The position numbers and the translations under genes were made by a program. The notes under the pieces were generated by a model that saw only the letters and a list, made by a program, of their open reading frames with translations, was not told where the DNA came from and ran no database searches. From Neorhizobium sp. NCHU2750 (lineage in GTDB: Bacteria; Pseudomonadota; Alphaproteobacteria; Rhizobiales; Rhizobiaceae), in assembly GCF_003597675.1 (NCBI RefSeq), contig NZ_CP030828.1, forward strand, positions 186,001 to 250,000: a stretch of 64,000 nt of DNA. The letters run 5' to 3'. This document shows, piece after piece, positions 1 through 64,000 of the stretch. How positions within the stretch are numbered: the first letter of the stretch is position 1; each line of letters opens with the position of its first letter.

Positions 1-909
1 CCAGATCTGGCCAACAGGATTGGCAATGCCTTTGCCGGCGATATCCGGTGCTGATCCATGCACCGGTTCGAAGAGCGAGGGAAAATCGCGCTCCGGATTG
101 ATATTTCCGGAAGGCGCAATGCCAATTGTCCCGGTGCAGGCAGGGCCAAGATCGGACAGGATGTCGCCGAACAGGTTGGAGGCGACGACCACGTCGAACC
201 GGTCGGGATTGAGGACAAAATGGGCGCAGAGAATGTCGATATGATATTTGTCCCAGCGAATATCCGGATAGCTCGCCGCCATCGCCTCCATGCGCTCGTC
301 CCAATAGGGCATGGTAATGGAAATACCGTTCGACTTGGTCGCCGATGTGACATGCCTTGCCTCGCGCCGGCTTGCTAGTTCGAAGGCGAATTTCAGTACG
401 CGGTCGATGCCGATGCGGCTCATCACCGTCTCCTGCACGACAATCTCGCGGTCGGTGCCGTTATAAATCCGCCCACCGATCGAGGAATACTCACCCTCGG
501 TATTCTCGCGTACAATCCAGAAGTCGATATCGCCTGGCGCCCGACCGGCCAGAGGTGATTTCACGCCCGGCATCAGACGGACGGGGCGCAGATTGATATA
601 CTGATCGAACTCCCGGCGGAACTGCAGCAGCGATCCCCAGAGCGAGACATGATCCGGAATGATGTCCGGCCAGCCAACCGCGCCGAAGAAGATCGCATCG
701 TGGTTGCCGATCTTATCCTTCCAGTCATCCGGCAGCATCTTGCCATGCTTCTGGTAATAGGCGCAGGAGGCAAAATCGAACCCGTCGAAGTGCAGCGGAA
801 TGTCGTGGATTTCCGCCACCGCTTTAAGCACCTTCAACCCCTCGGGCACGACTTCAAGACCGATCCCGTCGCCGGGAATGACCGCGATCTTCAGACTGTT
901 GCTCACCAT
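1..909 (-). CDS. Tartrate/D-malate dehydrogenase family protein (3' end cut by window edge)
   Basis: NAD-dependent decarboxylating dehydrogenase of the isocitrate/isopropylmalate family, closest in pattern to tartrate dehydrogenase/decarboxylase and D-malate dehydrogenase (TtuC/DmlA). Seen: N-terminal AVIPGDGIG, the substrate-loop arginines in FRREFDQYINLRP, WIVRENTEGEYS, the metal-site stretch SNLFGDILSDLG and the cofactor motif [15 protein letters not shown]. The first 303 codons are present; the family usually has about 350-360 residues, so roughly the last 50 lie outside the window. The ATG at 909 has a GGGAGGAG ribosome site 7 bases upstream. It is divergent from the hydrolase at 1031 across an operator-like inverted repeat. 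A paralogue lies at 2015-3085. The substrate (tartrate, malate or an analogue) cannot be decided from sequence. Confidence 0.88.
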   Translation of the reverse strand, partial: MVSNSLKIAVIPGDGIGLEVVPEGLKVLKAVAEIHDIPLHFDGFDFASCAYYQKHGKMLPDDWKDKIGNHDAIFFGAVGWPDIIPDHVSLWGSLLQFRREFDQYINLRPVRLMPGVKSPLAGRAPGDIDFWIVRENTEGEYSSIGGRIYNGTDREIVVQETVMSRIGIDRVLKFAFELASRREARHVTSATKSNGISITMPYWDERMEAMAASYPDIRWDKYHIDILCAHFVLNPDRFDVVVASNLFGDILSDLGPACTGTIGIAPSGNINPERDFPSLFEPVHGSAPDIAGKGIANPVGQIW

Positions 910-960
910 GGCCTGTCTCCTCCCAATCCATGTCCTCATCGGCTATGCGGCATCAATAAA

Positions 961-990
961 AAATTGTCAATTATAAACTGTTGACAATTT
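961..990. promoter_or_regulatory. Divergent operator, TTGTCAACA-type inverted repeat
   Basis: A perfect inverted repeat ATTGTCAA-N10-TTGACAAT (963-970 and 981-988) lies in the 121-bp divergent gap. Read on the minus strand, its right half gives AAATTGTCAACAGTTT, nearly the site at 5737-5752 and close to the one at 10598-10613. Two sites may be present back to back. The FCD-GntR regulator at 5804-6517 is the obvious candidate ligand; this is inference. Confidence 0.6.
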
Positions 991-1030
991 GGCAAGCTAG
1001 GAAGACTTATGACATGGGAGGAGTTCTATC

Positions 1031-1963
1031 GTGGCACAGACAAATCTCATTGCTGGTGAAGCGCCGAACCGAACGCTCATGCGTGATTTTCACTATGCTC
1101 GTGTCGCCACCGGCGGTGCTGAAATCAATGTTGCCATTGGGGGCAGCGGCCCGCCGCTGCTTCTCTTGCATGGCAACCCACTGACGCATGTGAGCTGGCA
1201 CCGGATTGCGCCTGCACTTGCCAGGCATTTCACCGTCGTGACACCGGACCTCCGTGGATATGGCGATAGCTCCAAGCCCGATGGTGGCCTCGATCACGCC
1301 GGCTACAGCTTTCGTGCGATGGCCGACGACAACGTCGAGGTCATGAGGCATTTCGGCTTCTCACGGTTCCAGGTGGCGGGGCATGATCGTGGTGCACGGG
1401 TCGGTTTCCGTATGGCGCTCGACCATCCCGAAAAGGTCGAACGGCTTGCCGCCCTCGACATCGTACCGACCCACCATGCCCTGACCCATGTGACGCTGGG
1501 CTGGGGGCTAGAAGCCTACCACTGGTTCTTCATGGCGCAGAAGGCGCCGTTTCCAGAGCGGCTAATCTGCGGCGATCTCGGTTATTACATCGATTACAAG
1601 CTGAACAAGAAAGGCGTCGGCCTGTCGATCTTCGACCCGCAGGCGATGGCCGAATACAAGCGCTGCACGACGCCGGAACAGATCCATGCCGTCTGTGAGG
1701 ACTATCGAGCGACTGTTTCCATCGACCTTGCGATGGATAGTGCCGACTACGGTAAACGCAAGATCGAATGCCCGGTCATGGTTCTCTGGGGTTCCAACAG
1801 CCATTGCGGCCGGCATTTCAGGCCGATGGAAGCCTGGGCCGAATGGGCGCCTGACCTGCGGGGCTGGTCCATCCCGAGCGGGCATTATCCGGCCGAGGAA
1901 CGTCCCGAAAATGTTCTAGCACCCTTCCTCTCCTTTTTTTCCGGGTCCGGACCGACAGCGTGA
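1031..1963 (+). CDS. Alpha/beta hydrolase, fluoroacetate/haloacetate dehalogenase-like
   Basis: Predicted cytosolic hydrolase of 310 residues. The residues that define fluoroacetate dehalogenases all appear in order: oxyanion-region HGNP (48-51), nucleophile Asp119 in GHDRGAR with the carboxylate-binding Arg120 and Arg123, acid Asp143 in ALDIVPT, halide-pocket His164, Trp165 and Tyr209, and catalytic His285 in SGHYPAEE. The Asp nucleophile separates it from ordinary Ser esterases. The start is GTG at 1031, preceded by GGGAGGAG at 1016-1023; no ATG is as well placed. It is divergent from the dehydrogenase at 1-909 and ends in a shared terminator. Either real dehalogenation or hydrolysis of another alpha-substituted carboxylate is possible. 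Confidence 0.87.
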   Translation: MAQTNLIAGEAPNRTLMRDFHYARVATGGAEINVAIGGSGPPLLLLHGNPLTHVSWHRIAPALARHFTVVTPDLRGYGDSSKPDGGLDHAGYSFRAMADDNVEVMRHFGFSRFQVAGHDRGARVGFRMALDHPEKVERLAALDIVPTHHALTHVTLGWGLEAYHWFFMAQKAPFPERLICGDLGYYIDYKLNKKGVGLSIFDPQAMAEYKRCTTPEQIHAVCEDYRATVSIDLAMDSADYGKRKIECPVMVLWGSNSHCGRHFRPMEAWAEWAPDLRGWSIPSGHYPAEERPENVLAPFLSFFSGSGPTA

Positions 1964-1971
1964 TCCGGAAG

Positions 1972-2004
1972 GCCCCTCGCCAGAAAAGCGTCCCGGCGAG
2001 GGGC
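1972..2004. terminator. Bidirectional terminator-like hairpin between convergent genes
   Basis: GCCCCTCGCC (1972-1981) pairs with GGCGAGGGGC (1995-2004), a 10-bp GC-rich stem with a 13-base loop. It sits between the stop of the plus-strand hydrolase (1963) and the stop of the minus-strand dehydrogenase (2015). No clear T-tract follows. Confidence 0.6.
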
Positions 2005-2014
2005 ACTCCAACCT

Positions 2015-3085
2015 TCAGGCGCCGATATGGCGCAGTATCCCATCGGTCATGTCCGTGGTGCTCCCGGTGCCGCGGATGTCGCGGGTTCTGGTGGAAGGAT
2101 CGGCAAGTGCTGCCGTGATCGCCTTTTCCATGATTGCGGCTGCCTCTATTGCCTGTGGCAGGCCGCGATTGTGCCCAAGCCATTCAATCATCATCCGGCC
2201 GGACTCGATCATCGCAAACGGATTGGCAATGCCCTTTCCGGCGATATCGGGCGCCGAGCCGTGGGTTGCCTGAGCCATGGCGATGGCCCCTTCGCCAATG
2301 CACAGACCTGGCGCCATGCCAAGGCCGCCGACCAGCCCGGCCGCCTCATCTGTCAGGATGTCACCGAACATGTTGGTGGTGACAATCACGTCGAAACTCT
2401 GGGGATCGCGGATCAACCGCATGGCCATTGTGTCGACGATAACCTCGTTGACCGTGACATCGGGAAACTCCTTGCCAACGCGATAGCATTCCTCGACGAA
2501 CATGCCGCAGCCGAGTTTGAAAACTGTGTTCTTATGTACCAGCGTCAACTTTTTCTTGCGCTGGCGGGCGATCTCGAAGGCGGCACGCGCGACACGCGAG
2601 GAGCCAAGCCGACTGATGACGCGGACGGAAATGGTCATGTCCTCGCTTGGGCGAAACTCACCGGAACCGGCCACGACATTGCGATCCGGCTGGAAACCCT
2701 CGTTGTTCTCGCGAACGATAACAAGGTCGATATCGTCGTAGATGGCGCCGAGCCCCGGATAAGAGCGCGTTGGGCGAACATTGGCGAAGAGGTTGAACCG
2801 CTTGCGCAGGATCGGGTGCGGATTGATGGCGCCGGGTACCTTGGGATAGGCCTGATGACCGATCGGGCCAAGGATGAAACCGTCCATCTTCATCAGCGCC
2901 TCGATGGTGCCCTCGGGAAATGTCGAGCCTTCCGTATCAAGCGCGCTGCGTCCGATAGGCATGGGCCGCCAGTCGATCGCAAGTCCGGTTCGCGCTGCGG
3001 CAGCCTTCACCACGGCGACCGCAGCGGGCACGATTTCGTGACCAATGTCGTCACCATTCAGGATACCAAGGGTCAGATGGTTCAT
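2015..3085 (-). CDS. Isocitrate/isopropylmalate dehydrogenase family protein
   Basis: Predicted NAD(P)-dependent decarboxylating dehydrogenase, 356 residues, a complete family length. Seen: [12 protein letters not shown] at the N-terminus, [12 protein letters not shown] (substrate arginines), [13 protein letters not shown], the [13 protein letters not shown] metal-binding stretch and [15 protein letters not shown]. The sequence GDDIG replaces the usual GDGIG, and FQPD replaces the Y/YS position, so the substrate probably differs from that of the paralogue at 1-909. The ATG at 3085 was chosen over a start 37 codons upstream because of its GGAGGAA ribosome site and because homology begins there. 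It follows the AbrB-type gene by 58 bp and is probably the last gene of the minus-strand run from 5687. Confidence 0.87.
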
Positions 3086-3143
3086 CGCGTCTTCCTCCTC
3101 CATGAGTGTTCTGCGCCATGTGTTGCCGATGACAGTTGGATGT

Positions 3144-4256
3144 TCAGGGCCGCGGCGCGTCGATGCGATCTGCATCGGGGGCTGACAGATAAGCAAACAG
3201 CCGGAACACCAGCGGAATTGTTGTCATCACCACGGCTATCCTCATGATCTGAAAACCGGTGACGGTTGCAGCGTCGAGGTGCATGGCGGTTGCCGTCAAC
3301 ACCATTTCCGTCACGCCTGCCGGTGAAATCGACAGGAAGGCGGTGCTGAACGGAAGGCCGGTCATCCAGCAGACCAGTGATGCGATCAGGGCGGCAGAGG
3401 CGAGCAGAAACGCCGTCGTCGCCACTGCCGCCAGCGAGACGCGCGGCAGCCTTGCGACAATCTCCCGGCGAAAGCGGCAACCAATCCAGGTGCCGATAAC
3501 GATCTGGGCAAGATTGAGCAGCAGTTTCGGCACCGCGAAAGGGCCAAAACCTGATAGTGCGACCAAGGCTCCGATCAGCGTCGGGATCAGCAGCCAAGTA
3601 TTCGGCATGCCGAAAGGTGCGACGAGATAGGCTGCGATGCCCGAGACCACAAGCAGACCTGCGAGTGGCAGCAACTCTGCCGCAAGTGGTACCGCCACCG
3701 GCGGCACATCGCCGGGGTGGCCGAAAATGGCAAGCAGGATCGGCACGCTGGTTACGATCGACGTCACACGGATCAGGTGTACGACGGCAACTATATCCGG
3801 ATTGGCCCCCTTGTTCTGTGCGACGACTGCCATTTCAGCAAGTCCGGCCGCGGCAGTGGCGAAAAATGCCGTCTCTCTATCGACCCCGCCGAGGCGCATC
3901 AGCAGAAGCGCTGCAATGGATGTCGCCACGATGACCAGAACAGTCACGGCGACCATGACCGGGATCAGGGTCAAGGTGGCAACGGCCACGGACGGTATGA
4001 AGCGCAAGCCGATCGAGACGCCCACCACGACCTGGCCGATCTGACGACCATAAGGCACCGTCAGCACCGGTGCACCCGCAAGTGTTGCCGCCGCGCCGAA
4101 CACCAGCGGCCCGAGCAGAAAGGGAAGGGGAACGCCCACGAGCTTTGCGAGGAGCGCCCCGCACGCTCCTGCAGCCAGTGTCGACGCCATACGCAAAGCG
4201 CTTCGGCGTACTCCCTTTACCGCTACCCCACCGCTTGAAGGGCTTTTGCCGGGCAT
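3144..4256 (-). CDS. AbrB-type (AbrB duplication domain) membrane protein
   Basis: Inner-membrane protein of 370 residues made of two similar halves, each with several hydrophobic helices and glycine-rich turns (for example GALLAKLVGVPLPFLLGPL near residue 33 and the mirrored NTWLLIPTLIGALVALSGFG near 220). This is the pattern of the bacterial AbrB-like family, formerly mislabelled 'ammonia monooxygenase'. About ten membrane spans are visible. Function in the family is poorly known; some members sit in carboxylate-catabolism clusters, as here. It starts 15 bp after the MmgE/PrpD stop and is followed by a dehydrogenase gene, so co-transcription is likely. It could export or import the acid processed by its neighbours; that is inference. 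Confidence 0.82.
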   Translation of the reverse strand: MPGKSPSSGGVAVKGVRRSALRMASTLAAGACGALLAKLVGVPLPFLLGPLVFGAAATLAGAPVLTVPYGRQIGQVVVGVSIGLRFIPSVAVATLTLIPVMVAVTVLVIVATSIAALLLMRLGGVDRETAFFATAAAGLAEMAVVAQNKGANPDIVAVVHLIRVTSIVTSVPILLAIFGHPGDVPPVAVPLAAELLPLAGLLVVSGIAAYLVAPFGMPNTWLLIPTLIGALVALSGFGPFAVPKLLLNLAQIVIGTWIGCRFRREIVARLPRVSLAAVATTAFLLASAALIASLVCWMTGLPFSTAFLSISPAGVTEMVLTATAMHLDAATVTGFQIMRIAVVMTTIPLVFRLFAYLSAPDADRIDAPRP

Positions 4257-4271
4257 TGCCGCCTGCTCCGA

Positions 4272-5687
4272 TCAAGCAACCGTCATCAAGAGTTCGGACA
4301 ACCGATCGAGCGATGTGAGACTATCGACCGAGCGCACCAGTTCGATGATCTCTTCTGCTCGGTCGCCCGACATGCCGGCGAAAGTCACGTTCTCACGGAA
4401 CTTGGCGGCGACCTCGTCATAGGTCATCGGGAAGGCTGGCGACCCTTTGCCGAAATCGGCGCGACCAGAAACTCGACGGCCGTCATTCAGATCTATGTCG
4501 ATGATCGTCGTCATCAGGTGATAGCCTGCAGCTTCCGCAACGTCGTCGACGACGAAATCCACCTTCTCGATCATCGCCTTGACGTCGTCGCGCGCGACCA
4601 CCTCGTCGGTGAACTCGGCAAGCCCGGCGCGCCCTTCGAGAAGCAGGATAGCCATGCAGAATTCCATGGAGAATTTTGCCTGGAGCTCATCCTTCGGCCG
4701 ATGGTGGATCAGCGCGTTCGGCATGTTGGAATTGGTGCCGACGCGGACATGTTTGACATCCTCGGCGCGGATACCGTTTTCGCGGATCAATCTCAGCATC
4801 TCGGTCATACCGGGATGAGTGAGTGAGCCGGACGGGTGCGGCTTGATGGAGACGCCTGGATCAGAAAATGTCCATGGCATGCCCAGCTTGCCATGGATCG
4901 CATTGATGTCGTAGCCGCCGCCGGCAGCACTGAAGAAGCCGCGCGGCGCTTCCAGGATTTTCGGTGTCGCCGTCCATCCATAGGAAGCGAACTGGGCGGC
5001 AGCCACACCGCTTTCGGAAGCACGGCCTGCATGAAAGGGCTTGGTCATCGTCCCGAAATTTTCGCGCAGGCCGGCGGACTGGCTGCCTGCCACGGATAGG
5101 GCACGCAGCGTCGTCCCGGCGTCAAACCCGAGCAGTCTGGAGGCCGCGGCGGCGGCGGCATAGGTGCCGCAGGTGGCGGTCGCGTGAAACCCGGTTTGGT
5201 AGTGGCGCGGATTGATCGCCTCGGCGATCTTGCATTCCACTTCGACGCCAAGATGATAGGCGAACATGAAATTGCGACCGCTGGCCATGGTCATTTCGGA
5301 GACGGCGAATGCCGCAGGAAGCGCCGGCGCGGTGGGATGGGTCAAAAGGCCGTAGACACGGTCCTTGGCAACGGCGAGCTGGGTATCGTCATAGTCATCC
5401 GCATGGATACCGACGCCATTCGCAAAGGCGGCAAACCGGGGTGCGACGCGCCGCCCGCCGCCGATAACTGTGGCGGGCCCTTCGCCAAGGCTGAGGTCCG
5501 AAAGGTGGCGGCGTACCAGTTCGCCGCTCTTTGCCACCGAGCCCGATACGGCGAGGCCAAATCCGTCGAGGATCGACTTCTTGCCGATTTCGATGACGTC
5601 ACTCGGCAGGTCGTCTGCGCGTGCATTGACGATAAAGTCCGCGACATAGCGGGTCAGCTCGACATCGACTTTGGCATTCTGGTTCAT
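4272..5687 (-). CDS. MmgE/PrpD family protein
   Basis: Predicted cytosolic protein of 471 residues of the MmgE/PrpD superfamily, which includes 2-methylcitrate dehydratase, cis-aconitate decarboxylase and iminodisuccinate epimerase. Seen: the helical N-terminal domain with DGFGLAVSGS, NGVGIHADDYDDT (the conserved D-D-T near residue 110), a GFHATATCGTYAAAAAASRL helix stretch, TKPFHAGRASESG near 225, and a C-terminal domain with IKPHPSGSLTHPG. The ATG at 5687 has GGGAGGAG upstream; the ORF extends 15 codons further but without a ribosome site. An operator-like palindrome lies 50 bp upstream. It heads a run with the AbrB-type protein and a decarboxylating dehydrogenase, so a hydroxy di- or tricarboxylate is the likely substrate; the precise reaction is not assignable. 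Confidence 0.88.
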   Translation of the reverse strand: MNQNAKVDVELTRYVADFIVNARADDLPSDVIEIGKKSILDGFGLAVSGSVAKSGELVRRHLSDLSLGEGPATVIGGGRRVAPRFAAFANGVGIHADDYDDTQLAVAKDRVYGLLTHPTAPALPAAFAVSEMTMASGRNFMFAYHLGVEVECKIAEAINPRHYQTGFHATATCGTYAAAAAASRLLGFDAGTTLRALSVAGSQSAGLRENFGTMTKPFHAGRASESGVAAAQFASYGWTATPKILEAPRGFFSAAGGGYDINAIHGKLGMPWTFSDPGVSIKPHPSGSLTHPGMTEMLRLIRENGIRAEDVKHVRVGTNSNMPNALIHHRPKDELQAKFSMEFCMAILLLEGRAGLAEFTDEVVARDDVKAMIEKVDFVVDDVAEAAGYHLMTTIIDIDLNDGRRVSGRADFGKGSPAFPMTYDEVAAKFRENVTFAGMSGDRAEEIIELVRSVDSLTSLDRLSELLMTVA

Positions 5688-5736
5688 GGCTGCTCCTCCC
5701 AGGCAAACAGTATGCACATAACGCAATGTCATCTGT

Positions 5737-5752
5737 AAATTGTCAACAATTT
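5737..5752. promoter_or_regulatory. GntR-type operator AAATTGTCAACAATTT
   Basis: AAATTGTCAACAATTT is a near-perfect palindrome (only the central CA breaks it), 50 bp upstream of the MmgE/PrpD start and 52 bp downstream of the GntR stop. The core matches sites at 961-990 and 10598-10613. Palindromes of this TTGT-N2-ACAA form are typical of FCD GntR regulators. Confidence 0.65.
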
Positions 5753-5803
5753 TTTATTACGAAACATCTCTTGCCGACCAAATGGCCTCGTATCGGCCAG
5801 ATA

Positions 5804-6517
5804 TCAATTCGTGTCGGGTTCGCCCGCGATGCGGGTGCGCACGATGCCGTTGCTGATATGCGCACGGGCTGCGACGAAAGCCTTCAGCGGATCACGCTCC
5901 TTCAACGCCTCGTAAATAGCCCTGTGCTCGGCATTGGAAACATGAAGGACGTCGGGGCTGGACAAGGCGCGATAACGCTGGATGTGAAGTTCTCGAACAA
6001 AGCTCTGGTATATCTGTTCCAGCCGCTTGTTGCCGGCCATATGCGCGATCTGGCGATGGAATTCGAGGTTGATCGGGTAATAGTCATGAACGATACCCGT
6101 TTCGACAAAAGCATCCATCTTGCCCAGCAGGCCGGCAAGTACCTTGAGTTCGCCGTCAGTGATCCTCTCGGCGAGCAGCATGGCCATGCAACCGAAAACA
6201 CCGGCACGTGCCTGTGACAGATCCTGCGCTTCGTCGTTGGTCAGTGCCCGAACGAAAAAGCCCCGATTGGGGATGATCTCGATAAGCCCCATTGCGGCTA
6301 TCGCGCTGCAAGCTTCGCGGATCGGTCCACGGCTGACGCCAAGCTTTTGCGACAAGCCGTTCTCGTTGATGCGTTCGTTCGGCTTCAACTCGCCTTCGAT
6401 AATCATCCGCTCGATTTCCGCCTGCACGACATTGCTCAGCGAACGTGTCCGCAGAAAATCGATTGCTGCCATGCTCTGGGTCGGTTCGGGTATTTTCGCC
6501 ATGTTGTCGTCGCGCAT
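5804..6517 (-). CDS. GntR family transcriptional regulator, FCD (FadR) type
   Basis: 237 residues. Winged helix at about 27-95 (RMIIEGELKPNERINENGL then LGVSRGPIREA, the recognition helix), then an all-helical FCD ligand domain at about 105-225. The FCD metal-site histidines are present: NLEFHRQIAHMAG, SNAEHRAIYEAL and ARAHISNG, so a metal-chelated carboxylate effector is expected from the family. The gene sits between the ABC operon (stop 6628) and the MmgE/PrpD gene, all on the minus strand. It is the best candidate for the repeated TTGTCAACAA operators. The start at 6517 has only a short AGG directly before it; a start at 6502 (MAKIPEP) is possible. Confidence 0.9.
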   Translation of the reverse strand: MRDDNMAKIPEPTQSMAAIDFLRTRSLSNVVQAEIERMIIEGELKPNERINENGLSQKLGVSRGPIREACSAIAAMGLIEIIPNRGFFVRALTNDEAQDLSQARAGVFGCMAMLLAERITDGELKVLAGLLGKMDAFVETGIVHDYYPINLEFHRQIAHMAGNKRLEQIYQSFVRELHIQRYRALSSPDVLHVSNAEHRAIYEALKERDPLKAFVAARAHISNGIVRTRIAGEPDTN

Positions 6518-6627
6518 CCTGCAGGCTTTCAGGCGGCCGAAGGGCCGCCCCTTGGCAGTTCATACCAGTTGTCGCGATCCGATTCTATCGCCAGCAATCC
6601 AATGGTCCCGATATCCTTCGGATGGCG

Positions 6628-8352
6628 TCATCCACGCGGAGCCTCCTGTGATCTACCCAGAACCGGCACTGTATTGGCGATATAGACGACGGCGAAAGAT
6701 GCAACCAGAAGGATAATCCCCAAAACGCATATTGCGCCAAGATCCCCGCTTTCGTTCAAATCATAGATGATCACCGACACGAGCTTCGTATTGGCTGTCG
6801 TCAGCAAGATGGTGGCCGACAACTCGCGGATCGTGCCGACGAAGACGAAGCACCAGGCGGCGATGACACTGGTGCGCAACAGCGGCGCCGTTATATCCCA
6901 CAGCGTGCGCAATCTCGATGCGCCCATGATCCGGCCTGCCTCCTCCAGTTCCGGATGGACGCCGGCAAAGGAGGAGGACATCTGCTGATAACCCGCCGGA
7001 AGTTCTATCGTCATGAAGGCGATGAACAGGATCCAGATCGTGCCATAGAGCTGGAAGGTCGGATTGGCGTAGCTCAAAAATAGGCCGACACCGAGCACAA
7101 TTCCGGGAATGGCAACCGGCGCGGTGGCCAGGAGACCGAGATATCTGGCACCGGGTATCGAGCGGCGAGTAACAAGATAGGCCGTCACGAGTGCAACGAA
7201 GGTCACGGCGGTCGCGGTCAGGATGCCGAGCATGAAGGTGTTGCGCAGCGCAAGCTGGGTGGCGGAGAATTCGAACAGCACGAACTTCCAGTGCTTAAGC
7301 GTGATCGTGTCCCAGGCCAGTGCGTCGCCTGCGGCACCGGTGAAGGCAGTCTTCAGGATGGCTCCGTAGGGCAGGAAGACTGTCAGCGACAGGATGGCGA
7401 AGACGAACAGACAAGCCGCCCACTTCCACTTGCCGAGCTTGATGATGCGCGGCGAACCGCTCTTGCCGCCAAGCACCGTATATCCTTTTCGGCCAAGCAG
7501 CATTTTCTGGGCACGCAGCAGAATGACAGTAATGACAAGCAGAGGGATGGCGGACGCTGCTGCCAGGCCGAGTTGAGGCGGAAACTGGAAAAGGCTCCAG
7601 ATTTTTGTGGTTATGACGTGAAATCCGGCGGGCAGCGCAAGAATGGCCGGTGAACCGAACATCGTCAGGGATTGCAGGATCGCGATCAGCGTGCCGGCGA
7701 GCATGGCAGGCAGGACAAGCGGAAAGGTGACCTTGCGCAGGGTCGTCAATGCCCTGCCGCCGAGTATTGCGGATGCATCCTCAAGATCGGATGGCACCTT
7801 GTCCAAGGCATTGGCGACGAGCGTGAAGACGTAGGGGAAGGTGAAACAGGTGATCGCGAAAACCAGTCCGGACATGGTGTAGATATTGACCAGAACCGCC
7901 GATGCATCGAGGCCGAAAAGCTTGCGATAGATCACGTTGATGATCCCGCTATTCGGTGCGGCAAGGATTTCATAGGCGATCGCACCGAGGAACGGCGGCG
8001 TGACGAAGGATGCCGTTACCAGCATGCGGATCATTTTGCGCCAGGGCAGGTCGGTGCGCGCGACGAGCCAGGCCATTGGTGTGGCCACCGCGCAGGACAG
8101 TATGCCGACCGCGAAGGCCATTCCAATCGCGAGCCCATAGGCACGCAATAATGTCCTGTCGCTCACGAGAGCCGCGAGGTTCTGGAAAGTCACCCCTCCC
8201 GTCGCGTCGCTCCTGAAAGCGTAGTAGATGATCCAGAACAGCGGCAGGATGACCAGCACGCTCAGTAGCAATGCCAACAGCGCGAAGGTGGGGATCGACA
8301 GGTCGACGCGATGGCGCCGACCCTCCGAAATGCTTAAAGCAAGGTCTGTCAT
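6628..8352 (-). CDS. ABC transporter permease, Fbp/Thi type, two fused permease domains
   Basis: Inner-membrane permease of 574 residues built from two repeated BPD-type domains (about 60-290 and 345-555), about 12 membrane spans in all. Each half carries an EAA-like cytoplasmic loop (DLEDASAILGGRALTTLRKVT in the first; ELEEAGRIMGASRLRTLWDIT in the second). This layout is that of FbpB/ThiP permeases, where one chain replaces a dimer. It starts 6 bp after the binding-protein stop and belongs with the ATPase at 9481 and the binding protein at 8359. The family handles Fe(III), thiamine, phosphonates and small organic anions; the catabolic neighbours favour an organic acid here, by inference. Confidence 0.9.
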   Translation of the reverse strand: MTDLALSISEGRRHRVDLSIPTFALLALLLSVLVILPLFWIIYYAFRSDATGGVTFQNLAALVSDRTLLRAYGLAIGMAFAVGILSCAVATPMAWLVARTDLPWRKMIRMLVTASFVTPPFLGAIAYEILAAPNSGIINVIYRKLFGLDASAVLVNIYTMSGLVFAITCFTFPYVFTLVANALDKVPSDLEDASAILGGRALTTLRKVTFPLVLPAMLAGTLIAILQSLTMFGSPAILALPAGFHVITTKIWSLFQFPPQLGLAAASAIPLLVITVILLRAQKMLLGRKGYTVLGGKSGSPRIIKLGKWKWAACLFVFAILSLTVFLPYGAILKTAFTGAAGDALAWDTITLKHWKFVLFEFSATQLALRNTFMLGILTATAVTFVALVTAYLVTRRSIPGARYLGLLATAPVAIPGIVLGVGLFLSYANPTFQLYGTIWILFIAFMTIELPAGYQQMSSSFAGVHPELEEAGRIMGASRLRTLWDITAPLLRTSVIAAWCFVFVGTIRELSATILLTTANTKLVSVIIYDLNESGDLGAICVLGIILLVASFAVVYIANTVPVLGRSQEAPRG

Positions 8353-8358
8353 CTCAAA

Positions 8359-9405
8359 TCACGTCCCGAAATACTTTTCGTAGCTGGACTTGATCTCCTG
8401 GATCATCGGCTCAAGCTTGGCCGGATCGGAATGGAGAAGCTTGATCTTCGAAAGCGGTGTCCTGCCTGGTTTTTCCTTCACGTCGGGATGAAAGGATCGC
8501 AAGCCTCCGACATCGCTGTTGGCCTGCTGTGCTTCACGCGAGAAAAGAAACGCGTAAAAAAGCTTGGCGGCCTGCGGGTGAGGGGCGTTTTTCAACACTG
8601 CCGCATTTCCGACCACCAGAGGCGTGCCTTCGGCCGGATAAACGATCTTGATGGGCTGGCCCTGTTCCTGCAGCAGGAAGATGTTGTATTCGTTGCCGTC
8701 GATCTCAAGCGCACGTTCGCCCTGGGCAAGCTTCTTGGGCGGTTCGGTCGATGACTGGACCTGCATGATCTGCTGCTGCCCAAGTTTTTCGAAATAATCC
8801 CATCCGAGAAGATCCTGCAGCACATAAGTGGCCGTCATCACCGTGCCACTGTAGCCGGGATGCGCCTTGACCATCTTGCCCTTGTATTTCGGGTCGAGAA
8901 GATCCTTCCATGTCTTCGGCGCATCGGCCTCCGACATCAGGTCTGTCCGATAGGCGATCACCGAGAGATGGGCGCGATAGGCGGCAAAATAGCCATCCGG
9001 ATCTCGCTCATCCTCCGGCCATTTGTCGGCCACCTCTTTCGGCAGCATCTGCGCCAGCCATCCCTGCCGCTTGAAATAGGAGAAATGAACCGCATCCGAA
9101 GTTTCGATCACATCGGCATTGTTGATGCCTGAGGATATTTCCTGCCCGATACGCTGAAACACACGCTCGGCTCCAGCGCGTTCCACCTGTACGTCGATGC
9201 CGGAATAGGTCTTCTTGAAGAGGTCGGCGAGTTTTTCCGCAACGGCAACGTCGGTCGCCGTATAGAAGACGACCTTTCCTTCTTTTTGAGCTGCCGAGAT
9301 CAACTCCGGCGTGATCGCGTAGGGCTCAGGAGCCTGCGCTTTCACTTGAGATGCCATCGCCAGTCCCGCGATGACCAATGTTGCTGATAATGCACTTTTC
9401 CACAT
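8359..9405 (-). CDS. ABC transporter substrate-binding protein, Fbp/PotD-like family
   Basis: Periplasmic binding protein of 348 residues. A signal peptide is visible (MWKSALSATLVIAGLAMASQVKA). The mature part begins with a helical leader and then EGKVVFYTATD, a typical first strand of the class II iron/AfuA-type binding fold. The paired tyrosines that bind iron in FbpA near the C-terminus are not seen (the end reads VGGLRSFHPDV), which argues against Fe(III) as ligand. The ATG at 9405 follows a GGGAGGAAG ribosome site; a longer start at 9426 lacks one. It lies between the ATPase and permease genes of the same operon. Confidence 0.9.
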   Translation of the reverse strand: MWKSALSATLVIAGLAMASQVKAQAPEPYAITPELISAAQKEGKVVFYTATDVAVAEKLADLFKKTYSGIDVQVERAGAERVFQRIGQEISSGINNADVIETSDAVHFSYFKRQGWLAQMLPKEVADKWPEDERDPDGYFAAYRAHLSVIAYRTDLMSEADAPKTWKDLLDPKYKGKMVKAHPGYSGTVMTATYVLQDLLGWDYFEKLGQQQIMQVQSSTEPPKKLAQGERALEIDGNEYNIFLLQEQGQPIKIVYPAEGTPLVVGNAAVLKNAPHPQAAKLFYAFLFSREAQQANSDVGGLRSFHPDVKEKPGRTPLSKIKLLHSDPAKLEPMIQEIKSSYEKYFGT

Positions 9406-9480
9406 ATGCGACTTCCTCCCGTTCACATGCTGGAAATTGCTTGAGCGGCCGTCATTCCGGCAGCCGTATCGACGAGCCTC

Positions 9481-10545
9481 CTATTGCGCCAGCGCGCGGC
9501 AGCTTTCCGGCGGGAAATGCAGCCAGACATCGCTACCCGTCGAGATTTCCACGTTGACCGGCGCCACGGCGCGAACCGTTTCTCCTCCCGGTATATGAAC
9601 GAGGTAATCGCGGTGCGAGCCGAGATAGACTTGGCGCTCCACCCTGCCGACCACGGAGTTCGTCTCTGAAAGCCGGTCGGGCGACAAGGCAATATCATGG
9701 TGACGCACGGAAATGGCGCCACCGCCACCATTGGCAGGCAGGGATCCGCTAGCTGATCTCAACGTGAAGTCCCCTGGGCACAGCAGTGTATCCTGGGCAA
9801 CCTTCCTGCCGGTGAAGATGTTGGTGCCACCGATGAAGCGTGCCACGAACTCGGTTTCCGGGCGAGCGTAAATGTCTTCCGGCGATCCGGCCTGTTCGAT
9901 GCGGCCATTGTTCATGACGACAATGACGTCGGCGGTCGTCATGGCTTCCGATTGATCATGAGTGACATAGACAGTCGTATAGCGGAATTCGTCATGCAGT
10001 CGCCTAATCTCGAAGCGCATTTCCTCACGCAGATTTGCGTCAAGATTGGAAAGCGGTTCGTCTAGCAGCAGAATTTCCGGCTTGACCACAAGCGCGCGTG
10101 CCAGCGAGACGCGCTGCTGCTGCCCGCCCGAAAGCTCTCCTGGATAGCGGCTCTCCAGCGCCTCCAACTTGGTGACGGCAAGTATACCGCGAACGCGTTT
10201 GGCAATTTCCTCGGCGGAAATTTTGCGCAACCGCAGGCCATAGGCTACATTCTCGAAGACTGTCATGTGTGGCCAGAGCGCATAGCTTTGGAAAATCATG
10301 GACATGTTGCGCCCCTCCGGCGGGACGGTCGAGTTTTCCGAGGAAACGACCTTTCCGCCCACACGCACCGCACCGCCGCTTATGCCGGTAAAGCCGGCAA
10401 CGATCCGCAACGTCGTAGTCTTGCCGCATCCCGAGGGTCCCAGCAGACAGACGAGTTTGCCCTTGTCCACGGACAGGTTCAGGTCTTTGATGACAGTAAG
10501 GGCGCCGTAACGTTTGACGATGCCGGACAGCTCGAGAAATGACAT
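9481..10545 (-). CDS. ABC transporter ATP-binding protein, Fbp/Pot type with TOBE domain
   Basis: Cytosolic ATPase subunit of 354 residues. Walker A GPSGCGKTT (about 34-42), Q-loop in MIFQSYALWPHMTV, signature LSGGQQQR, Walker B ILLLDEPLSNLDA and switch TVYVTHDQSEAMT are all intact. The C-terminal 100 residues form a TOBE-like regulatory domain. It is the first gene of a minus-strand operon ATPase, binding protein, fused permease. The ATG at 10545 has GGGAGG 5 bases upstream, and an operator-like TTGTCAACAA lies about 55 bp further up. It energises uptake through the permease at 6628. Confidence 0.93.
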   Translation of the reverse strand: MSFLELSGIVKRYGALTVIKDLNLSVDKGKLVCLLGPSGCGKTTTLRIVAGFTGISGGAVRVGGKVVSSENSTVPPEGRNMSMIFQSYALWPHMTVFENVAYGLRLRKISAEEIAKRVRGILAVTKLEALESRYPGELSGGQQQRVSLARALVVKPEILLLDEPLSNLDANLREEMRFEIRRLHDEFRYTTVYVTHDQSEAMTTADVIVVMNNGRIEQAGSPEDIYARPETEFVARFIGGTNIFTGRKVAQDTLLCPGDFTLRSASGSLPANGGGGAISVRHHDIALSPDRLSETNSVVGRVERQVYLGSHRDYLVHIPGGETVRAVAPVNVEISTGSDVWLHFPPESCRALAQ

Positions 10546-10597
10546 TCAACCTCCCATTGATTGCCCTCAAGTGGGGAAACACTGGCCCCTAAATTGC

Positions 10598-10613
10598 AAA
10601 TTGTCAACAAAAG
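10598..10613. promoter_or_regulatory. Operator half-palindrome AAATTGTCAACAAAAG
   Basis: AAATTGTCAACAAAAG matches 12 of the first 13 bases of the 5737-5752 palindrome and lies 53 bp upstream of the ABC ATPase start. One arm is degenerate. It probably places the ABC operon under the same GntR regulator; this is inference from motif and position. Confidence 0.55.
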
Positions 10614-11057
10614 AACGTTCACAGAAAGTCGAGTCTCTCATTCATGTGAACTGACGATCTAATCATCTACGATCGATCAAACGCGGCGGCCGATACGCAG
10701 GGCTTTCTCTCCGGCTGGCTGCGACCGGATTTGGCATTGTCTAAAATTATCGAGAGAGGCCGGGGTTACTATCGGACGACTATGGGCCGACTGCCTAGAA
10801 CCGGAGGCCCGCCAACAGATTGAAGAAATCAATATGGGCCGTCGATAATTCCTTATTGGACAGTCTCAGTTTCTGCGCCAAATATCTTCCCCGGAGGGGA
10901 ATGCATGCCGGCCGGGAGGAGTGCCAGCGTCGGCTTGGATTACACCTATCAGATTACCAGATACCGTACTTTCATCCGAAAATGCCCGTCGGATTGGAAC
11001 GGGCATTTTCGATGCTGCTTTTTGAACGAATGTCGGGATCATATGGGAGGATGCCTG
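10614..11057. other. Non-coding gap upstream of the first esterase
   Basis: A 444-bp gap follows the operator. No supported gene is seen. It holds the promoter region of the minus-strand ABC operon at its left and an esterase leader with a 13-bp hairpin at its right. The open frame from 10905 into the esterase is an extension without a ribosome site. Confidence 0.6.
10977..11011. promoter_or_regulatory. Perfect 13-bp hairpin in esterase leader
   Basis: CGAAAATGCCCGT (10977-10989) and ACGGGCATTTTCG (10999-11011) are perfect inverted copies around a 9-base loop, 46 bp upstream of the esterase ATG. A short TTTTT occurs 8 bases later (11018-11022). It could be a terminator/attenuator or an operator. 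Confidence 0.5.
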
Positions 11058-12698
11058 ATGCCAACGCTGTCTTTGACGAGCAGATGCCGGCGTGTATTTC
11101 TCTGGGTGGGGCTCACGGCGATCATCTCGCTTGTGATGCAGGCGCTGCCTGTGGCGGCAGATCAATTTGTTGCAACGACCAAAAAAACCGTTGTTGAAAC
11201 CGACAAGGGCAAGCTCCTTGGCTCGGTGGACGACGGCGTCTACAGCTATCTTGGTGTACCTTATGCCCGCGCCGATCGCTTCATGCCGGCGGAAGAAGTC
11301 AAGCCGTGGCAGGGCATTCGCCCGGCGGTGACTTATGGCGAAAATTGCTTTATTCCACAGATGACGGGTGTGGCCGGCGACGAATTGTTCAATCCGCATC
11401 GTTACATGCCGATGAGCGAGAACTGCCAGTTCCTTAACGTCTGGACGCCGGGCATCAAGGACCGGAAGAAGCGGCCGGTCATGGTCTGGATCCATGGTGG
11501 AGGTTATACTAACGGCTCGGGTATCGAGCTGACTTCCTATGACGGCCACAATCTCAGCAAGACCGGCGATGTGGTCGTAGTAACCCTCAACCATCGTCTG
11601 AACGTGCTCGGCTTCCTCGACCTGTCGGCCTATGGCGACAAGTACAAGAATTCCGGCAATGCCAGCATCACGGACCTCGTCGCGGCCCTGAAATGGGTCA
11701 ACCAGAATATCGAGGTATTCGGTGGCGACCCCAACAATGTGACGATCTTCGGCCAGTCGGGCGGCGGCTACAAGGTCCGGGCGCTGATGGGGACCCCCGC
11801 TGCGAGGGGACTATTTGAAAAAGCGATCGTCCAGAGCGGCTCGCGCCTCGATTCGACTACAGACAAGGCATCCTCTGCCAAGGTCGCCGAGTTGACACTC
11901 GCCAATCTCGGCCTGAAGCCGGAAGAGGTCGATAAGCTCGCGAGCGTCGATTACTACGCGCTGCTCGCTGCATCCGACAAGGCGCTGAAGGACGCGCCCT
12001 CACAAGGGGCCAGGGATGCTCGCTACGCACCAGTCGCTGATGGCACCTATATCCCGGAAAACCCGGTCGGTTCACGGTGGGTTGACCAGGCCAAGGACAT
12101 TCCGCTGATGGTCGGTGATACGCTGAACGAGTTCGAGACCGTGATCACCCGCAAAGTGGGAGATCTCGTTGCCGACAACAAGAACGGCTGGAACAACGCC
12201 AAAGCTTCGGCAAAGCTGAAGGAGCGTTTTGGTGACAAGGGCGAGGCAGTCGGCAAGGCCTTCCTCGCCGCTTATCCGGAGAAGACGTTGGCGGATGCTT
12301 ATTTCGTCGACACCCGCTACCGGGTCGGCGCGATCAGGGATCTGGATCTCAAGGCCAAGCAAGATGGCGCACCAGTTTACTCCTACATGTTTGCCTATGA
12401 ATCGCCGGTACTCGACGGCATCGCCATGTCCTGGCATTGCTCCGAGCTGCCTTATGTCTTCGCCAATGCCGGCCTTGTCAAAACCGCGACCGGTGGCGGC
12501 AAGGAGGCACTCGCGCTCTCGCGGAAGATGAGCCAGGCCTGGGTCAACTTTGCCCGCACGGGTAAGCCAAGTGCCAAGGGCCTGCCCGAATGGCCGGCCT
12601 ATACGACTGACAAGCCTGCAACCATGGTCTTCGACACCAAACCACGCGTGGCGATAGACCTTGACCGTAAGGTCATGCAGGCGACGGGCGCTCTTTAG
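11058..12698 (+). CDS. Type B carboxylesterase family protein, exported
   Basis: Predicted periplasmic ester hydrolase of 546 residues. A signal anchor or peptide is visible (FLWVGLTAIISLVMQALPVAA, cleavage near residue 35). Carboxylesterase motifs: YLGVPYA, CQFLNVWTP, oxyanion HGGGYTNGSG (His146), nucleophile Ser234 in GQSGGG, acid Glu in DTLNEFETV and catalytic His in WHCSELPYVF. The nucleophile elbow has Gln where most family members have Glu (GESAGG). The ATG at 11058 is preceded by GGGAGG at the right spacing; longer frames lack a ribosome site. A second esterase follows 104 bp later on the same strand. Substrate unknown; family members hydrolyse many esters and some lactones. Confidence 0.88.
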   Translation: MPTLSLTSRCRRVFLWVGLTAIISLVMQALPVAADQFVATTKKTVVETDKGKLLGSVDDGVYSYLGVPYARADRFMPAEEVKPWQGIRPAVTYGENCFIPQMTGVAGDELFNPHRYMPMSENCQFLNVWTPGIKDRKKRPVMVWIHGGGYTNGSGIELTSYDGHNLSKTGDVVVVTLNHRLNVLGFLDLSAYGDKYKNSGNASITDLVAALKWVNQNIEVFGGDPNNVTIFGQSGGGYKVRALMGTPAARGLFEKAIVQSGSRLDSTTDKASSAKVAELTLANLGLKPEEVDKLASVDYYALLAASDKALKDAPSQGARDARYAPVADGTYIPENPVGSRWVDQAKDIPLMVGDTLNEFETVITRKVGDLVADNKNGWNNAKASAKLKERFGDKGEAVGKAFLAAYPEKTLADAYFVDTRYRVGAIRDLDLKAKQDGAPVYSYMFAYESPVLDGIAMSWHCSELPYVFANAGLVKTATGGGKEALALSRKMSQAWVNFARTGKPSAKGLPEWPAYTTDKPATMVFDTKPRVAIDLDRKVMQATGAL

Positions 12699-12802
12699 GA
12701 CGGCCCCATCATTCCGATCACTGGGCGTGTCGAGCAGATGCGCTCGGCTTCGATGGCCCTATGGTCTTTCCGCAATATCTCAAAAGCAGGGAAGAGATCC
12801 TT

Positions 12803-14503
12803 ATGCTGAATTCAAACGACGGCGCCGTTCTGCGCCTTATCGCCACGGCGGCTTTGGCAGGTGCGCTGGCGATGATCAGCTGCAGCGCCATGGCGGCTAA
12901 CATGATGATCGGTGTTGTCTCCGTAGAGGGAGGGAAAGTCAGCGGTGTCGATACCGATGTCGCTGGCGTCGAGGTGTTCAAAGGGATTCCATTCGCCGGC
13001 CCGACGGGTGGTGAAAACCGTTTCAAGCCGCCACAGCCGGTCGTCAAATGGGAGGGTGTGAAGAAAGCAGATAGCTGGGGCGACCAGGTTCTGCAGGATA
13101 TTCACGGCAATCCGACCGGACAGTTCTGGGGCGACGAATTCTATTTCGACCCGGCTTTCCTGCCGAAGGCGAGTGAAAATGGCCTCAACCTGAATGTTTG
13201 GACCCCGGCGCACCGCAAGAGTGAGAAACTGCCGGTCTATGTCTGGATCCATGGCGGCGGCAACCATCACGGTTACGGCTCCGAAATGGAGTTTTACGCG
13301 TCGAAACTGGCGGCCAAGGGCATTGTCGTGGTGGCCATCCAGTATCGCACCGGCGTGCCGGGCTTCCTGGCGCTGCCTGAACTTTCAGCCGAAAGCCCGA
13401 ACAAGGTCTCCGGCAATTATGCCATGCTGGACCAGATCGCGGCGCTGAAATGGGTGCGTGAGAATATTGCAGGCTTCGGCGGCGATCCTAAGAATGTCAC
13501 GATCGGTGGCCAGTCGGCGGGTGCGCGCAACTCGACCATGCTTCTGCGTTCGCCGCTCGCCAAGGGACTGTTCCACCGGGCGGTCATTGAAAGCGGCTTT
13601 ACCGGCCTTCTGCCATCGCCGATGACACCGCTTGCCGATCGTGAGAAGCAGAATGCCAAGGCGATCGAACAGATATTCGGCAAGCCGATGAGCCTTGCTG
13701 ACTTGCGCGCCATTCCGACCGACGATTTCATCTCCAAGACGGCGGCCGATGGCAAGACGCAGCTTTACGAGGCGCTGCACAAGGCGGCCAATATTCCAGC
13801 CCAGCATGCCATCGATGGCTATGTCTTCACCGACAAGTCGATCGATCTTTTGCGTGCACATGCGCTGGACGGGATCGATATCATGATGGGCGGCACGTCG
13901 GACGAATATACATCGCTGATGGGCGGCCCGGACAAGGCGATGACCGATGCGGAATTTACCGAGGCGATGGGCAAGCTCGGATATGACGAGGCCTGGAAAC
14001 AGGTCTATCGGCCGTCCAGTCCCCTCGAAGCCTATCGCATGAGCCTGCGGGCCAAGTCGGATTACAATCTGCAAGCCTATCTGCTGTCGGCCGAGGCCGC
14101 CAAGAAGCGCAACAAGGACTTCAATATCTACGCCTATTATTTCAACAACGCGCCTCCCGGCCGCAATTCGGAATTTTACGGCTCCTTCCACTCGTCCGAC
14201 CTCTGGTATTTCTTCAATTCGCTGCGCAACAAGGAAGGCCAGCGTTTCTGGACGGGAGCCGATTTCCGGATGGCGGAGGCCATGTCCTCCTATCTCGCGA
14301 ATTTCGTGAAGACGGGCAATCCGAACGGCAAGGGCCTGACGAAATGGCCGCAGGCTTCCGCGGCCAATGACGGCTCCTTCATGCGCTTCCACGACGGTTA
14401 TGCCACGGTAGTCACCGGCACGCCCTATCCGGAGCGTGACAAGCTGAACCGCGATACGATCCTGCGGGTCAACAAGCTGAAGGATCCGGTTGCCGGCAAA
14501 TAA
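12803..14503 (+). CDS. Type B carboxylesterase family protein, exported (second copy)
   Basis: Predicted periplasmic ester hydrolase of 566 residues, distantly related to the upstream esterase. Signal peptide LIATAALAGALAMISCSAMAA (about 11-31). Motifs: GIPFAGP, LNLNVWTPAH, oxyanion HGGGNHHGYG, nucleophile Ser238 in GQSAGA, acid in GGTSDEYTS and catalytic His in GSFHSSDLWYFF. Gln again precedes the serine. The ATG at 12803 has AGGGAAGAG upstream; the ORF opens 14 codons earlier without a ribosome site. It forms a two-gene plus-strand unit with 11058-12698, ending at a hairpin shared with the convergent enolase-type gene. The two proteins may take different chain lengths or acyl groups. Confidence 0.88.
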   Translation: MLNSNDGAVLRLIATAALAGALAMISCSAMAANMMIGVVSVEGGKVSGVDTDVAGVEVFKGIPFAGPTGGENRFKPPQPVVKWEGVKKADSWGDQVLQDIHGNPTGQFWGDEFYFDPAFLPKASENGLNLNVWTPAHRKSEKLPVYVWIHGGGNHHGYGSEMEFYASKLAAKGIVVVAIQYRTGVPGFLALPELSAESPNKVSGNYAMLDQIAALKWVRENIAGFGGDPKNVTIGGQSAGARNSTMLLRSPLAKGLFHRAVIESGFTGLLPSPMTPLADREKQNAKAIEQIFGKPMSLADLRAIPTDDFISKTAADGKTQLYEALHKAANIPAQHAIDGYVFTDKSIDLLRAHALDGIDIMMGGTSDEYTSLMGGPDKAMTDAEFTEAMGKLGYDEAWKQVYRPSSPLEAYRMSLRAKSDYNLQAYLLSAEAAKKRNKDFNIYAYYFNNAPPGRNSEFYGSFHSSDLWYFFNSLRNKEGQRFWTGADFRMAEAMSSYLANFVKTGNPNGKGLTKWPQASAANDGSFMRFHDGYATVVTGTPYPERDKLNRDTILRVNKLKDPVAGK

Positions 14504-14517
14504 ACTCCAAAAAAAGA

Positions 14518-14541
14518 TGCCGGCAGGTCACCCTGCCGGCA
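14518..14541 (-). terminator. Intrinsic terminator for the minus-strand operon
   Basis: TGCCGGCAGG (14518-14527) and CCTGCCGGCA (14532-14541) form a 10-bp stem with a 4-base loop. Read on the minus strand it is followed by TCTTTTTTTGG, a classic T-tract, so it terminates the operon ending at 14604. On the plus strand it is 14 bp after the esterase stop and may also act there. Confidence 0.8.
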
Positions 14542-14603
14542 ATTGCTCCGGGACCCAGCGTCGGGAGTGACTGAACGCGGCCCGGAGAGGGATTTCGGGA
14601 AGA

Positions 14604-15737
14604 TCAAGCCCGGATGGTACGCAGCTCCGTCGTGTAGGGTTCGAGATCCGCCGCCTTCAGGTTAATGCCGAGACCGGGCCGATCGGGGACGGCCACCATT
14701 CCATCCTGATCCAGCTGCGGCCGACCGGCGAGATCGAGCAGCGGGTTCGGGCCGACGTCGAATTCGATATAGGGGTAGGGATCCCTGCCGCCCGCACGGT
14801 GGGGCGGCAGGGTGGCGATCAGATGCAGTGCCGCGTGAAAATTCACCGTGCTTCCCCAGACATGCGGGATAACAGGTCGAAGATACATGGCGGCCAGCGT
14901 CGCGACCTGCGACACGCCGGTCAGGCCGCCGCAGATGGCGATATCCGGCTGCAAAACGTCCATCGAGCCATCGGCCAGGAAAGGCAGGAAACCGGCGGGG
15001 TTGAATATCGCCTCGCCGCCGGCGATCGCCGTTTTGATATGGGATGAGGCCAGACGGTACCCGGCAAGATCGGTCGGCCGAACCGGTTCCTCGACCCAAA
15101 GAAGCCGCGCTTCTTCCATGTTCGCAACGGTAGCAATCGAACGGCGCGGTGTGCAGGACTGGTTGAAATCGATCATCAGGTCGGCATCCGCGCCGATCTG
15201 CCGGCGCGCATTCATTACGGCTGTAACATCGTCGACAGGATCGTATCCGCTTCTCAGCTTGAACGCCTTGAAACCCTGCTCGAGATAACCGTCGAGTTCG
15301 CGGCCGAAATCCCGGTAAGGATGGCCGCCCGGCTTGAAGAAGGGGCCGCTCGCATAGGCGAGGACCTTGTCGCGCCGCGCGCCGCCAAGCAGTTTCCAGA
15401 GCGGCATGTCCCAGGCGCTGGCGGTGAGGTCGTGCAGTGCCATGTCGACTGCCGCGATTGCCGGCATTACGGCGTCCCCCTCGTTCGCCTCCCGCATCTT
15501 CTGCCAGAGAGCACTGATCTCGGTCGGGTCCTTGCCGATCAGATGCCGTGACAGCTGATGTTCGATCGTTGCTGCAGCCGTTGCTGGTCCGACCCAGGCC
15601 TCACCCCAGCCGGACAGGCCGCCGGCAACAATCTCCACCAGCAGGGTCTGGCGGCTGGCAAAGAAGACGAGCGCATTGCCGATCGGTTCATCCAGCGGCG
15701 CGGAAAGGAGGTAAAGGCGGATTTCGGTAATCTTCAT
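14604..15737 (-). CDS. Mandelate racemase/muconate lactonizing enzyme family protein
   Basis: Enolase-superfamily enzyme of 377 residues that abstracts a proton alpha to a carboxylate with Mg2+ help. N-terminal capping domain (1-125), then the barrel. Metal ligands are visible as Asp in LMIDFNQ, Glu in LWVEEPV and Glu in AIAGGEAIF. The base motif on strand 2 is K-L-R (FKAFKLRSGY), so the second basic residue is Arg instead of the common Lys, and the other-face histidine is in PHVWGS. The combination suggests a dehydratase or racemase of a sugar acid. It is the last gene of an operon with two MFS carriers and an HD-domain protein, and is followed by a strong terminator. The substrate is not assignable. 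Confidence 0.88.
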   Translation of the reverse strand: MKITEIRLYLLSAPLDEPIGNALVFFASRQTLLVEIVAGGLSGWGEAWVGPATAAATIEHQLSRHLIGKDPTEISALWQKMREANEGDAVMPAIAAVDMALHDLTASAWDMPLWKLLGGARRDKVLAYASGPFFKPGGHPYRDFGRELDGYLEQGFKAFKLRSGYDPVDDVTAVMNARRQIGADADLMIDFNQSCTPRRSIATVANMEEARLLWVEEPVRPTDLAGYRLASSHIKTAIAGGEAIFNPAGFLPFLADGSMDVLQPDIAICGGLTGVSQVATLAAMYLRPVIPHVWGSTVNFHAALHLIATLPPHRAGGRDPYPYIEFDVGPNPLLDLAGRPQLDQDGMVAVPDRPGLGINLKAADLEPYTTELRTIRA

Positions 15738-15750
15738 AATGGCATTCCGT

Positions 15751-17049
15751 TCAGGCGTGTTTCTGCGACTTCGGCCGGATCATGTCCCGCATGATGTGGC
15801 CAAGGATGAAGATCGCGATGGCGGTGATGGCCATGGCGACGGCGAGGAAGATCAGCGCGCCCTGGAAGCCGCCGGTTGTATCGCGCACCCAGCCGATGAT
15901 CGTCGGGCCGAAGAAACCGCCGGTGCTGCCGACGGAATTGATCAGCGCGATGCCGGCCGCCGCTGCCGTGCCGGTCAGAAGCGTCGAGGGGAAGATCCAG
16001 ATTGTTGGCGAAGCGCCGCCAATGCCCGCGGCGCCGATCGTCAGGCCGATCACGCCAAGGATCGGACTTGAGGAGAAGGCGGCGATCAGGAAGCCGCAAG
16101 CGCTGACGAGGAAAGGGCCCGCCGTATGCCAGACACGCTCGCCTGTCTTGTCGGAGTGGCGGCCGACGGTGATCATCGCGACGGCCATGAAGGCGAAGGG
16201 GATGGCGGCGACAAGGCTAGTCTGCATGGTCGAAAGACCGAACTGCTTGATGAACTGCGGCATCCAGATCGCAATCCCCGTCGTTCCGATGACGAGGCCG
16301 ACGGCGATCAGGCACATCAGCAGGACACGGGGGTCGACCAGGGCGCGGCCGACGGAGAAATGCTCGACCTTCTCACGTTCGGAGCGTTCCGCGGAAAGCC
16401 GCTCCGTCAGCCAGCGGCGCTCGCTTTCGTCGAGAAAGGTTGCGGATGCTGGGCTGTCCTTCAGAAAGAAGAAAACGACAAACCCCATAATGACGGCCGG
16501 CATGCCCTCAATCATGAACATCCATTGCCAGCCATGCAGGCCCCAGACGCCTTCAAAGCCCTGCAGGATCAGGCCTGACAGCGGAGCGCCGATGACCGAC
16601 GCCAGGGGAACGGCGACGTTGAAGGTGGAAAACATCCTGCCGCGATAGGCTTTGGGGAACCAGAGCGTCATGTAGAAGATCATGCCCGGAAAGAAACCGG
16701 CCTCGGCCGCACCGAGCAGGATGCGGACGATGTAGAAGCTCGACGGGCTCCAGACGAAGGCGGTGAGGGCGGAAAGAATCCCCCAGGTGACGAGGATGCG
16801 GGCGATCCACAGCCGCGCACCGACGCGCGCCAGCATCAGGTTGCTCGGCAGCTCGCAAAGCACATAACCGAGGAAGAAAATCCCGGCACCGAAACCGAAG
16901 GCGGACGCGGAAAAGCCGAGATCGGCATTCATGGTCAGCGCCGCAAAGCCGATATTCACGCGGTCGAGAAAGGCCGCCAGGTAACACAGCATTAGGATCG
17001 GCAGGATGCGTATCGCTGCCTTGCGGATGATATCCGGTCTCTCGTTCAT
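15751..17049 (-). CDS. MFS transporter, anion:cation symporter type
   Basis: Inner-membrane carrier of 432 residues with 12 predicted spans. The N-terminal pattern CYLAAFLDRVNIGFAALTM and the loop motif LPSNLMLARVGARLW match the ACS branch of the MFS (tartrate, phthalate and hexuronate carriers). The ATG at 17049 has GGGAGGAA upstream; the TTG one codon earlier is not needed. It lies 13 bp before the enolase-type gene and 49 bp after the HD-domain gene, in one operon. It probably imports the sugar acid or aromatic acid handled by that enzyme; this is inference. Confidence 0.9.
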   Translation of the reverse strand: MNERPDIIRKAAIRILPILMLCYLAAFLDRVNIGFAALTMNADLGFSASAFGFGAGIFFLGYVLCELPSNLMLARVGARLWIARILVTWGILSALTAFVWSPSSFYIVRILLGAAEAGFFPGMIFYMTLWFPKAYRGRMFSTFNVAVPLASVIGAPLSGLILQGFEGVWGLHGWQWMFMIEGMPAVIMGFVVFFFLKDSPASATFLDESERRWLTERLSAERSEREKVEHFSVGRALVDPRVLLMCLIAVGLVIGTTGIAIWMPQFIKQFGLSTMQTSLVAAIPFAFMAVAMITVGRHSDKTGERVWHTAGPFLVSACGFLIAAFSSSPILGVIGLTIGAAGIGGASPTIWIFPSTLLTGTAAAAGIALINSVGSTGGFFGPTIIGWVRDTTGGFQGALIFLAVAMAITAIAIFILGHIMRDMIRPKSQKHA

Positions 17050-17098
17050 CAAATTCCTCCCAGGATCCTCTTTTGGTCGGCCTCTTGCGGCCGGAAGT

Positions 17099-17746
17099 TC
17101 AGCGGCTTCTCAGATTGCTTGCGAGACCGGACATCGTGTCTTCGCGGATCAGGCCCAGAGCGCCGGCGACATGCCACCAGCCGTGATCGGCCTGACGGAC
17201 GATCATGCATTCGGTGCTGACGCCCATGTGATTGCCTTCGAACGAGTGACCGACGGCGATATGCGCGACCTCGTCCGGCAGGCCGACGGTGAGACAGACA
17301 TGCATGCCGAACACGGAATGGCGGAAGGTCGGAGCGCCGGCCTGTGCGGGGGAGGCTGCCCAGCGCGCACGGTTTTGCTCGTCGAACTCGTAAGGCTTGC
17401 CGACATCGTGGCAGGCGGCGCCGGCAATCAGGATGTCCCAGTCGATCGAGACCTGCGGATAGATTTCCTCGAACTCGCGGGCGATGGCGCGTGCATACCG
17501 CAGCACGCCACGTACATGATCGGCCTGGGTTCCGGCCTTAAGGACCGGAGACCCCGGATTACCATCCGGGGGAATGTGGGTGATTCGGGCAAAGCCGGAG
17601 CAGCAGAGCGCATAACTCCAGGCCTCGATGACCTTGGTGCGAAGGTCCTCGTTCTGAATGAGTGCGATTTCCGGGAAATCCTCGCTCACCCAGGCCCTGG
17701 TCTCGTCGCTGATCGGCCGCCGCAACGTCGCGTAGTGATATGTCAT
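17099..17746 (-). CDS. HD-domain metal-dependent hydrolase-like protein
   Basis: Predicted cytosolic protein of 215 residues. The HD signature is spread over the usual distances: first His in QADHVRGVLRYARA (about 77), HD pair in AACHDVGKPYEF (about 113-114), then RHSVFGMH and GHSFEGNHM, and a last Asp in VRQADHGW. Such proteins bind two metals and cleave phosphate or amide/nitrile-type bonds; cyanamide hydratases share the fold and size. It overlaps the upstream MFS gene by 4 bp (ATGA), so translation is coupled to a transporter. That points to an intracellular enzyme acting on the imported compound. No closer function can be given. Confidence 0.75.
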   Translation of the reverse strand: MTYHYATLRRPISDETRAWVSEDFPEIALIQNEDLRTKVIEAWSYALCCSGFARITHIPPDGNPGSPVLKAGTQADHVRGVLRYARAIAREFEEIYPQVSIDWDILIAGAACHDVGKPYEFDEQNRARWAASPAQAGAPTFRHSVFGMHVCLTVGLPDEVAHIAVGHSFEGNHMGVSTECMIVRQADHGWWHVAGALGLIREDTMSGLASNLRSR

Positions 17747-19059
17747 GCTCTTACCATGTCCTCTGGAAGCGAAGCCGAGTCCCTTGCGGGATCGAATTCC
17801 GGTTCGATCGGTCTGCGGGTCATTGTCAGTGTGGCGATGGCGCCGACCACGAGCAGGGCTGCGGCGACACCGAATGCCCCGGAATATCCGCCGGTGGCGG
17901 CCACGACGTAACCGGTGATGATCGGTGCGATCAGGCCGAACAGGTTTCCGCCAAGTGCCGTGATGGCGATGACACGCGAAACGTCGGCCGGATTGCGCAA
18001 CAGATCGCTCGCCAGCGTGAAGTTGAGGCCGGCGCCGGTTGTCGAGCCGGTCAACACCAGCGTCAGCACGAGAAGCAGTTCCCAGAGATCGCCGACATTG
18101 GGCGCAAGCAGGATGAGCAGAGACAGTACCGCCATGGCGGCGATGAAATTGCGTCTGCGGCCGGCGCGCACGCTTTCCGACGAGAGGATCTTGTCGCTTG
18201 CCCAGGCGATCGTCACTCCGAGCACGATGGTGATCAGATAGGGAACTGCGGTCAGATAACCCGTGTTCATCGTCGACAGTTCACGGGTCGACTGAAGGAA
18301 GCTCGGCAGCCAGGTCAGGAACAGATAGGCCGTATAGACAAGGCAGGCCTGGGTGACGACGAGACCCCAGATGCTTTTCTGCGACAGGAGATATTTCAGC
18401 GTCGAAGGCCGGGCAGTGGCGACCGGAACGACCTGCTTTTCATCGCCATTGCGTTCGCGGATGATCTTCTGGCGCTCCGTGTAGGAAAGCCAAGTCGCCT
18501 TTTCGGGCGATGCGAACCAGTAGAGCCAGGCAAGGAGCCAGATATAACCGACAATGCCGAGGACAACGAAAGCCGTCCGCCAGCCGGCATACTCGACGAG
18601 ACCGGCTGTTGCGATGGCACCGATCGCGGGGCCGGCCGAAGAGCCGCCGTTGAACAGCGTCGTCACCAGCCCGCGTTCCTTCTGCGGGAACCAGTCACGG
18701 ATGATGCGGCCGCAGGCCGGGAAGGTCGATGCCTCGCTCGCACCCATCACCAGACGGGCACAGAAGATCGATGCGAAACCGCCCGTTGCCGCGGTCAATG
18801 CGGTGGCGGCCGACCAGATCGCAATACCGCCGCCAACCATGCGCTTGGGGCCGACGCGTTCGACCAGCAGGCCAAGCGGGATCAGGCAGACCACATAGGT
18901 CCAGAGAAAGCCGGAAAACAGATACCCCATCTGCACCGGTGTGAACCCGAATTCCGCCGCTATGGGTTTCGAAGCGATCGAAAGCGCGATGCGGTCAACG
19001 TAATTGATAACCACCGCCGAAAAGATCAGCAGTGCGATCCATATGCGTCGTCTGTTCAT
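17743..19059 (-). CDS. MFS transporter, ACS family
   Basis: Inner-membrane symporter of 438 residues with 12 predicted spans. NYVDRIALSIASKPIAAEF in helix 1, GLLVERVGPKRM in the loop 2-3 motif and FPACGRIIRDWFPQKERG in helix 4-5 match glucarate/hexuronate-type ACS carriers. The ATG at 19059 follows GAGGAGGGGAGG; the ORF extends 16 codons upstream without a ribosome site. It is the first gene of the operon MFS, HD protein, MFS, enolase, and is divergent from a LysR regulator, the usual arrangement for substrate-induced uptake. It is only distantly similar to the second MFS carrier in the operon, so two substrates or an uptake/efflux pair are possible. Confidence 0.9.
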   Translation of the reverse strand: MNRRRIWIALLIFSAVVINYVDRIALSIASKPIAAEFGFTPVQMGYLFSGFLWTYVVCLIPLGLLVERVGPKRMVGGGIAIWSAATALTAATGGFASIFCARLVMGASEASTFPACGRIIRDWFPQKERGLVTTLFNGGSSAGPAIGAIATAGLVEYAGWRTAFVVLGIVGYIWLLAWLYWFASPEKATWLSYTERQKIIRERNGDEKQVVPVATARPSTLKYLLSQKSIWGLVVTQACLVYTAYLFLTWLPSFLQSTRELSTMNTGYLTAVPYLITIVLGVTIAWASDKILSSESVRAGRRRNFIAAMAVLSLLILLAPNVGDLWELLLVLTLVLTGSTTGAGLNFTLASDLLRNPADVSRVIAITALGGNLFGLIAPIITGYVVAATGGYSGAFGVAAALLVVGAIATLTMTRRPIEPEFDPARDSASLPEDMVRA

Positions 19060-19164
19060 TCGAGACCTCCCCTCCTCTTGAAACCACGAACTGGCACGCA
19101 TAATCATTCCATAAGTTCATTTCGTCCAATTGGTTTGAATTCGCCCATAAGATAGGATTTTTCA
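19060..19164. promoter_or_regulatory. Divergent promoter region of the LysR-controlled MFS operon
   Basis: The 105-bp AT-rich gap between the minus-strand MFS gene and the plus-strand LysR gene contains TTCA-N16-TGAA (19118-19141) around CCAATTGG, a dyad of the kind LysR proteins bind. The exact operator cannot be fixed by eye. Confidence 0.4.
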
Positions 19165-20055
19165 ATGAGTCGTCCGTCGGTGCCGCAGCTGGAAGCTTTC
19201 TTCTGGACAGCCGAGCTTGGAAGCGTGCAACGGGCGGCGGAAATGCTGAACGTCACACAGCCGACGCTGTCACTGCGATTGAAGCAGATCGAGGCGACCG
19301 TGCGATCGCCGCTTCTTGAGCGGCACGGTCGCGGAGTGCGGGTGACGCGATATGGCCAGGCCTATCTGGCGCGGGCGAAGGTCGTGCTCGATGCCTATAA
19401 TGCGCTCGTCACGCAATCCGACGTTCCCGATATCGGCGGCCTGATGCGGATAGGGGTGGCGGAGGGATTTGCCGTCGCCTGCATGGCAGCCATGGTTGAG
19501 GACCTGCAGCAGGATTTTCCGCTCCTTCGCCCCGAATGGGTAATCGCGACCAGCGCAGGCCTTGAACAGTCACTCGCCGAAGGTCAACTCGATCTTGCGA
19601 TCCTGGTCGATCCCTTGAGCCTGAAAGGCGTGCGTCTTTCGGCCCTCGGCCCGCAGCCTAACGGATGGGCGGCTCCTGCAGCTCTCGGAAAGATCGAAGC
19701 GACTCCGCGAAATCTTGCCAAGTACACCATCGTCACGACTCCGCCGCAGACGGCGATGTATCGGGCGACCTTCGCCTGGTTTGCCGAGGACAAGATTTCG
19801 CCGGACAAGGTCTGCGTCTGCTCAAGCCTGAATGCTGCCCTGCAGTTGGTCGCAGCCGGTCTCGGCGTTGGCATTTTTCCGGCAAAGGCGATCGATGCCT
19901 ATCCGCAGCGATCCGCTCTCCAGCGGCTCATGCCCGAACCGGAATTACGGACGGGACATGTCTACCTCGCCGACCGGGCAACTGCCGACCAGGCAAGGAG
20001 CTCGGCGCTGCTGCGGACGATCGAACGAACCTGCGAAAGATTGCAATACTTTTGA
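19165..20055 (+). CDS. LysR family transcriptional regulator
   Basis: 296 residues. N-terminal winged helix with QLEAFFWTAELGSVQRAAEML and TQPTLSLRLKQIEATV (about 8-50), followed by a periplasmic-binding-like effector domain (about 90-290). LESP-type repressors/activators of this class control a divergent operon, here the MFS, HD, MFS, enolase run. The start is ATG at 19165 with only a weak upstream purine stretch. No other regulator lies in block C, so it is the likely sensor of the imported acid. Confidence 0.9.
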   Translation: MSRPSVPQLEAFFWTAELGSVQRAAEMLNVTQPTLSLRLKQIEATVRSPLLERHGRGVRVTRYGQAYLARAKVVLDAYNALVTQSDVPDIGGLMRIGVAEGFAVACMAAMVEDLQQDFPLLRPEWVIATSAGLEQSLAEGQLDLAILVDPLSLKGVRLSALGPQPNGWAAPAALGKIEATPRNLAKYTIVTTPPQTAMYRATFAWFAEDKISPDKVCVCSSLNAALQLVAAGLGVGIFPAKAIDAYPQRSALQRLMPEPELRTGHVYLADRATADQARSSALLRTIERTCERLQYF

Positions 20056-20681
20056 CGCGCAATCTGGACGAGCATGGCGGTGAGATTACATAAGACCTCT
20101 CGTGGAAGCTTAGCGTGGCTTGCCGGGTAAGGGTATCGGTTCGATCTTCATCAAGAGCTATTCTCCGATGACACAATTCGTTTCTCTATGCAGATATAGC
20201 AGCGGTTATCTGAGCTCCAACGGGAACAGCAAGCAAGGTGCTCCGAGTGGCGTCGCCAGAAGGCCGGGGGAATTGATCCGGAATATTCAGAGTCCCGCCT
20301 ACCAATCGGCAATGGTCATGATCAATCCACCCGCGGCGGCGGACGGATATATACGTTGAAGCGGCCGGCGGATGCCGGCCATTTGGATCAGACGGCGTGC
20401 CATCAGGCTGAAGAAGCTCAAAGGCCGATAGCCCAGGGCCGCGATTGCCGATAAAGTGATGCCATCAGCATCAGCCCAGCCTGCCTCAAATCGCCGCCGA
20501 GCGCCGACGGCACATCACCTCGAAGAGGCGGGATCGCCAGCCACCGCCTTAGCGCGGGAATGATGGTCAGGCCAAGCAACAATGCCGATATCCCAACGCA
20601 CGCCTCATATCGTTCCAATGGGACGCCTTACTGCACCGCTTGGGAAGGACATGGTGTTGGCCGCCATTTACCCCGACCCCT
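20056..20681. other. Intergenic region with a GC hairpin and an unclassified small frame
   Basis: No supported gene in 626 bp. GGCCGGC (20363-20369) and GCCGGCC (20374-20380) form a 7-bp hairpin that could end the minus-strand operon finishing at 20682. A minus-strand frame at 20418-20618 encodes 66 residues with a hydrophobic start, but has no ribosome site or recognisable family and may be a decayed gene fragment. Confidence 0.4.
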
Positions 20682-22184
20682 TCAGTCCTGCCAGCCGGCC
20701 CGGTTCAGGAAGAAACTTTCGTTCGGGGTTGGCGTAAACTCCAATTTCTTGGCCGCACCATAGATCGCGGCCATCTGGTAGAGCGGCACTGTGGGAATGT
20801 CGGTGGCGATGAATTGGCCAATCTTCTCATAATCCGCCAATCGCTTGGCCTCATCGGAGGAGGAGCCGGCCTCATCCAGCAAAGCGTCGATTTCCGACGT
20901 GGAAGTAATCGTCCAGGTACTGCCGGAATGAAAGAGCGAGTTCAGCGCGCCGTCGGCATCCTGGCAGCTGCAGGAGGAAGTGCTGATCGCGAGCGTAGGG
21001 CCATCCGCCGGGCCTTTCTGTATCAGCTGGAGAAAGGTCGGCGTATCGACCTTGGCGATTTCCACCGCGAAACCGACATCCTGCAATTCCTGCTGGATGG
21101 CTTCGGCGACGCGCTGGTCGAAAAAGGCACCGATGGTGAACTGGAATTTCGGCGGCGCGCCGATCTTGGAGACCAGGGCCTTGGCTTTTTGCGGATCGAA
21201 GGGAAGGCCCGGAATCTTGTCGCTCCAGCCGAAATGTGCCGGCGTCACCATTTGCGCGATCGGCTTGTCCAGCCCACCCAGAATGCCTTGGGTAATGCCG
21301 TCCTTGTCGATGGCGTAGGCGAGCGCCTGGCGCAGTTCCAGCTTGTCGAAGGGCGGCTTGTTCGGGTTGATGCGGACATAGGCGAGGCGTTCGGTCAGAA
21401 CCGGGATCGCCTTGGCATTCTGCGAACCCTGCAATTGGCTCGCCTGGTCGGATGTGAGCGCGCGGGCAAAATCGACGGTGCCGGACTGGATGTCAGCAAG
21501 CCGGGTCGAGCCATCCGGAACGGCGCGAAACACGGCGACCGGGAATTTCGACTTCTGGCCCCAATAGTCGTCGTTGCGGGCGAGCGTCACGGCAACGCCC
21601 TTTTCCCATTTGACGAACTTGTAGGGCCCCGATCCCACCGGTGAGAGATTGAATGCGGCATTGCCGACGGCATCGACCACATGTTTCGGCACGATCGACA
21701 AATTGGTAAGTGCCGCAAGCAGCGCCGGATAGGGCCGCTTCAGGGTCAACGTCACCTCGTGTGGGCCACTCGCCTCCGCCTTGTCGATCCTGTTGAACTG
21801 ACTGAGTTGCGGGCTTGCAAATTTTGGATCGATGATGCGGTTAACGCTGAAGACGACGTCTTCGGCGGTCAGCGGCGAGCCGTCATGGAAGCGGATGTCA
21901 TGGCGCAGGGTGAACACGACCTTGGTGTCGGAGGCGTTTTTCCATGCGGTCGCCACCTGCGGCACGATCTTGCCGGCATTGTCGCGGGTGACGATGTTGT
22001 CGAAGATATTTCGGTAGACGAAATAGCTGTCCGGGTTCCACTGCAATTGCGGATCAAGCGTGGAAGGCTCATTGACAAGGTCGATGACGATCTGCGGTTT
22101 TTCGGCGGCCTGAGAGGGCGCTGCGAGCCAAAGAAGGCCGAGGCTGAACCCGGCAAGGGCTGCGATGAGAGTAGTCGATTTCAT
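20682..22184 (-). CDS. ABC transporter substrate-binding protein, peptide family 5 (second copy of operon)
   Basis: Periplasmic binding protein of 500 residues, SBP_bac_5 family. Signal peptide ALAGFSLGLLWLAAPSQAA. The mature start IDLVNEPSTLDP, then YFVYRNIFDNIVTRD and FHDGSPLTAEDVVFSVNRI, are family hallmarks. It is a clear paralogue of the binding protein at 29316-30815: both share QWNPDSYFVYRNIFD and an ESFFLNRA-W ending. The ATG at 22184 has AAGGAG upstream; a start 6 codons earlier lacks one. It is the last gene of a ten-gene operon, 47 bp after the OppF-type ATPase. It probably serves the same permeases with a different ligand range. Confidence 0.9.
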   Translation of the reverse strand: MKSTTLIAALAGFSLGLLWLAAPSQAAEKPQIVIDLVNEPSTLDPQLQWNPDSYFVYRNIFDNIVTRDNAGKIVPQVATAWKNASDTKVVFTLRHDIRFHDGSPLTAEDVVFSVNRIIDPKFASPQLSQFNRIDKAEASGPHEVTLTLKRPYPALLAALTNLSIVPKHVVDAVGNAAFNLSPVGSGPYKFVKWEKGVAVTLARNDDYWGQKSKFPVAVFRAVPDGSTRLADIQSGTVDFARALTSDQASQLQGSQNAKAIPVLTERLAYVRINPNKPPFDKLELRQALAYAIDKDGITQGILGGLDKPIAQMVTPAHFGWSDKIPGLPFDPQKAKALVSKIGAPPKFQFTIGAFFDQRVAEAIQQELQDVGFAVEIAKVDTPTFLQLIQKGPADGPTLAISTSSCSCQDADGALNSLFHSGSTWTITSTSEIDALLDEAGSSSDEAKRLADYEKIGQFIATDIPTVPLYQMAAIYGAAKKLEFTPTPNESFFLNRAGWQD

Positions 22185-22231
22185 ATTCCACTCCTTCAAC
22201 ATGCTTGGTTGGCAAACTGGCTTGGGCAGGA

Positions 22232-23215
22232 TCAGATATCGGCGGTGTGGCGCAGATGGCAGGCCGCCTGGTGCATCGCACGGGCCGGCCGAAGCAACGG
22301 GGACACCTCCCTGCAGATCGGCTCGGCGATCGGACAGCGTGTCGAAAAGCGACAGCCGGAGGGCGGATTGGCCGGGCTCGGCAGGTCGCCCTGCAGGATT
22401 ATGCGCTGCCGCTGGCGCTGGGCGACCGGATCCGGCAGCGGCACAGCGCTGAGCAGAGCTTCGGTATAGGGATGGGTTGGACGGGCGAATACGTCGGCCG
22501 TCGGACCAGTCTCGGCAATGCGGCCAAGATACATCACCGCCACCCGGTCGGCGAAATGCCTTACGACCGAAAGGTCGTGCGAGATGAACAGGTATGAGAG
22601 GCCGAAACGCTGCTGCAGCTCGAGAAGCAGGTTGAGAATCTGCGAGCGGATCGACACATCGAGCGCCGAAACCGGTTCGTCGAGGACCAGCAATTTCGGC
22701 TGCAGTGCGATCGCCCTTGCGATGACGATCCGCTGTCGCTGGCCACCGGAGAAGGCATTCGGCTTGCGATCGGCATGTGCCGGGTTGAGACCGACGAGAG
22801 ACAGAAGCTCGGCCACCCGCGCCCGTCGTTCGGCAACAGTACCAACGCGGTGAATCGACAAGGGCTCTGCGATGCTGTCGCCGATGTTCATGCGCGGGTT
22901 GAGCGCAGACACCGGATCCTGAAAAACGATTTGGATGTCCCGCGTACGGTTCTTGGCGTCACTCCCGTCTGTTCGAAGATCCTTGCCATCGAAGCGGATC
23001 AGACCCTCCGTCGGCGTCTGCATGCCGACCAGCGTCCCGCCGAGCGTCGACTTGCCGGAACCGGATTCGCCGACCAGGGCCAGGCTTTCGCCCGGTGCGA
23101 TATCGAGATCGACGCCGTCAACCGCTTTGAGCAGACCCGTAGCCCGCCCGAGGAAGCCCCGGAGGATGGGGAAATGCACCGCCAGGTCGCGGATGGAGAC
23201 GAGCGGCTCAGTCAT
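22232..23215 (-). CDS. ABC transporter ATP-binding protein, OppF/DppF type
   Basis: ATPase subunit of 327 residues. Walker A GESGSGKST, Q-loop IVFQDPVSALNPRM, signature FSGGQRQR, Walker B LLVLDEPVSALDV and switch LFISHDLSVVRHF are intact. The C-terminal oligopeptide-transporter tail (GDLPSPANPPSGCRFSTRCP) carries the cysteine motif that in this family can bind an Fe-S cluster. The ATG at 23215 overlaps the OppD-type stop by 4 bp, so the two ATPases are translationally coupled and should form the heterodimer for the DppB/DppC permeases of the same operon. Confidence 0.93.
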   Translation of the reverse strand: MTEPLVSIRDLAVHFPILRGFLGRATGLLKAVDGVDLDIAPGESLALVGESGSGKSTLGGTLVGMQTPTEGLIRFDGKDLRTDGSDAKNRTRDIQIVFQDPVSALNPRMNIGDSIAEPLSIHRVGTVAERRARVAELLSLVGLNPAHADRKPNAFSGGQRQRIVIARAIALQPKLLVLDEPVSALDVSIRSQILNLLLELQQRFGLSYLFISHDLSVVRHFADRVAVMYLGRIAETGPTADVFARPTHPYTEALLSAVPLPDPVAQRQRQRIILQGDLPSPANPPSGCRFSTRCPIAEPICREVSPLLRPARAMHQAACHLRHTADI

Positions 23216-24186
23216 GCGATGCCTCCAACGAGGCTCTGATGCCAGCAGGCGGCGTGGCGGCCGGGCCCCGCTGTCGAGAGCACCGGTATACGGCCGCATT
23301 CTTCGTCTGCCAGAGGACAGCGCGTCGAAAAACGGCAGCCGTCCGGCCAGGCACCGATATCGGGAACCATACCCTTGATCGTTGGCAGAAAGGATTTGGC
23401 GTCGCTACCGTCGAGACGCGGAATCGTGGAGAGAAGCAGGCGTGTATAAGGATGCTTCTGCTCGCGGAAAAGGGCTTCGGCCGTACCATCCTCGACGACA
23501 CGCCCGGCATACATAACCGCAACCCGGTCGGCGATGTCGGCAACGACACCCATGTCGTGGGTAATGAGCAATATGGCAGTGCCGGTCTCGGAGCGCAGGC
23601 GCTTCATCAGGTCAAGGATCTGCGCCTGGATGGTGACGTCGAGCGCTGTCGTCGGTTCATCGGCGATCAGCAGGCGAGGGCGGGTGATCAGCGCCATGGC
23701 GATCATCACCCGCTGGCACATGCCACCGGACAGCTCGAATGGATATTGTTTGGCACGCAAGGCGGCTTCGGGGATACCGACTTCGTCCAGCATGGCGATT
23801 GCCCGCCGCCTGGCCTCGCCGTGGCTGACGCCGCCATGAACCAACAGAGCTTCAGCAATCTGCCGTCCGACCGGCATCAGCGGGTTCAGCGACGCGACCG
23901 GCTCCTGGAAGATCATCGACATGTCGTTGCCGCGCAGCCGCTTTAAGGCGGCATCGTCAAGACCGTTGATCTTCCGGCCTTCCAGGAGCACCGAACCGCC
24001 GGAGATCGATGCCACCGGCGGCAGCAGCCCCATCAGGGAAAAGGCCGTCATCGACTTGCCGCAACCGGATTCACCGACCAGACAGACGATCTCGCCAGCA
24101 GAGACGGAAAAGCTGACCCCATCCACAACGGGCTTGCCGCCGATTGCAACGCGCAATTCATCAACCACCAGTACGGGTTCGCTCAT
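23212..24186 (-). CDS. ABC transporter ATP-binding protein, OppD/DppD type
   Basis: ATPase subunit of 324 residues. Walker A GESGCGKSM, Q-loop MIFQEPVASLNPLM, signature LSGGMCQR (Cys at a variable position), Walker B LLIADEPTTALDV and switch LLITHDMGVVADI. The C-terminal Cys motif is present (PDGCRFSTRCPLADEEC). The ATG at 24186 overlaps the gamma-glutamyltransferase stop by 4 bp. It pairs with the OppF-type protein downstream. Confidence 0.93.
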   Translation of the reverse strand: MSEPVLVVDELRVAIGGKPVVDGVSFSVSAGEIVCLVGESGCGKSMTAFSLMGLLPPVASISGGSVLLEGRKINGLDDAALKRLRGNDMSMIFQEPVASLNPLMPVGRQIAEALLVHGGVSHGEARRRAIAMLDEVGIPEAALRAKQYPFELSGGMCQRVMIAMALITRPRLLIADEPTTALDVTIQAQILDLMKRLRSETGTAILLITHDMGVVADIADRVAVMYAGRVVEDGTAEALFREQKHPYTRLLLSTIPRLDGSDAKSFLPTIKGMVPDIGAWPDGCRFSTRCPLADEECGRIPVLSTAGPGRHAACWHQSLVGGIA

Positions 24187-25742
24187 GGGGTGGCCTCCCC
24201 CACGGCAGCCCATGGATTGCGCGGATGCACCATGCCGATATTAAGGCCGTCGCGGCATAGCACCAGCGATGGGATGGCGAAGTTGACGGGATAAAGCGTA
24301 TCCTCGATCATCTGCACGTCGTATTCGGCCGAGACAAGGGCTGCCACATCGCTTGCGGCCGCACTATTGACCCGCACCGCGGCACCGCTGACATCGATGC
24401 GTGGCGACGACAGCGCTTTTTCCGGCGAAAGGCCGTAGGCGAGCACATACGCGAGGATCTGAGCGACGGCGGAAACGATCTGGCGTCCGCCGGCGGCACC
24501 CAGTGCCAGTTCCGGCTTGCCGTTCCGGATGGCGATCACCGGGCTCATGTTGGCCAGCGGTTGGCGCCCCGCCGCGAGCGAGTTTGGCCGGCCGGGGCGA
24601 GGATCGAACCACATCATGCCGTTATTGAGCAGGAAGCCCAGTTCAGGAACCACGACTTTCGAGCCGAAACGTGATAGCAGCGTGTTGGTGAGTGAAACCA
24701 TCGTGCCATCGCGGTCGACGACGCTGATATGGCTGGTGCAACTCTGCCCGGCAGCATGGCCGAGACGGCGATATCGATCATCATTGGCATGCTGGAGGGC
24801 GCGGGCAAAGGCGAGGGCGGTTTCGCCCGAAAGCGGATCGGCTGAAGTGAGCGTCGTTTCGAGTTCGAAGAGCGCCTTCAATAGCGTCGGGCCGCCGGAA
24901 AGGCCGGGTACGGCATGGATGGTGCTGCCCTGATACACCTGCGCCTGCGATGTCATCCAGCGGGGGCAATAAGCCGAAAGATCGGTTGCCGACAGTGCCG
25001 AACCTCCAGATGCGAGGTCGGCAACCATCGTCGAGGCGATCTCGCCCTCATAAAAATCACGCGCTCCGGCACGTGCCAGCCGCTCGAGCGTCGCAGCCTT
25101 GGCTGCCATGGGCAGGAATAGCGACTTGCCGCCTTCCGGTACTCGTGGCGCGCGGCCGTCTTTCAGGAAAAGTGCGGCCGAAGAGGGGAAGCGAGCAAGG
25201 TTATGCCCGTCAATGGCAAGCGCCAGTGCCGCATACCAATCCACCTGAAGTCCTCGTTTCGCCTGCTCGATCGCCGGCGCCAGTGCCTCCTCCCAGGAAA
25301 TCGTGCCGAACTTTTCCAGCGCTTCCGCAAGTCCCGCGATGGTTCCGGGAACGCAGATCGAGCCATAGCCGATCAGGTTGCGGTCTCCCTCAACGGCCGG
25401 CCAGCTGAACCAGTCCTCGTCGTTACCGCCGATGACCCCGTAGTCCGCAGGATCAAGGCCTGCAGGCGACACGACGTTGAAATCAAGCACATCCACAGTG
25501 CCACTCGCACCATCTGCGCGCAGCAAGAAGCCGCCGCCGCCAATGCCCGAGAGCCACGGTTCGACCACGCTCAGGACCAGAGCCGTGACGACTGCGGCAT
25601 CTACCGCATTGCCACCGGCCGAAAGCACCCGTGCGCCCGCCTTGGCCGCCTGCCAGTGCTGACAGGCCACCATGCCATTCTTGCTGACCGTCTGGGTCTT
25701 GCCGACCTGCCAACTTTCGCTCGTCGCGCCGCTCATCTTCAT
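24183..25742 (-). CDS. ggt: Gamma-glutamyltransferase family protein, no signal peptide
   Basis: N-terminal-nucleophile hydrolase of 519 residues that should self-cleave into large and small subunits. The predicted nucleophile is Thr336 in GQSCTSHISVVD, which becomes the N-terminus of the small subunit after processing. Other GGT marks: AGARVLSAGGNAVDAAV, GIGGGGFLL, GFLLNNGMMWFD, SLAAGRQPLANMSP and GAAGGRQIVS. Unlike most bacterial GGTs, no signal peptide is seen, so it is predicted to work in the cytosol on imported compounds. It lies between the deacetylase-like gene (4-bp overlap) and OppD (4-bp overlap), inside an oligopeptide ABC operon. Likely role: removal of gamma-glutamyl or a related acyl group from the imported peptide or amide. 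The family also includes cephalosporin acylases. Confidence 0.88.
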   Translation of the reverse strand: MKMSGATSESWQVGKTQTVSKNGMVACQHWQAAKAGARVLSAGGNAVDAAVVTALVLSVVEPWLSGIGGGGFLLRADGASGTVDVLDFNVVSPAGLDPADYGVIGGNDEDWFSWPAVEGDRNLIGYGSICVPGTIAGLAEALEKFGTISWEEALAPAIEQAKRGLQVDWYAALALAIDGHNLARFPSSAALFLKDGRAPRVPEGGKSLFLPMAAKAATLERLARAGARDFYEGEIASTMVADLASGGSALSATDLSAYCPRWMTSQAQVYQGSTIHAVPGLSGGPTLLKALFELETTLTSADPLSGETALAFARALQHANDDRYRRLGHAAGQSCTSHISVVDRDGTMVSLTNTLLSRFGSKVVVPELGFLLNNGMMWFDPRPGRPNSLAAGRQPLANMSPVIAIRNGKPELALGAAGGRQIVSAVAQILAYVLAYGLSPEKALSSPRIDVSGAAVRVNSAAASDVAALVSAEYDVQMIEDTLYPVNFAIPSLVLCRDGLNIGMVHPRNPWAAVGEATP

Positions 25743-26650
25743 AAGGCTGCTCCGAAACGCCGTGTGCCGATCGGCGAGGGAATCTCGGCCGGCACGGCGA
25801 AGCGGCCTCTATTCGGTGATGCCGCGTGATGGCGGGAGATTTCCTCGGCGGTTGCGATCCACGTGCCGTTTTCGGCCGTAACCGCGTCGAGAAGCTTTTC
25901 CAACATCGCGATGCGCTGGGCGCGGCCGGAAATCCAGTCGTGCACCGTCAGTGTGAACAGGCCGCCGAAGCGGTGCTGTGCACGCCATTCGTTCAGCCAG
26001 TCGTCCAGCACCTGTGCACCGGAAACGGGCGCCTGGCGGTCGTTGCCGCTGCCCTCGAACTTGAAAAAGATGGCGTCATCTAGAGCCCACTGTACGGGGA
26101 TCTCGACAACGTCGTCGATCTCGTACGGATGGTCGAAGCCCATCAGCGAGCTGTCATAGGCGAGGCCGAGGCGTTTGATTTCGCGCAGCATATGCGGTGT
26201 CATCTCCCATGCCGGCGAACGGAAGCCGACGGGTTTCTTGCCCGTCTGCCGGACGAACAGCTCGAGGCTCGCTTCAAGTGCCGCAGTGAACTCGCCGTCG
26301 TCGATGTCGCGTACCAGCTCGTGGAAATAACCGTGCAAGCCGATCTCGTGACCGGCGTCGAGCAGGGCCGGCAACAGGGCAGGGTCGGATTCGGCGACCA
26401 CGGCCGGCACGTAGAAGCTTGCCTTCACGCTGTAGCGGCCAAACAGGTCGAGAAGACGAGCCATGCCGGAGCGCATGCCGAAACGCCGCAGTTCCAGCCG
26501 GGCGAGGCGGGCGGGAAGGTAATCGCGGTGCTCCCACAGAAATGGCGCGGTGGCATCGACATCGACGCTGAACAGGGCAGCGCTCGTCTTGCCTTCAGGC
26601 CATTGGTAGGAGGGGAAGGGGGCATAGGTGCCGCTTTTCGGTCCGGACAT
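25739..26650 (-). CDS. Polysaccharide deacetylase (NodB-homology) family protein
   Basis: Predicted cytosolic metal-dependent amide hydrolase of 303 residues. The NodB motifs are visible: SVDVDAT (motif 1, metal Asp), HEIGLHGYFHE (motif 2, H-x3-H type), VGFRSPAWEMT (motif 3, Arg), then DDAIFFKFEGS and FTLTVHDWISGR (late His). No signal peptide is seen, so allantoinase-like or peptide/amide deacylation is more likely than cell-wall work. Two ATGs (26653 and 26650) follow AAGGAGG; the second has the better spacing. Its stop overlaps the GGT start by 4 bp, and the SDR gene ends 16 bp upstream of its start. Confidence 0.85.
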   Translation of the reverse strand: MSGPKSGTYAPFPSYQWPEGKTSAALFSVDVDATAPFLWEHRDYLPARLARLELRRFGMRSGMARLLDLFGRYSVKASFYVPAVVAESDPALLPALLDAGHEIGLHGYFHELVRDIDDGEFTAALEASLELFVRQTGKKPVGFRSPAWEMTPHMLREIKRLGLAYDSSLMGFDHPYEIDDVVEIPVQWALDDAIFFKFEGSGNDRQAPVSGAQVLDDWLNEWRAQHRFGGLFTLTVHDWISGRAQRIAMLEKLLDAVTAENGTWIATAEEISRHHAASPNRGRFAVPAEIPSPIGTRRFGAAL

Positions 26651-26666
26651 CATAGTCCTCCTTTCC

Positions 26667-27455
26667 TCAGAGCGGCCGTTTCTTGGCCTGGTAGACGGCG
26701 AGCGAACCGATGGAATTGCCGCCATCGACCGTCAGCGTCGCGCCGGTCACATAGCCTGCGGCATCCGAGGCGAGATAGAGCACGGCGGTCGCGGCATCTT
26801 CCGGCGCGGAAACCCGGCCGAGCGGGATATTGGCGATGACGTTGTCGATATGCTCCTGCGACAGCTGGTTGACGTCACTGCCTGGCGCAAAGCCCGGCTC
26901 GACGATGTTGACGCGGATACCATATGCGGCGAGCTCCAGCGCCAAGCCCTTGTTCAACCGGTCGAGTGCCGTTTTCGAGGTGCTGTAGGGCGCAGCCGTC
27001 AGGCGCATCTTGCGCGAGGCCCCGGACGAGATGTTGACGATCGAGCCCTTGACGCCCTTGGCGATCATCTGCTTGGCGGCCGCCTGCGACAGCAGGAAGG
27101 GCGCGCGAAGGTTGATGTCGAAGATGCGGTCCCAATCTTCCGCGGTAATGTCCAGCAGGAAGCCGGAGGGATAGATGCCGGCATTGTTGACCAGCACGTC
27201 GGCGGCGCCCCATGTCTCCCCCACATGGTCGAAGAGGGCCTTGATGTCGGCATCCTTGGTCAGATCGGCCGCAAAGTGGAGAAGATCGCCGCCGATCTCC
27301 TTCTTGGCCCGTTCGAGACGGGCGTCATCCGTATCGGTCAGGAGCACGGTGGCGCCGGCATCGGCAAAGGCCTTGGCAATCCAACCGCCGAAAATACCGG
27401 CAGCGCCCGTGACGATAACTTTTTTGTCTTTAAAATCCTCGGTAAAATCAACCAT
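26667..27455 (-). CDS. SDR family NAD(P)-dependent oxidoreductase
   Basis: Cytosolic dehydrogenase of 262 residues, classical SDR. Cofactor motif VTGAAGIFGGWIA (about 13-25), acidic residue TDTD after strand 2 suggesting NAD preference, NNAGIYPSG, catalytic Ser in NISSGAS, and Tyr/Lys in YSTSK. Asn in DINLRAPF completes the tetrad. The ATG at 27455 has AGGAG 8 bases upstream; the 58-codon upstream extension is rejected because it runs into the permease gene. It begins 1 bp after the DppC-type stop. It may oxidise an alcohol or amino-alcohol released from the imported substrate. Confidence 0.9.
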   Translation of the reverse strand: MVDFTEDFKDKKVIVTGAAGIFGGWIAKAFADAGATVLLTDTDDARLERAKKEIGGDLLHFAADLTKDADIKALFDHVGETWGAADVLVNNAGIYPSGFLLDITAEDWDRIFDINLRAPFLLSQAAAKQMIAKGVKGSIVNISSGASRKMRLTAAPYSTSKTALDRLNKGLALELAAYGIRVNIVEPGFAPGSDVNQLSQEHIDNVIANIPLGRVSAPEDAATAVLYLASDAAGYVTGATLTVDGGNSIGSLAVYQAKKRPL

Positions 27456-27456
27456 T

Positions 27457-28314
27457 TCAACGACTCCTGGGGTCCAGGCGATCCCGTAGGAAGTCGCCCA
27501 GCACATTGACGGACAGAACAAGAAGAAAAAGCGCGGTGCCGGGGATGACGGATAGCCACCAGGCATTCGCCACATAATTGCGGCCGACGGAGAGCATCGC
27601 GCCCCAGCTCGCCGTCGGCGGCTGCACACCGAGGCCGAGGAAGGAGAGGCCGGCCTCGAACAAAACCATCAGTCCGAATTCGAGCGTCACCACCACGACC
27701 AGTGCACCGGCTATGTTGGGCAGGACGTGCGTGCGCAGCACGCGGACCCAGCCGGCGCCCATGGAGCGGGACAGTCGCAGATAGGACGTATTGGCGATCA
27801 CCAGCGTCTGGCCATAGGCGACGCGGGCGTAACGCGGCCAACGGGTCAAGGCCAGTACCAGCACGACATTCTGCAGACCTGGGCCAAGAGTGGCGACGGT
27901 GATGATGGCCAGCAGAATTGCCGGTACGGACAATACGATATCGACCAGGCGCATGATGATCGTCTCGACAACGCCACGATGCAGTGCGGCGATCATGCCG
28001 AGGATGCTGCCGATGATCCCGGACAACACGACGGAAGCGAAGGCGACAAGGAGCGAAACGCGGGCGCCGTAAATCAGCCGGCTCAACGTATCGCGGCCGA
28101 GTTCGTCGGAGCCGAAGAGGTAATGGGTGTTGCGGATGGCAAAACCCGGTGGTTTCAGGCGTCCGAGCAAATTCTGGGCATTCGGATCGTAGGGTGCGAT
28201 CCAGGGAGCGAAGATTGCCGCTAGCAGGATCGCTATCAGCACCAAAGCGGCAAGCAAAGTACCGAAGGGAAGGCTGCCGACGGCCTCGCGGGTTTTGGTG
28301 AGCACAGCGCTCAT
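27457..28314 (-). CDS. ABC transporter permease, DppC/OppC type
   Basis: Inner-membrane permease of 285 residues with about six spans. N-terminal OppC-like segment (FAPWIAPYDPNAQNLLGRL), then HYLFGSDELGRDTLSRLIYGARVSL, the family hallmark, and an EAA loop (YLRLSRSMGAGWVRVLRTHVLP). Ends GDFLRDRLDPRSR as usual for DppC. The ATG at 28314 overlaps the DppB-type stop by 4 bp. Confidence 0.93.
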   Translation of the reverse strand: MSAVLTKTREAVGSLPFGTLLAALVLIAILLAAIFAPWIAPYDPNAQNLLGRLKPPGFAIRNTHYLFGSDELGRDTLSRLIYGARVSLLVAFASVVLSGIIGSILGMIAALHRGVVETIIMRLVDIVLSVPAILLAIITVATLGPGLQNVVLVLALTRWPRYARVAYGQTLVIANTSYLRLSRSMGAGWVRVLRTHVLPNIAGALVVVVTLEFGLMVLFEAGLSFLGLGVQPPTASWGAMLSVGRNYVANAWWLSVIPGTALFLLVLSVNVLGDFLRDRLDPRSR

Positions 28315-29249
28315 GAGAGACGCTCCGGCAGACGAATACGGGGGTCGACAAGGCTGTAGAGCATATCCGCCATGAGGTTGAGCAGGATGGCTGCGGCTGC
28401 ACCGATGAGCACCACGCCCTGAACGACTGCAAAATCGCGGGCGCTGATCGCCTGGATCGTAAGCTGGCCGAGCCCCGGCCAAGCGAAGACTGTTTCGATT
28501 ATGATGGCGCCGGTCAGGAGGTTGGCGATCTCCAGCGCGGAAATCGTGACGATCGGCACTGCCGCATTGCGCAACAGGTGGTGGACGATGAGCCGGAAGG
28601 TGGACAAGCCCTTGGCATGCCCCGTGCGGACGTAATCCTTGCCGAGTTCATCGAGAACGGAGGTACGCGTCACTCGCGCAAACGTCGCCATAGAGAGGAA
28701 ACCGAGTGCGAAGGAAGGCATGATCAGGCTCGCGAAGCCGGCAGCGCCTGATGGTGGCAACCATCGCAGCCAGACACCGAAGAACATGATCAACAGCACG
28801 GAGGTCCAGAATGTCGGCATGGATTGCCCGATCAGCACCAGAGCCACCAGCCAGCGGGAGCCCCAGCGGTTGCGCCGGACCGCGACCAGTATGCCGACCG
28901 GCACACCAAGACCGATCGCAACCACCAGAGCGCCGGCGGCCAGTTGTAGCGTATAGGGTATGCGGCTTGCGATGATATCGACAACCGGCAGGTTCTGAAC
29001 ATAGGAATGGCCGAGATCGAAGTGGGCCAGACCACCGAGGAACGACAGGTACTGCATGAACAGCGGCCGATCGAAGCCAAGCGCTGTGCGCATCACGTCG
29101 ATGTCGGCCTGGGTGGCGCCTTGTGGCACCAGCAACAGAACCGGATCGCCGGTCAGCCGCTGCAGAAAAAACACGAGTGTCACGACGCCGAACAGCGCGA
29201 TCATGGCCTGCAGCAATCGTTTGACGAAGAACGCACCCAAAGCAACCAC
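28311..29249 (-). CDS. ABC transporter permease, DppB/OppB type
   Basis: Inner-membrane permease of 312 residues with about six spans. Family marks: FFVKRLLQAMIALFGVVTLVF at the start, LTGDPVLLLVP, the EAA loop DYVRTGHAKGLSTFRLIVHH and the ending ADMLYSLVDPRIRL. The start is uncertain: GTG at 29249 sits very close to AAAGG, while TTG at 29240 has AAAGGTGG at better spacing. It lies 66 bp after the binding-protein gene. Confidence 0.92.
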   Translation of the reverse strand: MVALGAFFVKRLLQAMIALFGVVTLVFFLQRLTGDPVLLLVPQGATQADIDVMRTALGFDRPLFMQYLSFLGGLAHFDLGHSYVQNLPVVDIIASRIPYTLQLAAGALVVAIGLGVPVGILVAVRRNRWGSRWLVALVLIGQSMPTFWTSVLLIMFFGVWLRWLPPSGAAGFASLIMPSFALGFLSMATFARVTRTSVLDELGKDYVRTGHAKGLSTFRLIVHHLLRNAAVPIVTISALEIANLLTGAIIIETVFAWPGLGQLTIQAISARDFAVVQGVVLIGAAAAILLNLMADMLYSLVDPRIRLPERLS

Positions 29250-29315
29250 CTTTCCCGAGGACCGGCGCGCCAGGCGGCGTGCCGGAGCGATTTCGAATTT
29301 GGCGGAAGCCGGTCG

Positions 29316-30815
29316 TCAGTTCTTCCAGCTTGCCCGATTGAGGAAGAAGCTTTCATTGGCGGTCGGCGTCCATTCCAGCTTGTCGGAAGCGCCGTAAATG
29401 ACCGCGGCCTGATAGAGCGGCAGAAGGGGCACGTCCTTGGCCACCGTTGTCGCGACCTCCTTGTAGGCAGCGAGCCGCTTTGCGGCGTCGAGCGTGTTGC
29501 GGGCCGTGTCCAGTGCCGCATCGATCTTCGGATCGGAGAGGGCCGACCAGGAACTGCTGGAATGCAGGAGCGGGAAAGAGATGCCGTCTGCATCCTGGCA
29601 AGCGCAGGACCAGCGGCCGAAGGAGACCGCAGGCTGCTTGGCCTTCTCGGCCTGCACGCGCTGCAGATAGCTGGCGAAATCGACGTTTTCGACATTCACC
29701 TTGAAGCCCACGTCGCTCAGTTGCTGCACCAGTGCCTGGACGATGCGCTGGTCGAAGGTTGGCGAGGTAAGGAAGGCGATCGGCTGGGCAGCCTTGGCGC
29801 TGGCCTTGGTCACCAGTTCCTTGGCCTTGGCGGGATCGAAGGGCAGGCCCTCTATGCCCGGTACAAAACCGGTATAGTCCGGCGAGGCGAGCTGCGAGAC
29901 CGGCTTGTCGTAACCACCGAGCAGGCCGTCGATGATCGACTGGCGGTCGATGGCATAAGCGACCGCGCGGCGCAAGTCGGGATCGTCGAAGGGGGGGATG
30001 GTCGGGTTGAGCTTCAGATAGGCGATGCGTTCGGTGACCGCGGTCAGGACCTTGACTCCGCCAGCCCCCTTCAGCTGCGAGGCGAGGTCTGGATCAAGCG
30101 TGACGGCCAGATCAGCGGTGCCTGCCTTCAGGTCGGCGACGCGGGTGGAGGCATCCGGTACGGCGCGAAAATCAGCATGGGCGAAGACGCCCTTTTTACC
30201 CCAGTACCCGTCGTATCGGGCCAGCACGACATCGACGCCGCGTTGCCACTTTTCGAACTTGTAGGGACCGGAGCCGACCGGTGACAGGTTGAAGGCATCG
30301 TTGCCGATCTGGTCGACCACGTGTTTCGGCACGACGGACAACTTTGCGAGCTGGGCGAGCAGAACCGGGTAGGGGCCGTTGGTGGTGATCGTCACCTCAT
30401 TGGCACCCGAAACAGCCGCGGAGACGATCTTGTTGTACTGGCTGAGCTGCGGGCTTGCGAACTTCTTGTCGATGATGCGGTTGATGCTGAAGGCGACGTC
30501 CTCCGCCGTCAGCTTGGAACCGTCATGGAAGGTGACATCGTCACGTAGGGAAAAGACCACTTCCGTGTCGGACTTGTATTTCCACGCGGTGGCGATCGCC
30601 GGGATGATCTCGCCCTTGTCGTCGCGGGTCACAAGCTGGTCGAAGATGTTGCGATAAACAAAATAGCTATCGGGGTTCCACTGCTTGTGCGGATCAAGCG
30701 AGGAGGGCTCGCTGACGAGATCGATAACGATAGTATCTTTGGCGGCAGCGAATGCGTGTAGCGGAAAGGCAGCGCCGACCAGCGCCGCAAAGGTCAAGGC
30801 TCTGAGTATCTTCAT
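29316..30815 (-). CDS. ABC transporter substrate-binding protein, peptide family 5
   Basis: Periplasmic binding protein of 499 residues, SBP_bac_5. Signal peptide MKILRALTFAALVGAAFPLHAFA. Mature part: IDLVSEPSSLDP, YFVYRNIFDQLVTRD, FHDGSKLTAEDVAFSINRI, and a RRAVAYAIDRQSIIDG helix. Strongly similar to the binding protein at 20682-22184 over the full length, so a duplication within the operon is evident. The ATG lies directly against the TAG of the GntR gene (no gap), indicating one transcript with the regulator. Confidence 0.92.
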   Translation of the reverse strand: MKILRALTFAALVGAAFPLHAFAAAKDTIVIDLVSEPSSLDPHKQWNPDSYFVYRNIFDQLVTRDDKGEIIPAIATAWKYKSDTEVVFSLRDDVTFHDGSKLTAEDVAFSINRIIDKKFASPQLSQYNKIVSAAVSGANEVTITTNGPYPVLLAQLAKLSVVPKHVVDQIGNDAFNLSPVGSGPYKFEKWQRGVDVVLARYDGYWGKKGVFAHADFRAVPDASTRVADLKAGTADLAVTLDPDLASQLKGAGGVKVLTAVTERIAYLKLNPTIPPFDDPDLRRAVAYAIDRQSIIDGLLGGYDKPVSQLASPDYTGFVPGIEGLPFDPAKAKELVTKASAKAAQPIAFLTSPTFDQRIVQALVQQLSDVGFKVNVENVDFASYLQRVQAEKAKQPAVSFGRWSCACQDADGISFPLLHSSSSWSALSDPKIDAALDTARNTLDAAKRLAAYKEVATTVAKDVPLLPLYQAAVIYGASDKLEWTPTANESFFLNRASWKN

Positions 30816-31601
30816 CTAGAATGTCCTTTTTGGCGATGGTTGCTGAAATTCGGGCTTAGCCTTGGCGGCGTCGGACCTGTCACTAGATTTTTTTCGGGCT
30901 CGTGCCACTGCAGACACTTCGAAATTGGATTGCAGAAGCTGATCCTGTGTAAATGCGAAAAAGGCGTCGGCGGTCTTTTTCAGGAATGCCGCAGCCCTGG
31001 CGTTCTGCCCGGTCTTTTTTGCTTCGATGAATTTGGTCCAGTCGGTTGGCGGCAATCGGGTTGCACACCCGGCCTCCAGAAAATTCAGATAATATTCCGA
31101 GCGATCCCACAGATTGGCGAGCCAGCCCGACAAAAGCGGTGCCTTCAGCTGGCCGGCGACCAAATCGCGAACCTCTCGGTCGTAACCGCGCAGCAGGGCA
31201 ATATTGTCGGCCGACAGCCGAGGCTGGGCAGCCAGTGCCGTCTGCATCGTGCAAATCGCTTCGATGCGCCCGATATCGGCCTCAGACAGATCGACATCGG
31301 CGAGCAGGGGCTCAAGCTGCCGGCGACCGAGCGCGATCTCACGCAGGCCGACCGCAGTGATCGGCGCCACTTTCCAGCCGCTGCGAGCTTGCGACGAGAC
31401 GAAGCCCCGGTGGGACAGGCGGACAAGCACTGCGCGGATGATCCCGCGCCCCAGTTTGTAATGGCGACACAGAACCTGTTCCGACAAGCGCTCTCCGGGA
31501 AGAAGCGCGCCCGCAAGGATATCGTGACGGATTTTCGTTTCCGCCACCGTGACGATGTCGGTCGATATTTTCGGGAGAAATGGGCTTTCAGTATCAAGCA
31601 T
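30816..31601 (-). CDS. GntR family transcriptional regulator with atypical C-terminal domain
   Basis: 261 residues. A GntR winged helix is clear (RHDILAGALLPGERLSEQVL, then YKLGRGIIRAVLVRLSHRGFV, about 25-75). The following helical domain aligns in length with FCD but lacks the FCD metal-binding histidines; the first FCD motif reads YDREVRDLVAG instead of x-FH-x. The last 30 residues are basic and low-complexity (ARARKKSSDRSDAAKAK). It heads the ten-gene operon, its stop touching the start of the binding protein. The start codon at 31601 lies 5 bp from an inverted repeat and has no ribosome site, so the message may be leaderless or the true start may lie downstream. Autoregulation through 31607-31647 is likely. 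Confidence 0.78.
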   Translation of the reverse strand: MLDTESPFLPKISTDIVTVAETKIRHDILAGALLPGERLSEQVLCRHYKLGRGIIRAVLVRLSHRGFVSSQARSGWKVAPITAVGLREIALGRRQLEPLLADVDLSEADIGRIEAICTMQTALAAQPRLSADNIALLRGYDREVRDLVAGQLKAPLLSGWLANLWDRSEYYLNFLEAGCATRLPPTDWTKFIEAKKTGQNARAAAFLKKTADAFFAFTQDQLLQSNFEVSAVARARKKSSDRSDAAKAKPEFQQPSPKRTF

Positions 31602-31606
31602 TTTTC

Positions 31607-31647
31607 AAATCTAACATCTCAGATTTACGACGTGAAGTGTTAGATTT
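31607..31647. promoter_or_regulatory. Inverted repeat at GntR-led operon promoter
   Basis: AAATCTAACA (31607-31616) and TGTTAGATTT (31638-31647) are perfect inverted 10-mers 21 bp apart, two helical turns, directly upstream of the GntR start codon. This spacing suits co-operative binding of two dimers or an operator pair flanking the promoter. Confidence 0.6.
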
Positions 31648-32242
31648 TTTATATTGCGCTATCCTTGTAGAGTTTTATTTCGTCGGACGTCTGCTCGTGG
31701 GCGGGAGGGTAACGCAATGCCGGCCTGGCTTGCCGGCGACTTCAACGCCAGCCATCGCCGTGGTCTGATCGCGGCTCAAGTCATTAAATTTTCTACGATT
31801 CTCAAGAAACTGTCCGTGTCTCCGAAGCAAAGCCATCTCGCAAGGGCTCTGCGAGATCGCTCTCCATGATCGAATGGTACTCAAGTCTAGCTTTACGGCG
31901 GCGCCGTCAGGTCGGCCTCAACAAGGGCGAGGCAACGCATAAGCATAAGCAGAAGTGGGCTGTCTTTTTCCACGAGCGAGGCAAAATCCGTGATCGGTCG
32001 TTCGAAAGCCAAGCTTTCCGCGCCTCGGGGCTCATCTCGCCGCTCAATTGAGAGTATATCAACCTTAGCCGCATCTATACCTGGGATGCCGAACATCAGA
32101 TGCCCGACGGATCTCGATCAATCCGTCTGCCAGCCGGACTACGGCGCGTCGCATAAACTCTCATTCCGCTCGACGTTAGCGTACGATTTCGCACCGCTCT
32201 TGTTCTGGCCCTGTTCCCTTCAAGAACTCAAACATCAAAACA
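31648..32242. other. Gene-poor stretch with a possible decayed coding fragment
   Basis: No intact gene is supported. On the minus strand 31893-32160 reads as protein-like sequence across one frame change (EFMRRAVVRLADGLIEIRR, then FGIPGIDAAKVDILSIERR and ITDFASLVEKDSPLLLMLM), which may be a remnant of a lost gene. No family was recognised. Confidence 0.35.
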
Positions 32243-32362
32243 TCATATCTTTGACAAGAATTGTGGCCCCTTCAAAAGGTGTTCAACACCCTTCTGTACA
32301 TGGCTGGTGATAATCTGCCTTGCACCATCCGCGTCTCTTGCGAGCGCCCGTTCAAAGAGCAG

Positions 32363-32389
32363 TGAACCGCCCCGGCTTTTCCGGAGACC
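32363..32389 (+). repeat. IS terminal inverted repeat (left, OrfB side)
   Basis: Begins TGAACCGCCCCGGC and ends CCGGAGACC. It matches the reverse complement of 33657-33683 at 26 of 27 positions. Confidence 0.9.
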
Positions 32390-32401
32390 GTTTGGCTTAA
32401 G

Positions 32402-33307
32402 TTATGCGGCCATGGCTGGTGCGTCCAGCATGGCGTAGTATCGCTCTTCGGCCTCGGCTGGCGGTATGTTGCCGATGGGCTCCAGAAGGCGGCGGTTGTT
32501 GAACCAATCGACCCATTCGAGCGTGGCGAACTCCACGGCTTCGAAGTTGCGCCATGGTCCTCGCCGATGGATGACCTCGGCCTTGTAAAGACCGTTGATC
32601 GTTTCGGCGAGAGCATTGTCGTAACTATCACCAACGCTTCCGACCGACGGCTCGATGCCTGCCTCCGCCAGCCGTTCGGAATAACGAATGGACACATATT
32701 GCGAGCCGCGGTCGGAATGATGAACCAGCCCGCCACGTTTGACGGGCCGCCGATCATGAAGCGCCTGGTCGAGGGCATCGAGCACAAAGCCCGCATGGGC
32801 CGTTCGGCTTGCCCGCCAACCGACGATACGGCGGGCGAAGGCATCAATGACGAACGCCACGTAAACGAAGCCCTGCCAGGTCGCGACATAGGTGAAATCG
32901 GATAACCACAGCATGTTCGGCGCGGGAGCGAAGAACTGTCGGTTCACCCGGTCTAGCGGACACGGGGCAGACTTGTCCGACATGGTTGTTTTGACTGGCT
33001 TGCCGCGAATGACGCCTTGAAGCCCCATCATTCTCATAAGCCGAGCGACGGTGCAGCGGGCAATATCGTAACCCTCTCGCTGCAACTGCCGCCAGACTTT
33101 GCGCACGCCATAGACCTGGAAGTTCTCGTTGAACACCCGGCGTATCTCGACTTTCATGGCAATATCATTCCGTTCGCGGGCTGACAGGCGGTCCACGTCC
33201 GTGCGTTTGGCAACGACCTCATAGTAGGTGGACGGGGCAATCGGCAGCAGCCTGCAAATCGGCTCGACCCCGAGCACCGAGCGGTGTGCATCGATGAAGG
33301 AAATCAT
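32402..33307 (-). CDS. IS3-family transposase OrfB (DDE integrase core)
   Basis: 301 residues. HTH_21-type N-terminal segment ([20 protein letters not shown]) followed by the retroviral-integrase-like core. The catalytic triad is visible: Asp in [11 protein letters not shown], Asp in [11 protein letters not shown] and Glu in [16 protein letters not shown]. The ATG at 33307 overlaps the OrfA stop by 4 bp; in IS3 elements the active OrfAB is usually made by a -1 frameshift in this overlap. No disruption is seen. Confidence 0.93.
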
Positions 33308-33633
33308 CGCTTCAGTGGGCGGTCGAGCTCCGCCTGGGCAAAATACGCCGAGGCTTTGCGTAAAATCTCATTCGCCTGACGAAGCTCCCGGTTCTCCCGC
33401 TCCAAAGCCTTCATCTTCTCCGCCACGTCACTCGGCAAACCTGCACGCTTGCCGCTGTCGACCTCGGCCTTCTTCACCCATTCATTGAGCGTATGCGCCG
33501 AGCAGCCGATCTTGGCCGCTATGGAAGATACAGCCGCCCACCGGGAAGGATGTTCGGCTTCATGATCGGCCACCATTCGAACGGCCCGGGCGCGGACTTC
33601 AGGAGAAAATTTGTTCGTCGTCTTGCTTGTCAT
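33304..33633 (-). CDS. IS3-family transposase OrfA (HTH protein)
   Basis: 109 residues. Helix-turn-helix at about 10-55 ([20 protein letters not shown], then [20 protein letters not shown]) and a C-terminal leucine-zipper-like coiled coil ([20 protein letters not shown]). It directs binding to the IS ends and supplies the N-terminus of the OrfAB fusion transposase. Confidence 0.92.
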
Positions 33634-33656
33634 AGACCCTACTTCTCACGAGTTGG

Positions 33657-33683
33657 GGTCTCCGGCAAAGCCGGGGCGGTTCA
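33657..33683 (-). repeat. IS terminal inverted repeat (right, OrfA side)
   Basis: Begins GGTCTCCGGC and ends GGGGCGGTTCA; 26 of 27 bases pair with the left end. The CAG target duplication follows at 33684-33686. Confidence 0.9.
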
Positions 33684-34139
33684 CAGCTTGTGATCGTCGA
33701 CGACCGCCTTGCCTCGAAAACTGCCCGCGAGCATATGGTATCGAAGAAAGCGATCGAATACCGATGACAGGTTTTGCAGTAGCGTTATCGACTTGCTTGC
33801 CGCGACGATCGCCCGGTGAAACTCTCAGTCATATCTCACCCAGTCGATGGTGCGGGCAATATCCCCGGCGAGAAGCCTGCGCTCCACCGCAGCCGAGATA
33901 TAGACGAGCTAAATAGCAATGCGTCATAAGAGCTTAATCTAGCGGGTCAACAATTGATCAAAATACCGGCGACATCGCAAAAGTAAGTCCGACGTCACAA
34001 TGCTTGGCCCTCCGTCAATGGGAGAGGTATCCGAATAAAGAAAGGCTAGCATAGACACTATGTGGCGAAACCCAAAAATGGCGCGATTATGGCAAGGGTC
34101 TTGTGGCAACGCCCTTTTGAGGATCGCAGGGCAATGCTC

Positions 34140-34527
34140 TCAAATCAGCCGTGTCGCGCGTCCGCTGCGCCGGGTTACGCTGTTGTCGTATTCAGATGCC
34201 TGCTTGCACGGAACGGTGGCCTGACTGCTCCATCGCCTCGGGAAGCAGGATTCCGCGATTGGCAGCTTCCGTCAGGTAACTGGACCGCAACCCGAGTGCG
34301 GAATACTCTTTGGGCTCCACCCCCGCAGTCGCCGCCCGCCGCTTGACGATATCGTTGACCGATTTCGGCTTAAGTGTGCGCTTTACACATTACCGCAGCG
34401 GTCAACCTTCCTGAACGCAAAGCCTGAGTTGATCCTGGCTGCCTCAATCCACGCATTCAGCGCCTCTACCGGTCGTCCGCTGATAAATGACCTCATCATG
34501 ATCGGCACCGGATATTTTCGTCCGCCC
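34140..34527 (-). pseudogene. Tyrosine recombinase (phage-type integrase) C-terminal remnant, frameshifted
   Basis: On the minus strand, three successive frames together give the catalytic half of an XerC/phage-type integrase: GRPVEALNAWIEAARINSGF and FRKVDRCGNV, frameshift near 34381-34386, then KRTLKPKSVNDIVKRRAATA, EYSALGLRSSYLTEAANRG and MEQSGHRSVQAG, frameshift near 34192-34200, then SEYDNSVTRRSGRD. Box II Arg (LRSS) and the later His (SGHRS) are recognisable; the usual first box II His is Gly, and the catalytic Tyr (EYDNS) is out of frame. No N-terminal arm-binding part is present. It is a dead recombinase and marks an old integration site. Confidence 0.72.
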
Positions 34528-34532
34528 GAGAT

Positions 34533-34580
34533 GAATGGCTAGAGTATCCGTCTTGATCGAGACGGATACTCTAGCCATTC
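34533..34580. repeat. Perfect 21-bp palindrome with 6-base loop
   Basis: The arms at 34533-34553 and 34560-34580 are exact inverted copies (outer end GAATGGCTAGAG, inner end ATCCGTCT) around TGATCG. There is no T-tract. It abuts the upstream side of the integrase remnant, so it may be a recombination scar or attachment-type site; that is inference. Confidence 0.8.
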
Positions 34581-35038
34581 AAACAGGCGGTTTAAGGTGG
34601 CCTTGCTCATCCTAACCGTCCTGCTCACTCCATGCCTCCTCGACGTAACATCAAACGAGATGTCCGTCTTGGGTTCGATCGCGGCCGCCCTCACTTCGTG
34701 AGGGTAGCTCCCGCGTTCATCGTCGCCATAAAGTTTCTTGGTACAGGCGAAAAACCAGAACTTTGAATTAGCACACAAGGATGCAGCGGACCTATCTACC
34801 GAATCGCCGGGGGCAGATCCTCTCAAGACCTTCTTACCGTGGCTGGGCACCCATACACTGTGACCACGAACCAATCAGCCATCTCTTATCGACACACACG
34901 CATCTACCGGCTCGGGGGACACCAAGCTATCTTTCCAAGAGGTTTTCCTTCACCCTTCAATCCGGTCTGGAACTGCTCCCGATCGTCGATCGACAGAGAG
35001 CGCGAGTCAGGTGATCGTCTTCGGCAAGACTGCGTCTC
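34581..35038. other. No supported gene, probable recombination scar
   Basis: Several short frames exist on both strands without a ribosome site or family resemblance. Base composition is less GC-rich than in the flanking operons. The sugar kinase of the TRAP operon ends at 35039, and no clear terminator was seen after it. Confidence 0.4.
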
Positions 35039-35968
35039 TCAGTGTGGTGCATTGAGGAATGCTTCGACTTCGGATCTCCTTGGTATCGGAGCAACGGCCC
35101 CGTATCCGCATGTCGAGAGTGCGGCTGCGGCGTTGGCATAACGTGCGGCCTCGATCGGTGATCTTCCCTCGATGAGCATCGCCAGAAACGAACCATCGAA
35201 TGTGTCGCCAGCCCCGGTAGCATCCACGCTCGCGACCTTGTAGCCCGCAATCTTCTGCCGGTTGCCACGTTCGGCTACCAGAACCCCGTCCTTGCCCATT
35301 TTCAAAAGGCAGAGGGAGGCGCCAAGATCCAGATAGAAGCTTGCGATGTCGTCCGGATCGGATAGTCCGGTCAGGACCGTTGCATCTTCCAGGCTCGGAA
35401 AGATAACATCACAGAGCGGTATCGTCGCATGGGTTATGGCTCGCGCCCGCGCCAGAGGCCACAGTTTGAGGCGAAGATTGGTATCGTAGGCCACCTTCAC
35501 GCCTGCCGCCCGTGCCGTATCTATTGCTGCCAATACGCTATCGCAGGCGGTGTCGCTGATCGCCTGACTGATGCCCGAGATATGCAGGTATTTTGCCCCT
35601 GCGATGTATTTCGCGGGGATGTCCTGCGGTTTTACCAGGCTAGCAACCGAACCGGCTCGCATATAGGAGAAGACGTGGCCGTCGGGGCCATGGGTCACGA
35701 AATACATGCCGGTATGCGCTTCCGCCCGCCGCACGACATGCGACGTGTCCACGCCTTCGGCCGCCCACAACTGCATGAACATGTCACCAAAGGCGTCTTG
35801 TCCAAGGCCTGTGAAATAGCCAGCGCGGACGCCCTGCCGGGCGGCCGCTATGGCGGTATTCGAGGTGTCGCCGCCAAAACCCAGACGGTAGAAGGTTCCA
35901 TCGGTACCTTCACCGCTCTGGTTGAATTCGACAAGCGGTTCGCCGAGCGCAATGAGATCCAACGCCAT
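35039..35968 (-). CDS. PfkB family sugar kinase, 2-keto-3-deoxygluconate kinase-like
   Basis: Cytosolic ATP-dependent kinase of 309 residues. PfkB marks: GEPLVEFNQ at the N-terminus, GGDTSNTAIAAARQG (sugar-binding GG), GLGQDAFGDMF, YDTNLRLKLW and the active-site DATGAGDTFDGSFLA with the catalytic Asp (about 250-264). The NLRxxLW and GGDTxN patterns are those of KDG kinases (KdgK), which make 2-keto-3-deoxy-6-phosphogluconate for Entner-Doudoroff cleavage. It is the last gene of the TRAP operon, 9 bp after the RraA-type gene. A close ketose or sugar-acid kinase is the alternative. Confidence 0.87.
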   Translation of the reverse strand: MALDLIALGEPLVEFNQSGEGTDGTFYRLGFGGDTSNTAIAAARQGVRAGYFTGLGQDAFGDMFMQLWAAEGVDTSHVVRRAEAHTGMYFVTHGPDGHVFSYMRAGSVASLVKPQDIPAKYIAGAKYLHISGISQAISDTACDSVLAAIDTARAAGVKVAYDTNLRLKLWPLARARAITHATIPLCDVIFPSLEDATVLTGLSDPDDIASFYLDLGASLCLLKMGKDGVLVAERGNRQKIAGYKVASVDATGAGDTFDGSFLAMLIEGRSPIEAARYANAAAALSTCGYGAVAPIPRRSEVEAFLNAPH

Positions 35969-35977
35969 GACAGATCC

Positions 35978-36628
35978 CTAGATGCGACCGTATTTGGCAA
36001 GGCCCTCGCGCAGGGAGCCTGCCTGGATGATGAGCTTTGCTTGTTCAAGTTCACGCATATCGATGTCCTGCGACATGGCGAGCACGTCTTCGGCATGAGC
36101 GTGCGGCACTACGACGACACCGTCGATGTCGGCAACGATGATGTCACCTGGATGCACGATCACGCCGCCGATCTGGACCGGCACGTTCGAGGCGAGGGTC
36201 TTGAAGCGACCGAGCGTGGTGCCGGGACTTGCGGAGCGGGCATAGACCGGGAAGTCATAGTCGCGGCGGATTTCGGTAATGTCGCGCACGCCGCCATCGA
36301 GGATGGCGCCTTCATGCTTGTTGGCAACGGCACCCGCCGTCATCAGGCCCCCCCATACAGCGACATCGGTTTCCTCGCCGATGGAGATGCAGATCACCGA
36401 GCCGGCTTCGCTTTCGTCGATCGCATCCAGTGCATGCTGCGGTGGCAGGAACTCGTCGCTCGGGGCTTCGAGGATGGTGACCGCCGGCCCGACGATCTTG
36501 CGATCGTTGATGCGTGGCTTGATGCATTCATCCATGAAACCGCGCCTGCCAGCAATCTTGTCCACGGCATCGGCCACCGATGCGGTTGCCACTTCGCGGA
36601 AGCCGGCGATCAATTCTTCCAATGTCAT
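35978..36628 (-). CDS. RraA/HMG-CHA aldolase family protein
   Basis: 216 residues. The class II 4-hydroxy-4-methyl-2-oxoglutarate/4-carboxy-4-hydroxy-2-oxoadipate aldolase signature G-x20-R-D-x2-E is present: Gly94, Arg115, Asp116 and Glu119 (ILDGGVRDITE). These enzymes release pyruvate from 2-keto-4-hydroxy acids with a divalent metal; the same fold includes the RNase E inhibitor RraA. The ATG at 36628 was chosen because AGGAG lies 8 bases upstream; the ORF extends to 36676. It begins 1 bp after the 2-hydroxyacid dehydrogenase stop, so an aldol cleavage or oxaloacetate decarboxylase step in sugar-acid breakdown is likely. Confidence 0.87.
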   Translation of the reverse strand: MTLEELIAGFREVATASVADAVDKIAGRRGFMDECIKPRINDRKIVGPAVTILEAPSDEFLPPQHALDAIDESEAGSVICISIGEETDVAVWGGLMTAGAVANKHEGAILDGGVRDITEIRRDYDFPVYARSASPGTTLGRFKTLASNVPVQIGGVIVHPGDIIVADIDGVVVVPHAHAEDVLAMSQDIDMRELEQAKLIIQAGSLREGLAKYGRI

Positions 36629-36629
36629 C

Positions 36630-37652
36630 TCAAGCACTCCTGTTTGCATCTGATAATGTCTGTCGGGCCTCGCCATCCCAGCGATTGACCCAGTTCCGGG
36701 GGAGTTCCCCCGAGAATACGCGTGCGATCTCCTCGCTCGCCTTGCGGCGCAGGTCGTCGACGGACTGTTCCGAGTACCAGCCCGTATGGTCGCTCACGAC
36801 CACGTTGGAGAGCGCGAAAAATGAATTGTGGGCCGTCGGCGGCTCCTGCTCGAACACGTCGAGGCCAGCACCGAAAATGCGGCCCTCCTGCAGGGCAAAA
36901 GCCAGCGCCGCACTATCGACCAGCCCGCCGCGTGACGTGTTGATGAGTATGGCGGTGGTCTTCATGCGGGCAATGAAGGCGGCATCAACGATATGCTTCG
37001 TATCGGGCGTGAGTGGCGCATGGAGCGACACGACATCTGCCTCTGCGGCAAGCCTTTCCAGGCTTGCCAGCTCTGCTCCATCCGGCGCCTCCTTCAGGAA
37101 GGGATCGAAGATGAGGCATTTTTCATAGCCGATGCCGCGGGCCTTGCGGTGGAAGGCACCGGCAATACGGCCATAGCCGATCAGGCCAAGCGTGCCACCG
37201 CGCAGGCGGTACATCGGTTCGGCGCGGGCGATATTCCAGCCACCTGCCCGGACAGCCCGGTCGCGGGTAACAACCCGTCGAGCCACGGCAAACAGCAGCG
37301 CAAGCGCCTGATCGCTGACCTCTTCCACGCCGTAATCGGGAACGTTGGCGACGTAGATGCCGCGGTCGGCGGCGTAGGGGCGGTCGATGTTGTCGACGCC
37401 AACGCCGTAACGCACGATGGCGCGGCAGCCGGGCATCAGGTCGATCGCGGTCGCGTCCACGGGGCTTTCCCGTACCAGAACGGCGTCTGCGCCTGCGACT
37501 GCCTTGCGGACGGCGTCCGCCGAGCCGTTGCAGGGAATTTCGACGACGCGCGCACCAAAGGGAGCCAGCACGGCGGCTTCGACGTCAGTCCCGCCATAGC
37601 CTTCGTCCAGTACGACGATCAGCGGATTTGGTGGCAATGGTGTCTCTCTCAT
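36630..37652 (-). CDS. D-isomer-specific 2-hydroxyacid dehydrogenase family protein
   Basis: Cytosolic NAD(P)-dependent oxidoreductase of 340 residues. Rossmann motif GLIGYGRIAGAF (about 145-156), catalytic Arg in INTSRGGLVD, Glu in GLDVFEQEPP and His in VVSDHTGWYSEQS, all in the order of phosphoglycerate/C-terminal-binding-protein-like enzymes. The ATG at 37652 was chosen because family homology begins just after it; its ribosome site is weak, and the ORF extends 26 codons upstream into the DctP stop. It lies between the TRAP binding protein and the aldolase-like gene and probably interconverts a 2-keto acid and a D-2-hydroxy acid derived from the imported substrate. Confidence 0.9.
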   Translation of the reverse strand: MRETPLPPNPLIVVLDEGYGGTDVEAAVLAPFGARVVEIPCNGSADAVRKAVAGADAVLVRESPVDATAIDLMPGCRAIVRYGVGVDNIDRPYAADRGIYVANVPDYGVEEVSDQALALLFAVARRVVTRDRAVRAGGWNIARAEPMYRLRGGTLGLIGYGRIAGAFHRKARGIGYEKCLIFDPFLKEAPDGAELASLERLAAEADVVSLHAPLTPDTKHIVDAAFIARMKTTAILINTSRGGLVDSAALAFALQEGRIFGAGLDVFEQEPPTAHNSFFALSNVVVSDHTGWYSEQSVDDLRRKASEEIARVFSGELPRNWVNRWDGEARQTLSDANRSA

Positions 37653-37678
37653 GATGCGCGCGTCTTCTTTCCGATCGC

Positions 37679-38692
37679 TTACTTCTGGGCTTCCGCGTCC
37701 TTGACGGCCTGGAGCAGGCCGTTCACCCACTTTTCGCCGACGGACTTCTTGAGCTGCTCGGCGACGGCGGGCTGGGTCGCCTCGCGGAACTTCTCGATTT
37801 CATCGGGGGTCGGCACATAGACCTGCATGCCGACATCGGTCAGGACCTTCTGGGCCGAGAGATCCTGGGCGCGCGTCATGTCGCGGTGAATGTCGCGAGC
37901 CGGGATGACGCAATCGTTGATCGCCTTCTTTTCCGTATCGGTCAGCGTCTGGTAGAACATGTCGCTGATCAGGTAGGCGTGCAGGCTGTAGACGTGGCCA
38001 TCGAGGGTGGCGTATTTCTGGCTCTGATAGAGGCTCGCCGCCATGATGTTGGTGACGCCGTTCTCCTGGCCATCGACCGTGCCCTGCGACAGGGCTGCCG
38101 GCAATTCACCCCAATCGATGGCGGACGGACTGGCGCCGAGCGACTGGACCATGGTGAGGAAGACCGGGGCCGGCTGGACGCGGATCTTCAGGCCCTTCAT
38201 GTCTTCGGGCGTCTTGATCGGGTGCTTGTTGTTGGTGAAGTGGCGAATGCCGTTGTCGGCATAGGCAAGCAGGCGGATACCGGTCTGCTTCAGCATCTCG
38301 TCGGCGAAATCCTTGCCGAACTTGCCATCCAGTACCTTGTAGGCGGTGGCATGATCCGGGAAGAGATAGGGCATGGCGAAGATGTCGAACGGGCGATAGA
38401 CGCTCGAAATGCCACCGTCATGCGAGACGACCATCTCAATCGTGCCGAACTTCAGTCCCTCCAGGGCATTCGTCGCATTGCCGAGTTGGCCAGCCGGGAA
38501 GATCTGGACCTCGATCGAGCCGCTCGTCGCCTGCTCGACGCAGGATTTGAACTTCAGCGCAGCGGCATGCATCGGCTGGTCTTCACGTGCAGGCTGGAAA
38601 TGTTCGTATTTCAGGATTTTCGGGGCGGCCATCGCCGGCATGACGCCGAGCGAGACAAGGGCCGATGTCAAAAGTGCGAGTTTCCTGAGCAT
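37679..38692 (-). CDS. dctP: TRAP transporter solute-binding protein, DctP family
   Basis: Periplasmic binding protein of 337 residues. Signal peptide MLRKLALLTSALVSLGVMPAMAA. DctP hallmarks: FPAGQLGNATNALEGLKFGTIEM, NNKHPIKTPEDMKGLKIRV with the carboxylate-binding Arg (GLKIRVQPAP), then ALSQGTVDGQENGVTNI. TRAP systems take up organic anions with a Na+ gradient. It follows the DctM gene by 26 bp. The kinase and aldolase downstream suggest a sugar acid or its lactone product as ligand. Confidence 0.94.
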   Translation of the reverse strand: MLRKLALLTSALVSLGVMPAMAAPKILKYEHFQPAREDQPMHAAALKFKSCVEQATSGSIEVQIFPAGQLGNATNALEGLKFGTIEMVVSHDGGISSVYRPFDIFAMPYLFPDHATAYKVLDGKFGKDFADEMLKQTGIRLLAYADNGIRHFTNNKHPIKTPEDMKGLKIRVQPAPVFLTMVQSLGASPSAIDWGELPAALSQGTVDGQENGVTNIMAASLYQSQKYATLDGHVYSLHAYLISDMFYQTLTDTEKKAINDCVIPARDIHRDMTRAQDLSAQKVLTDVGMQVYVPTPDEIEKFREATQPAVAEQLKKSVGEKWVNGLLQAVKDAEAQK

Positions 38693-38718
38693 ATTTTCTC
38701 CTCCATAAGCTCTGGGTA

Positions 38719-40008
38719 TCAGTGGGTGTATCCGAACAGATTGGGCAGCCAGGTGCTCAGTCCGGGGAACAGGACGATCAGGACAAAGACCACGAGTTCG
38801 GCGATCAGCATCGGCACGATGGACCGGGCAAGCGCGAACAGCGGCATCTTCGTCACGACCGAGACGACGAACAGCACGCCTCCCACGGGCGGTGTGATCA
38901 TCCCGATCGTCAGGTTGAGAATGACCACCATCGCAAAGTGCAGCGGATTGATGCCGGCGGCCTGTGCGACGGGAGCGAGGATCGGCACCAGGATGATGAC
39001 GGCTGGCAGCGTATCGAGAAACAGGCCGCAGACGAGCAGGAACAGCGACACGACGATCAGCAGGCCGAGCGGCGGCAGATCGAGAGAGACGATCGCCTGG
39101 CTCACCGATTGCGGGATCTGCAGCACGGTCAGCATGTAGGCGAAGATCGTGGCCATGGAGACGACGATCATGACGACGGACGACATCAGCGCCGTCGACA
39201 CGAGGATCTGCGGAATCTGCTTGATCGACAGCGTGCCGATGACGAAACGGCCGACGACGAAGGCGTAGACAGCGGCAACGGCGGAGGCCTCCGTCGGGGT
39301 GAACAGGCCGCTATGGATGCCGCCGAGAATGATGAGCGGCATCAGGGCTGCCGGAAACACTTTCCAGGACGACAGCAGGAACGTACCCCAGGCCGGGCGC
39401 GGCAGCGGGAAGGTAAAATTCTCGCGGCGGGCAATCCACCAGTTGAGGATGAGCAGCGAGACGCCGAGCAGGAGGCCCGGAATGATGCCGGCCATGAACA
39501 TGCCGATGACGCTGACACTGTTGTCGGTCAAGGCGTAGACCACCATGATGATCGACGGCGGAATGATCGGCGCGATGATCGAACTTGCGGCGGTCAAGCC
39601 GGCGGCGTAACCGAGCGGATAGCCTGCCTGGCGCATCATACGGATGATGACCGAGCCCGGGCCCGCGGCATCGGCGAGCGCCGAGCCACTGATGCCGGCC
39701 ATGAAGATGGCCATGATGACATTGGCATAACCCAGCCCGCCGCGGACGTTGCCGATCAGCTGACAGGCGAACTTCACGAGCAGATCGGTGATCTTGCCGC
39801 CGGTCATCAGTTCCGCCGCCAGGATGAAGAAGGGGATGGCCATCATCGGAAAGCTGTCGAGGCCGCTGAACAGCCTCTGGGCGACCAGCATGGGCGATAT
39901 ATGACCGCCCCACAGGAGCGATGCCAAACCGGCCCCGCCCATGGCCATGGAGACCGGCACACCGGCCAGAAGAGTGACCACAAAGACAATAATAAGGACA
40001 GCAGTCAT
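38719..40008 (-). CDS. dctM: TRAP transporter large permease, DctM
   Basis: Inner-membrane subunit of 429 residues with about 12 spans plus re-entrant hairpins. Marks: LLAGVPVSMAMGGAGLASLL, FILAAELMTGGKITDLLVKF, GISGSALADAAGPGSVIIRMM, PIIPPSIIMVVYA and the C-terminal NLTIGMITPPVGGVLFV, the two substrate/Na+ motifs of the family. It starts 2 bp after the DctQ stop and forms the translocation channel. Confidence 0.95.
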   Translation of the reverse strand: MTAVLIIVFVVTLLAGVPVSMAMGGAGLASLLWGGHISPMLVAQRLFSGLDSFPMMAIPFFILAAELMTGGKITDLLVKFACQLIGNVRGGLGYANVIMAIFMAGISGSALADAAGPGSVIIRMMRQAGYPLGYAAGLTAASSIIAPIIPPSIIMVVYALTDNSVSVIGMFMAGIIPGLLLGVSLLILNWWIARRENFTFPLPRPAWGTFLLSSWKVFPAALMPLIILGGIHSGLFTPTEASAVAAVYAFVVGRFVIGTLSIKQIPQILVSTALMSSVVMIVVSMATIFAYMLTVLQIPQSVSQAIVSLDLPPLGLLIVVSLFLLVCGLFLDTLPAVIILVPILAPVAQAAGINPLHFAMVVILNLTIGMITPPVGGVLFVVSVVTKMPLFALARSIVPMLIAELVVFVLIVLFPGLSTWLPNLFGYTH

Positions 40009-40010
40009 GG

Positions 40011-40544
40011 TCAGCGGGCCTCCGTCGCGACCATGGCGGGAGCCTCGCCGATCGCCTCGGCCGTCTCGGCGGCATCGAAGCGGCGCGTGACGTAATTACG
40101 GAATCCGAGAAGCAGGTGCAGCATGGACAGGACACAGCCGACCGGAACGGCGAGGTAGACCATGCCGAGCGGCAGGTTGAGCACCGCTGAGGATTGCATC
40201 ATCGTCACGCTGGAATAGGCAAAGCCGTACCAGGACACGAAGCCGAGGAAGACCAGAATGGCCACCGCGACGCAGAAGCGGACGGCGTGCATGGCAGGGG
40301 TGGGCAGCGCATCCTGCACCAGTTCCACCGCAACATGCGAACCGTTGCGAAGGGCAAGGCCGGCACCGAGATAGGCGGCCCAGATCATCATATAGCGGGT
40401 CACTTCCTCGACCCAGGAGAGTGAATCTCCCACCACATAACGAAGCACCACATTGGCGAAAACGAGCACGGTCATGATCAGCATGAGCACGCCGAGCACA
40501 AATTTGTTGAGCCAGATGAGGGCCCCATCAATTCGCGATAGCAT
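40011..40544 (-). CDS. dctQ: TRAP transporter small permease, DctQ
   Basis: Inner-membrane subunit of 177 residues with four spans (LVLLMLIMTVLVFANVVLRY-like first helix, MMIWAAYLGAGLALRNGSHV loop, and two C-terminal helices). The pattern SWVEEVTRYMMIW is the DctQ hallmark. It partners DctM. The ATG at 40544 has GGAGGAAG upstream. A 7-bp GC hairpin (40561-40567 with 40575-40581) lies in the gap to the upstream secreted protein gene and may tune expression of the membrane subunits. Confidence 0.92.
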   Translation of the reverse strand: MLSRIDGALIWLNKFVLGVLMLIMTVLVFANVVLRYVVGDSLSWVEEVTRYMMIWAAYLGAGLALRNGSHVAVELVQDALPTPAMHAVRFCVAVAILVFLGFVSWYGFAYSSVTMMQSSAVLNLPLGMVYLAVPVGCVLSMLHLLLGFRNYVTRRFDAAETAEAIGEAPAMVATEAR

Positions 40545-40560
40545 TCCACTTCCTCCAGGC

Positions 40561-40581
40561 GGGCGCCCTCCCTAGGCGCCC
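40561..40581 (-). promoter_or_regulatory. Intercistronic hairpin upstream of DctQ
   Basis: GGGCGCC (40561-40567) pairs with GGCGCCC (40575-40581), 7-base loop, no T-tract. It lies between the yellow/MRJP-like gene and the TRAP genes; partial termination or mRNA end stabilisation is possible. Confidence 0.45.
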
Positions 40582-40592
40582 GGTTGACACGT

Positions 40593-41789
40593 TCAGTTCA
40601 GATAGGATTTCGCCTTCACCGGCAGCTTCCAGATGGTGAAGTTCGGTACATCCGGATTGTCGAAATTCATGTCGCCATCGACCCAGAGGTGCAGATGGTT
40701 GGACATGACGTGCAGCGTGCCGTCCGGCGCGAAGGCCAGCGTATCGGGCCAGACCATTTCAGGATTGTAGGCTACCTGTGTCAGCCGGCGGGTGGACGGA
40801 TCCCATTTCAGCACGCCATTCAGCTGCAGGGCGGTCAGGTAGACATTGCCGTCCTTGTCGGAGGCGAGGCCGTCGGCATTCGACGGCAGCGTCGTCTCGA
40901 CCCGAACGGCCGCTTCGAGTTCGGACTCGGAGACCTTCGCATCACGCAGCAGCGCCGTCGGCAGCGAATAGAGCGTGTTGCCGGTAAGGCTCGTCCAGTA
41001 GAGCGTCTTGCGGTCACCCGACAGTGCGATCCCGTCGGCGCCGGTGCGCATGCGACCGTTCTTCAGAACCTGCCGGCCGTTGATGGCGAAGGAGAAATTG
41101 CTGTCGTCATTGGTAAATTTGGTGGCGCTCAGCACGCGGCGCGCCGTGTTGGCCTTGCGATCATAGACGATCAGGCCGCCGCAGAGCGGATCACCGAAAA
41201 TGCCGCTGTCGGCGATGTAGGCAAAGCCCGACGCATTGTCGACGACAACATCGTTGAGGAACGAGCACTTCTTGTCCGAAATTTCGGGGCCGAAGGCGAG
41301 GCGCTGAACTTCCTTGTTCGCTTTGATGTTCCACAAGACGAGCTTCTCATCCTTGGGGCCGGACGGCTGGCCGGCGACATGGCCCTGATCGAGCAGCCAC
41401 ATCACGTCGTTCTCGTCGATTTCGAAGCCCAGCACGGCTTTCAAGCCATCGGGATTGGATATGTCATTGAGCGCTGCGGATGGAAACGGCGCAAGTTCGT
41501 ACTTGTCGCCCGTCTTGACGACCTTGGAGACCGTGGCCGGCATGTCCGGGCCGCCCCAGCGGGCCGTCGTGACATACATGGAGCCGGCGGAATCGAACTT
41601 CAGCCCCTGGGCCAGGGTCTTGCCGAATAGCTTGCTCTGTTTCCACTTTTCGGCGGCTGCTGCGTCATCGAGCTTGTAGGGTAGGCTGTTCCAGCGCACG
41701 ACCGGCTCGGATACCTGGTCTGCAGCAAAGGCATTGCTCGCAAAATGCAAGGCGAGTATGGCGACGAGCGCCATCTTGGACTTTTTCAT
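40593..41789 (-). CDS. Secreted yellow/major-royal-jelly-protein-like beta-propeller protein
   Basis: Predicted periplasmic protein of 398 residues. Signal peptide MKKSKMALVAILALHFASNAFA. The mature part has propeller-type repeats of the MRJP/yellow family (related in fold to SMP-30 lactonases): MYVTTARWGGPDMPATV, VMWLLDQGHVAG, FLNDVVVDNASGFAYIADSG, TGADGIALSGDRKTLYWTSL, LPSNADGLASDKDGNVYLT and WPDTLAFAPDG. Bacterial members are unassigned or act as lactonases. As first gene of the TRAP operon it may open a lactone or bind the substrate before uptake. The ATG at 41789 has GGGAGGGG upstream; the operator for the adjacent GntR lies at 41830-41871. Confidence 0.83.
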   Translation of the reverse strand: MKKSKMALVAILALHFASNAFAADQVSEPVVRWNSLPYKLDDAAAAEKWKQSKLFGKTLAQGLKFDSAGSMYVTTARWGGPDMPATVSKVVKTGDKYELAPFPSAALNDISNPDGLKAVLGFEIDENDVMWLLDQGHVAGQPSGPKDEKLVLWNIKANKEVQRLAFGPEISDKKCSFLNDVVVDNASGFAYIADSGIFGDPLCGGLIVYDRKANTARRVLSATKFTNDDSNFSFAINGRQVLKNGRMRTGADGIALSGDRKTLYWTSLTGNTLYSLPTALLRDAKVSESELEAAVRVETTLPSNADGLASDKDGNVYLTALQLNGVLKWDPSTRRLTQVAYNPEMVWPDTLAFAPDGTLHVMSNHLHLWVDGDMNFDNPDVPNFTIWKLPVKAKSYLN

Positions 41790-41829
41790 GATTTCCCCTC
41801 CCAAGGAGACATCTTCCTCTCAAGATGCC

Positions 41830-41871
41830 AAACTGCTACCTTAGGCAGCAGTAAAACTAAGGTAGCAGTTT
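41830..41871. promoter_or_regulatory. 15-bp inverted-repeat operator between TRAP operon and GntR gene
   Basis: AAACTGCTACCTTAG (41830-41844) and CTAAGGTAGCAGTTT (41857-41871) are perfect inverted copies with a 12-base spacer that also contains GCAGCAG. It occupies the divergent gap between 41789 and 41894, so one protein bound there would control both directions. The GntR at 41894 is the likely binder. Confidence 0.75.
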
Positions 41872-41893
41872 AATCGTGCTTGTAAAGGGGGGC

Positions 41894-42646
41894 ATGATGA
41901 GCTCTGGTAAGAAGACTATTGCGAACTCAAAGCCGGCTTCTGGCCGGGAGAAAAATGTGACCCGGATAAGCCGCCCGAAACTACTCGTCGACGAAGTTAT
42001 TCGCTCTTTGCGTACGATGATTGTAGAAGGTCGTGTTCTACCCGGTGAACGTCTTTCAGAAAATGCGCTGGCTGCCGAACTCGGCGTTTCGACGACGCCG
42101 GTCCGCGAAGCGATTGCACTGCTCAGAAAAGAAGGGCTAGTCACGGTGCAGCCGCAGTCGGGCACATATGTTTTCGAACTGCAACCAGGGGAACTGGGGC
42201 AGCTATGCGAGTTGCGGTTTGCGCTAGAGCCCGCCGCCGTGCAGTTGGCGCTGGAAGACCCATCGTCGACGCTGGCCGACAAACTGGCCGCCATCGTGCA
42301 AGATATGGAGCTTGCTTTTTCAGAGGGGCGTGTTCGGGACTATCTTGCACTCGATACTGCATTCCATGAGGCGATCATCGAGGCTGCCAGCAATCCATAT
42401 ATCTCCAATGCATACGCGTTGATCGGGGCAAAAATGGCTGCCTTGCGGAATCGGCTCGGTCAAGACCAGCACCACATGGAAAAGTCTAAACGCGAACACG
42501 GCCAAATTGCTGAGGCCATTCGGTTACGCGATCTTGGTTTAGCGGCACAAATTCTCGTAAGGCATATCGCTCGCAAGGAAGGCTCCTACTGGGAGCATCT
42601 TGACCCGGATAATCCTCAACGCCTCATAAATCTGGCAGGGGGCTAG
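41894..42646 (+). CDS. GntR family transcriptional regulator, FCD type
   Basis: 250 residues. Winged helix at about 30-95 (RTMIVEGRVLPGERLSENAL, then LGVSTTPVREAIALLRKEGL), FCD domain at about 105-235 with metal-site histidines in DTAFHEAIIEAASN, SKREHGQIAEAI and LVRHIARKE. Two ATGs (41894 and 41897) follow AAAGGGGGG; the ORF opens at GTG 41876 inside the operator-proximal DNA. Divergent from the secreted propeller protein and TRAP operon, which it probably represses until a sugar-acid effector binds. Confidence 0.92.
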   Translation: MMSSGKKTIANSKPASGREKNVTRISRPKLLVDEVIRSLRTMIVEGRVLPGERLSENALAAELGVSTTPVREAIALLRKEGLVTVQPQSGTYVFELQPGELGQLCELRFALEPAAVQLALEDPSSTLADKLAAIVQDMELAFSEGRVRDYLALDTAFHEAIIEAASNPYISNAYALIGAKMAALRNRLGQDQHHMEKSKREHGQIAEAIRLRDLGLAAQILVRHIARKEGSYWEHLDPDNPQRLINLAGG

Positions 42647-42666
42647 CCAACCTGCAGCAAGTCTAT

Positions 42667-42726
42667 GGTTCGGAGCCGTTTAGCATGCTAGCCGAACCTG
42701 AATAGGGCAATGAAAGGCTTTGCCCT
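42667..42726 (+). terminator. Tandem hairpins after GntR gene
   Basis: Two stem-loops in a row: GGTTCGG (42667-42673) with CCGAACC (42692-42698), whose loop contains GCATGC, and AGGGCAA (42704-42710) with TTGCCCT (42720-42726). No long T-tract. Probable end of the GntR transcript. Confidence 0.5.
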
Positions 42727-43190
42727 AGCCGCTTCTGCTATCGGTTAACGCACGATCTCGGTCACCAGTTTCAGTTCGCGGACATGGCAGCTTTCGTATC
42801 TCTCGAAGTGGGACCTTGCCGGCAGACTTAGCCGCATATGACTTCCCGGCTGGACCGTTTCACATCGAGTTTTGGCCCGCGAGGTTTGCTCTTCAGCCTC
42901 CCTGTGTCGGCAGGTGCGGCGTACGTTACGGCTGTCTTCCAGACGAAGCCTACTCACCTCTACCGGCAAGGCTTCTATCCACCCCGCGCCCCCACCAAAC
43001 TCCGCAACGCCTTCAGCGAAAGTGTGTCGGCATGCCGGGGGGAGGGGAGCCGTTTCGTTACGATGAAATCGAACCGCGATTTGGCACCTGCCAGGGAAAC
43101 TCTGCAGCCATCAGCTCCCGTCGAAGCCCGATGCTATTCACACATCAACGCCATCTTCCAGGCGCACGGTCATTCAAGTGCCAAGGTCGT
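42727..43190. other. No supported gene
   Basis: About 460 bp separating the GntR unit from the convergent end of the LysR gene. Small frames on both strands have no ribosome site or recognisable motif. A minus-strand frame (42745-42969) and a plus-strand frame (42838-43194) look like chance or decayed sequence. Confidence 0.5.
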
Positions 43191-44132
43191 CTAAGGCCAC
43201 TTCGGGAGGTTTCGTATGGCGCCGTAAAGGTCACGTTCAAAATCCACGACCGCGCGCGATCGTGCCTTGCCATCCAGCGATATGATCTGCAACTGGCTGG
43301 TCTTGAAAATCGTGCCATCCAGCGGGATGGCCTTCAACCTGCCTTGGTCGGCGATCCGATGGGCCGAAATGGCGGCGAGTATAGCAACCACCGGCTCTCT
43401 CTGAGCGATGCCGAGCCGCAGCGGCACCGAGTCGCTCTCCACCCGGATCGTCAGCTTGATACCCTCTGCCTGAGCCGCGTCATCGATGCGTTTGCGCGTC
43501 GGCGACCGGGCCGGTGCTACGGCAAGATCGAAAGGGGCGATATCGGCGACCGAAAGGCTTGTGCGATGAGCGAGGGGATGGTCTGGAGCCACGAGCGCCA
43601 CCATTGGCTGTTCGTAGGAGGTGAGGATCCGAAGTTGCGGATCGGCCGGCGCATTGTAGACGATGCCGATCTCCGCGATGCTCTCACGAATGAGCTCAAG
43701 TACCTGTCGCGTATTGCCGATACGAACATCGAAGGAAATGCCGGGATGTCGCCTGTGGAATTTGCTTATGAGGTCGGGAATGATCTCGGCCGCAAGCGGC
43801 TCGATGCTGGCGATGCGCACTTCACCGACATCGAGCCCATGCAGGGCCGAGATATCGTCGCGTGCAGCAGTCATTGCCGCGAGGCAATCTCGTGCGCGCC
43901 GCAGAAAGACCTGCCCGGCATCCGTCAACGCAACGCCTCTGGGCAGTCTCGAAAACAGCTGGGTCGAGTACTCAGCTTCGATATTCTGGATCTGCCGGCT
44001 GAGCGCTGACTGTGCGATATGCAGGTTCTCCGCAGCTTCCCGAATGGAGCCCGATTCGGCCACAGCCACAAAATATCGAAGTGCGTCGAAATTCACAGAT
44101 GCGATGCCGTTTTGAGATCGATTATGCATCAT
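43191..44132 (-). CDS. LysR family transcriptional regulator
   Basis: 313 residues. Winged helix FDALRYFVAVAESGSIREAA and IAQSALSRQIQNIEAEYSTQ (about 15-60), then a two-lobed effector domain. Divergent from the HyuA gene across a 107-bp gap with a 4-11-4 dyad, so it is the likely activator of the hydantoinase/oxoprolinase and ABC transporter operon. The start is ATG at 44132 or 44129. Confidence 0.92.
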   Translation of the reverse strand: MMHNRSQNGIASVNFDALRYFVAVAESGSIREAAENLHIAQSALSRQIQNIEAEYSTQLFSRLPRGVALTDAGQVFLRRARDCLAAMTAARDDISALHGLDVGEVRIASIEPLAAEIIPDLISKFHRRHPGISFDVRIGNTRQVLELIRESIAEIGIVYNAPADPQLRILTSYEQPMVALVAPDHPLAHRTSLSVADIAPFDLAVAPARSPTRKRIDDAAQAEGIKLTIRVESDSVPLRLGIAQREPVVAILAAISAHRIADQGRLKAIPLDGTIFKTSQLQIISLDGKARSRAVVDFERDLYGAIRNLPKWP

Positions 44133-44139
44133 AAATCGA

Positions 44140-44158
44140 CTTGTAAGATCGCTGCAAG
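44140..44158. promoter_or_regulatory. LysR-type binding dyad
   Basis: CTTG-N11-CAAG (44140-44143 and 44155-44158) fits the T-N11-A rule for LysR operators. It lies 8 bp from the LysR start and about 80 bp from the HyuA start. Confidence 0.5.
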
Positions 44159-44239
44159 CAAATTTAACTGAGTGGAAAGAGACAGAAACGGGGTGCCTCG
44201 GCAGCCGCTCTTCGGCGTGCCGGGCTGGAATGATCGATT

Positions 44240-46297
44240 ATGATGATTGGTATTGATGTCGGTGGCACGTTCACCGACCTGGTGGCGTCACATCCGGTGC
44301 ATGGCGTACATTTCGTCAAGACACCGTCGACGCCGGCAGACCCTTCGCAGGGTGTCCTCGACGCGCTTGGCCTCCTCGCCGAGAAGCTTGGTCAGTCGTT
44401 GGGCGACGTGCTCTCCGAGATCAGCCTGTTCATTCACGGCACGACGGTTGCCACCAATATTCTGGTCGAGAGACGCGGTGCGAAGATCGGGTTGCTTACG
44501 ACTAAGGGCTTTCGCGACCTTCTTGAGATGCGCGAAGGCGCACACGAGGATCGTTATGCCCTTCGCGTGGCGCCGCCCGAGCCGATCATCGAGCGACCGT
44601 TGCGACTGGAACTTGACGAGCGCGCGGCGTTCGACGGATCTGTCGTCACTCCTTTGGATACCGGAGAGGCTGTTGATGCGATCTCCACCCTGCGCAAAGC
44701 GGAGGTCGAGGGCGTCGTCGTCTGCTTCCTTCATGCACACAAGAATTCGGAACATGAAAAGGCGGTTCGCGAGCTGTTCGATAAGGGCGACTGGAAACCT
44801 TTCGTGTCGCTTTCCCATGAGATCCTCAACCGACAGGGAGAATACGATCGTCTGTCGACGACAGCGGTCAACGCCTATGTCGGTCCGGGTCTTCAACGCT
44901 ATCTGAACCGCCTGTTCGGCCGTCTCAAGGAACAGGGCATCCAGACGCCGGTTTTCGTCATGCAGTCGCATGGCGGTGTTCTGCCGATCGATGAGGCGGG
45001 CCGCCTTGCCGTGGGCGCAGTGACCAGCGGGCCGGCAGGCGGTGCAAAGGCCGGCGCGCTTTTCGCCAGGACAATCAACGCACCACGCCTTGTGACCTAC
45101 GATACCGGCGGGACGACGACCGATATATGCACCATCATCGATGGCAAGCCTGTCGAGCGGGAACGCACCGATCTTTCCGGCATGCGAATTCATGCGCCGG
45201 CGATCGAGATCAATCCGATCGGGATCGGTGGCGGATCTCTCGCCTATATCGACACTAGCGGAATTCTCGCGGTCGGACCACAAAGTGCAGGCGCCACGCC
45301 GGGCCCGGCATGCTTCGGCAAGGGTGGAGATCGCCCCACATTGACCGACGCCAATCTCGTTCTTGGACTGATTTCGACTAAGAGCTTTCTCGGCGGCAAG
45401 ATGTCGCTTGATGTAGAGGCTGCTCGCAGGGTCGTCTCGCGCGACATTGCCGAACCTCTGGGCATCTCCTGCGAAGAGGCGGCCTGGGCGATCCACGTTC
45501 TCGCCAATACCCGCATTACCGAGGGCATCAGGCTCTCGACTGTCCGCCGCGGGCTCGATCCGCGCGATTTCGTATTGATGTCTTTCGGTGGCGCCGGCGG
45601 CCTTCATGCTTCGTCAGTTGCCTCGGAACTGCGCATTCCGAAGATCGTCATTCCCGAGATGGCGTCGGTGCTGTCTGCACTGGGCTTTCTGGCGGCCGAT
45701 GTTCGCCGTGATCTTCAGCAGACCCTCGATCGGCCGCTGTCGGCCTTTTCGCCAGAGGATTTGACCGCGACCTATGACGCGCTGAGGCAGAAGGCGACGG
45801 ATGCGCTTGGTGGGACCGGTATCAACATGTCGGACACCGGTGCCGAGACATGGACCGAAGCCTTTGCCGATTGCCGCTACGAGCGCCAGATCCATACGAT
45901 CCCGGTTCCAGTACGACCGGGCGACGGGCCGGCGGACATCGAAGCGCGGTTTGTCGAGATCTACGAGGGTCTTTATCGCCACTCTCATCCAGGCGAATTG
46001 GTGGTGGTCGAAACCAGCCGCGTGTCCGCCTATCAGGAACTGCCGAAGCTTCAATTGCCGAAATATCCGAAGTCTGGTCAGTCCGACCCATCGGGTGCGA
46101 TCGGCGAATACAGGGATGTTTTCCTCGGCAAGTGGCAACGTATCGCCGCCTATCGTTTCGAAACCCTGGAGCCGGGCATGACTGTTCCGGGGCCTGCACT
46201 GGTGGATGCTGCAACAACGTCCATCCTGGTTGGTGAGGGACATAGCGCCCTGGTCGATGAAACACGAAGCCTTGTCCTGTCGGAGAACCGCGCGTGA
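44240..46297 (+). CDS. Hydantoinase/oxoprolinase family protein, subunit A
   Basis: Cytosolic ATP-dependent amidohydrolase subunit of 685 residues. N-terminal Hydant_A_N domain with phosphate loop IDVGGTFTDLV (about 4-14), then the ASKHA-type hydantoinase A core with VTSGPAGGAKAGALFA, YDTGGTTTDICTI and LMSFGGAGGLHASSVA, and a C-terminal domain (about 510-680). The family includes 5-oxoprolinase, N-methylhydantoinase and acetone carboxylase subunits. Its stop overlaps the subunit B start by 4 bp (GTGA). With subunit B and an adjacent peptide-type ABC transporter it probably opens a cyclic amide such as 5-oxoproline or a hydantoin. ATG at 44240 or 44243; the ribosome site is weak. Confidence 0.92.
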   Translation: MMIGIDVGGTFTDLVASHPVHGVHFVKTPSTPADPSQGVLDALGLLAEKLGQSLGDVLSEISLFIHGTTVATNILVERRGAKIGLLTTKGFRDLLEMREGAHEDRYALRVAPPEPIIERPLRLELDERAAFDGSVVTPLDTGEAVDAISTLRKAEVEGVVVCFLHAHKNSEHEKAVRELFDKGDWKPFVSLSHEILNRQGEYDRLSTTAVNAYVGPGLQRYLNRLFGRLKEQGIQTPVFVMQSHGGVLPIDEAGRLAVGAVTSGPAGGAKAGALFARTINAPRLVTYDTGGTTTDICTIIDGKPVERERTDLSGMRIHAPAIEINPIGIGGGSLAYIDTSGILAVGPQSAGATPGPACFGKGGDRPTLTDANLVLGLISTKSFLGGKMSLDVEAARRVVSRDIAEPLGISCEEAAWAIHVLANTRITEGIRLSTVRRGLDPRDFVLMSFGGAGGLHASSVASELRIPKIVIPEMASVLSALGFLAADVRRDLQQTLDRPLSAFSPEDLTATYDALRQKATDALGGTGINMSDTGAETWTEAFADCRYERQIHTIPVPVRPGDGPADIEARFVEIYEGLYRHSHPGELVVVETSRVSAYQELPKLQLPKYPKSGQSDPSGAIGEYRDVFLGKWQRIAAYRFETLEPGMTVPGPALVDAATTSILVGEGHSALVDETRSLVLSENRA

Positions 46298-47994
46298 CCG
46301 ATGTCAATCCACTCACCCTTGCAGTCGTGCGTCACAAGCTCAAGGCCGTGGCCGAAGAGATGGTCGAGACGATGACGCGAACCTGCTTCTCGCCTATCCT
46401 CAATCAGAACCAGGATTTTTCCGCCGTTGTTCTCGACCGCGATATCCAGACGATATCGCAGGCCGAACGCGTTCCTATCCACATGGGCGCCATGCCCTTG
46501 GCGGTTCAGTTGATGGCGGACAGCTTTGCCGATGATCTCAACGAAGGTGATGTCCTGATCGCAAACGACCCCTATTGGGGTGGAAGCCATCTCCCGGACG
46601 TCACCCTGGCGATGCCTTTCTTTCACGAGGGCATCCTGCGCTTCTGGGTTGCCATAAGAGCCCATCAGGGTGATATCGGCGGCATTTCGGCCGGCGGCTA
46701 CAGCGCTTCGGCAAAAGAAATCTGGCATGAAGGCCTGCGTATTCCGCCGGTGAAGCTCGTCGACAAGGGGCAGTTGCGCGCCGATTTTCTGCGGATGATC
46801 GCCACCAATTCCCGCAAGGCTCAGGATATCGAGGGCGATCTTCTGGCACAGTTCTCGGCCGTTCGTATCGGCTGTGAACGCCTCACGGAACTCTATGACC
46901 GATACAGCGTCGAAGATGTCGCGGCCTGCGTTGCATCCATGCTGGATGGCGGCGAGAAGGTGATGAAGGAACTGCTGAACTCCTGTGTCCAGGGCCGACA
47001 CGAAGGGCTCAGCCACATGGAATATGCCGCGGCGCCCGACGGCTTGCTGCCGGTGCCGGTCTCGATAACCATCGAGGGCGGAAAAGCGGTGGTTGATCTC
47101 ACCCGCTGCCCGGATCAGGTCAGTGCCTTCATCAACAGTCCCTTCGCCAATACGCGCGCCGCGGTGATGGTGGCGTTCCTCTATTTCAGTGGCGACGACC
47201 AGGGGCTGAACGACGGAAGTGCGCGGGCAATCGAGATCAGGACACGCAAGGGCAGCCTTGTCGATCCGATCGAACCCGCTCCGGTCGCAGCCTGTACCTC
47301 TTCGACAGCCTGCACCTTGATCGAAGCACTTCTTCAGGCACTTGAAGGGGCAGATCCCAAGCGCGCCATTGGCGGCTTTGCACGCCGGTTCCGCTTCGCC
47401 ATCGCCGCATCCGACAGGGAAGGGCGCCCGTTCATCTGGCACTATTTTTTCAACAAGGGTGGCACCGGCGGCAATTCCGATCACGACGGCTGGTCCAATA
47501 TTGGCGGCCTGCATAATCCGGGCGGCACGGCTTCGCCTTCTATTGAAAGCACCGAAGCGAACTATCCGCTGGTCATCGAGGAATACAGTCTCGTCACCGA
47601 TGCGGGCGGCGCCGGGACAAGGCGCGGCGGTCTTGGTGGCCGGCTGCGCATGCGTTACTCAGGGGAGGGGCCAGCCGTTGTCAACGCCTCGGGCGAGGGC
47701 GTGCATGTTCCCCCGTTCGCTAGCGACAATGGCGAGGCAGGCCCCGGCCATCAATATTCGATCGCCTATAAGGATGGCACGGTCCGGACGCTCGGTGTTC
47801 ATGACAGCGGCATCATCATCAATCCCGGAGATGTGGTGAACTGCATCTCCGCGGGCGGCGGCGGACATGGCGATCCACGTCTGCGGCCTGCGGAAATGGT
47901 GCGCCGCGATGTCGAATTCGGATATATCAGCGCCGACACCGCCTTGCGGGTCTACGGCGCGGACAGTGAAAGCATAAAGACGATAAACAGCTGA
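46294..47994 (+). CDS. Hydantoinase/oxoprolinase family protein, subunit B
   Basis: Cytosolic partner subunit of 566 residues (hydantoinase B domain over almost the whole length). Marks: NPLTLAVVRHKLKAVAEEM, FSAVVLDRDIQTISQAERVPIH, NDPYWGGSHLPDVTLAMPFF, RAHQGDIGGISAGGYSASAK and the glycine-rich end ISAGGGGHGDPRLR. Start is GTG at 46294 inside the subunit A stop, so the two are made in step. Together they hydrolyse cyclic amides at the cost of ATP in characterised relatives. Confidence 0.92.
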   Translation: MTDVNPLTLAVVRHKLKAVAEEMVETMTRTCFSPILNQNQDFSAVVLDRDIQTISQAERVPIHMGAMPLAVQLMADSFADDLNEGDVLIANDPYWGGSHLPDVTLAMPFFHEGILRFWVAIRAHQGDIGGISAGGYSASAKEIWHEGLRIPPVKLVDKGQLRADFLRMIATNSRKAQDIEGDLLAQFSAVRIGCERLTELYDRYSVEDVAACVASMLDGGEKVMKELLNSCVQGRHEGLSHMEYAAAPDGLLPVPVSITIEGGKAVVDLTRCPDQVSAFINSPFANTRAAVMVAFLYFSGDDQGLNDGSARAIEIRTRKGSLVDPIEPAPVAACTSSTACTLIEALLQALEGADPKRAIGGFARRFRFAIAASDREGRPFIWHYFFNKGGTGGNSDHDGWSNIGGLHNPGGTASPSIESTEANYPLVIEEYSLVTDAGGAGTRRGGLGGRLRMRYSGEGPAVVNASGEGVHVPPFASDNGEAGPGHQYSIAYKDGTVRTLGVHDSGIIINPGDVVNCISAGGGGHGDPRLRPAEMVRRDVEFGYISADTALRVYGADSESIKTINS

Positions 47995-48018
47995 GACAAT
48001 TGTCACAAGGGGAACGTA

Positions 48019-49587
48019 ATGACGGAATTCATGCTTACGAGACGCAACCTCATGCAATCGCTTGCCGCCTTGCCTCTGGTTGGAGGAACTGTCGCGATCG
48101 CCGGTAACGCAGTTGCACAGGTCTCCGGAAAGACGCTGACGCTCGCCATTCCGAACAGTCCCAATACGCTCGATCCCATCAATGCGGTCCTGCAGGACCC
48201 GATGGTCATCAATCAGTGCATTTTCGAGAACCTGGTCGAATATGACGTCGATGGTGTGCTTCGCCCTCAGCTCGCCAAGGCGCTCCCGACCATTTCTCCT
48301 GACAAGCTGACCTACAGTTTCGACCTGCGTGATGACGTCACGTTCCAGAATGGCAAGCCCATGACATCGGAGGATGTCAAATACAGTTTCGAATCCATGC
48401 TGGACAAGAAGCGTAATGCCGCGCGCCGCGTGATTTTCGAAACGATATCCAAGATCGAAACGGATGGACCGCATCGCGTCCACATCACGCTGTCGGAGCC
48501 CTATGCACCGTGGCTGTCCTTCCTGACGAAATATATGGGCATCTGGCCCGCCGGTTCGCGCGAAGAGCTTGGTGACGAGCATTTCAAGCTTCATCCGAAG
48601 GGCGTCGGTACCGGCCCGGCAATCTTTGATGAATGGGTTCCGAACCAGTATGTCCGGTTGAAGAAGAACCCCAACTACTGGGACAAGTCGCTTCCCCACT
48701 GGGATACGCTGGTGGTCAAGTTCGTGCCCGAGGATGCGACGCGGACTGCATATCTTCTGACGCGCCAGTCGGACATTGTCGGTGCGCCGTCCCCGCGTGA
48801 CTTTGCACGCCTCTCCAAGCAGCCCGGCATCACCGGTGCCAGCCGGGCAACTTTCGGCGGCTGGAGTTCCATCATGATGAACAATGCCAAGGCACCGTTC
48901 GACGATGTGAACGTGCGCCGCGCCGTCAACTGGGCAATCGATCGCGAGAAGCTGGCCAAGTTCGCCTTTGTCGGCATGGTGGATCCGTGCACCATCCCCG
49001 CGGCTCGCGAATCCTGGTGGTTCGACAGCCAGGCCAACGACATGATCGGTTACGATCCCGAGAAGGCGAAGTCGTTCCTGGCACAGTCCAAATATGCCGG
49101 CAATGCCGCTTTCGAGATGGTCCTGCCTTCCACTCCCTATCTCCTGGACCTCAAGGACGCTGCAGTCGCCATCCAGTCCCAGCTGCAGGCGATCGGCATC
49201 ACTTGCACGCTCAAGATGGTCGAGCCGACCGCGGCACTCGGACAGGCGAAGAAAGGCGAATACCAGGCCTTGTTGATGAACCTGACATCGCCGGGCGAGC
49301 CGACCTATCTTGTCGGCCAGAACTTCCGTCCCAACCAGCCCTATTCCAAGGTCTCCGGTTATGCTGACCCGATGATCGGCGATCTGTTGAAGCAGGCCTA
49401 TGCAGAAAACGATCAAGCGGTGCTGAAGCCCATCTATGCGAAAATGCTCCGCAAGATCGCCGAGGATTGCCCCTATGCCTGGCTGGGCTTCCTTAACTCC
49501 GCCAACCTCTGGCAGAGCCGGGTGGAGGATTTCAAGGTCAATCAGGGCATTACGATGGATGTGCGCTCCATCGGACTGAAAGCCTGA
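48019..49587 (+). CDS. ABC transporter substrate-binding protein, peptide family 5
   Basis: Periplasmic binding protein of 522 residues, SBP_bac_5. The N-terminus TRRNLMQSLAALPLVGGTVA has a twin arginine before the hydrophobic stretch, suggesting Tat export. Mature marks: LTLAIPNSPNTLDPI, YSFDLRDDVTFQNGKPMTSEDVKYSF-type segment and NWAIDREKLAKFAF. The ATG at 48019 has AAGGGGAA upstream. It follows HyuB by 24 bp and is only distantly related to the two binding proteins of block D. Confidence 0.92.
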   Translation: MTEFMLTRRNLMQSLAALPLVGGTVAIAGNAVAQVSGKTLTLAIPNSPNTLDPINAVLQDPMVINQCIFENLVEYDVDGVLRPQLAKALPTISPDKLTYSFDLRDDVTFQNGKPMTSEDVKYSFESMLDKKRNAARRVIFETISKIETDGPHRVHITLSEPYAPWLSFLTKYMGIWPAGSREELGDEHFKLHPKGVGTGPAIFDEWVPNQYVRLKKNPNYWDKSLPHWDTLVVKFVPEDATRTAYLLTRQSDIVGAPSPRDFARLSKQPGITGASRATFGGWSSIMMNNAKAPFDDVNVRRAVNWAIDREKLAKFAFVGMVDPCTIPAARESWWFDSQANDMIGYDPEKAKSFLAQSKYAGNAAFEMVLPSTPYLLDLKDAAVAIQSQLQAIGITCTLKMVEPTAALGQAKKGEYQALLMNLTSPGEPTYLVGQNFRPNQPYSKVSGYADPMIGDLLKQAYAENDQAVLKPIYAKMLRKIAEDCPYAWLGFLNSANLWQSRVEDFKVNQGITMDVRSIGLKA

Positions 49588-49591
49588 CGGT

Positions 49592-50536
49592 ATGCTTGGC
49601 TATTTCCTCCGGCGATTGGGGATCTCGATCTTCGCCATTGCCGTCGTAAGCCTCGTGCTTTTCGTGCTGACATCCGCCATCCCGGAATCCCCGGCACGCA
49701 TCGTGCTGGGGATGGACGCGACTGACGCGCAAGTCGCCCAGTTTGAGCATCAGCATGGTCTCGACCGACCGCTGCTTGTGCTTTACGGCGAATGGGTAGG
49801 CAATCTCGTCCTTCACGGTGACCTGTCGACATCCGTGGTCAGCGGCCTCAACATGAACGAACAGATTGCCAGTACCCTGCCGATCACGCTGGAACTGGTG
49901 ATCGTCGCATTTGTCTTCACCGTTCTGCTGTCGCTTCTGCTGGGGATCGCCTCGGCCATCTGGCAGGATGGCTGGATCGATCATGTGGCCCGTGTGTTCA
50001 CCGTTATCGGGGTGTCGGTTCCCGGTTTCTGGAGCGCTTTGCTGCTGATTCTGTTTTTCGCAGTTCGGATTCCGATCTTCCCGCCGGGAGGCATCACATC
50101 CATCGAAGACGGACTTGGACCGCATCTTCTTTCTCTGGTTCTGCCCGCCTTCTGTCTCGGCATCTTCTACACAGCGATGCTGAGCCGAATGATGCGCTCG
50201 AGCCTGATCGATACGCTTGGCCGCGACTATATAAGGACGGCCCGGGCTGCCGGTTTGCGGCGCGGGCGCATTCTTCTCTACGCCATGAAAAACGCGCTCG
50301 TGCCATTCGTGACGGTCGCGTCCATGTCTTTCGGCTACATGTTCGGTTGGGCGGTCATCATTGAGGCGGTGTTCAATATCGCCGGCATGTCCGGATCGCT
50401 TCTCAATGCGATCGCACAGCGCGACTATGCGATGGTGCGAGCGATCGTTCTGGTCCTGACCATCATCTTCCTTCTCGCCAATCTTCTGGCCGATCTGGTC
50501 AACGCCTGGCTTAATCCACGCCTGAGAACGAGGTGA
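49592..50536 (+). CDS. ABC transporter permease, DppB/OppB type
   Basis: Inner-membrane permease of 314 residues with about six spans. Marks: YFLRRLGISIFAIAVVSLVL at the start, EAA loop DYIRTARAAGLRRGRILLYA and the C-terminus LADLVNAWLNPRLR. The start is 4 bp after the binding-protein stop. Forms the channel with the DppC-type protein at 50539. Confidence 0.93.
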   Translation: MLGYFLRRLGISIFAIAVVSLVLFVLTSAIPESPARIVLGMDATDAQVAQFEHQHGLDRPLLVLYGEWVGNLVLHGDLSTSVVSGLNMNEQIASTLPITLELVIVAFVFTVLLSLLLGIASAIWQDGWIDHVARVFTVIGVSVPGFWSALLLILFFAVRIPIFPPGGITSIEDGLGPHLLSLVLPAFCLGIFYTAMLSRMMRSSLIDTLGRDYIRTARAAGLRRGRILLYAMKNALVPFVTVASMSFGYMFGWAVIIEAVFNIAGMSGSLLNAIAQRDYAMVRAIVLVLTIIFLLANLLADLVNAWLNPRLRTR

Positions 50537-50538
50537 CC

Positions 50539-51420
50539 ATGAAAAAGCTTGTTCGATCTCTGGGTGGTGCCACCGGCTTTGCCGGCATGGCCATTATCCT
50601 GACCATGATGATCATCGCGCTGGCGGCCCCGTTGCTGGCGCCTTTTGATCCGGTCAGCGTGTCGTTGGACCAGCAATTGATGCCACCCGGCTGGCCTCAT
50701 CTTTTCGGCACCGACTCGTCCGGCCGCGATATCCTCAGCCGCGCGATATGGGGGGCGCGACCATCCCTGGAAATCGGCATCGGTTCGGTTGTCGTCAGCC
50801 TGATCTGCGGGCTTCCGCTTGGCCTCTTTGCCGATTTCTATAGCGGTACTTGGCTCGAACAGTTGATCATGCGAATGCTGGATGCCGTGTCCGCCATTCC
50901 GACGCTCATCTGGGCGATTGCTATCGTCGGCATCCTTGGGGTCGGCATCTCGCATCTCGGTCCTCTGGCTTTCAGCAATCAGGCCAAGGTAACCATTCTT
51001 CTCGGTCTGCTCTACGTGCCGGGCATCGCCCGCATCGTCTATGTCGCGACGCTTGCGGAAGCACGGGCGGATTATGTCGCGGCCCGGCGGCTGCAGGGCG
51101 TGCGCGACTGGAAGATCATATTTGGCGATGTCCTGCCCAATGCACTTTCGCCGGTGATCGTCCACGCCACGCTTCAGATCGCGGTCGGCATCATCCTGGA
51201 GGCGGCGATCAGTTTTGTCGGCCTCGGTATCCAGCCTCCGGAACCAAGCTGGGGTAATATGCTGGCGGATTCACGCAATTACGTGTTTTCCGGAGAATGG
51301 TGGCTTTCGGTCTTTCCGGGCCTGCTGATTTCCCTGACCGTTATCGGCTTCAATCTCATGGGAGATGGTCTGCGCGACCTTCTCGATCCGCGGCGGCAAC
51401 TGACGACGGGTTCGGTTTGA
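50539..51420 (+). CDS. ABC transporter permease, DppC/OppC type
   Basis: Inner-membrane permease of 293 residues with about six spans. Marks: APLLAPFDPVSVSLDQQL, HLFGTDSSGRDILSRAIWGAR, EAA loop DYVAARRLQGVRDWKIIFG and ending GDGLRDLLDPRRQ. Start is either ATG 50539 (GAGGTG upstream) or GTG 50533, which would overlap the DppB stop by 4 bp as HyuA/HyuB do. The stop overlaps the ATPase start at 51420. Confidence 0.93.
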   Translation: MKKLVRSLGGATGFAGMAIILTMMIIALAAPLLAPFDPVSVSLDQQLMPPGWPHLFGTDSSGRDILSRAIWGARPSLEIGIGSVVVSLICGLPLGLFADFYSGTWLEQLIMRMLDAVSAIPTLIWAIAIVGILGVGISHLGPLAFSNQAKVTILLGLLYVPGIARIVYVATLAEARADYVAARRLQGVRDWKIIFGDVLPNALSPVIVHATLQIAVGIILEAAISFVGLGIQPPEPSWGNMLADSRNYVFSGEWWLSVFPGLLISLTVIGFNLMGDGLRDLLDPRRQLTTGSV

Positions 51421-53060
51421 TGAGCGCAGACAAGACAGTTCCCTTGCAGGCCGGGCCGCTATTGGATGTTCGCGGGCTACAGATCAAGGCGCGTACCCAT
51501 TCGGGATTGGTCCCGCTCGTCAGGGACATCGACTTTTCCCTCGATGCGGGCGAGACGCTGGCCCTGGTCGGAGAATCCGGGTCGGGCAAGAGCCTGACCG
51601 CACTCAGCATCATCGACCTGCTGCCGACGGGCGTGATCCGGACGGCGGGGACAATCCGCTTCGGCAACCTCGCCATCGAGACATTGCCACAAAGCCGGTT
51701 GCGTGCCCTCCGTGGCAAGGAGATCGCCGTCGTCTTTCAGGATCCGCAAAGCTCGCTCAATCCGGCTTTCACGGTCGGACAGCAGTTGGCCGACGCGCTG
51801 CGCGCGCATCTGCCGATGAGCAAGACAGACGCGATGCGTCGAGCCACCGAGCTCCTCGATCTGGTCCGCATACCGTCCGCTTCCGCCCGCGTGCATTCCT
51901 ATCCGCACGAGATGTCGGGCGGGCAGCGGCAACGTGTTGCGATCGCCATGGCATTGGCCTGCAGCCCGAAACTGCTGATCGCCGACGAGCCGACCACGGC
52001 ACTCGACGTTACCGTGCAAGCGCAGATCATGAGGCTCTTGGCAGATCTTCGCCAGGAGCTTGGTCTTGCGGTATTGATGATCAGCCACAATCTGGATCTG
52101 GTCTCCGAAATCTGCCATCGGGTCGCCGTGATGCAGAATGGCGAGATCATCGAGCAGAAGGAGGCGGCAAGGCTCTTTGCGTCGCCCGAGCAGCCCTATA
52201 CCAAAATGCTGCTCGACTGCATTCCCCGCCTGTCGGATCCGATCATCAAGCCGGTGCGGATGTCGGCGCCGCCGACTGCGCTGCAACTGGAGAACATCGA
52301 CAAGAGCTTTACACTTCGCGGTGGCTTTTTCTCGAAATGGATCGGCAAGTCACAGCAGTTGAAGGCACTGGACAATATCAGCCTGACCGTCAACGAGGGT
52401 GAAATTCTCGGCATCGTCGGTGAGAGCGGCAGCGGGAAATCGACGCTCGGCAGGATCATCGCCCGCCTCGCGACCCCAAGCGGCGGCTTGCTGAAATTTG
52501 CCGGCGAGAATTTACCTGCCAGCAAGGCCCGCCAAGCGAAGCTCGACGTCCAGATGATCTTTCAGGACTCCGCTTCATCCCTCAATCCACGCAAGAGAGT
52601 GAAGCATATCCTTGGCGAGGCTCTCAAGGCTGCCGGAGTGCCGAAGGAAAACCGCAAATCCGAAATTCAGGGCCTTTTGAGACGCTGCGGGCTTTCTGAG
52701 ATGATGGGCGAACGGTTCCCGCACGCACTTTCCGGCGGCCAGCGCCAGCGCGTGAATATTGCGCGTGCGGTTGCGATGAAGCCCAGGATCATCATTGCCG
52801 ATGAGCCTGTTTCGGCGCTCGACGTGTCGATGCAGATGCAGATCATCGAGCTTCTGCGAAAGCTGAACGAGGAGACCGGTGTCACCCTGGTCTTCATCAG
52901 CCATGACCTGGCCCTGGTCCGCAAGATCTGCGATCGGGTGGTCGTCATGAATTCCGGGACGATCGTTGAAACCGGCGATCCCGTCGCCGTGGTCGACGCT
53001 CCGCAGCACGTCTACACGAAGTCGCTCATCGCAGCAGTGCCCAGGTCACAATTTGAATAA
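51420..53060 (+). CDS. ABC transporter, dual ATP-binding protein (OppD-OppF fusion)
   Basis: Cytosolic ATPase of 546 residues with two complete nucleotide-binding domains. Domain 1 (about 13-270): GESGSGKSL, VFQDPQSSLNPAF, MSGGQRQR, LLIADEPTTALDV. Domain 2 (about 282-540): GESGSGKST, IFQDSASSLNPRK, LSGGQRQR, IIIADEPVSALDV. It replaces the usual OppD/OppF pair for the permeases at 49592 and 50539. The ATG at 51420 shares one base with the preceding TGA (TGATG), so translation is coupled; a longer frame from 51297 is not a gene start. Confidence 0.94.
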   Translation: MSADKTVPLQAGPLLDVRGLQIKARTHSGLVPLVRDIDFSLDAGETLALVGESGSGKSLTALSIIDLLPTGVIRTAGTIRFGNLAIETLPQSRLRALRGKEIAVVFQDPQSSLNPAFTVGQQLADALRAHLPMSKTDAMRRATELLDLVRIPSASARVHSYPHEMSGGQRQRVAIAMALACSPKLLIADEPTTALDVTVQAQIMRLLADLRQELGLAVLMISHNLDLVSEICHRVAVMQNGEIIEQKEAARLFASPEQPYTKMLLDCIPRLSDPIIKPVRMSAPPTALQLENIDKSFTLRGGFFSKWIGKSQQLKALDNISLTVNEGEILGIVGESGSGKSTLGRIIARLATPSGGLLKFAGENLPASKARQAKLDVQMIFQDSASSLNPRKRVKHILGEALKAAGVPKENRKSEIQGLLRRCGLSEMMGERFPHALSGGQRQRVNIARAVAMKPRIIIADEPVSALDVSMQMQIIELLRKLNEETGVTLVFISHDLALVRKICDRVVVMNSGTIVETGDPVAVVDAPQHVYTKSLIAAVPRSQFE

Positions 53061-53113
53061 CGCCGGATTTGCTGAGGCCTAGCTGCCGATTTTTGAGGTA
53101 TCGTCACCATTTG

Positions 53114-53152
53114 CAGTAAAAAACATGAATTTAAAATACCACTTTTTTACTG
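53114..53152. promoter_or_regulatory. AT-rich inverted repeat after the ABC operon
   Basis: CAGTAAAAAA (53114-53123) and TTTTTTACTG (53143-53152) are perfect inverted 10-mers with a 19-base spacer, 54 bp after the ATPase stop and 128 bp before acnB. It may be a weak terminator or a binding site in the acnB promoter region; a TTGTCA-N17-TAATCC promoter-like pair follows at 53165-53193. Confidence 0.45.
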
Positions 53153-53235
53153 GAGTGCGGTATCTTGTCACACGATCATGGCTGGCGTAATCCAGATCCG
53201 TTATGCCTTGGGCTGACTACGAATTTCGTTTGGTG

Positions 53236-53252
53236 GCGCTGCTTTTCAGCGC
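53236..53252 (+). promoter_or_regulatory. Leader hairpin upstream of acnB
   Basis: GCGCTG (53236-53241) and CAGCGC (53247-53252) form a 6-bp stem with a CTTTT loop, 27 bp upstream of the acnB ATG, which itself has no good ribosome site. A role in translation control is possible. Confidence 0.35.
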
Positions 53253-53279
53253 TCAAAATGCCATCACGTTGGGACTGCG

Positions 53280-56069
53280 ATGAACCTTTACTTGGACTAC
53301 CTGGCTGAGATCAAAAGCAGAGAAACTCAAGGGCTCGCGCCGAAGCCGATCGATGACGGCGCGCTTGTCGCCGAGATCATCAAGCTGATCGAGGATGCGG
53401 GCAGCGAGCATCGGAAAGATGCCCTGCATTTCTTCATCTACAATACGTTGCCGGGTACGACCAGCGCAGCGGGCGTGAAGGCGGCATTCCTCAAGAAAAT
53501 CATTCTCGGCGAGACCATCGTCCCCGAGATCACTCCCAAATTCGCTCTCGAACTTCTTTCCCATATGAAGGGCGGACCGTCGGTGAAGGTTCTTCTCGAC
53601 ATCGCCCTTGGCGATGCGCCGGCAATTGCCGCGCAGGCAGGAGAGGTCCTGAAGACCCAGGTCTTCCTTTACGATGCCGACATGTTCCGCTTGCGCGATG
53701 CCTACAAGGCAGGCAACGCCGTCGCGAAGGGCGTGCTGGAGAGCTATGCCAAGGCCGAGTTCTTCACCAAGCTTCCCGATGTCGAGGACGAGATCAAGAT
53801 CGTCACCTTCATCGCCGCCGAAGGCGATATCTCGACGGACCTTCTGTCTCCCGGCAATCAGGCGCATTCGCGGTCGGACCGTCAGTTGCACGGCCAGTGC
53901 ATGATCACGCCGGAAGCGCAGGCGGAGATCGTCGCGCTACAGAAGCAGCATCCCGACAAGCGGGTGATGATGATCGCTGAAAAGGGCACGATGGGCGTGG
54001 GTTCGTCGCGCATGTCCGGCGTCAACAACGTGGCGCTTTGGACGGGCAAGCAGGCAAGCCCCTACGTCCCCTTCGTCAACGTGGCACCGATCGTTGCAGG
54101 CACCAACGGCATCTCGCCGATTTTCGCCACAACCGTGGACGTGACCGGCGGTATCGGCCTTAACCTGAAGAACTGGGTGAAGAAGACCGGCGAAGACGGC
54201 AAGCCGATCCTGAACAACGAAGGCAATCCGATCCTCGACCAGAAGTTCTCGGTCGAGACCGGAACTGTTCTGAAGATCGACGCCAAGACCAAGAAGCTGC
54301 GTGACGAGAATGGCGAGGAACTGGTGGATATCGCCTCCTCCTTCACGCCGCAGAAGATGGAGTTCATGAAGGCGGGCAGCTCCTACGCCATCGTTTTCGG
54401 CAAGAAGCTCCAGACCTTCGCCGCCCAGGCGCTCGGCGTCGAGCCGACGCCGGTATTTGCGCCGAACAAGGAAATTGCCATCGAAGGTCAGGGCCTCACT
54501 GCCGTCGAAAAGATCTTCAACCGCAACGCGGTGGGCGTTACGCCGGGCAAGATCCTGCATGCAGGTTCGGACGTTCGCGTGAAGGTCAACATCGTCGGCT
54601 CGCAGGATACGACCGGCCTGATGACAGCGCAGGAGCTCGAGGCGATGGCGGCAACCGTCATCTCGCCGCTGGTTGACGGCGCCTATCAGTCGGGCTGCCA
54701 TACGGCATCCGTCTGGGACAAGAAGGCCCAGGCGAATATTCCGAAGCTGATGTCCTTCATGAACAATTTCGGCGTCATCACCGCGCGTGACCCGAAAGGC
54801 GTGTACCATTCGATGACGGACGTCATCCATAAGGTGCTCAACGACATCACCGTGGATGATTGGGCGATCATCATCGGCGGCGACAGCCACACGCGCATGT
54901 CCAAGGGCGTGGCCTTCGGTGCCGACTCCGGCACGGTGGCATTGGCACTGGCAACCGGCGAGGCGACCATGCCGATCCCGCAGTCGGTCAAGGTGACCTT
55001 CAAGGGCACGATGCATCCGTACATGGACTTCCGCGACGTTGTCCATGCAACGCAGGCGCAGATGCTCAAGCAGTGTGGCGACAACGTCTTCCAGGGCCGT
55101 ATCATCGAAGTGCATATCGGTACGCTGCTGGCCGACCAGGCCTTCACCTTCACCGACTGGACGGCTGAAATGAAGGCCAAGGCCTCGATCTGTATCACCG
55201 AGGACGAGACGCTGATCGAGTCGCTCGAAATCGCCAAGTCGCGCATCCAGATCATGATCGACAAGGGCATGGACAATGCCGCGGCTACACTGAAGGGCCT
55301 GATCGACAAGGCTGACCAGCGCATCGCCGAAATCCGTTCGGGTGAAAAGCCTGCGCTCTCTCCGGATGAGAATGCGAAATATTTCGCCGAGGTGGTAGTT
55401 GATCTCGACATTATCGACGAGCCGATGATCGCCGATCCCGATGTCAACAATGCCGATGTCTCCAGGCGCTATACCCACGACACGATCCGCCCCGTTTCCT
55501 ATTATGGCGGCACCAAGAAGGTCGATCTCGGCTTTGTCGGTTCGTGCATGGTGCATAAGGGCGATATGAAGATCGTCGCACAGATGCTCAAGAACCTGGA
55601 AAAGGATACGGGCAAGGTGGAATTCAAGGCGCCGCTCGTCGTCGCGGCTCCGACCTACAACATCATCGACGAATTGAAGGCCGAAGGGGATTGGGAAATC
55701 CTCCAGAAGTATTCGGGCTTCGAGTTCGATGACCTGAAGCCGAAGACCACCAATCGCACCGAATACGAGAACATCCTGTACCTCGAGCGGCCGGGCTGCA
55801 ATCTCTGCATGGGCAACCAGGAAAAGGCGGAGAAGGGCGATACCGTACTGGCCACCTCGACTCGTCTATTCCAGGGGCGCGTCGTAGAAGACACCGCTGA
55901 AAAGAAGGGAGAATCGCTTCTCGCCTCGACGCCGGTAGTGGTCCTGTCGGCGATTCTTGGAAGGACGCCGAGCGCGGAAGAGTACAAGGCAGCGGTCGAA
56001 GGAATCGACCTCACCAAGTTCGCTCCGCCGAAGGCAGCTCCGATCGATTCCCTGTCCGTTCAATACTAA
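53280..56069 (+). CDS. acnB: Aconitate hydratase B / 2-methylisocitrate dehydratase
   Basis: Cytosolic Fe-S enzyme of 929 residues that interconverts citrate and isocitrate and can act on 2-methylisocitrate. AcnB layout: N-terminal HEAT-like domain (1-160), swivel domain (about 165-390), then the catalytic domains. 4Fe-4S ligands are Cys756 (GFVGSCMVHKGD), Cys840 and Cys843 (PGCNLCMGNQEKA); substrate-site segments GGDSHTRMS and SGCHTASVWD are intact. It is about 60 residues longer than the 865-residue E. coli enzyme, partly from an insert between Cys756 and Cys840. It stands alone, without other cycle genes. Most alphaproteobacteria rely on AcnA, so this may be a second aconitase. Confidence 0.95.
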   Translation: MNLYLDYLAEIKSRETQGLAPKPIDDGALVAEIIKLIEDAGSEHRKDALHFFIYNTLPGTTSAAGVKAAFLKKIILGETIVPEITPKFALELLSHMKGGPSVKVLLDIALGDAPAIAAQAGEVLKTQVFLYDADMFRLRDAYKAGNAVAKGVLESYAKAEFFTKLPDVEDEIKIVTFIAAEGDISTDLLSPGNQAHSRSDRQLHGQCMITPEAQAEIVALQKQHPDKRVMMIAEKGTMGVGSSRMSGVNNVALWTGKQASPYVPFVNVAPIVAGTNGISPIFATTVDVTGGIGLNLKNWVKKTGEDGKPILNNEGNPILDQKFSVETGTVLKIDAKTKKLRDENGEELVDIASSFTPQKMEFMKAGSSYAIVFGKKLQTFAAQALGVEPTPVFAPNKEIAIEGQGLTAVEKIFNRNAVGVTPGKILHAGSDVRVKVNIVGSQDTTGLMTAQELEAMAATVISPLVDGAYQSGCHTASVWDKKAQANIPKLMSFMNNFGVITARDPKGVYHSMTDVIHKVLNDITVDDWAIIIGGDSHTRMSKGVAFGADSGTVALALATGEATMPIPQSVKVTFKGTMHPYMDFRDVVHATQAQMLKQCGDNVFQGRIIEVHIGTLLADQAFTFTDWTAEMKAKASICITEDETLIESLEIAKSRIQIMIDKGMDNAAATLKGLIDKADQRIAEIRSGEKPALSPDENAKYFAEVVVDLDIIDEPMIADPDVNNADVSRRYTHDTIRPVSYYGGTKKVDLGFVGSCMVHKGDMKIVAQMLKNLEKDTGKVEFKAPLVVAAPTYNIIDELKAEGDWEILQKYSGFEFDDLKPKTTNRTEYENILYLERPGCNLCMGNQEKAEKGDTVLATSTRLFQGRVVEDTAEKKGESLLASTPVVVLSAILGRTPSAEEYKAAVEGIDLTKFAPPKAAPIDSLSVQY

Positions 56070-56091
56070 GGATAGCGGTGACATGTTGTGC

Positions 56092-56127
56092 CGAAAGGGC
56101 GGCCGATTTCGTCGGCATGCCCTTTCG
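56092..56127 (+). terminator. Nested hairpin after acnB
   Basis: CGAAAGGGC (56092-56100) pairs with GCCCTTTCG (56119-56127); inside the loop GCCGA (56102-56106) pairs with TCGGC (56112-56116). No T-tract. Located 23 bp after the acnB stop. Confidence 0.5.
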
Positions 56128-56249
56128 CCAAGCGCGTATTTGCTTTCCCATCAAGCGTCATTGCCGTGAGGTTCAGTTTGCGGCAATGGCTGGAGTCCGT
56201 ATCGCGGATGCGAACCGATTGATCGGCAAACGCAGCGCCGGTCGCGGTT

Positions 56250-58022
56250 TTATGATCCGTTCGATTGATGCGGCCTCTCAGCTTTTGCGTCCTTTTCTAT
56301 GGAGATCGGTGCTTCAAGGCAGACGCAATTGCGGCCAGCGGACTTGGCTGCATACAGAGCCTTGTCGGCGGCACGAAACAGGTCGTCGGAGCTTCTGCCC
56401 GGCCTGCTTTTCGCGACTCCAAAGCTGGCAGTCACATTCAATGTCTGATCGGGGCTGATGGTTATCCCTGTATCGGCTATCGCTTCGCGAAGAGATTCGG
56501 CGACGCGTCTCAGCACTTCGATATTTGCGTTTTCGATCAATATTGCGAACTCCTCTCCTCCGAACCGCGCGACGATATCGCCTGAGCGCACATTGCGGGA
56601 AAGAAGCTGGGCAACCGACTTCAGTACGGTGTCACCAGTGGCATGGCCGTAGGTATCATTGATGCTTTTGAACCGGTCTATGTCCACGATAATCAGGCCG
56701 ACATCTGGCTTAGCAACAACTCCATCGCGAGAGGGGGAAAACCTCTGATCGAAGCTGCGGCGGTTCAGCAGCCCGGTCAGACCGTCCGTCGTCGCTTGAA
56801 ACATAAGCTGCGCGGTCAGTTGCTGTCGCTCCAGGAGCTTTGCTCGCAGGACGTTGAGCGCCGTGAATACTTCCTCGATCTCGGCCCTACCTTTTTCGGG
56901 GGGCAGATCGGTATCGAGTTCTCGATCCTCCGCCAGCAGAACAATATGGTCACGCGCTTTCAGCAGAGGCTCGAATATCATTCTTTGCGTGCCAACCAAG
57001 AGCACGACGTCGATGAGCACGATGAGTACTGTGAGGACAGCGACCCAGAAGAACCAAAGCGAGGCCGAATGCAGCTCACGATCTGCCTTTTCCAGCATCA
57101 GATTGAGGTAAGAGAGGCGAATTTGCTCGAGCGGTGCGAAAGTCGGCACAATGGCATCGGTCATCGTCGCTGTCGTGAACGAGAAGTTTCCGGTTGCCGC
57201 CTCCCTTTCCAGGCGGTCGACGATATCCATCCCATCGCCGAAAAAGATGACTTCGACATCGGCAATGGACTTGGAAAGCGACGGATATCGTTCCAGATGT
57301 GGTCTCGTTAATTCCCACAGCTGACGAATTCGGCCGAAGGTCTGTTGCAGTCTCTTTTGATCGTCGGCGGTAATGGCTGCGCGTTTGGCGATATAGGGCG
57401 TCAGGATCGAACCGAGGCGGCCGGCAAAATCTCGGATTTCGAAGAGATTCTGGCCGATCAGCGCCTGATCCGCCAAGCTCTCGCCACTGCCATTCGTTTC
57501 CAGTGCGGTCGCATTGATAAGCGGGCGAATGGCATCGACGGCATTGAGCATTCCGCTGATCGCTTCGCGGATCATTCCCAGGTCTCGGTCCGCGAAAGGT
57601 CGAGCAAGAAGTCTGTCGACCTTCAGCCTCGCCTCCGCAAGCTCGGTCTTGGTTCGCAACAGTTCATTCTTCCCCTTCTCCGGGTCAAGCTGGGTGATGC
57701 GCTGCAGACTTTCATTGCTATTGGCTCGGAACTTTATCAGGCGCTGTGCTACTTCCGAACTTGGGGCAAAATCCCCTCCAAGCATCGTGTTCGTGGGGCC
57801 ACGCTCGGCTGATATGACGTTGGCTGCGATCAGGACTTCACGATAGAGCCTAAGCGCTTGATGGCTGCGCTTCGCATGCAGATAATGGCTTGCTATCGTG
57901 ATCAAGAGCGCTGCGGCAAGCGCCAGTGACAAGCCAAGAAGAGTAAGGCAGCCATAGGCCACTTGCGCGCGCAGTGCAGTTTTCCGAAGCGATAATCTTT
58001 CGATGATACGCGGCACTCCCAA
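56250..58022 (-). CDS. Membrane-anchored diguanylate cyclase (GGDEF domain)
   Basis: Inner-membrane c-di-GMP synthase of 590 residues. First span at about 22-47, a long helical periplasmic sensor region (48-315) of unknown ligand, second span at about 320-345, a HAMP-like linker, then the GGDEF domain (about 410-570). The active site is GGEEF with an intact inhibitory site R-x-x-D five residues before it (RSGDIVARFGGEEF), and DIDRFKSINDTYGH supplies Mg2+ ligands. No EAL domain. The start is TTG at 58022, 8 bases after AAGGAGG; a GTG two codons on is the alternative. It is convergent with acnB and probably a monocistronic signalling gene. Confidence 0.93.
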   Translation of the reverse strand: MGVPRIIERLSLRKTALRAQVAYGCLTLLGLSLALAAALLITIASHYLHAKRSHQALRLYREVLIAANVISAERGPTNTMLGGDFAPSSEVAQRLIKFRANSNESLQRITQLDPEKGKNELLRTKTELAEARLKVDRLLARPFADRDLGMIREAISGMLNAVDAIRPLINATALETNGSGESLADQALIGQNLFEIRDFAGRLGSILTPYIAKRAAITADDQKRLQQTFGRIRQLWELTRPHLERYPSLSKSIADVEVIFFGDGMDIVDRLEREAATGNFSFTTATMTDAIVPTFAPLEQIRLSYLNLMLEKADRELHSASLWFFWVAVLTVLIVLIDVVLLVGTQRMIFEPLLKARDHIVLLAEDRELDTDLPPEKGRAEIEEVFTALNVLRAKLLERQQLTAQLMFQATTDGLTGLLNRRSFDQRFSPSRDGVVAKPDVGLIIVDIDRFKSINDTYGHATGDTVLKSVAQLLSRNVRSGDIVARFGGEEFAILIENANIEVLRRVAESLREAIADTGITISPDQTLNVTASFGVAKSRPGRSSDDLFRAADKALYAAKSAGRNCVCLEAPISIEKDAKAERPHQSNGS

Positions 58023-58473
58023 AGGCCACTCCTCCTTATGTGATTGGTGCTCCTGTTTTACGGGAAAATCAACAATGACTAATTAAAGTTCAGGGGGAAT
58101 ATTCGAGTCTATGCAACCTTTGCGGTGAACTCGCGCGTAACGGCGGTTTCTTACTTTGACAGCATGTGCTCGAAAGCCGATGGCTATGGAGAACCCTGCG
58201 GCACATCAGATCGAACTCAAGATGAGTTATGACGGTAGTCGATTTTACTTCTGTCTGACGGCGCGCCTCAACGATGCCGCTTCGATGATCGATTTGCTCA
58301 TTTTTCCTGCACCGGTTGCGCAAGCCTTAAGCATATGATCTAGCGAAGAAATTTTACTGCGCGGAACGACAAGAATATGTGCGCCCGCCGACAATGGTAC
58401 TCGGCCCGATTGCCCCTAAGCTCCATCCTGTCTGCTGCGTGAAAAAAGCAGCATCTAACCAATGGAGCGGGAC
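58023..58473. other. Divergent intergenic region
   Basis: About 450 bp holding the promoters of the cyclase (minus) and of the ABC operon (plus). No supported gene: 60-77-residue frames at 58090-58338 lack ribosome sites. TGCTGC (58433-58438) and GCAGCA (58448-58453) form a 6-bp hairpin 20 bp before the binding-protein start. Confidence 0.5.
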
Positions 58474-59394
58474 ATGAAAACATTTGGAACTGGGAGTATT
58501 AAGACCCTTCGCCGGACATGGCTTGGCCTCGGCTTTGCTGCCCATCTTTTCGCGGCCGCAATGGGTGCTGTAATCTTCGCGCCATCGTCGGAGGCCCAGG
58601 CCGCAGCACCGGCTGCCTGCGCCGACCTGCAGGCAAAATATCCGTCGTTGAAGGGCAAGACGCTGGTCAACGCCATCAATCCGCATACGCCGGGCTACGA
58701 AGCGCTCGATCCGAACGATCCGACCAAATATGTCGGCTTCGACATCGATCTTGGCGAGGCGATCGGTGATTGCCTCGGGTTCAAGGTGGAATACAAGTCT
58801 GTCACCTTCGCCGCACTTTTGACGACGCTGCAGGCCGGCCAGGCGGATATCGTCATTTCCGATATCTACGCCACCAAGGATCGCGCCAAGGCCGGCGACT
58901 TCATCACTTATCTGAAGGTCTATGACGGCGTTCTCGTCGCCAAGGGCAATCCGAAGAAGATCGATGGCATCAACAAGTCGCTCTGCGGCACGGTTGCCGC
59001 TGAGAACACTGGCTATGTCGAGGTACCGCTGATCCAGGCACTGGAGGCGGAATGCAAGGCAGCCGGACTGGCGGCGCCTGAAATCCAGCTCTACGACAAC
59101 AATGCCAACTGCATCCAGGCGATCCTGGCCGGCCGCGCCGACACCTATATCAACGACGTCAACACCGTCGATGGTGCGGTCAAGGCCTATCCTGACAAGC
59201 TGGAAAAGGCGACGGCCGTCACCTTGCCCTACTCGGTCGGCATCGCCGTGCCGCTCGGCAAGCATGACTTCCGCGCAGCGATCATGGCGGCCCTCACTGA
59301 AATCCAAAAGTCCGGCCAGCAGGTCGAGATGATGAAGAAGTGGAACCTTCCGGAAGCCCAGATGGAAGAGCCTAAGCTCGTTCTGGCCGACTGA
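58474..59394 (+). CDS. ABC transporter substrate-binding protein, amino-acid family 3
   Basis: Periplasmic binding protein of 306 residues, SBP_bac_3. Long signal peptide (LGLGFAAHLFAAAMGAVIFA region, cleavage near residue 45). Marks: KYVGFDIDLGEAIGDCLG, VTFAALLTTLQAGQADIVIS and AAENTGYVEVPLIQALEAEC. The ATG at 58474 follows GGAGCGGGAC; an earlier ATG at 58462 is less well placed. It opens the operon with the permease-ATPase fusion, amidase and AraC-amidase gene. Polar amino acids or opine-like compounds are the usual ligands. Confidence 0.92.
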   Translation: MKTFGTGSIKTLRRTWLGLGFAAHLFAAAMGAVIFAPSSEAQAAAPAACADLQAKYPSLKGKTLVNAINPHTPGYEALDPNDPTKYVGFDIDLGEAIGDCLGFKVEYKSVTFAALLTTLQAGQADIVISDIYATKDRAKAGDFITYLKVYDGVLVAKGNPKKIDGINKSLCGTVAAENTGYVEVPLIQALEAECKAAGLAAPEIQLYDNNANCIQAILAGRADTYINDVNTVDGAVKAYPDKLEKATAVTLPYSVGIAVPLGKHDFRAAIMAALTEIQKSGQQVEMMKKWNLPEAQMEEPKLVLAD

Positions 59395-59410
59395 GCTTTT
59401 TTCCACCAAC

Positions 59411-59436
59411 TGACCGGGCGCTTCCAGGCCCGGTCA
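59411..59436 (+). promoter_or_regulatory. Hairpin between binding-protein and permease genes
   Basis: TGACCGGG (59411-59418) and CCCGGTCA (59429-59436) form an 8-bp stem with a 10-base loop. Such hairpins after binding-protein genes often protect the upstream message and lower expression of the membrane parts. Confidence 0.6.
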
Positions 59437-59462
59437 ATGCTCCTCGAACGCCAAGCAGGCCG

Positions 59463-61070
59463 ATGGATCTCTTCCTTCATTATCTCAGCCAGCCCTACCT
59501 GATGACCGGCATCGTCTATACGCTGCTGATCACCTGTTATGGGCTCGCCGGCGGTGCCGTCATGGGTATCGTGCTTGCCGCCATGCAACTCAGCCGCTTT
59601 CGCATGCTGGCAGTCATTGCGCGCGCTTACGCAATCATCTTTCGCGGCACGCCGCTGATCCTGCAGATGATCTTCTGCTACAATGCCTTGCCGATGATCG
59701 GCATCCGACTCACCGCCATCGAGGCGGCAAGCCTGGCGCTCGCATTGAACGAGGCGCCGTTCATCGCCGAAATCATCCGCGCCAACGTAATTGCCGTCGA
59801 TCGTGGACAGATTGCGGCAGGTCAGGCGCTCGGCATGCGGCCACTTGCGATCATGCTGCGCATCGTCGTGCCTCAGGCCTTCCGCACCATGGTGCCCGGG
59901 CTCGGCAATGAGGCGGTCAGCGCGCTGAAGAATTCTTCGCTCGCCTCGGTCGTATCGGTGCAGGAACTGACCCTGCGCAGTACCCAGCTGGCATCATCGA
60001 CCTTCGACTTCTTCTCTATCTTCTTCGCCTCCGGGTTGATGTATCTGGTCCTGACAGGCGCGATTGCCGTCATCCAACTCGTCGTTGAAGCAACGCTGGA
60101 CCTCGAAAAGCAGAAGAATGGCAGCAGTTTGGAGCGGCTTCTACCCTGGCGCCGGGCGGAGACTGTTGAAGATCTCCCCGCCGATCCTGTGCCCCCGGTC
60201 GTTGCTGTTGAGGTGCCGCTGCCGCCCGCAACTGTGAAAGCATCGCGCCCGCTCGACAAGGAGAAGCGTTGGGCGGCGCTCACCACCAGTCGTGCTGCAG
60301 TTGACATCCGCGATCTGCGCAAGAGCTATTCTGGTCGTACGGTATTGGGCGGACTAAGCCTCGATGTGCGCATCGGCGAGGTGGTGGCACTGCTGGGACC
60401 AAGCGGATCCGGAAAGAGCACGCTTCTGCGCTGCATCAATCACCTGGAAACCTGGGACAGCGGGGTGATCGAGGTTCTCGGGCGACGGATCGGCACCGGA
60501 GCGGACGGAAAGCCGCTTTCTCCGCGTGCGATTGCCAATGAGCGAGCCAGTGTCGGTGTCGGCATGGTATTCCAGAATTTCAATCTGTTCGGCCACCTGA
60601 CGGCCAGGGAGAACATTGCAGGCCCGCTACGTTGGGTACAGGGGCTCTCGGTCAGCGAAGCGGGCCGACGGGCAGATGAACTTCTCGCCCGCGTCGGTCT
60701 TTCGCATCGGGCAGATGCCCTGCCACGTCACATGTCGGGTGGCCAGCAGCAGCGTGTCGCCATTGCCCGAGCGCTTGCGCCCAATCCCGCCATCCTGCTT
60801 CTCGACGAGCCGACCTCGGCGCTCGATCCGGAACTGGTCAGTGAGGTGCTTGAGGTGATCCGTCGGCTGGCAGTCGAGGACGGGCTGACAATGGTGATTT
60901 CCACCCACCAGATCGGCTTTGCCCGCGATGTGGCCGACCGGGCGGTGTTTCTCGCCGAAGGTGTGATTGTCGAACAGGGGGCTGCAGACGAAATGCTTGT
61001 CAGACCCAAGAACCCGCGCACCGCGCAATTCCTTCAGATCATGGAAGACGAGGCCGGCCAGACCGTATGA
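59463..61070 (+). CDS. Amino-acid ABC transporter permease/ATP-binding fusion protein
   Basis: Inner-membrane protein of 535 residues combining both transporter functions. Residues 1-225: HisM-type permease with about five spans, FRGTPLILQMIFCYNALPM and EAA loop GQIAAGQALGMRPLAIMLRI. A proline-rich linker (about 228-262) follows. Residues 278-530: ATPase with Walker A GPSGSGKST, FQNFNLFGHLTARENI, signature MSGGQQQR, ILLLDEPTSALDPELV and switch STHQIGFARDVA. A homodimer would give the full 2+2 transporter. Fusions of this order are known in other bacteria. It works with the binding protein at 58474. Confidence 0.93.
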   Translation: MDLFLHYLSQPYLMTGIVYTLLITCYGLAGGAVMGIVLAAMQLSRFRMLAVIARAYAIIFRGTPLILQMIFCYNALPMIGIRLTAIEAASLALALNEAPFIAEIIRANVIAVDRGQIAAGQALGMRPLAIMLRIVVPQAFRTMVPGLGNEAVSALKNSSLASVVSVQELTLRSTQLASSTFDFFSIFFASGLMYLVLTGAIAVIQLVVEATLDLEKQKNGSSLERLLPWRRAETVEDLPADPVPPVVAVEVPLPPATVKASRPLDKEKRWAALTTSRAAVDIRDLRKSYSGRTVLGGLSLDVRIGEVVALLGPSGSGKSTLLRCINHLETWDSGVIEVLGRRIGTGADGKPLSPRAIANERASVGVGMVFQNFNLFGHLTARENIAGPLRWVQGLSVSEAGRRADELLARVGLSHRADALPRHMSGGQQQRVAIARALAPNPAILLLDEPTSALDPELVSEVLEVIRRLAVEDGLTMVISTHQIGFARDVADRAVFLAEGVIVEQGAADEMLVRPKNPRTAQFLQIMEDEAGQTV

Positions 61071-61104
61071 CGGTCCGCGGCGAGCCTAGCAATCGGAGAA
61101 CCAG

Positions 61105-62346
61105 ATGAAACACTACACACTGCCAGTTTCGCCTTCCACGGTGCATTGGGGCTATTTCAGCAAGGCGGTCGAACCGGCTCTGGTGCTGAAGTCCGGTGAC
61201 CGCGCGACGATCGAAACGCTCACCCATCACGCCAACGACGATTACGAGCGGATGATCGAAGGTGATCCGGCAGCGGAAGCGATCTTTCACTGGACGAAGG
61301 AACAGAAGACGATCTCGCGACGTGGTTCAGGCCCAACCGAAGGACCGTTCAAGATCGGAGCAGGCGAGGGGGTTGGTGTTCATCTTTTGACCGGTCCCAT
61401 CGCCATCGAGGGCGCCGAACCGGGCGATATCCTGGAGGTGCGCGTTCTCGATGTCCGACCGCGCCCAAGCTGCAGCGCCTGCTATGCCGGTCGTTGCTTC
61501 GGCTCGAATGCAGCAGCGAACTGGGGCTTTCACTATCACGACCTGATCGAGGAGCCGAAGCCACGCGAAGTAGTAACAATCTTCGAGCTGGACACAGCCG
61601 GCGAGCCCTTTGCCAAGGCAGTCTACAATTACATCTGGACGCCGCAGACCGATCCGGACGGCATCGTCCATCCGACCATCGATTATCCCGGTGTTCGGGT
61701 CGATCATCGGTTGGTCAAACGGCGTGAAAATATCCTGCAAAATGTGCGCGTTCCTGCACGCCTGCATTTCGGCACGATGGGCCTGGCGCCGGCCGAAGCC
61801 GATTTCGTCAGCTCCATCCCCCCTTCCTATACAGGCGGCAATATTGATGACTGGCGGATCGGCCGCGGTGCACGCATGTATTACCCGGTCGCCGTCGACG
61901 GCGCCTATTTCTCCGTCGGTGATCCCCATGCGGCACAGGGCGATAGCGAACTCGGCGGCACGGCGATCGAGACATCGCTGACCGGGGATTTCGAATTCGT
62001 CCTGCACAAAAAGGAGGATCTGGCCGGCACGATCCTCGAAGGGTTGTCGCATCCGATGCTGGAAACCGAGGAGCAGTGGTCGGTCTATGGCTTTACCTAC
62101 GCCAACTATCTCGAAAGCCTCGGTGTCAACGCGCAAACGGAAATCGCCCAGCATTCCAGCGTCGACCGTGCAATGCGCGATGCATTTCGCAAGCTCCGCC
62201 GCTTCCTGATGACCGCGCATAAACTCAGCGAGGACGAGGCGATCGCATTGATGTCGGTCGCGGCTGATTTCGGTGTGACGCAGGTGGTCGACGCCAATTG
62301 GGGCGTTCACGGATCGATCCGTAAGAACGTATTCCGATGCTATTGA
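61105..62346 (+). CDS. Acetamidase/formamidase family protein
   Basis: Predicted cytosolic amidase of 413 residues (FmdA/AmdA family) releasing ammonia from a short amide. Marks: VHWGYFSKAVEPAL, SGDRATIETLTHHAND, IFHWTKEQKTISRRGSGP, GAGEGVGVHLLTGPI, EPGDILEVRVLDVRPRP, CFGSNAAANWGFHYHDLI and DAGDPHAAQGDSE-like VGDPHAAQGDSELGGTAIE. The ATG at 61105 has GGAGAA upstream. It follows the transporter gene by 34 bp and its last codons overlap the AraC-amidase frame. Substrate is presumably an amide or formyl compound imported by the upstream system; the family's best-known substrates are formamide and acetamide. Confidence 0.9.
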   Translation: MKHYTLPVSPSTVHWGYFSKAVEPALVLKSGDRATIETLTHHANDDYERMIEGDPAAEAIFHWTKEQKTISRRGSGPTEGPFKIGAGEGVGVHLLTGPIAIEGAEPGDILEVRVLDVRPRPSCSACYAGRCFGSNAAANWGFHYHDLIEEPKPREVVTIFELDTAGEPFAKAVYNYIWTPQTDPDGIVHPTIDYPGVRVDHRLVKRRENILQNVRVPARLHFGTMGLAPAEADFVSSIPPSYTGGNIDDWRIGRGARMYYPVAVDGAYFSVGDPHAAQGDSELGGTAIETSLTGDFEFVLHKKEDLAGTILEGLSHPMLETEEQWSVYGFTYANYLESLGVNAQTEIAQHSSVDRAMRDAFRKLRRFLMTAHKLSEDEAIALMSVAADFGVTQVVDANWGVHGSIRKNVFRCY

Positions 62347-64000
62347 GACCGGGTCTGGCATTTCCTTCTTCGCAGGTGCAAGATAGCGGCATCAAGGCGC
62401 TCCACGCGTCGTTCCGCACCTCGGATGAAGGGATGAATGTCAGGCAGTTCATAGCCGAATCCTATCCCAGCGATACTCGCGCCGATATGTGGCGCGAGGT
62501 GCTGGCGGAGCTTCATCTTCATTCGATCGGTCCCGACGGCGAGACGGGGCGATATTCCAGCGCGATCCTGCGCGGCGACCGTCAAAGTGGCATTCTCGCC
62601 CGCCTCGTAGCCAGTTCTCAAACGCTGTCATCCATTCCGCAACGTTCCCGTATGCTGTTGGGCATTGTGCCGCTCGACACGGAAGTCGATGTCGCCGGCG
62701 ACGGTTTCAATCTCAAGGTCGACAGCGGAGCGCTGGTCGTGGTGCAGATGGACCGGCCGTGGGAGATGAGAATCTCGGGCAATAATCGAATCCTTGTCTT
62801 TGGTCTTTCCGATGCAGCCATGCAGCGGCGCGGCGCCGGATGGACACCATTTGCCGACCCTCGCTGCTATCCTTCGAAGGGACTGGCATCGGTTTTTATC
62901 CGTGCGGTAGAAAGCGCTGCGGCGGAAATGGAAGCCTTTTCAGACGCCGAGTGGCAGTCGTTCGAGCAGTTCATCGCAGATCTTTTCGTCACCATGATCG
63001 TCGAGACGGAAGCATCCGAGATGCGCTCGACGCCAAGCCTTGCGGCACTGTTCAACCGGATCACGGTAGCGATCGAAAAGCGACTGCATGATCCCGATTT
63101 GTCATCGGCCAAGGTCGCGCGGGTGGAGGGGATCTCCGAACGCTATCTGCAGAAATTGTTCGAGCAGAACGGAGAGAGTTTCACCCATTATCTGCGCGAG
63201 CGCCGCCTGCAACGCGCCCGCACGGCGTTGGTGACTTCGGCGGAAATCAGGCTTCCGGTTGCCGATGTCGCCTATAGCTGCGGTTTCAGCGATGCGGCGA
63301 ACTTTAACCGTGTGTTCAAGGAGCGCTTCGGCTTGCCACCGGGCGCGTTCCGCAATCGTCATCTTGAGAGCCAGATTGACGGCATCAACCCGGAACAACG
63401 CGGGTGGCCCGTGAAGGCTCTTGCCACGAAGAAGCAGCCCATGCGTAACGGGCTGGATGATGGCCGCAGGCGAGATGAGTGGGTTGCATCTCCGGCAGCT
63501 CGCGCCATCAGCGCCCACCACAAGCTCGGGATCGACGCCTCGAATGTTCACTGGGGGTATTTCAGCCGATCGTTGGAGCCGGTGCTGGAGATCAATTCCG
63601 GCGACACCGTGGAGATCGAGACGCTCAGCCAGCACGGCTCCGATGCGCCGGAACTGATGATTGCCGGTGATGCCGCGGCCGAGGAGGTGTTTCATTGGAC
63701 GAAGGACCGCAAGTCTGTCGATCGCCGTGGCGCGGGGCCGGTTGATGCGTCGATTTTCGGGCGTGGCGCCGGCGAGGGGTTCGGCGTGCATATCTGCACC
63801 GGCCCGATCTATGTGAACAATGCCGAGCCGGGCGACGTCATTGAGGTTCATATCGAGGATATGTTGCCGCGGCCGTGTCGTGGGCCGGGCTATGAAGGGC
63901 GATATTTCGGCAGCAATGTCGCGGCCTGGTGGGGGTATCACTACGGTGAATTGTTGAGCGAGCCGAAGCCGCGCGAGAACATCACGATATACGAGGTCTT
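62337..64000 (+). CDS. AraC family regulator fused to acetamidase/formamidase domain (3' end cut by window edge)
   Basis: One uninterrupted frame of at least 554 codons. Residues 1-225: N-terminal domain of the AraC-binding type seen in many AraC/XylS regulators (DMWREVLAELHLHSIG, then VPLDTEVDVAGDGFNL). Residues 233-342: AraC DNA-binding domain with two helix-turn-helices (VARVEGISERYLQKLFEQNG; VADVAYSCGFSDAANFNRVF, FKERFGLPPGAFR). Residues 343-395: linker without recognised motif. Residues 396-554 and beyond: acetamidase/formamidase domain (NVHWGYFSRSLEPVL, VFHWTKDRKSVDRRGAGP, GAGEGFGVHICTGPIYV, YFGSNVAAWWGYHYGEL), clearly paralogous to 61105-62346. The start at 62337 overlaps the upstream amidase by 10 bp and has a weak ribosome site. 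An internal ATG at 63441 could give a separate amidase. It may regulate the operon and sense its amide. Confidence 0.85.
   Translation, partial: MLLRPGLAFPSSQVQDSGIKALHASFRTSDEGMNVRQFIAESYPSDTRADMWREVLAELHLHSIGPDGETGRYSSAILRGDRQSGILARLVASSQTLSSIPQRSRMLLGIVPLDTEVDVAGDGFNLKVDSGALVVVQMDRPWEMRISGNNRILVFGLSDAAMQRRGAGWTPFADPRCYPSKGLASVFIRAVESAAAEMEAFSDAEWQSFEQFIADLFVTMIVETEASEMRSTPSLAALFNRITVAIEKRLHDPDLSSAKVARVEGISERYLQKLFEQNGESFTHYLRERRLQRARTALVTSAEIRLPVADVAYSCGFSDAANFNRVFKERFGLPPGAFRNRHLESQIDGINPEQRGWPVKALATKKQPMRNGLDDGRRRDEWVASPAARAISAHHKLGIDASNVHWGYFSRSLEPVLEINSGDTVEIETLSQHGSDAPELMIAGDAAAEEVFHWTKDRKSVDRRGAGPVDASIFGRGAGEGFGVHICTGPIYVNNAEPGDVIEVHIEDMLPRPCRGPGYEGRYFGSNVAAWWGYHYGELLSEPKPRENITIYEV

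What the first reader, a model, noticed from the sequence alone, without database searches (positions are those of the whole stretch)
62337..64000. AraC-type regulator joined in one frame to an acetamidase/formamidase domain
Codon-by-codon reading from 62337 to the window end shows no stop between the AraC helix-turn-helix pair (about 63037-63363) and an FmdA/AmdA-type domain starting near 63520. AraC proteins normally carry a small jelly-roll or other sensor, not an amide-hydrolysing enzyme domain. It sits directly after a stand-alone amidase paralogue and an amino-acid-type ABC transporter. The simplest idea is a one-protein sensor: the amidase-like domain binds (or hydrolyses) the inducer and the AraC part switches the operon. 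The alternative is a recent stop-codon loss that fused two neighbouring genes.
Basis: partly seen in the sequence, partly recalled or inferred. Interest (0 to 1): 0.85.

Follow-up and report, generated by a model that had tools for sequence, protein, structure and literature searches.

The report
Gene switch fused to an amidase
A soil-bacterium gene switch of the AraC type carries a complete, apparently still working amide-cutting enzyme as its third domain; hundreds of relatives share this build and many sit beside a matching DNA site in front of amide-uptake genes, so the enzyme part may tell the switch when its food is present, though this has not been tested.

Summary
It is not a recent stop loss: 240 clusters with both domains were listed in two searches, and the sampled fusions are one clade. 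The FmdA domain keeps nearly every residue that is invariant in the family and is under strong purifying selection, so it is not a decayed sensor. A conserved AraC-like operator lies in front of the ABC-transporter/FmdA/fusion operon, with a -10-like hexamer at a fixed distance. Similar sites, some weak, lie beside most examined fusions with other neighbours; none over 8 bits lies within 2 kb upstream of FmdA in 12 fusion-less loci. Best reading: a three-domain one-component activator that drives its own operon and uses an intact amidase as ligand gate, perhaps destroying its inducer (a trigger enzyme). Regulation of the local operon is well supported by inference; gating by the amidase is plausible but untested. 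The architecture is already named in database annotation; my searches of an open-access library found no study of it.

The parts
58368..58394 (+). Predicted operator GACAAGAATATGTGCGCCCGCCGACAA: two GACAA half-sites 22 bp apart around TGTGCGC, 94 bp before the SBP ORF start
   Evidence: Conserved at the same place in type I relatives; only match with up to 2 mismatches in the 6.35-Mb genome, forward 1, reverse 0, reversed-pattern control 0 and 0
58417..58422 (+). Predicted -10-like hexamer TAAGCT, 49 nt from operator start
   Evidence: TAnnnT at this exact offset in 15 of 17 type I upstream regions, one more at 48
58462..59394 (+). Family-3 (polar amino-acid type) solute-binding protein gene
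   Evidence: PF00497 E 1.2e-26; amino-acid binding protein homologues in PDB
59463..61070 (+). Fused ABC permease plus ATPase gene of the amino-acid type
   Evidence: PF00528 and PF00005
61105..62346 (+). Stand-alone FmdA-type amidase, 413 aa; its end overlaps the fusion start by 10 nt
   Evidence: PF03069 E 2.9e-32; 54% identical to the fused domain
62337..64000 (+). AraC-FmdA fusion gene, cut by the window end; full ORF is 800 aa and ends at G000:C2:250739
62592..62960 (+). AraC_binding_2 part (residues 86-208) of the N-terminal jelly-roll domain
63117..63359 (+). AraC double helix-turn-helix (residues 261-341)
   Evidence: PF12833 E 2.5e-22
63372..63512 (+). Linker (residues 346-392), fast evolving, with QRGWP element at 63396-63410
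   Evidence: R355 235 of 235, G356 234, P358 235 of 235 fusions; 35-46 residues from RGxP to the FmdA start in the 108 of 118 fusions where the pattern found both ends
63513..64000 (+). First part (residues 393-554) of the FmdA_AmdA domain, which runs to residue 798 outside the window

Best explanation
It is a single three-domain transcription activator: AraC jelly roll, AraC double HTH, and an FmdA-type amidase with an intact active site, joined by a linker with a conserved element. The AraC part binds a two-half-site operator directly upstream of the -35 region of the promoter that drives the transporter, the stand-alone amidase, the fusion itself and (here) RidA, and so activates its own operon. 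Shown by computation: one frame, three folds, kept invariant residues, one origin within the sampling, conserved candidate operator and promoter geometry in type I loci. Inferred: that the fusion binds this operator and activates. Speculative: that the amidase domain is the sensor and turns over its inducer; the substrate is unknown.
For: One 800-aa frame. Both domains in 120 of 120 listed clusters in each of two searches, 240 distinct ids including the window's own. In 397 genomes of the order, 23 matches in 20 genomes start before residue 250 and reach the end of FmdA, all without an inner stop (at most 2 candidates scored per genome). Fusions are one side of one branch, 40 of 40 rows of a 90-row tree, SH-aLRT 96. 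D639, D664, H666, D671, E673, E680 and D775 kept in 235 of 235 fusions, N637 in 234, Q669 in 230. dN/dS in four Rhizobium pairs: HTH 0.019-0.026, fused FmdA 0.035-0.039, stand-alone FmdA 0.022-0.036, N-terminal part 0.132-0.147. Operator with up to 3 mismatches in 14 of 17 type I upstream regions, none in 100 rounds of shuffles; TAnnnT 49 nt on in 15 of 17. A matrix built only from type I sites scored above at least 199 of 200 shuffles in 11 of 13 fusion upstream regions with other neighbours; a 12th has a 23.4-bit site on the other strand. None of 12 loci with FmdA but no fusion has a site over 8 bits within 2 kb upstream of FmdA. Target genes vary (ABC+FmdA, FmdA alone, TRAP+GGT) while the FmdA domain in the regulator is constant.
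Against: No expression, DNA-binding or enzyme data. An AraC jelly roll is present and could be the real sensor, leaving the amidase as a plain enzyme. The intact active site fits an ordinary bifunctional fusion as well. The fused FmdA evolves somewhat faster than the stand-alone one in three of the four Rhizobium pairs. In type II/III loci no -10-like hexamer sits at the type I offset, so the promoter geometry is shown only for type I. No operator was found in L113, L134 or L137, and the site in L130 is weak, 6.9 bits; stray matches of 8.1-14.2 bits occur in 4 of the 12 fusion-less loci, so sites of about 9-14 bits (L100, L103, L107, L133, L135, L136) are weak one by one. Some separate proteins close to the AraC half exist as database entries (P0122-P0127, P0132, P0137, P0146); most end in frame-shifted or cut FmdA by eye, but a real split cannot be excluded for all. 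R. johnstonii pRlX5 carries a copy annotated as two ORFs, broken inside the AraC part.
Confidence: 0.55

Rival explanations
1. Bifunctional fusion without signalling between the halves: the AraC part senses with its jelly roll, and the FmdA domain is simply a second amidase whose supply is tied to its regulator.
For: The active site looks intact and a complete jelly roll is present.
Against: Separate proteins close to the AraC half are few and look, by eye, mostly like truncated or frameshifted fusions. R355, G356 and P358 in the linker are nearly invariant. FmdA stays in the regulator in four loci where no other FmdA is seen in the fetched flank.
Confidence: 0.25
2. The fused FmdA domain is an assembly domain: it joins oligomers with itself or the stand-alone paralogue, bringing HTH pairs together or letting paralogue abundance feed back on the activator.
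For: Fused and stand-alone domains are 54% identical, lie side by side in type I loci, and five FmdA-family PDB entries hold four chains and one eight.
Against: No interaction data. Assembly alone would not explain why nearly all family-invariant polar residues are kept in 235 fusions. Type III loci have no FmdA neighbour in the fetched flank.
Confidence: 0.15
3. Recent stop-codon loss or assembly error fused two neighbouring genes.
For: FmdA and AraC genes are neighbours; the linker evolves fast.
Against: Same fusion in many independent assemblies across Alphaproteobacteria and Burkholderiales; one clade, and the adjacent type I stand-alone genes sit on another branch.
Confidence: 0.01

Closest known systems
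AraC/XylS one-component regulators (FeaR-like AraC_binding_2 group; fold like CuxR 5nla)
   Same: Jelly roll plus double HTH; candidate direct-repeat operator next to the -35 region; best NCBIfam match of the AraC half is FeaR, below its cut-off
   Different: A complete amidase of about 405 residues follows the HTH, so the HTH is in the middle, not at the end
FmdA_AmdA amidases, subgroup of PDB 3b9t (Methylobacillus flagellatus)
   Same: 54% identity, same fold over 399 residues, family-invariant polar residues kept
   Different: Fused behind a DNA-binding protein; position 432, H in 39 of 39 close stand-alone proteins, is Q in 231 of 235 fusions
fmd/ami amide-utilisation clusters of Methylophilus and Mycobacterium (recalled, from no call)
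   Same: Transporter, FmdA-type amidase and a dedicated regulator together
   Different: There the regulators are separate proteins
Trigger enzymes and enzyme-HTH fusions such as PutA, NadR, BirA, MocR/PdxR and Ada (recalled, from no call)
   Same: Enzyme fold and DNA-binding domain in one chain, metabolism read directly by the regulator
   Different: The listed fusions use other enzyme families; I recall none with an FmdA amidase

Membership tests
AraC/XylS regulators | Double HTH of about 100 residues above the Pfam cut-off | tested here: met
   PF12833 79.4 bits against cut-off 33.6
AraC/XylS regulators | Companion jelly-roll domain | tested here: met
AraC/XylS regulators | Direct-repeat operator at target promoters | tested here: inconclusive
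   Conserved candidate site found; binding not measured
FmdA_AmdA family | Full-length domain above the Pfam cut-off | tested here: met
   95.9 bits against cut-off 27, two stretches, best 628-798; 3b9t aligned over residues 393-798
FmdA_AmdA family | Family-invariant polar residues | tested here: met
   N637 D639 D664 H666 Q669 D671 E673 E680 in 50 of 50 non-fused rows and 149 of 149 fusions; D775 in 48 of 50 and 149 of 149
FmdA_AmdA family | Amide hydrolysis | not testable with these tools
   Needs an assay
NCBIfam FormamaseFmdA equivalog (NF045496) | Score above the equivalog cut-off of 500 | tested here: not met
   Fusion (as P0002) 58.6 bits, paralogue 69.1 bits: not to be called formamidase
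FeaR equivalog (NF007243) | Score above the equivalog cut-off of 199 | tested here: not met
   88.5 bits
Trigger enzyme | One protein with enzyme activity and ligand-dependent gene control | not testable with these tools
   Anatomy fits; activity and control not measured

The most novel reading that the evidence does not exclude
A self-resetting one-component switch: an AraC activator that binds its inducer in a built-in amidase active site and destroys it there, so that the time the promoter stays on is set by the enzyme's turnover, with a second ligand pocket in the jelly roll making it a two-input gate. The H-to-Q change at position 432, near-universal in fusions, would be the tuning that slows turnover relative to the stand-alone paralogue.
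Probability: 0.3. Interest if true: 0.75.

Novelty: new variant of a known kind. Interest (0 to 1): 0.55.

Why it matters
It gives a whole family (240 clusters listed; record names from Rhizobiales, Rhodobacterales, Sphingomonadales, Azospirillum and Burkholderiales) in which a transcription factor and a metabolic enzyme are one chain with the active site apparently intact. With the predicted operator and the adjacent stand-alone paralogue as a built-in control, it makes the question of how a metabolic enzyme becomes a gene regulator directly testable, and it gives a lead to what these transporters carry.

Tried and rejected
Recent fusion by stop loss: rejected. Decayed, catalytically dead sensor domain: rejected, family-invariant residues kept and dN/dS low. 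Amidase replacing the AraC sensor: rejected, the jelly roll is present. Internal start making a separate amidase: little support, since only 27 of the 108 fusions with a recognised linker have a Met in it (GTG/TTG starts not checked); another 10 of 118 were dropped because the pattern did not find the FmdA start. Substrate: formamide, lactam or gamma-glutamyl compound could not be decided. Neighbours hint at amides (nitrile hydratase in L133; dihydropyrimidinase and an FmdB-type protein in L130) or gamma-glutamyl compounds (GGT beside the four type III loci), each in a few loci only. AraC families absent from the VIA-align list are not excluded. A first count that two type I loci (L095, L111) lack the SBP gene was wrong, an effect of my ORF picker; one search finds it there.

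Literature: searches for acetamidase+formamidase+AraC+fusion (0 papers), acetamidase+AraC (10, judged from the search listing), formamidase+AraC+operon (17, listing), four phrases naming such a protein (0), and wider ones (listings of the top rows only). Passages only were read in PMC10433974 and PMC13296017; none of those passages describes a fusion. Subscription journals are mostly not held.

Limits: the type I operator consensus was drawn from the regions it was first counted on, so the independent tests are the type II/III regions, the fusion-less loci, and loci not used for the matrix, of which L095 and L111 have the same site as L096 and L129 the same as L034. L099 was left out of the first 17 by oversight. 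Several loci come from close relatives and are not independent. The tree is a quick one with SH-aLRT only, holds a few identical rows, and warns of long branches. Some loci repeat one record under two ids (L040/L092, L042/L093, L041/L112, L005/L043/L117; judged from equal contig lengths). Catalytic roles of the invariant residues come from no call.
Full report

Neighbourhood. Upstream on the same strand are a family-3 solute-binding protein (58462-59394), a fused permease-ATPase (59463-61070) and a stand-alone FmdA protein (61105-62346) whose end overlaps the fusion start by 10 nt; a RidA gene follows. I examined the gene order around fusions in fetched loci (records under two ids counted once). 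Type I, the order seen here, was found in 20 records: SBP, permease-ATPase and FmdA in 20 of 20 (SBP in L095 and L111, as one search missed it), RidA next to the fusion in 13 of 20. L044 is a short contig that starts inside the fusion and is not counted. Type II has the fusion divergent from a longer stand-alone FmdA: L101, L102, L104, L107-L110 and L114, 8 records (L102, because my ORF picker chose other ORFs there). Type III has the fusion divergent from DctP, DctQ, DctM and a gamma-glutamyltransferase, with no FmdA but the fused one in the fetched flank: L100, L103, L105, L106, all four gene types found in all four (the DctM match in L100 comes in two pieces). Genomes G320, G373 and G385 carry one type II and one type III fusion. 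L113 has a co-directional, distant FmdA (41%). Of nine plasmid loci, L129 and L131 are type I; L132 (Paraburkholderia) and L133 (Caballeronia) keep SBP, permease-ATPase and FmdA as one operon convergent or divergent to the fusion; L135 and L137 are type II; L130, L134 and L136 differ.

Age and spread. The best 120 of 2635 hits with the window protein and the best 120 of 2742 hits with a type III protein all carry both the HTH and the FmdA domain; ids do not overlap, so 240 clusters were seen, including the window's own and a few partial proteins. The hits below the listed 120 were not seen. Names in the listings include Rhizobium, Martelella, Roseibium, Bradyrhizobium, Ancylobacter, Thioclava, Azospirillum and Maricaulis; plasmid records add Caballeronia, Paraburkholderia, Variovorax, Novosphingobium and Sinorhizobium (17 records with a match, 15 covering at least 80% of the query). 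Among 397 genomes of the order, 45 had a match at E 1e-100 or better; 23 matches in 20 genomes start before residue 250 and reach the end of FmdA, none with an inner stop (at most two candidates scored per genome, so a lower bound; two of the 23 start at residues 129 and 184). In 385 genomes of the class, 6 had a match at 1e-80 or better, and in 398 of the phylum, 16 (both counts include lone FmdA and some of the same genomes). A search with residues 1-350 alone gave 84 hits. By eye, most close ones without an FmdA domain end in the linker, in frame-shifted FmdA sequence or in FmdA cut short; a few (P0132, P0137, P0146) end soon after the HTH on short contigs and could not be placed, and four related ones on long contigs (P0123-P0125, P0127) look frame-shifted, which may be sequencing error or real decay. 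Complete separate AraC proteins appear from about 38% identity downward (P0183, P0186 and below). In a tree of 90 FmdA domains the 40 fusions are one side of one branch (SH-aLRT 96). The fusion is therefore old and of one origin within the sampling, not a fresh stop loss.

The amidase domain is intact. Across 50 non-fused FmdA rows and 149 fusions, N637, D639, D664, H666, Q669, D671, E673 and E680 are invariant in both sets, and D775 is in 48 of 50 and 149 of 149. In a wider set of 235 fusions D639, D664, H666, D671, E673, E680 and D775 are in 235, N637 in 234 and Q669 in 230. I have no call that assigns metal ligands or catalytic roles to these residues; that they form the active site is inferred from family-wide invariance. 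One signature separates the groups: position 432 is H in 39 of 39 close stand-alone proteins and Q in 148 of 149 or 231 of 235 fusions. Nei-Gojobori dN/dS between the window's fusion and L034, L035 and L036: HTH 0.026, 0.019, 0.023; fused FmdA 0.035, 0.035, 0.037; stand-alone FmdA 0.024, 0.023, 0.022; N-terminal part 0.133, 0.139, 0.147. In the Martelella pair L037/L038 the fused domain (0.050) is level with the stand-alone (0.054), and against the more distant L037 and L039 it is slower (0.108 against 0.201; 0.114 against 0.172). The linker is saturated in the pairs with L034-L037 and 0.23-0.46 where it can be computed. In the linker R355, G356 and P358 are kept in 235, 234 and 235 of 235, which suggests more than a passive tether.

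Operator. Upstream of the SBP gene, type I loci share two GACAA-like half-sites 22 bp apart around TGTGCGC. With a consensus of 21 specified letters, 14 of 17 regions match with up to 3 mismatches and 16 with up to 5; 100 rounds of dinucleotide shuffles gave means of 0.00 and 0.14. A TAnnnT hexamer stands exactly 49 nt from the motif start in 15 of 17 and at 48 in one, which puts the second half-site directly upstream of where a -35 element would be, the usual place for an AraC-type class II activator (established knowledge, recalled). In the whole genome the pattern occurs once within 2 mismatches, at G000:C2:244368-244394 = window 58368-58394. A weight matrix from 15 type I sites was then tried on 13 regions upstream of fusions (8 type II, 4 type III, L113): 11 score above at least 199 of 200 shuffles each, L114 has a 23.4-bit site on the other strand, L113 has none; mean 13.5 bits against a maximum of -1.7 for shuffle rounds and -1.8 for column-permuted matrices. 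In whole-locus scans on both strands, that site is the best of the locus in 10 of these 13 loci and second in L107; in L110 it is under the 8-bit listing limit. Twelve loci with FmdA but no fusion have no site over 8 bits within 2 kb upstream of FmdA; four of them have stray matches elsewhere, of 8.1 to 14.2 bits, so scores in that range are not decisive alone. Loci not used for the matrix give 31.6 (L095), 27.5 (L099), 31.6 (L111), 37.4 (L129) and 26.9 bits (L131) at the expected promoter; the hexamer stands at offset 49 in L099, L111, L129 and L131, not in L095. The Burkholderiales loci L132 and L133 give 15.8 and 10.1 bits upstream of and pointing at the SBP gene, although the fusion lies elsewhere; L135 gives 12.2 between FmdA and fusion, L136 14.0 upstream of its FmdA beside other matches of 9.8-12.5; L130 is weak (6.9); L134 and L137 have no credible site. 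In type II/III loci no -10-like hexamer sits at the fixed offset, so which of the two divergent promoters is driven there stays open.

Interpretation. Well supported: one reading frame kept by selection; a DNA-binding half tied to a dedicated local candidate operator; an amidase half under selection to keep its chemistry. Inferred: autoactivation of the operon here. Speculative: sensing by the amidase. For it speak the close coupling of the two halves, the conserved linker element, the slow evolution of amidase and HTH against the faster jelly roll, and the constancy of the fused amidase while the target genes change. Against it stand the jelly roll, which may be the sensor, and the intact active site, which fits a plain second enzyme. 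Because the active site is intact, turnover of the inducer is the natural extension and is put forward as the novel case.

Known or new. Databases already name such proteins 'acetamidase/formamidase/AraC-like DNA-binding protein' or 'transcriptional regulator, AraC family with acetamidase/formamidase'. In the open-access library my searches found no paper on it (passages of two papers). Enzyme-regulator fusions are a known kind (recalled examples: PutA, NadR, MocR/PdxR, Ada), so I class it as a new variant of a known kind. The protein should not be called formamidase or FeaR: both equivalog tests fail.

Noticed in passing
L129:5053-7462 (CP140806.1, R. johnstonii plasmid pRlX5): A fusion copy about 91% identical over residues 150-800 is annotated as two ORFs, broken within the AraC part; neighbouring operon genes are annotated and the operator site is present.
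   Followed up: no
L099:2951-4339: A distant relative (27% identity) of the type III gamma-glutamyltransferase lies next to RidA at the end of a type I operon, a weak second link between the fusion family and gamma-glutamyl chemistry.
   Followed up: no
L133 left end (Caballeronia zhejiangensis plasmid p2): A nitrile hydratase subunit gene lies about 2 kb from the FmdA operon that the fusion faces, a hint at nitrile-derived amides.
   Followed up: no
L100, L103, L105, L106: Fusion paralogue divergent from TRAP transporter plus gamma-glutamyltransferase, suggesting gamma-glutamyl compounds or lactams as substrates for that branch.
   Followed up: partly
window 56250-58022 (-): A GGDEF-type (diguanylate cyclase-like, by eye) gene lies on the other strand next to the operator region; a diguanylate cyclase is also annotated next to the fusion in L133, and the best fold match of the AraC half is CuxR. 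Whether it is a conserved neighbour was not tested.
   Followed up: no
window 53280-56069 (+): 929-aa ORF that looks like aconitase B (recognised from memory, not searched) on a 765-kb contig.
   Followed up: no
L003 beyond about 15000: The rest of the fetched stretch reads N (withheld), so the region further downstream could not be examined.
   Followed up: no
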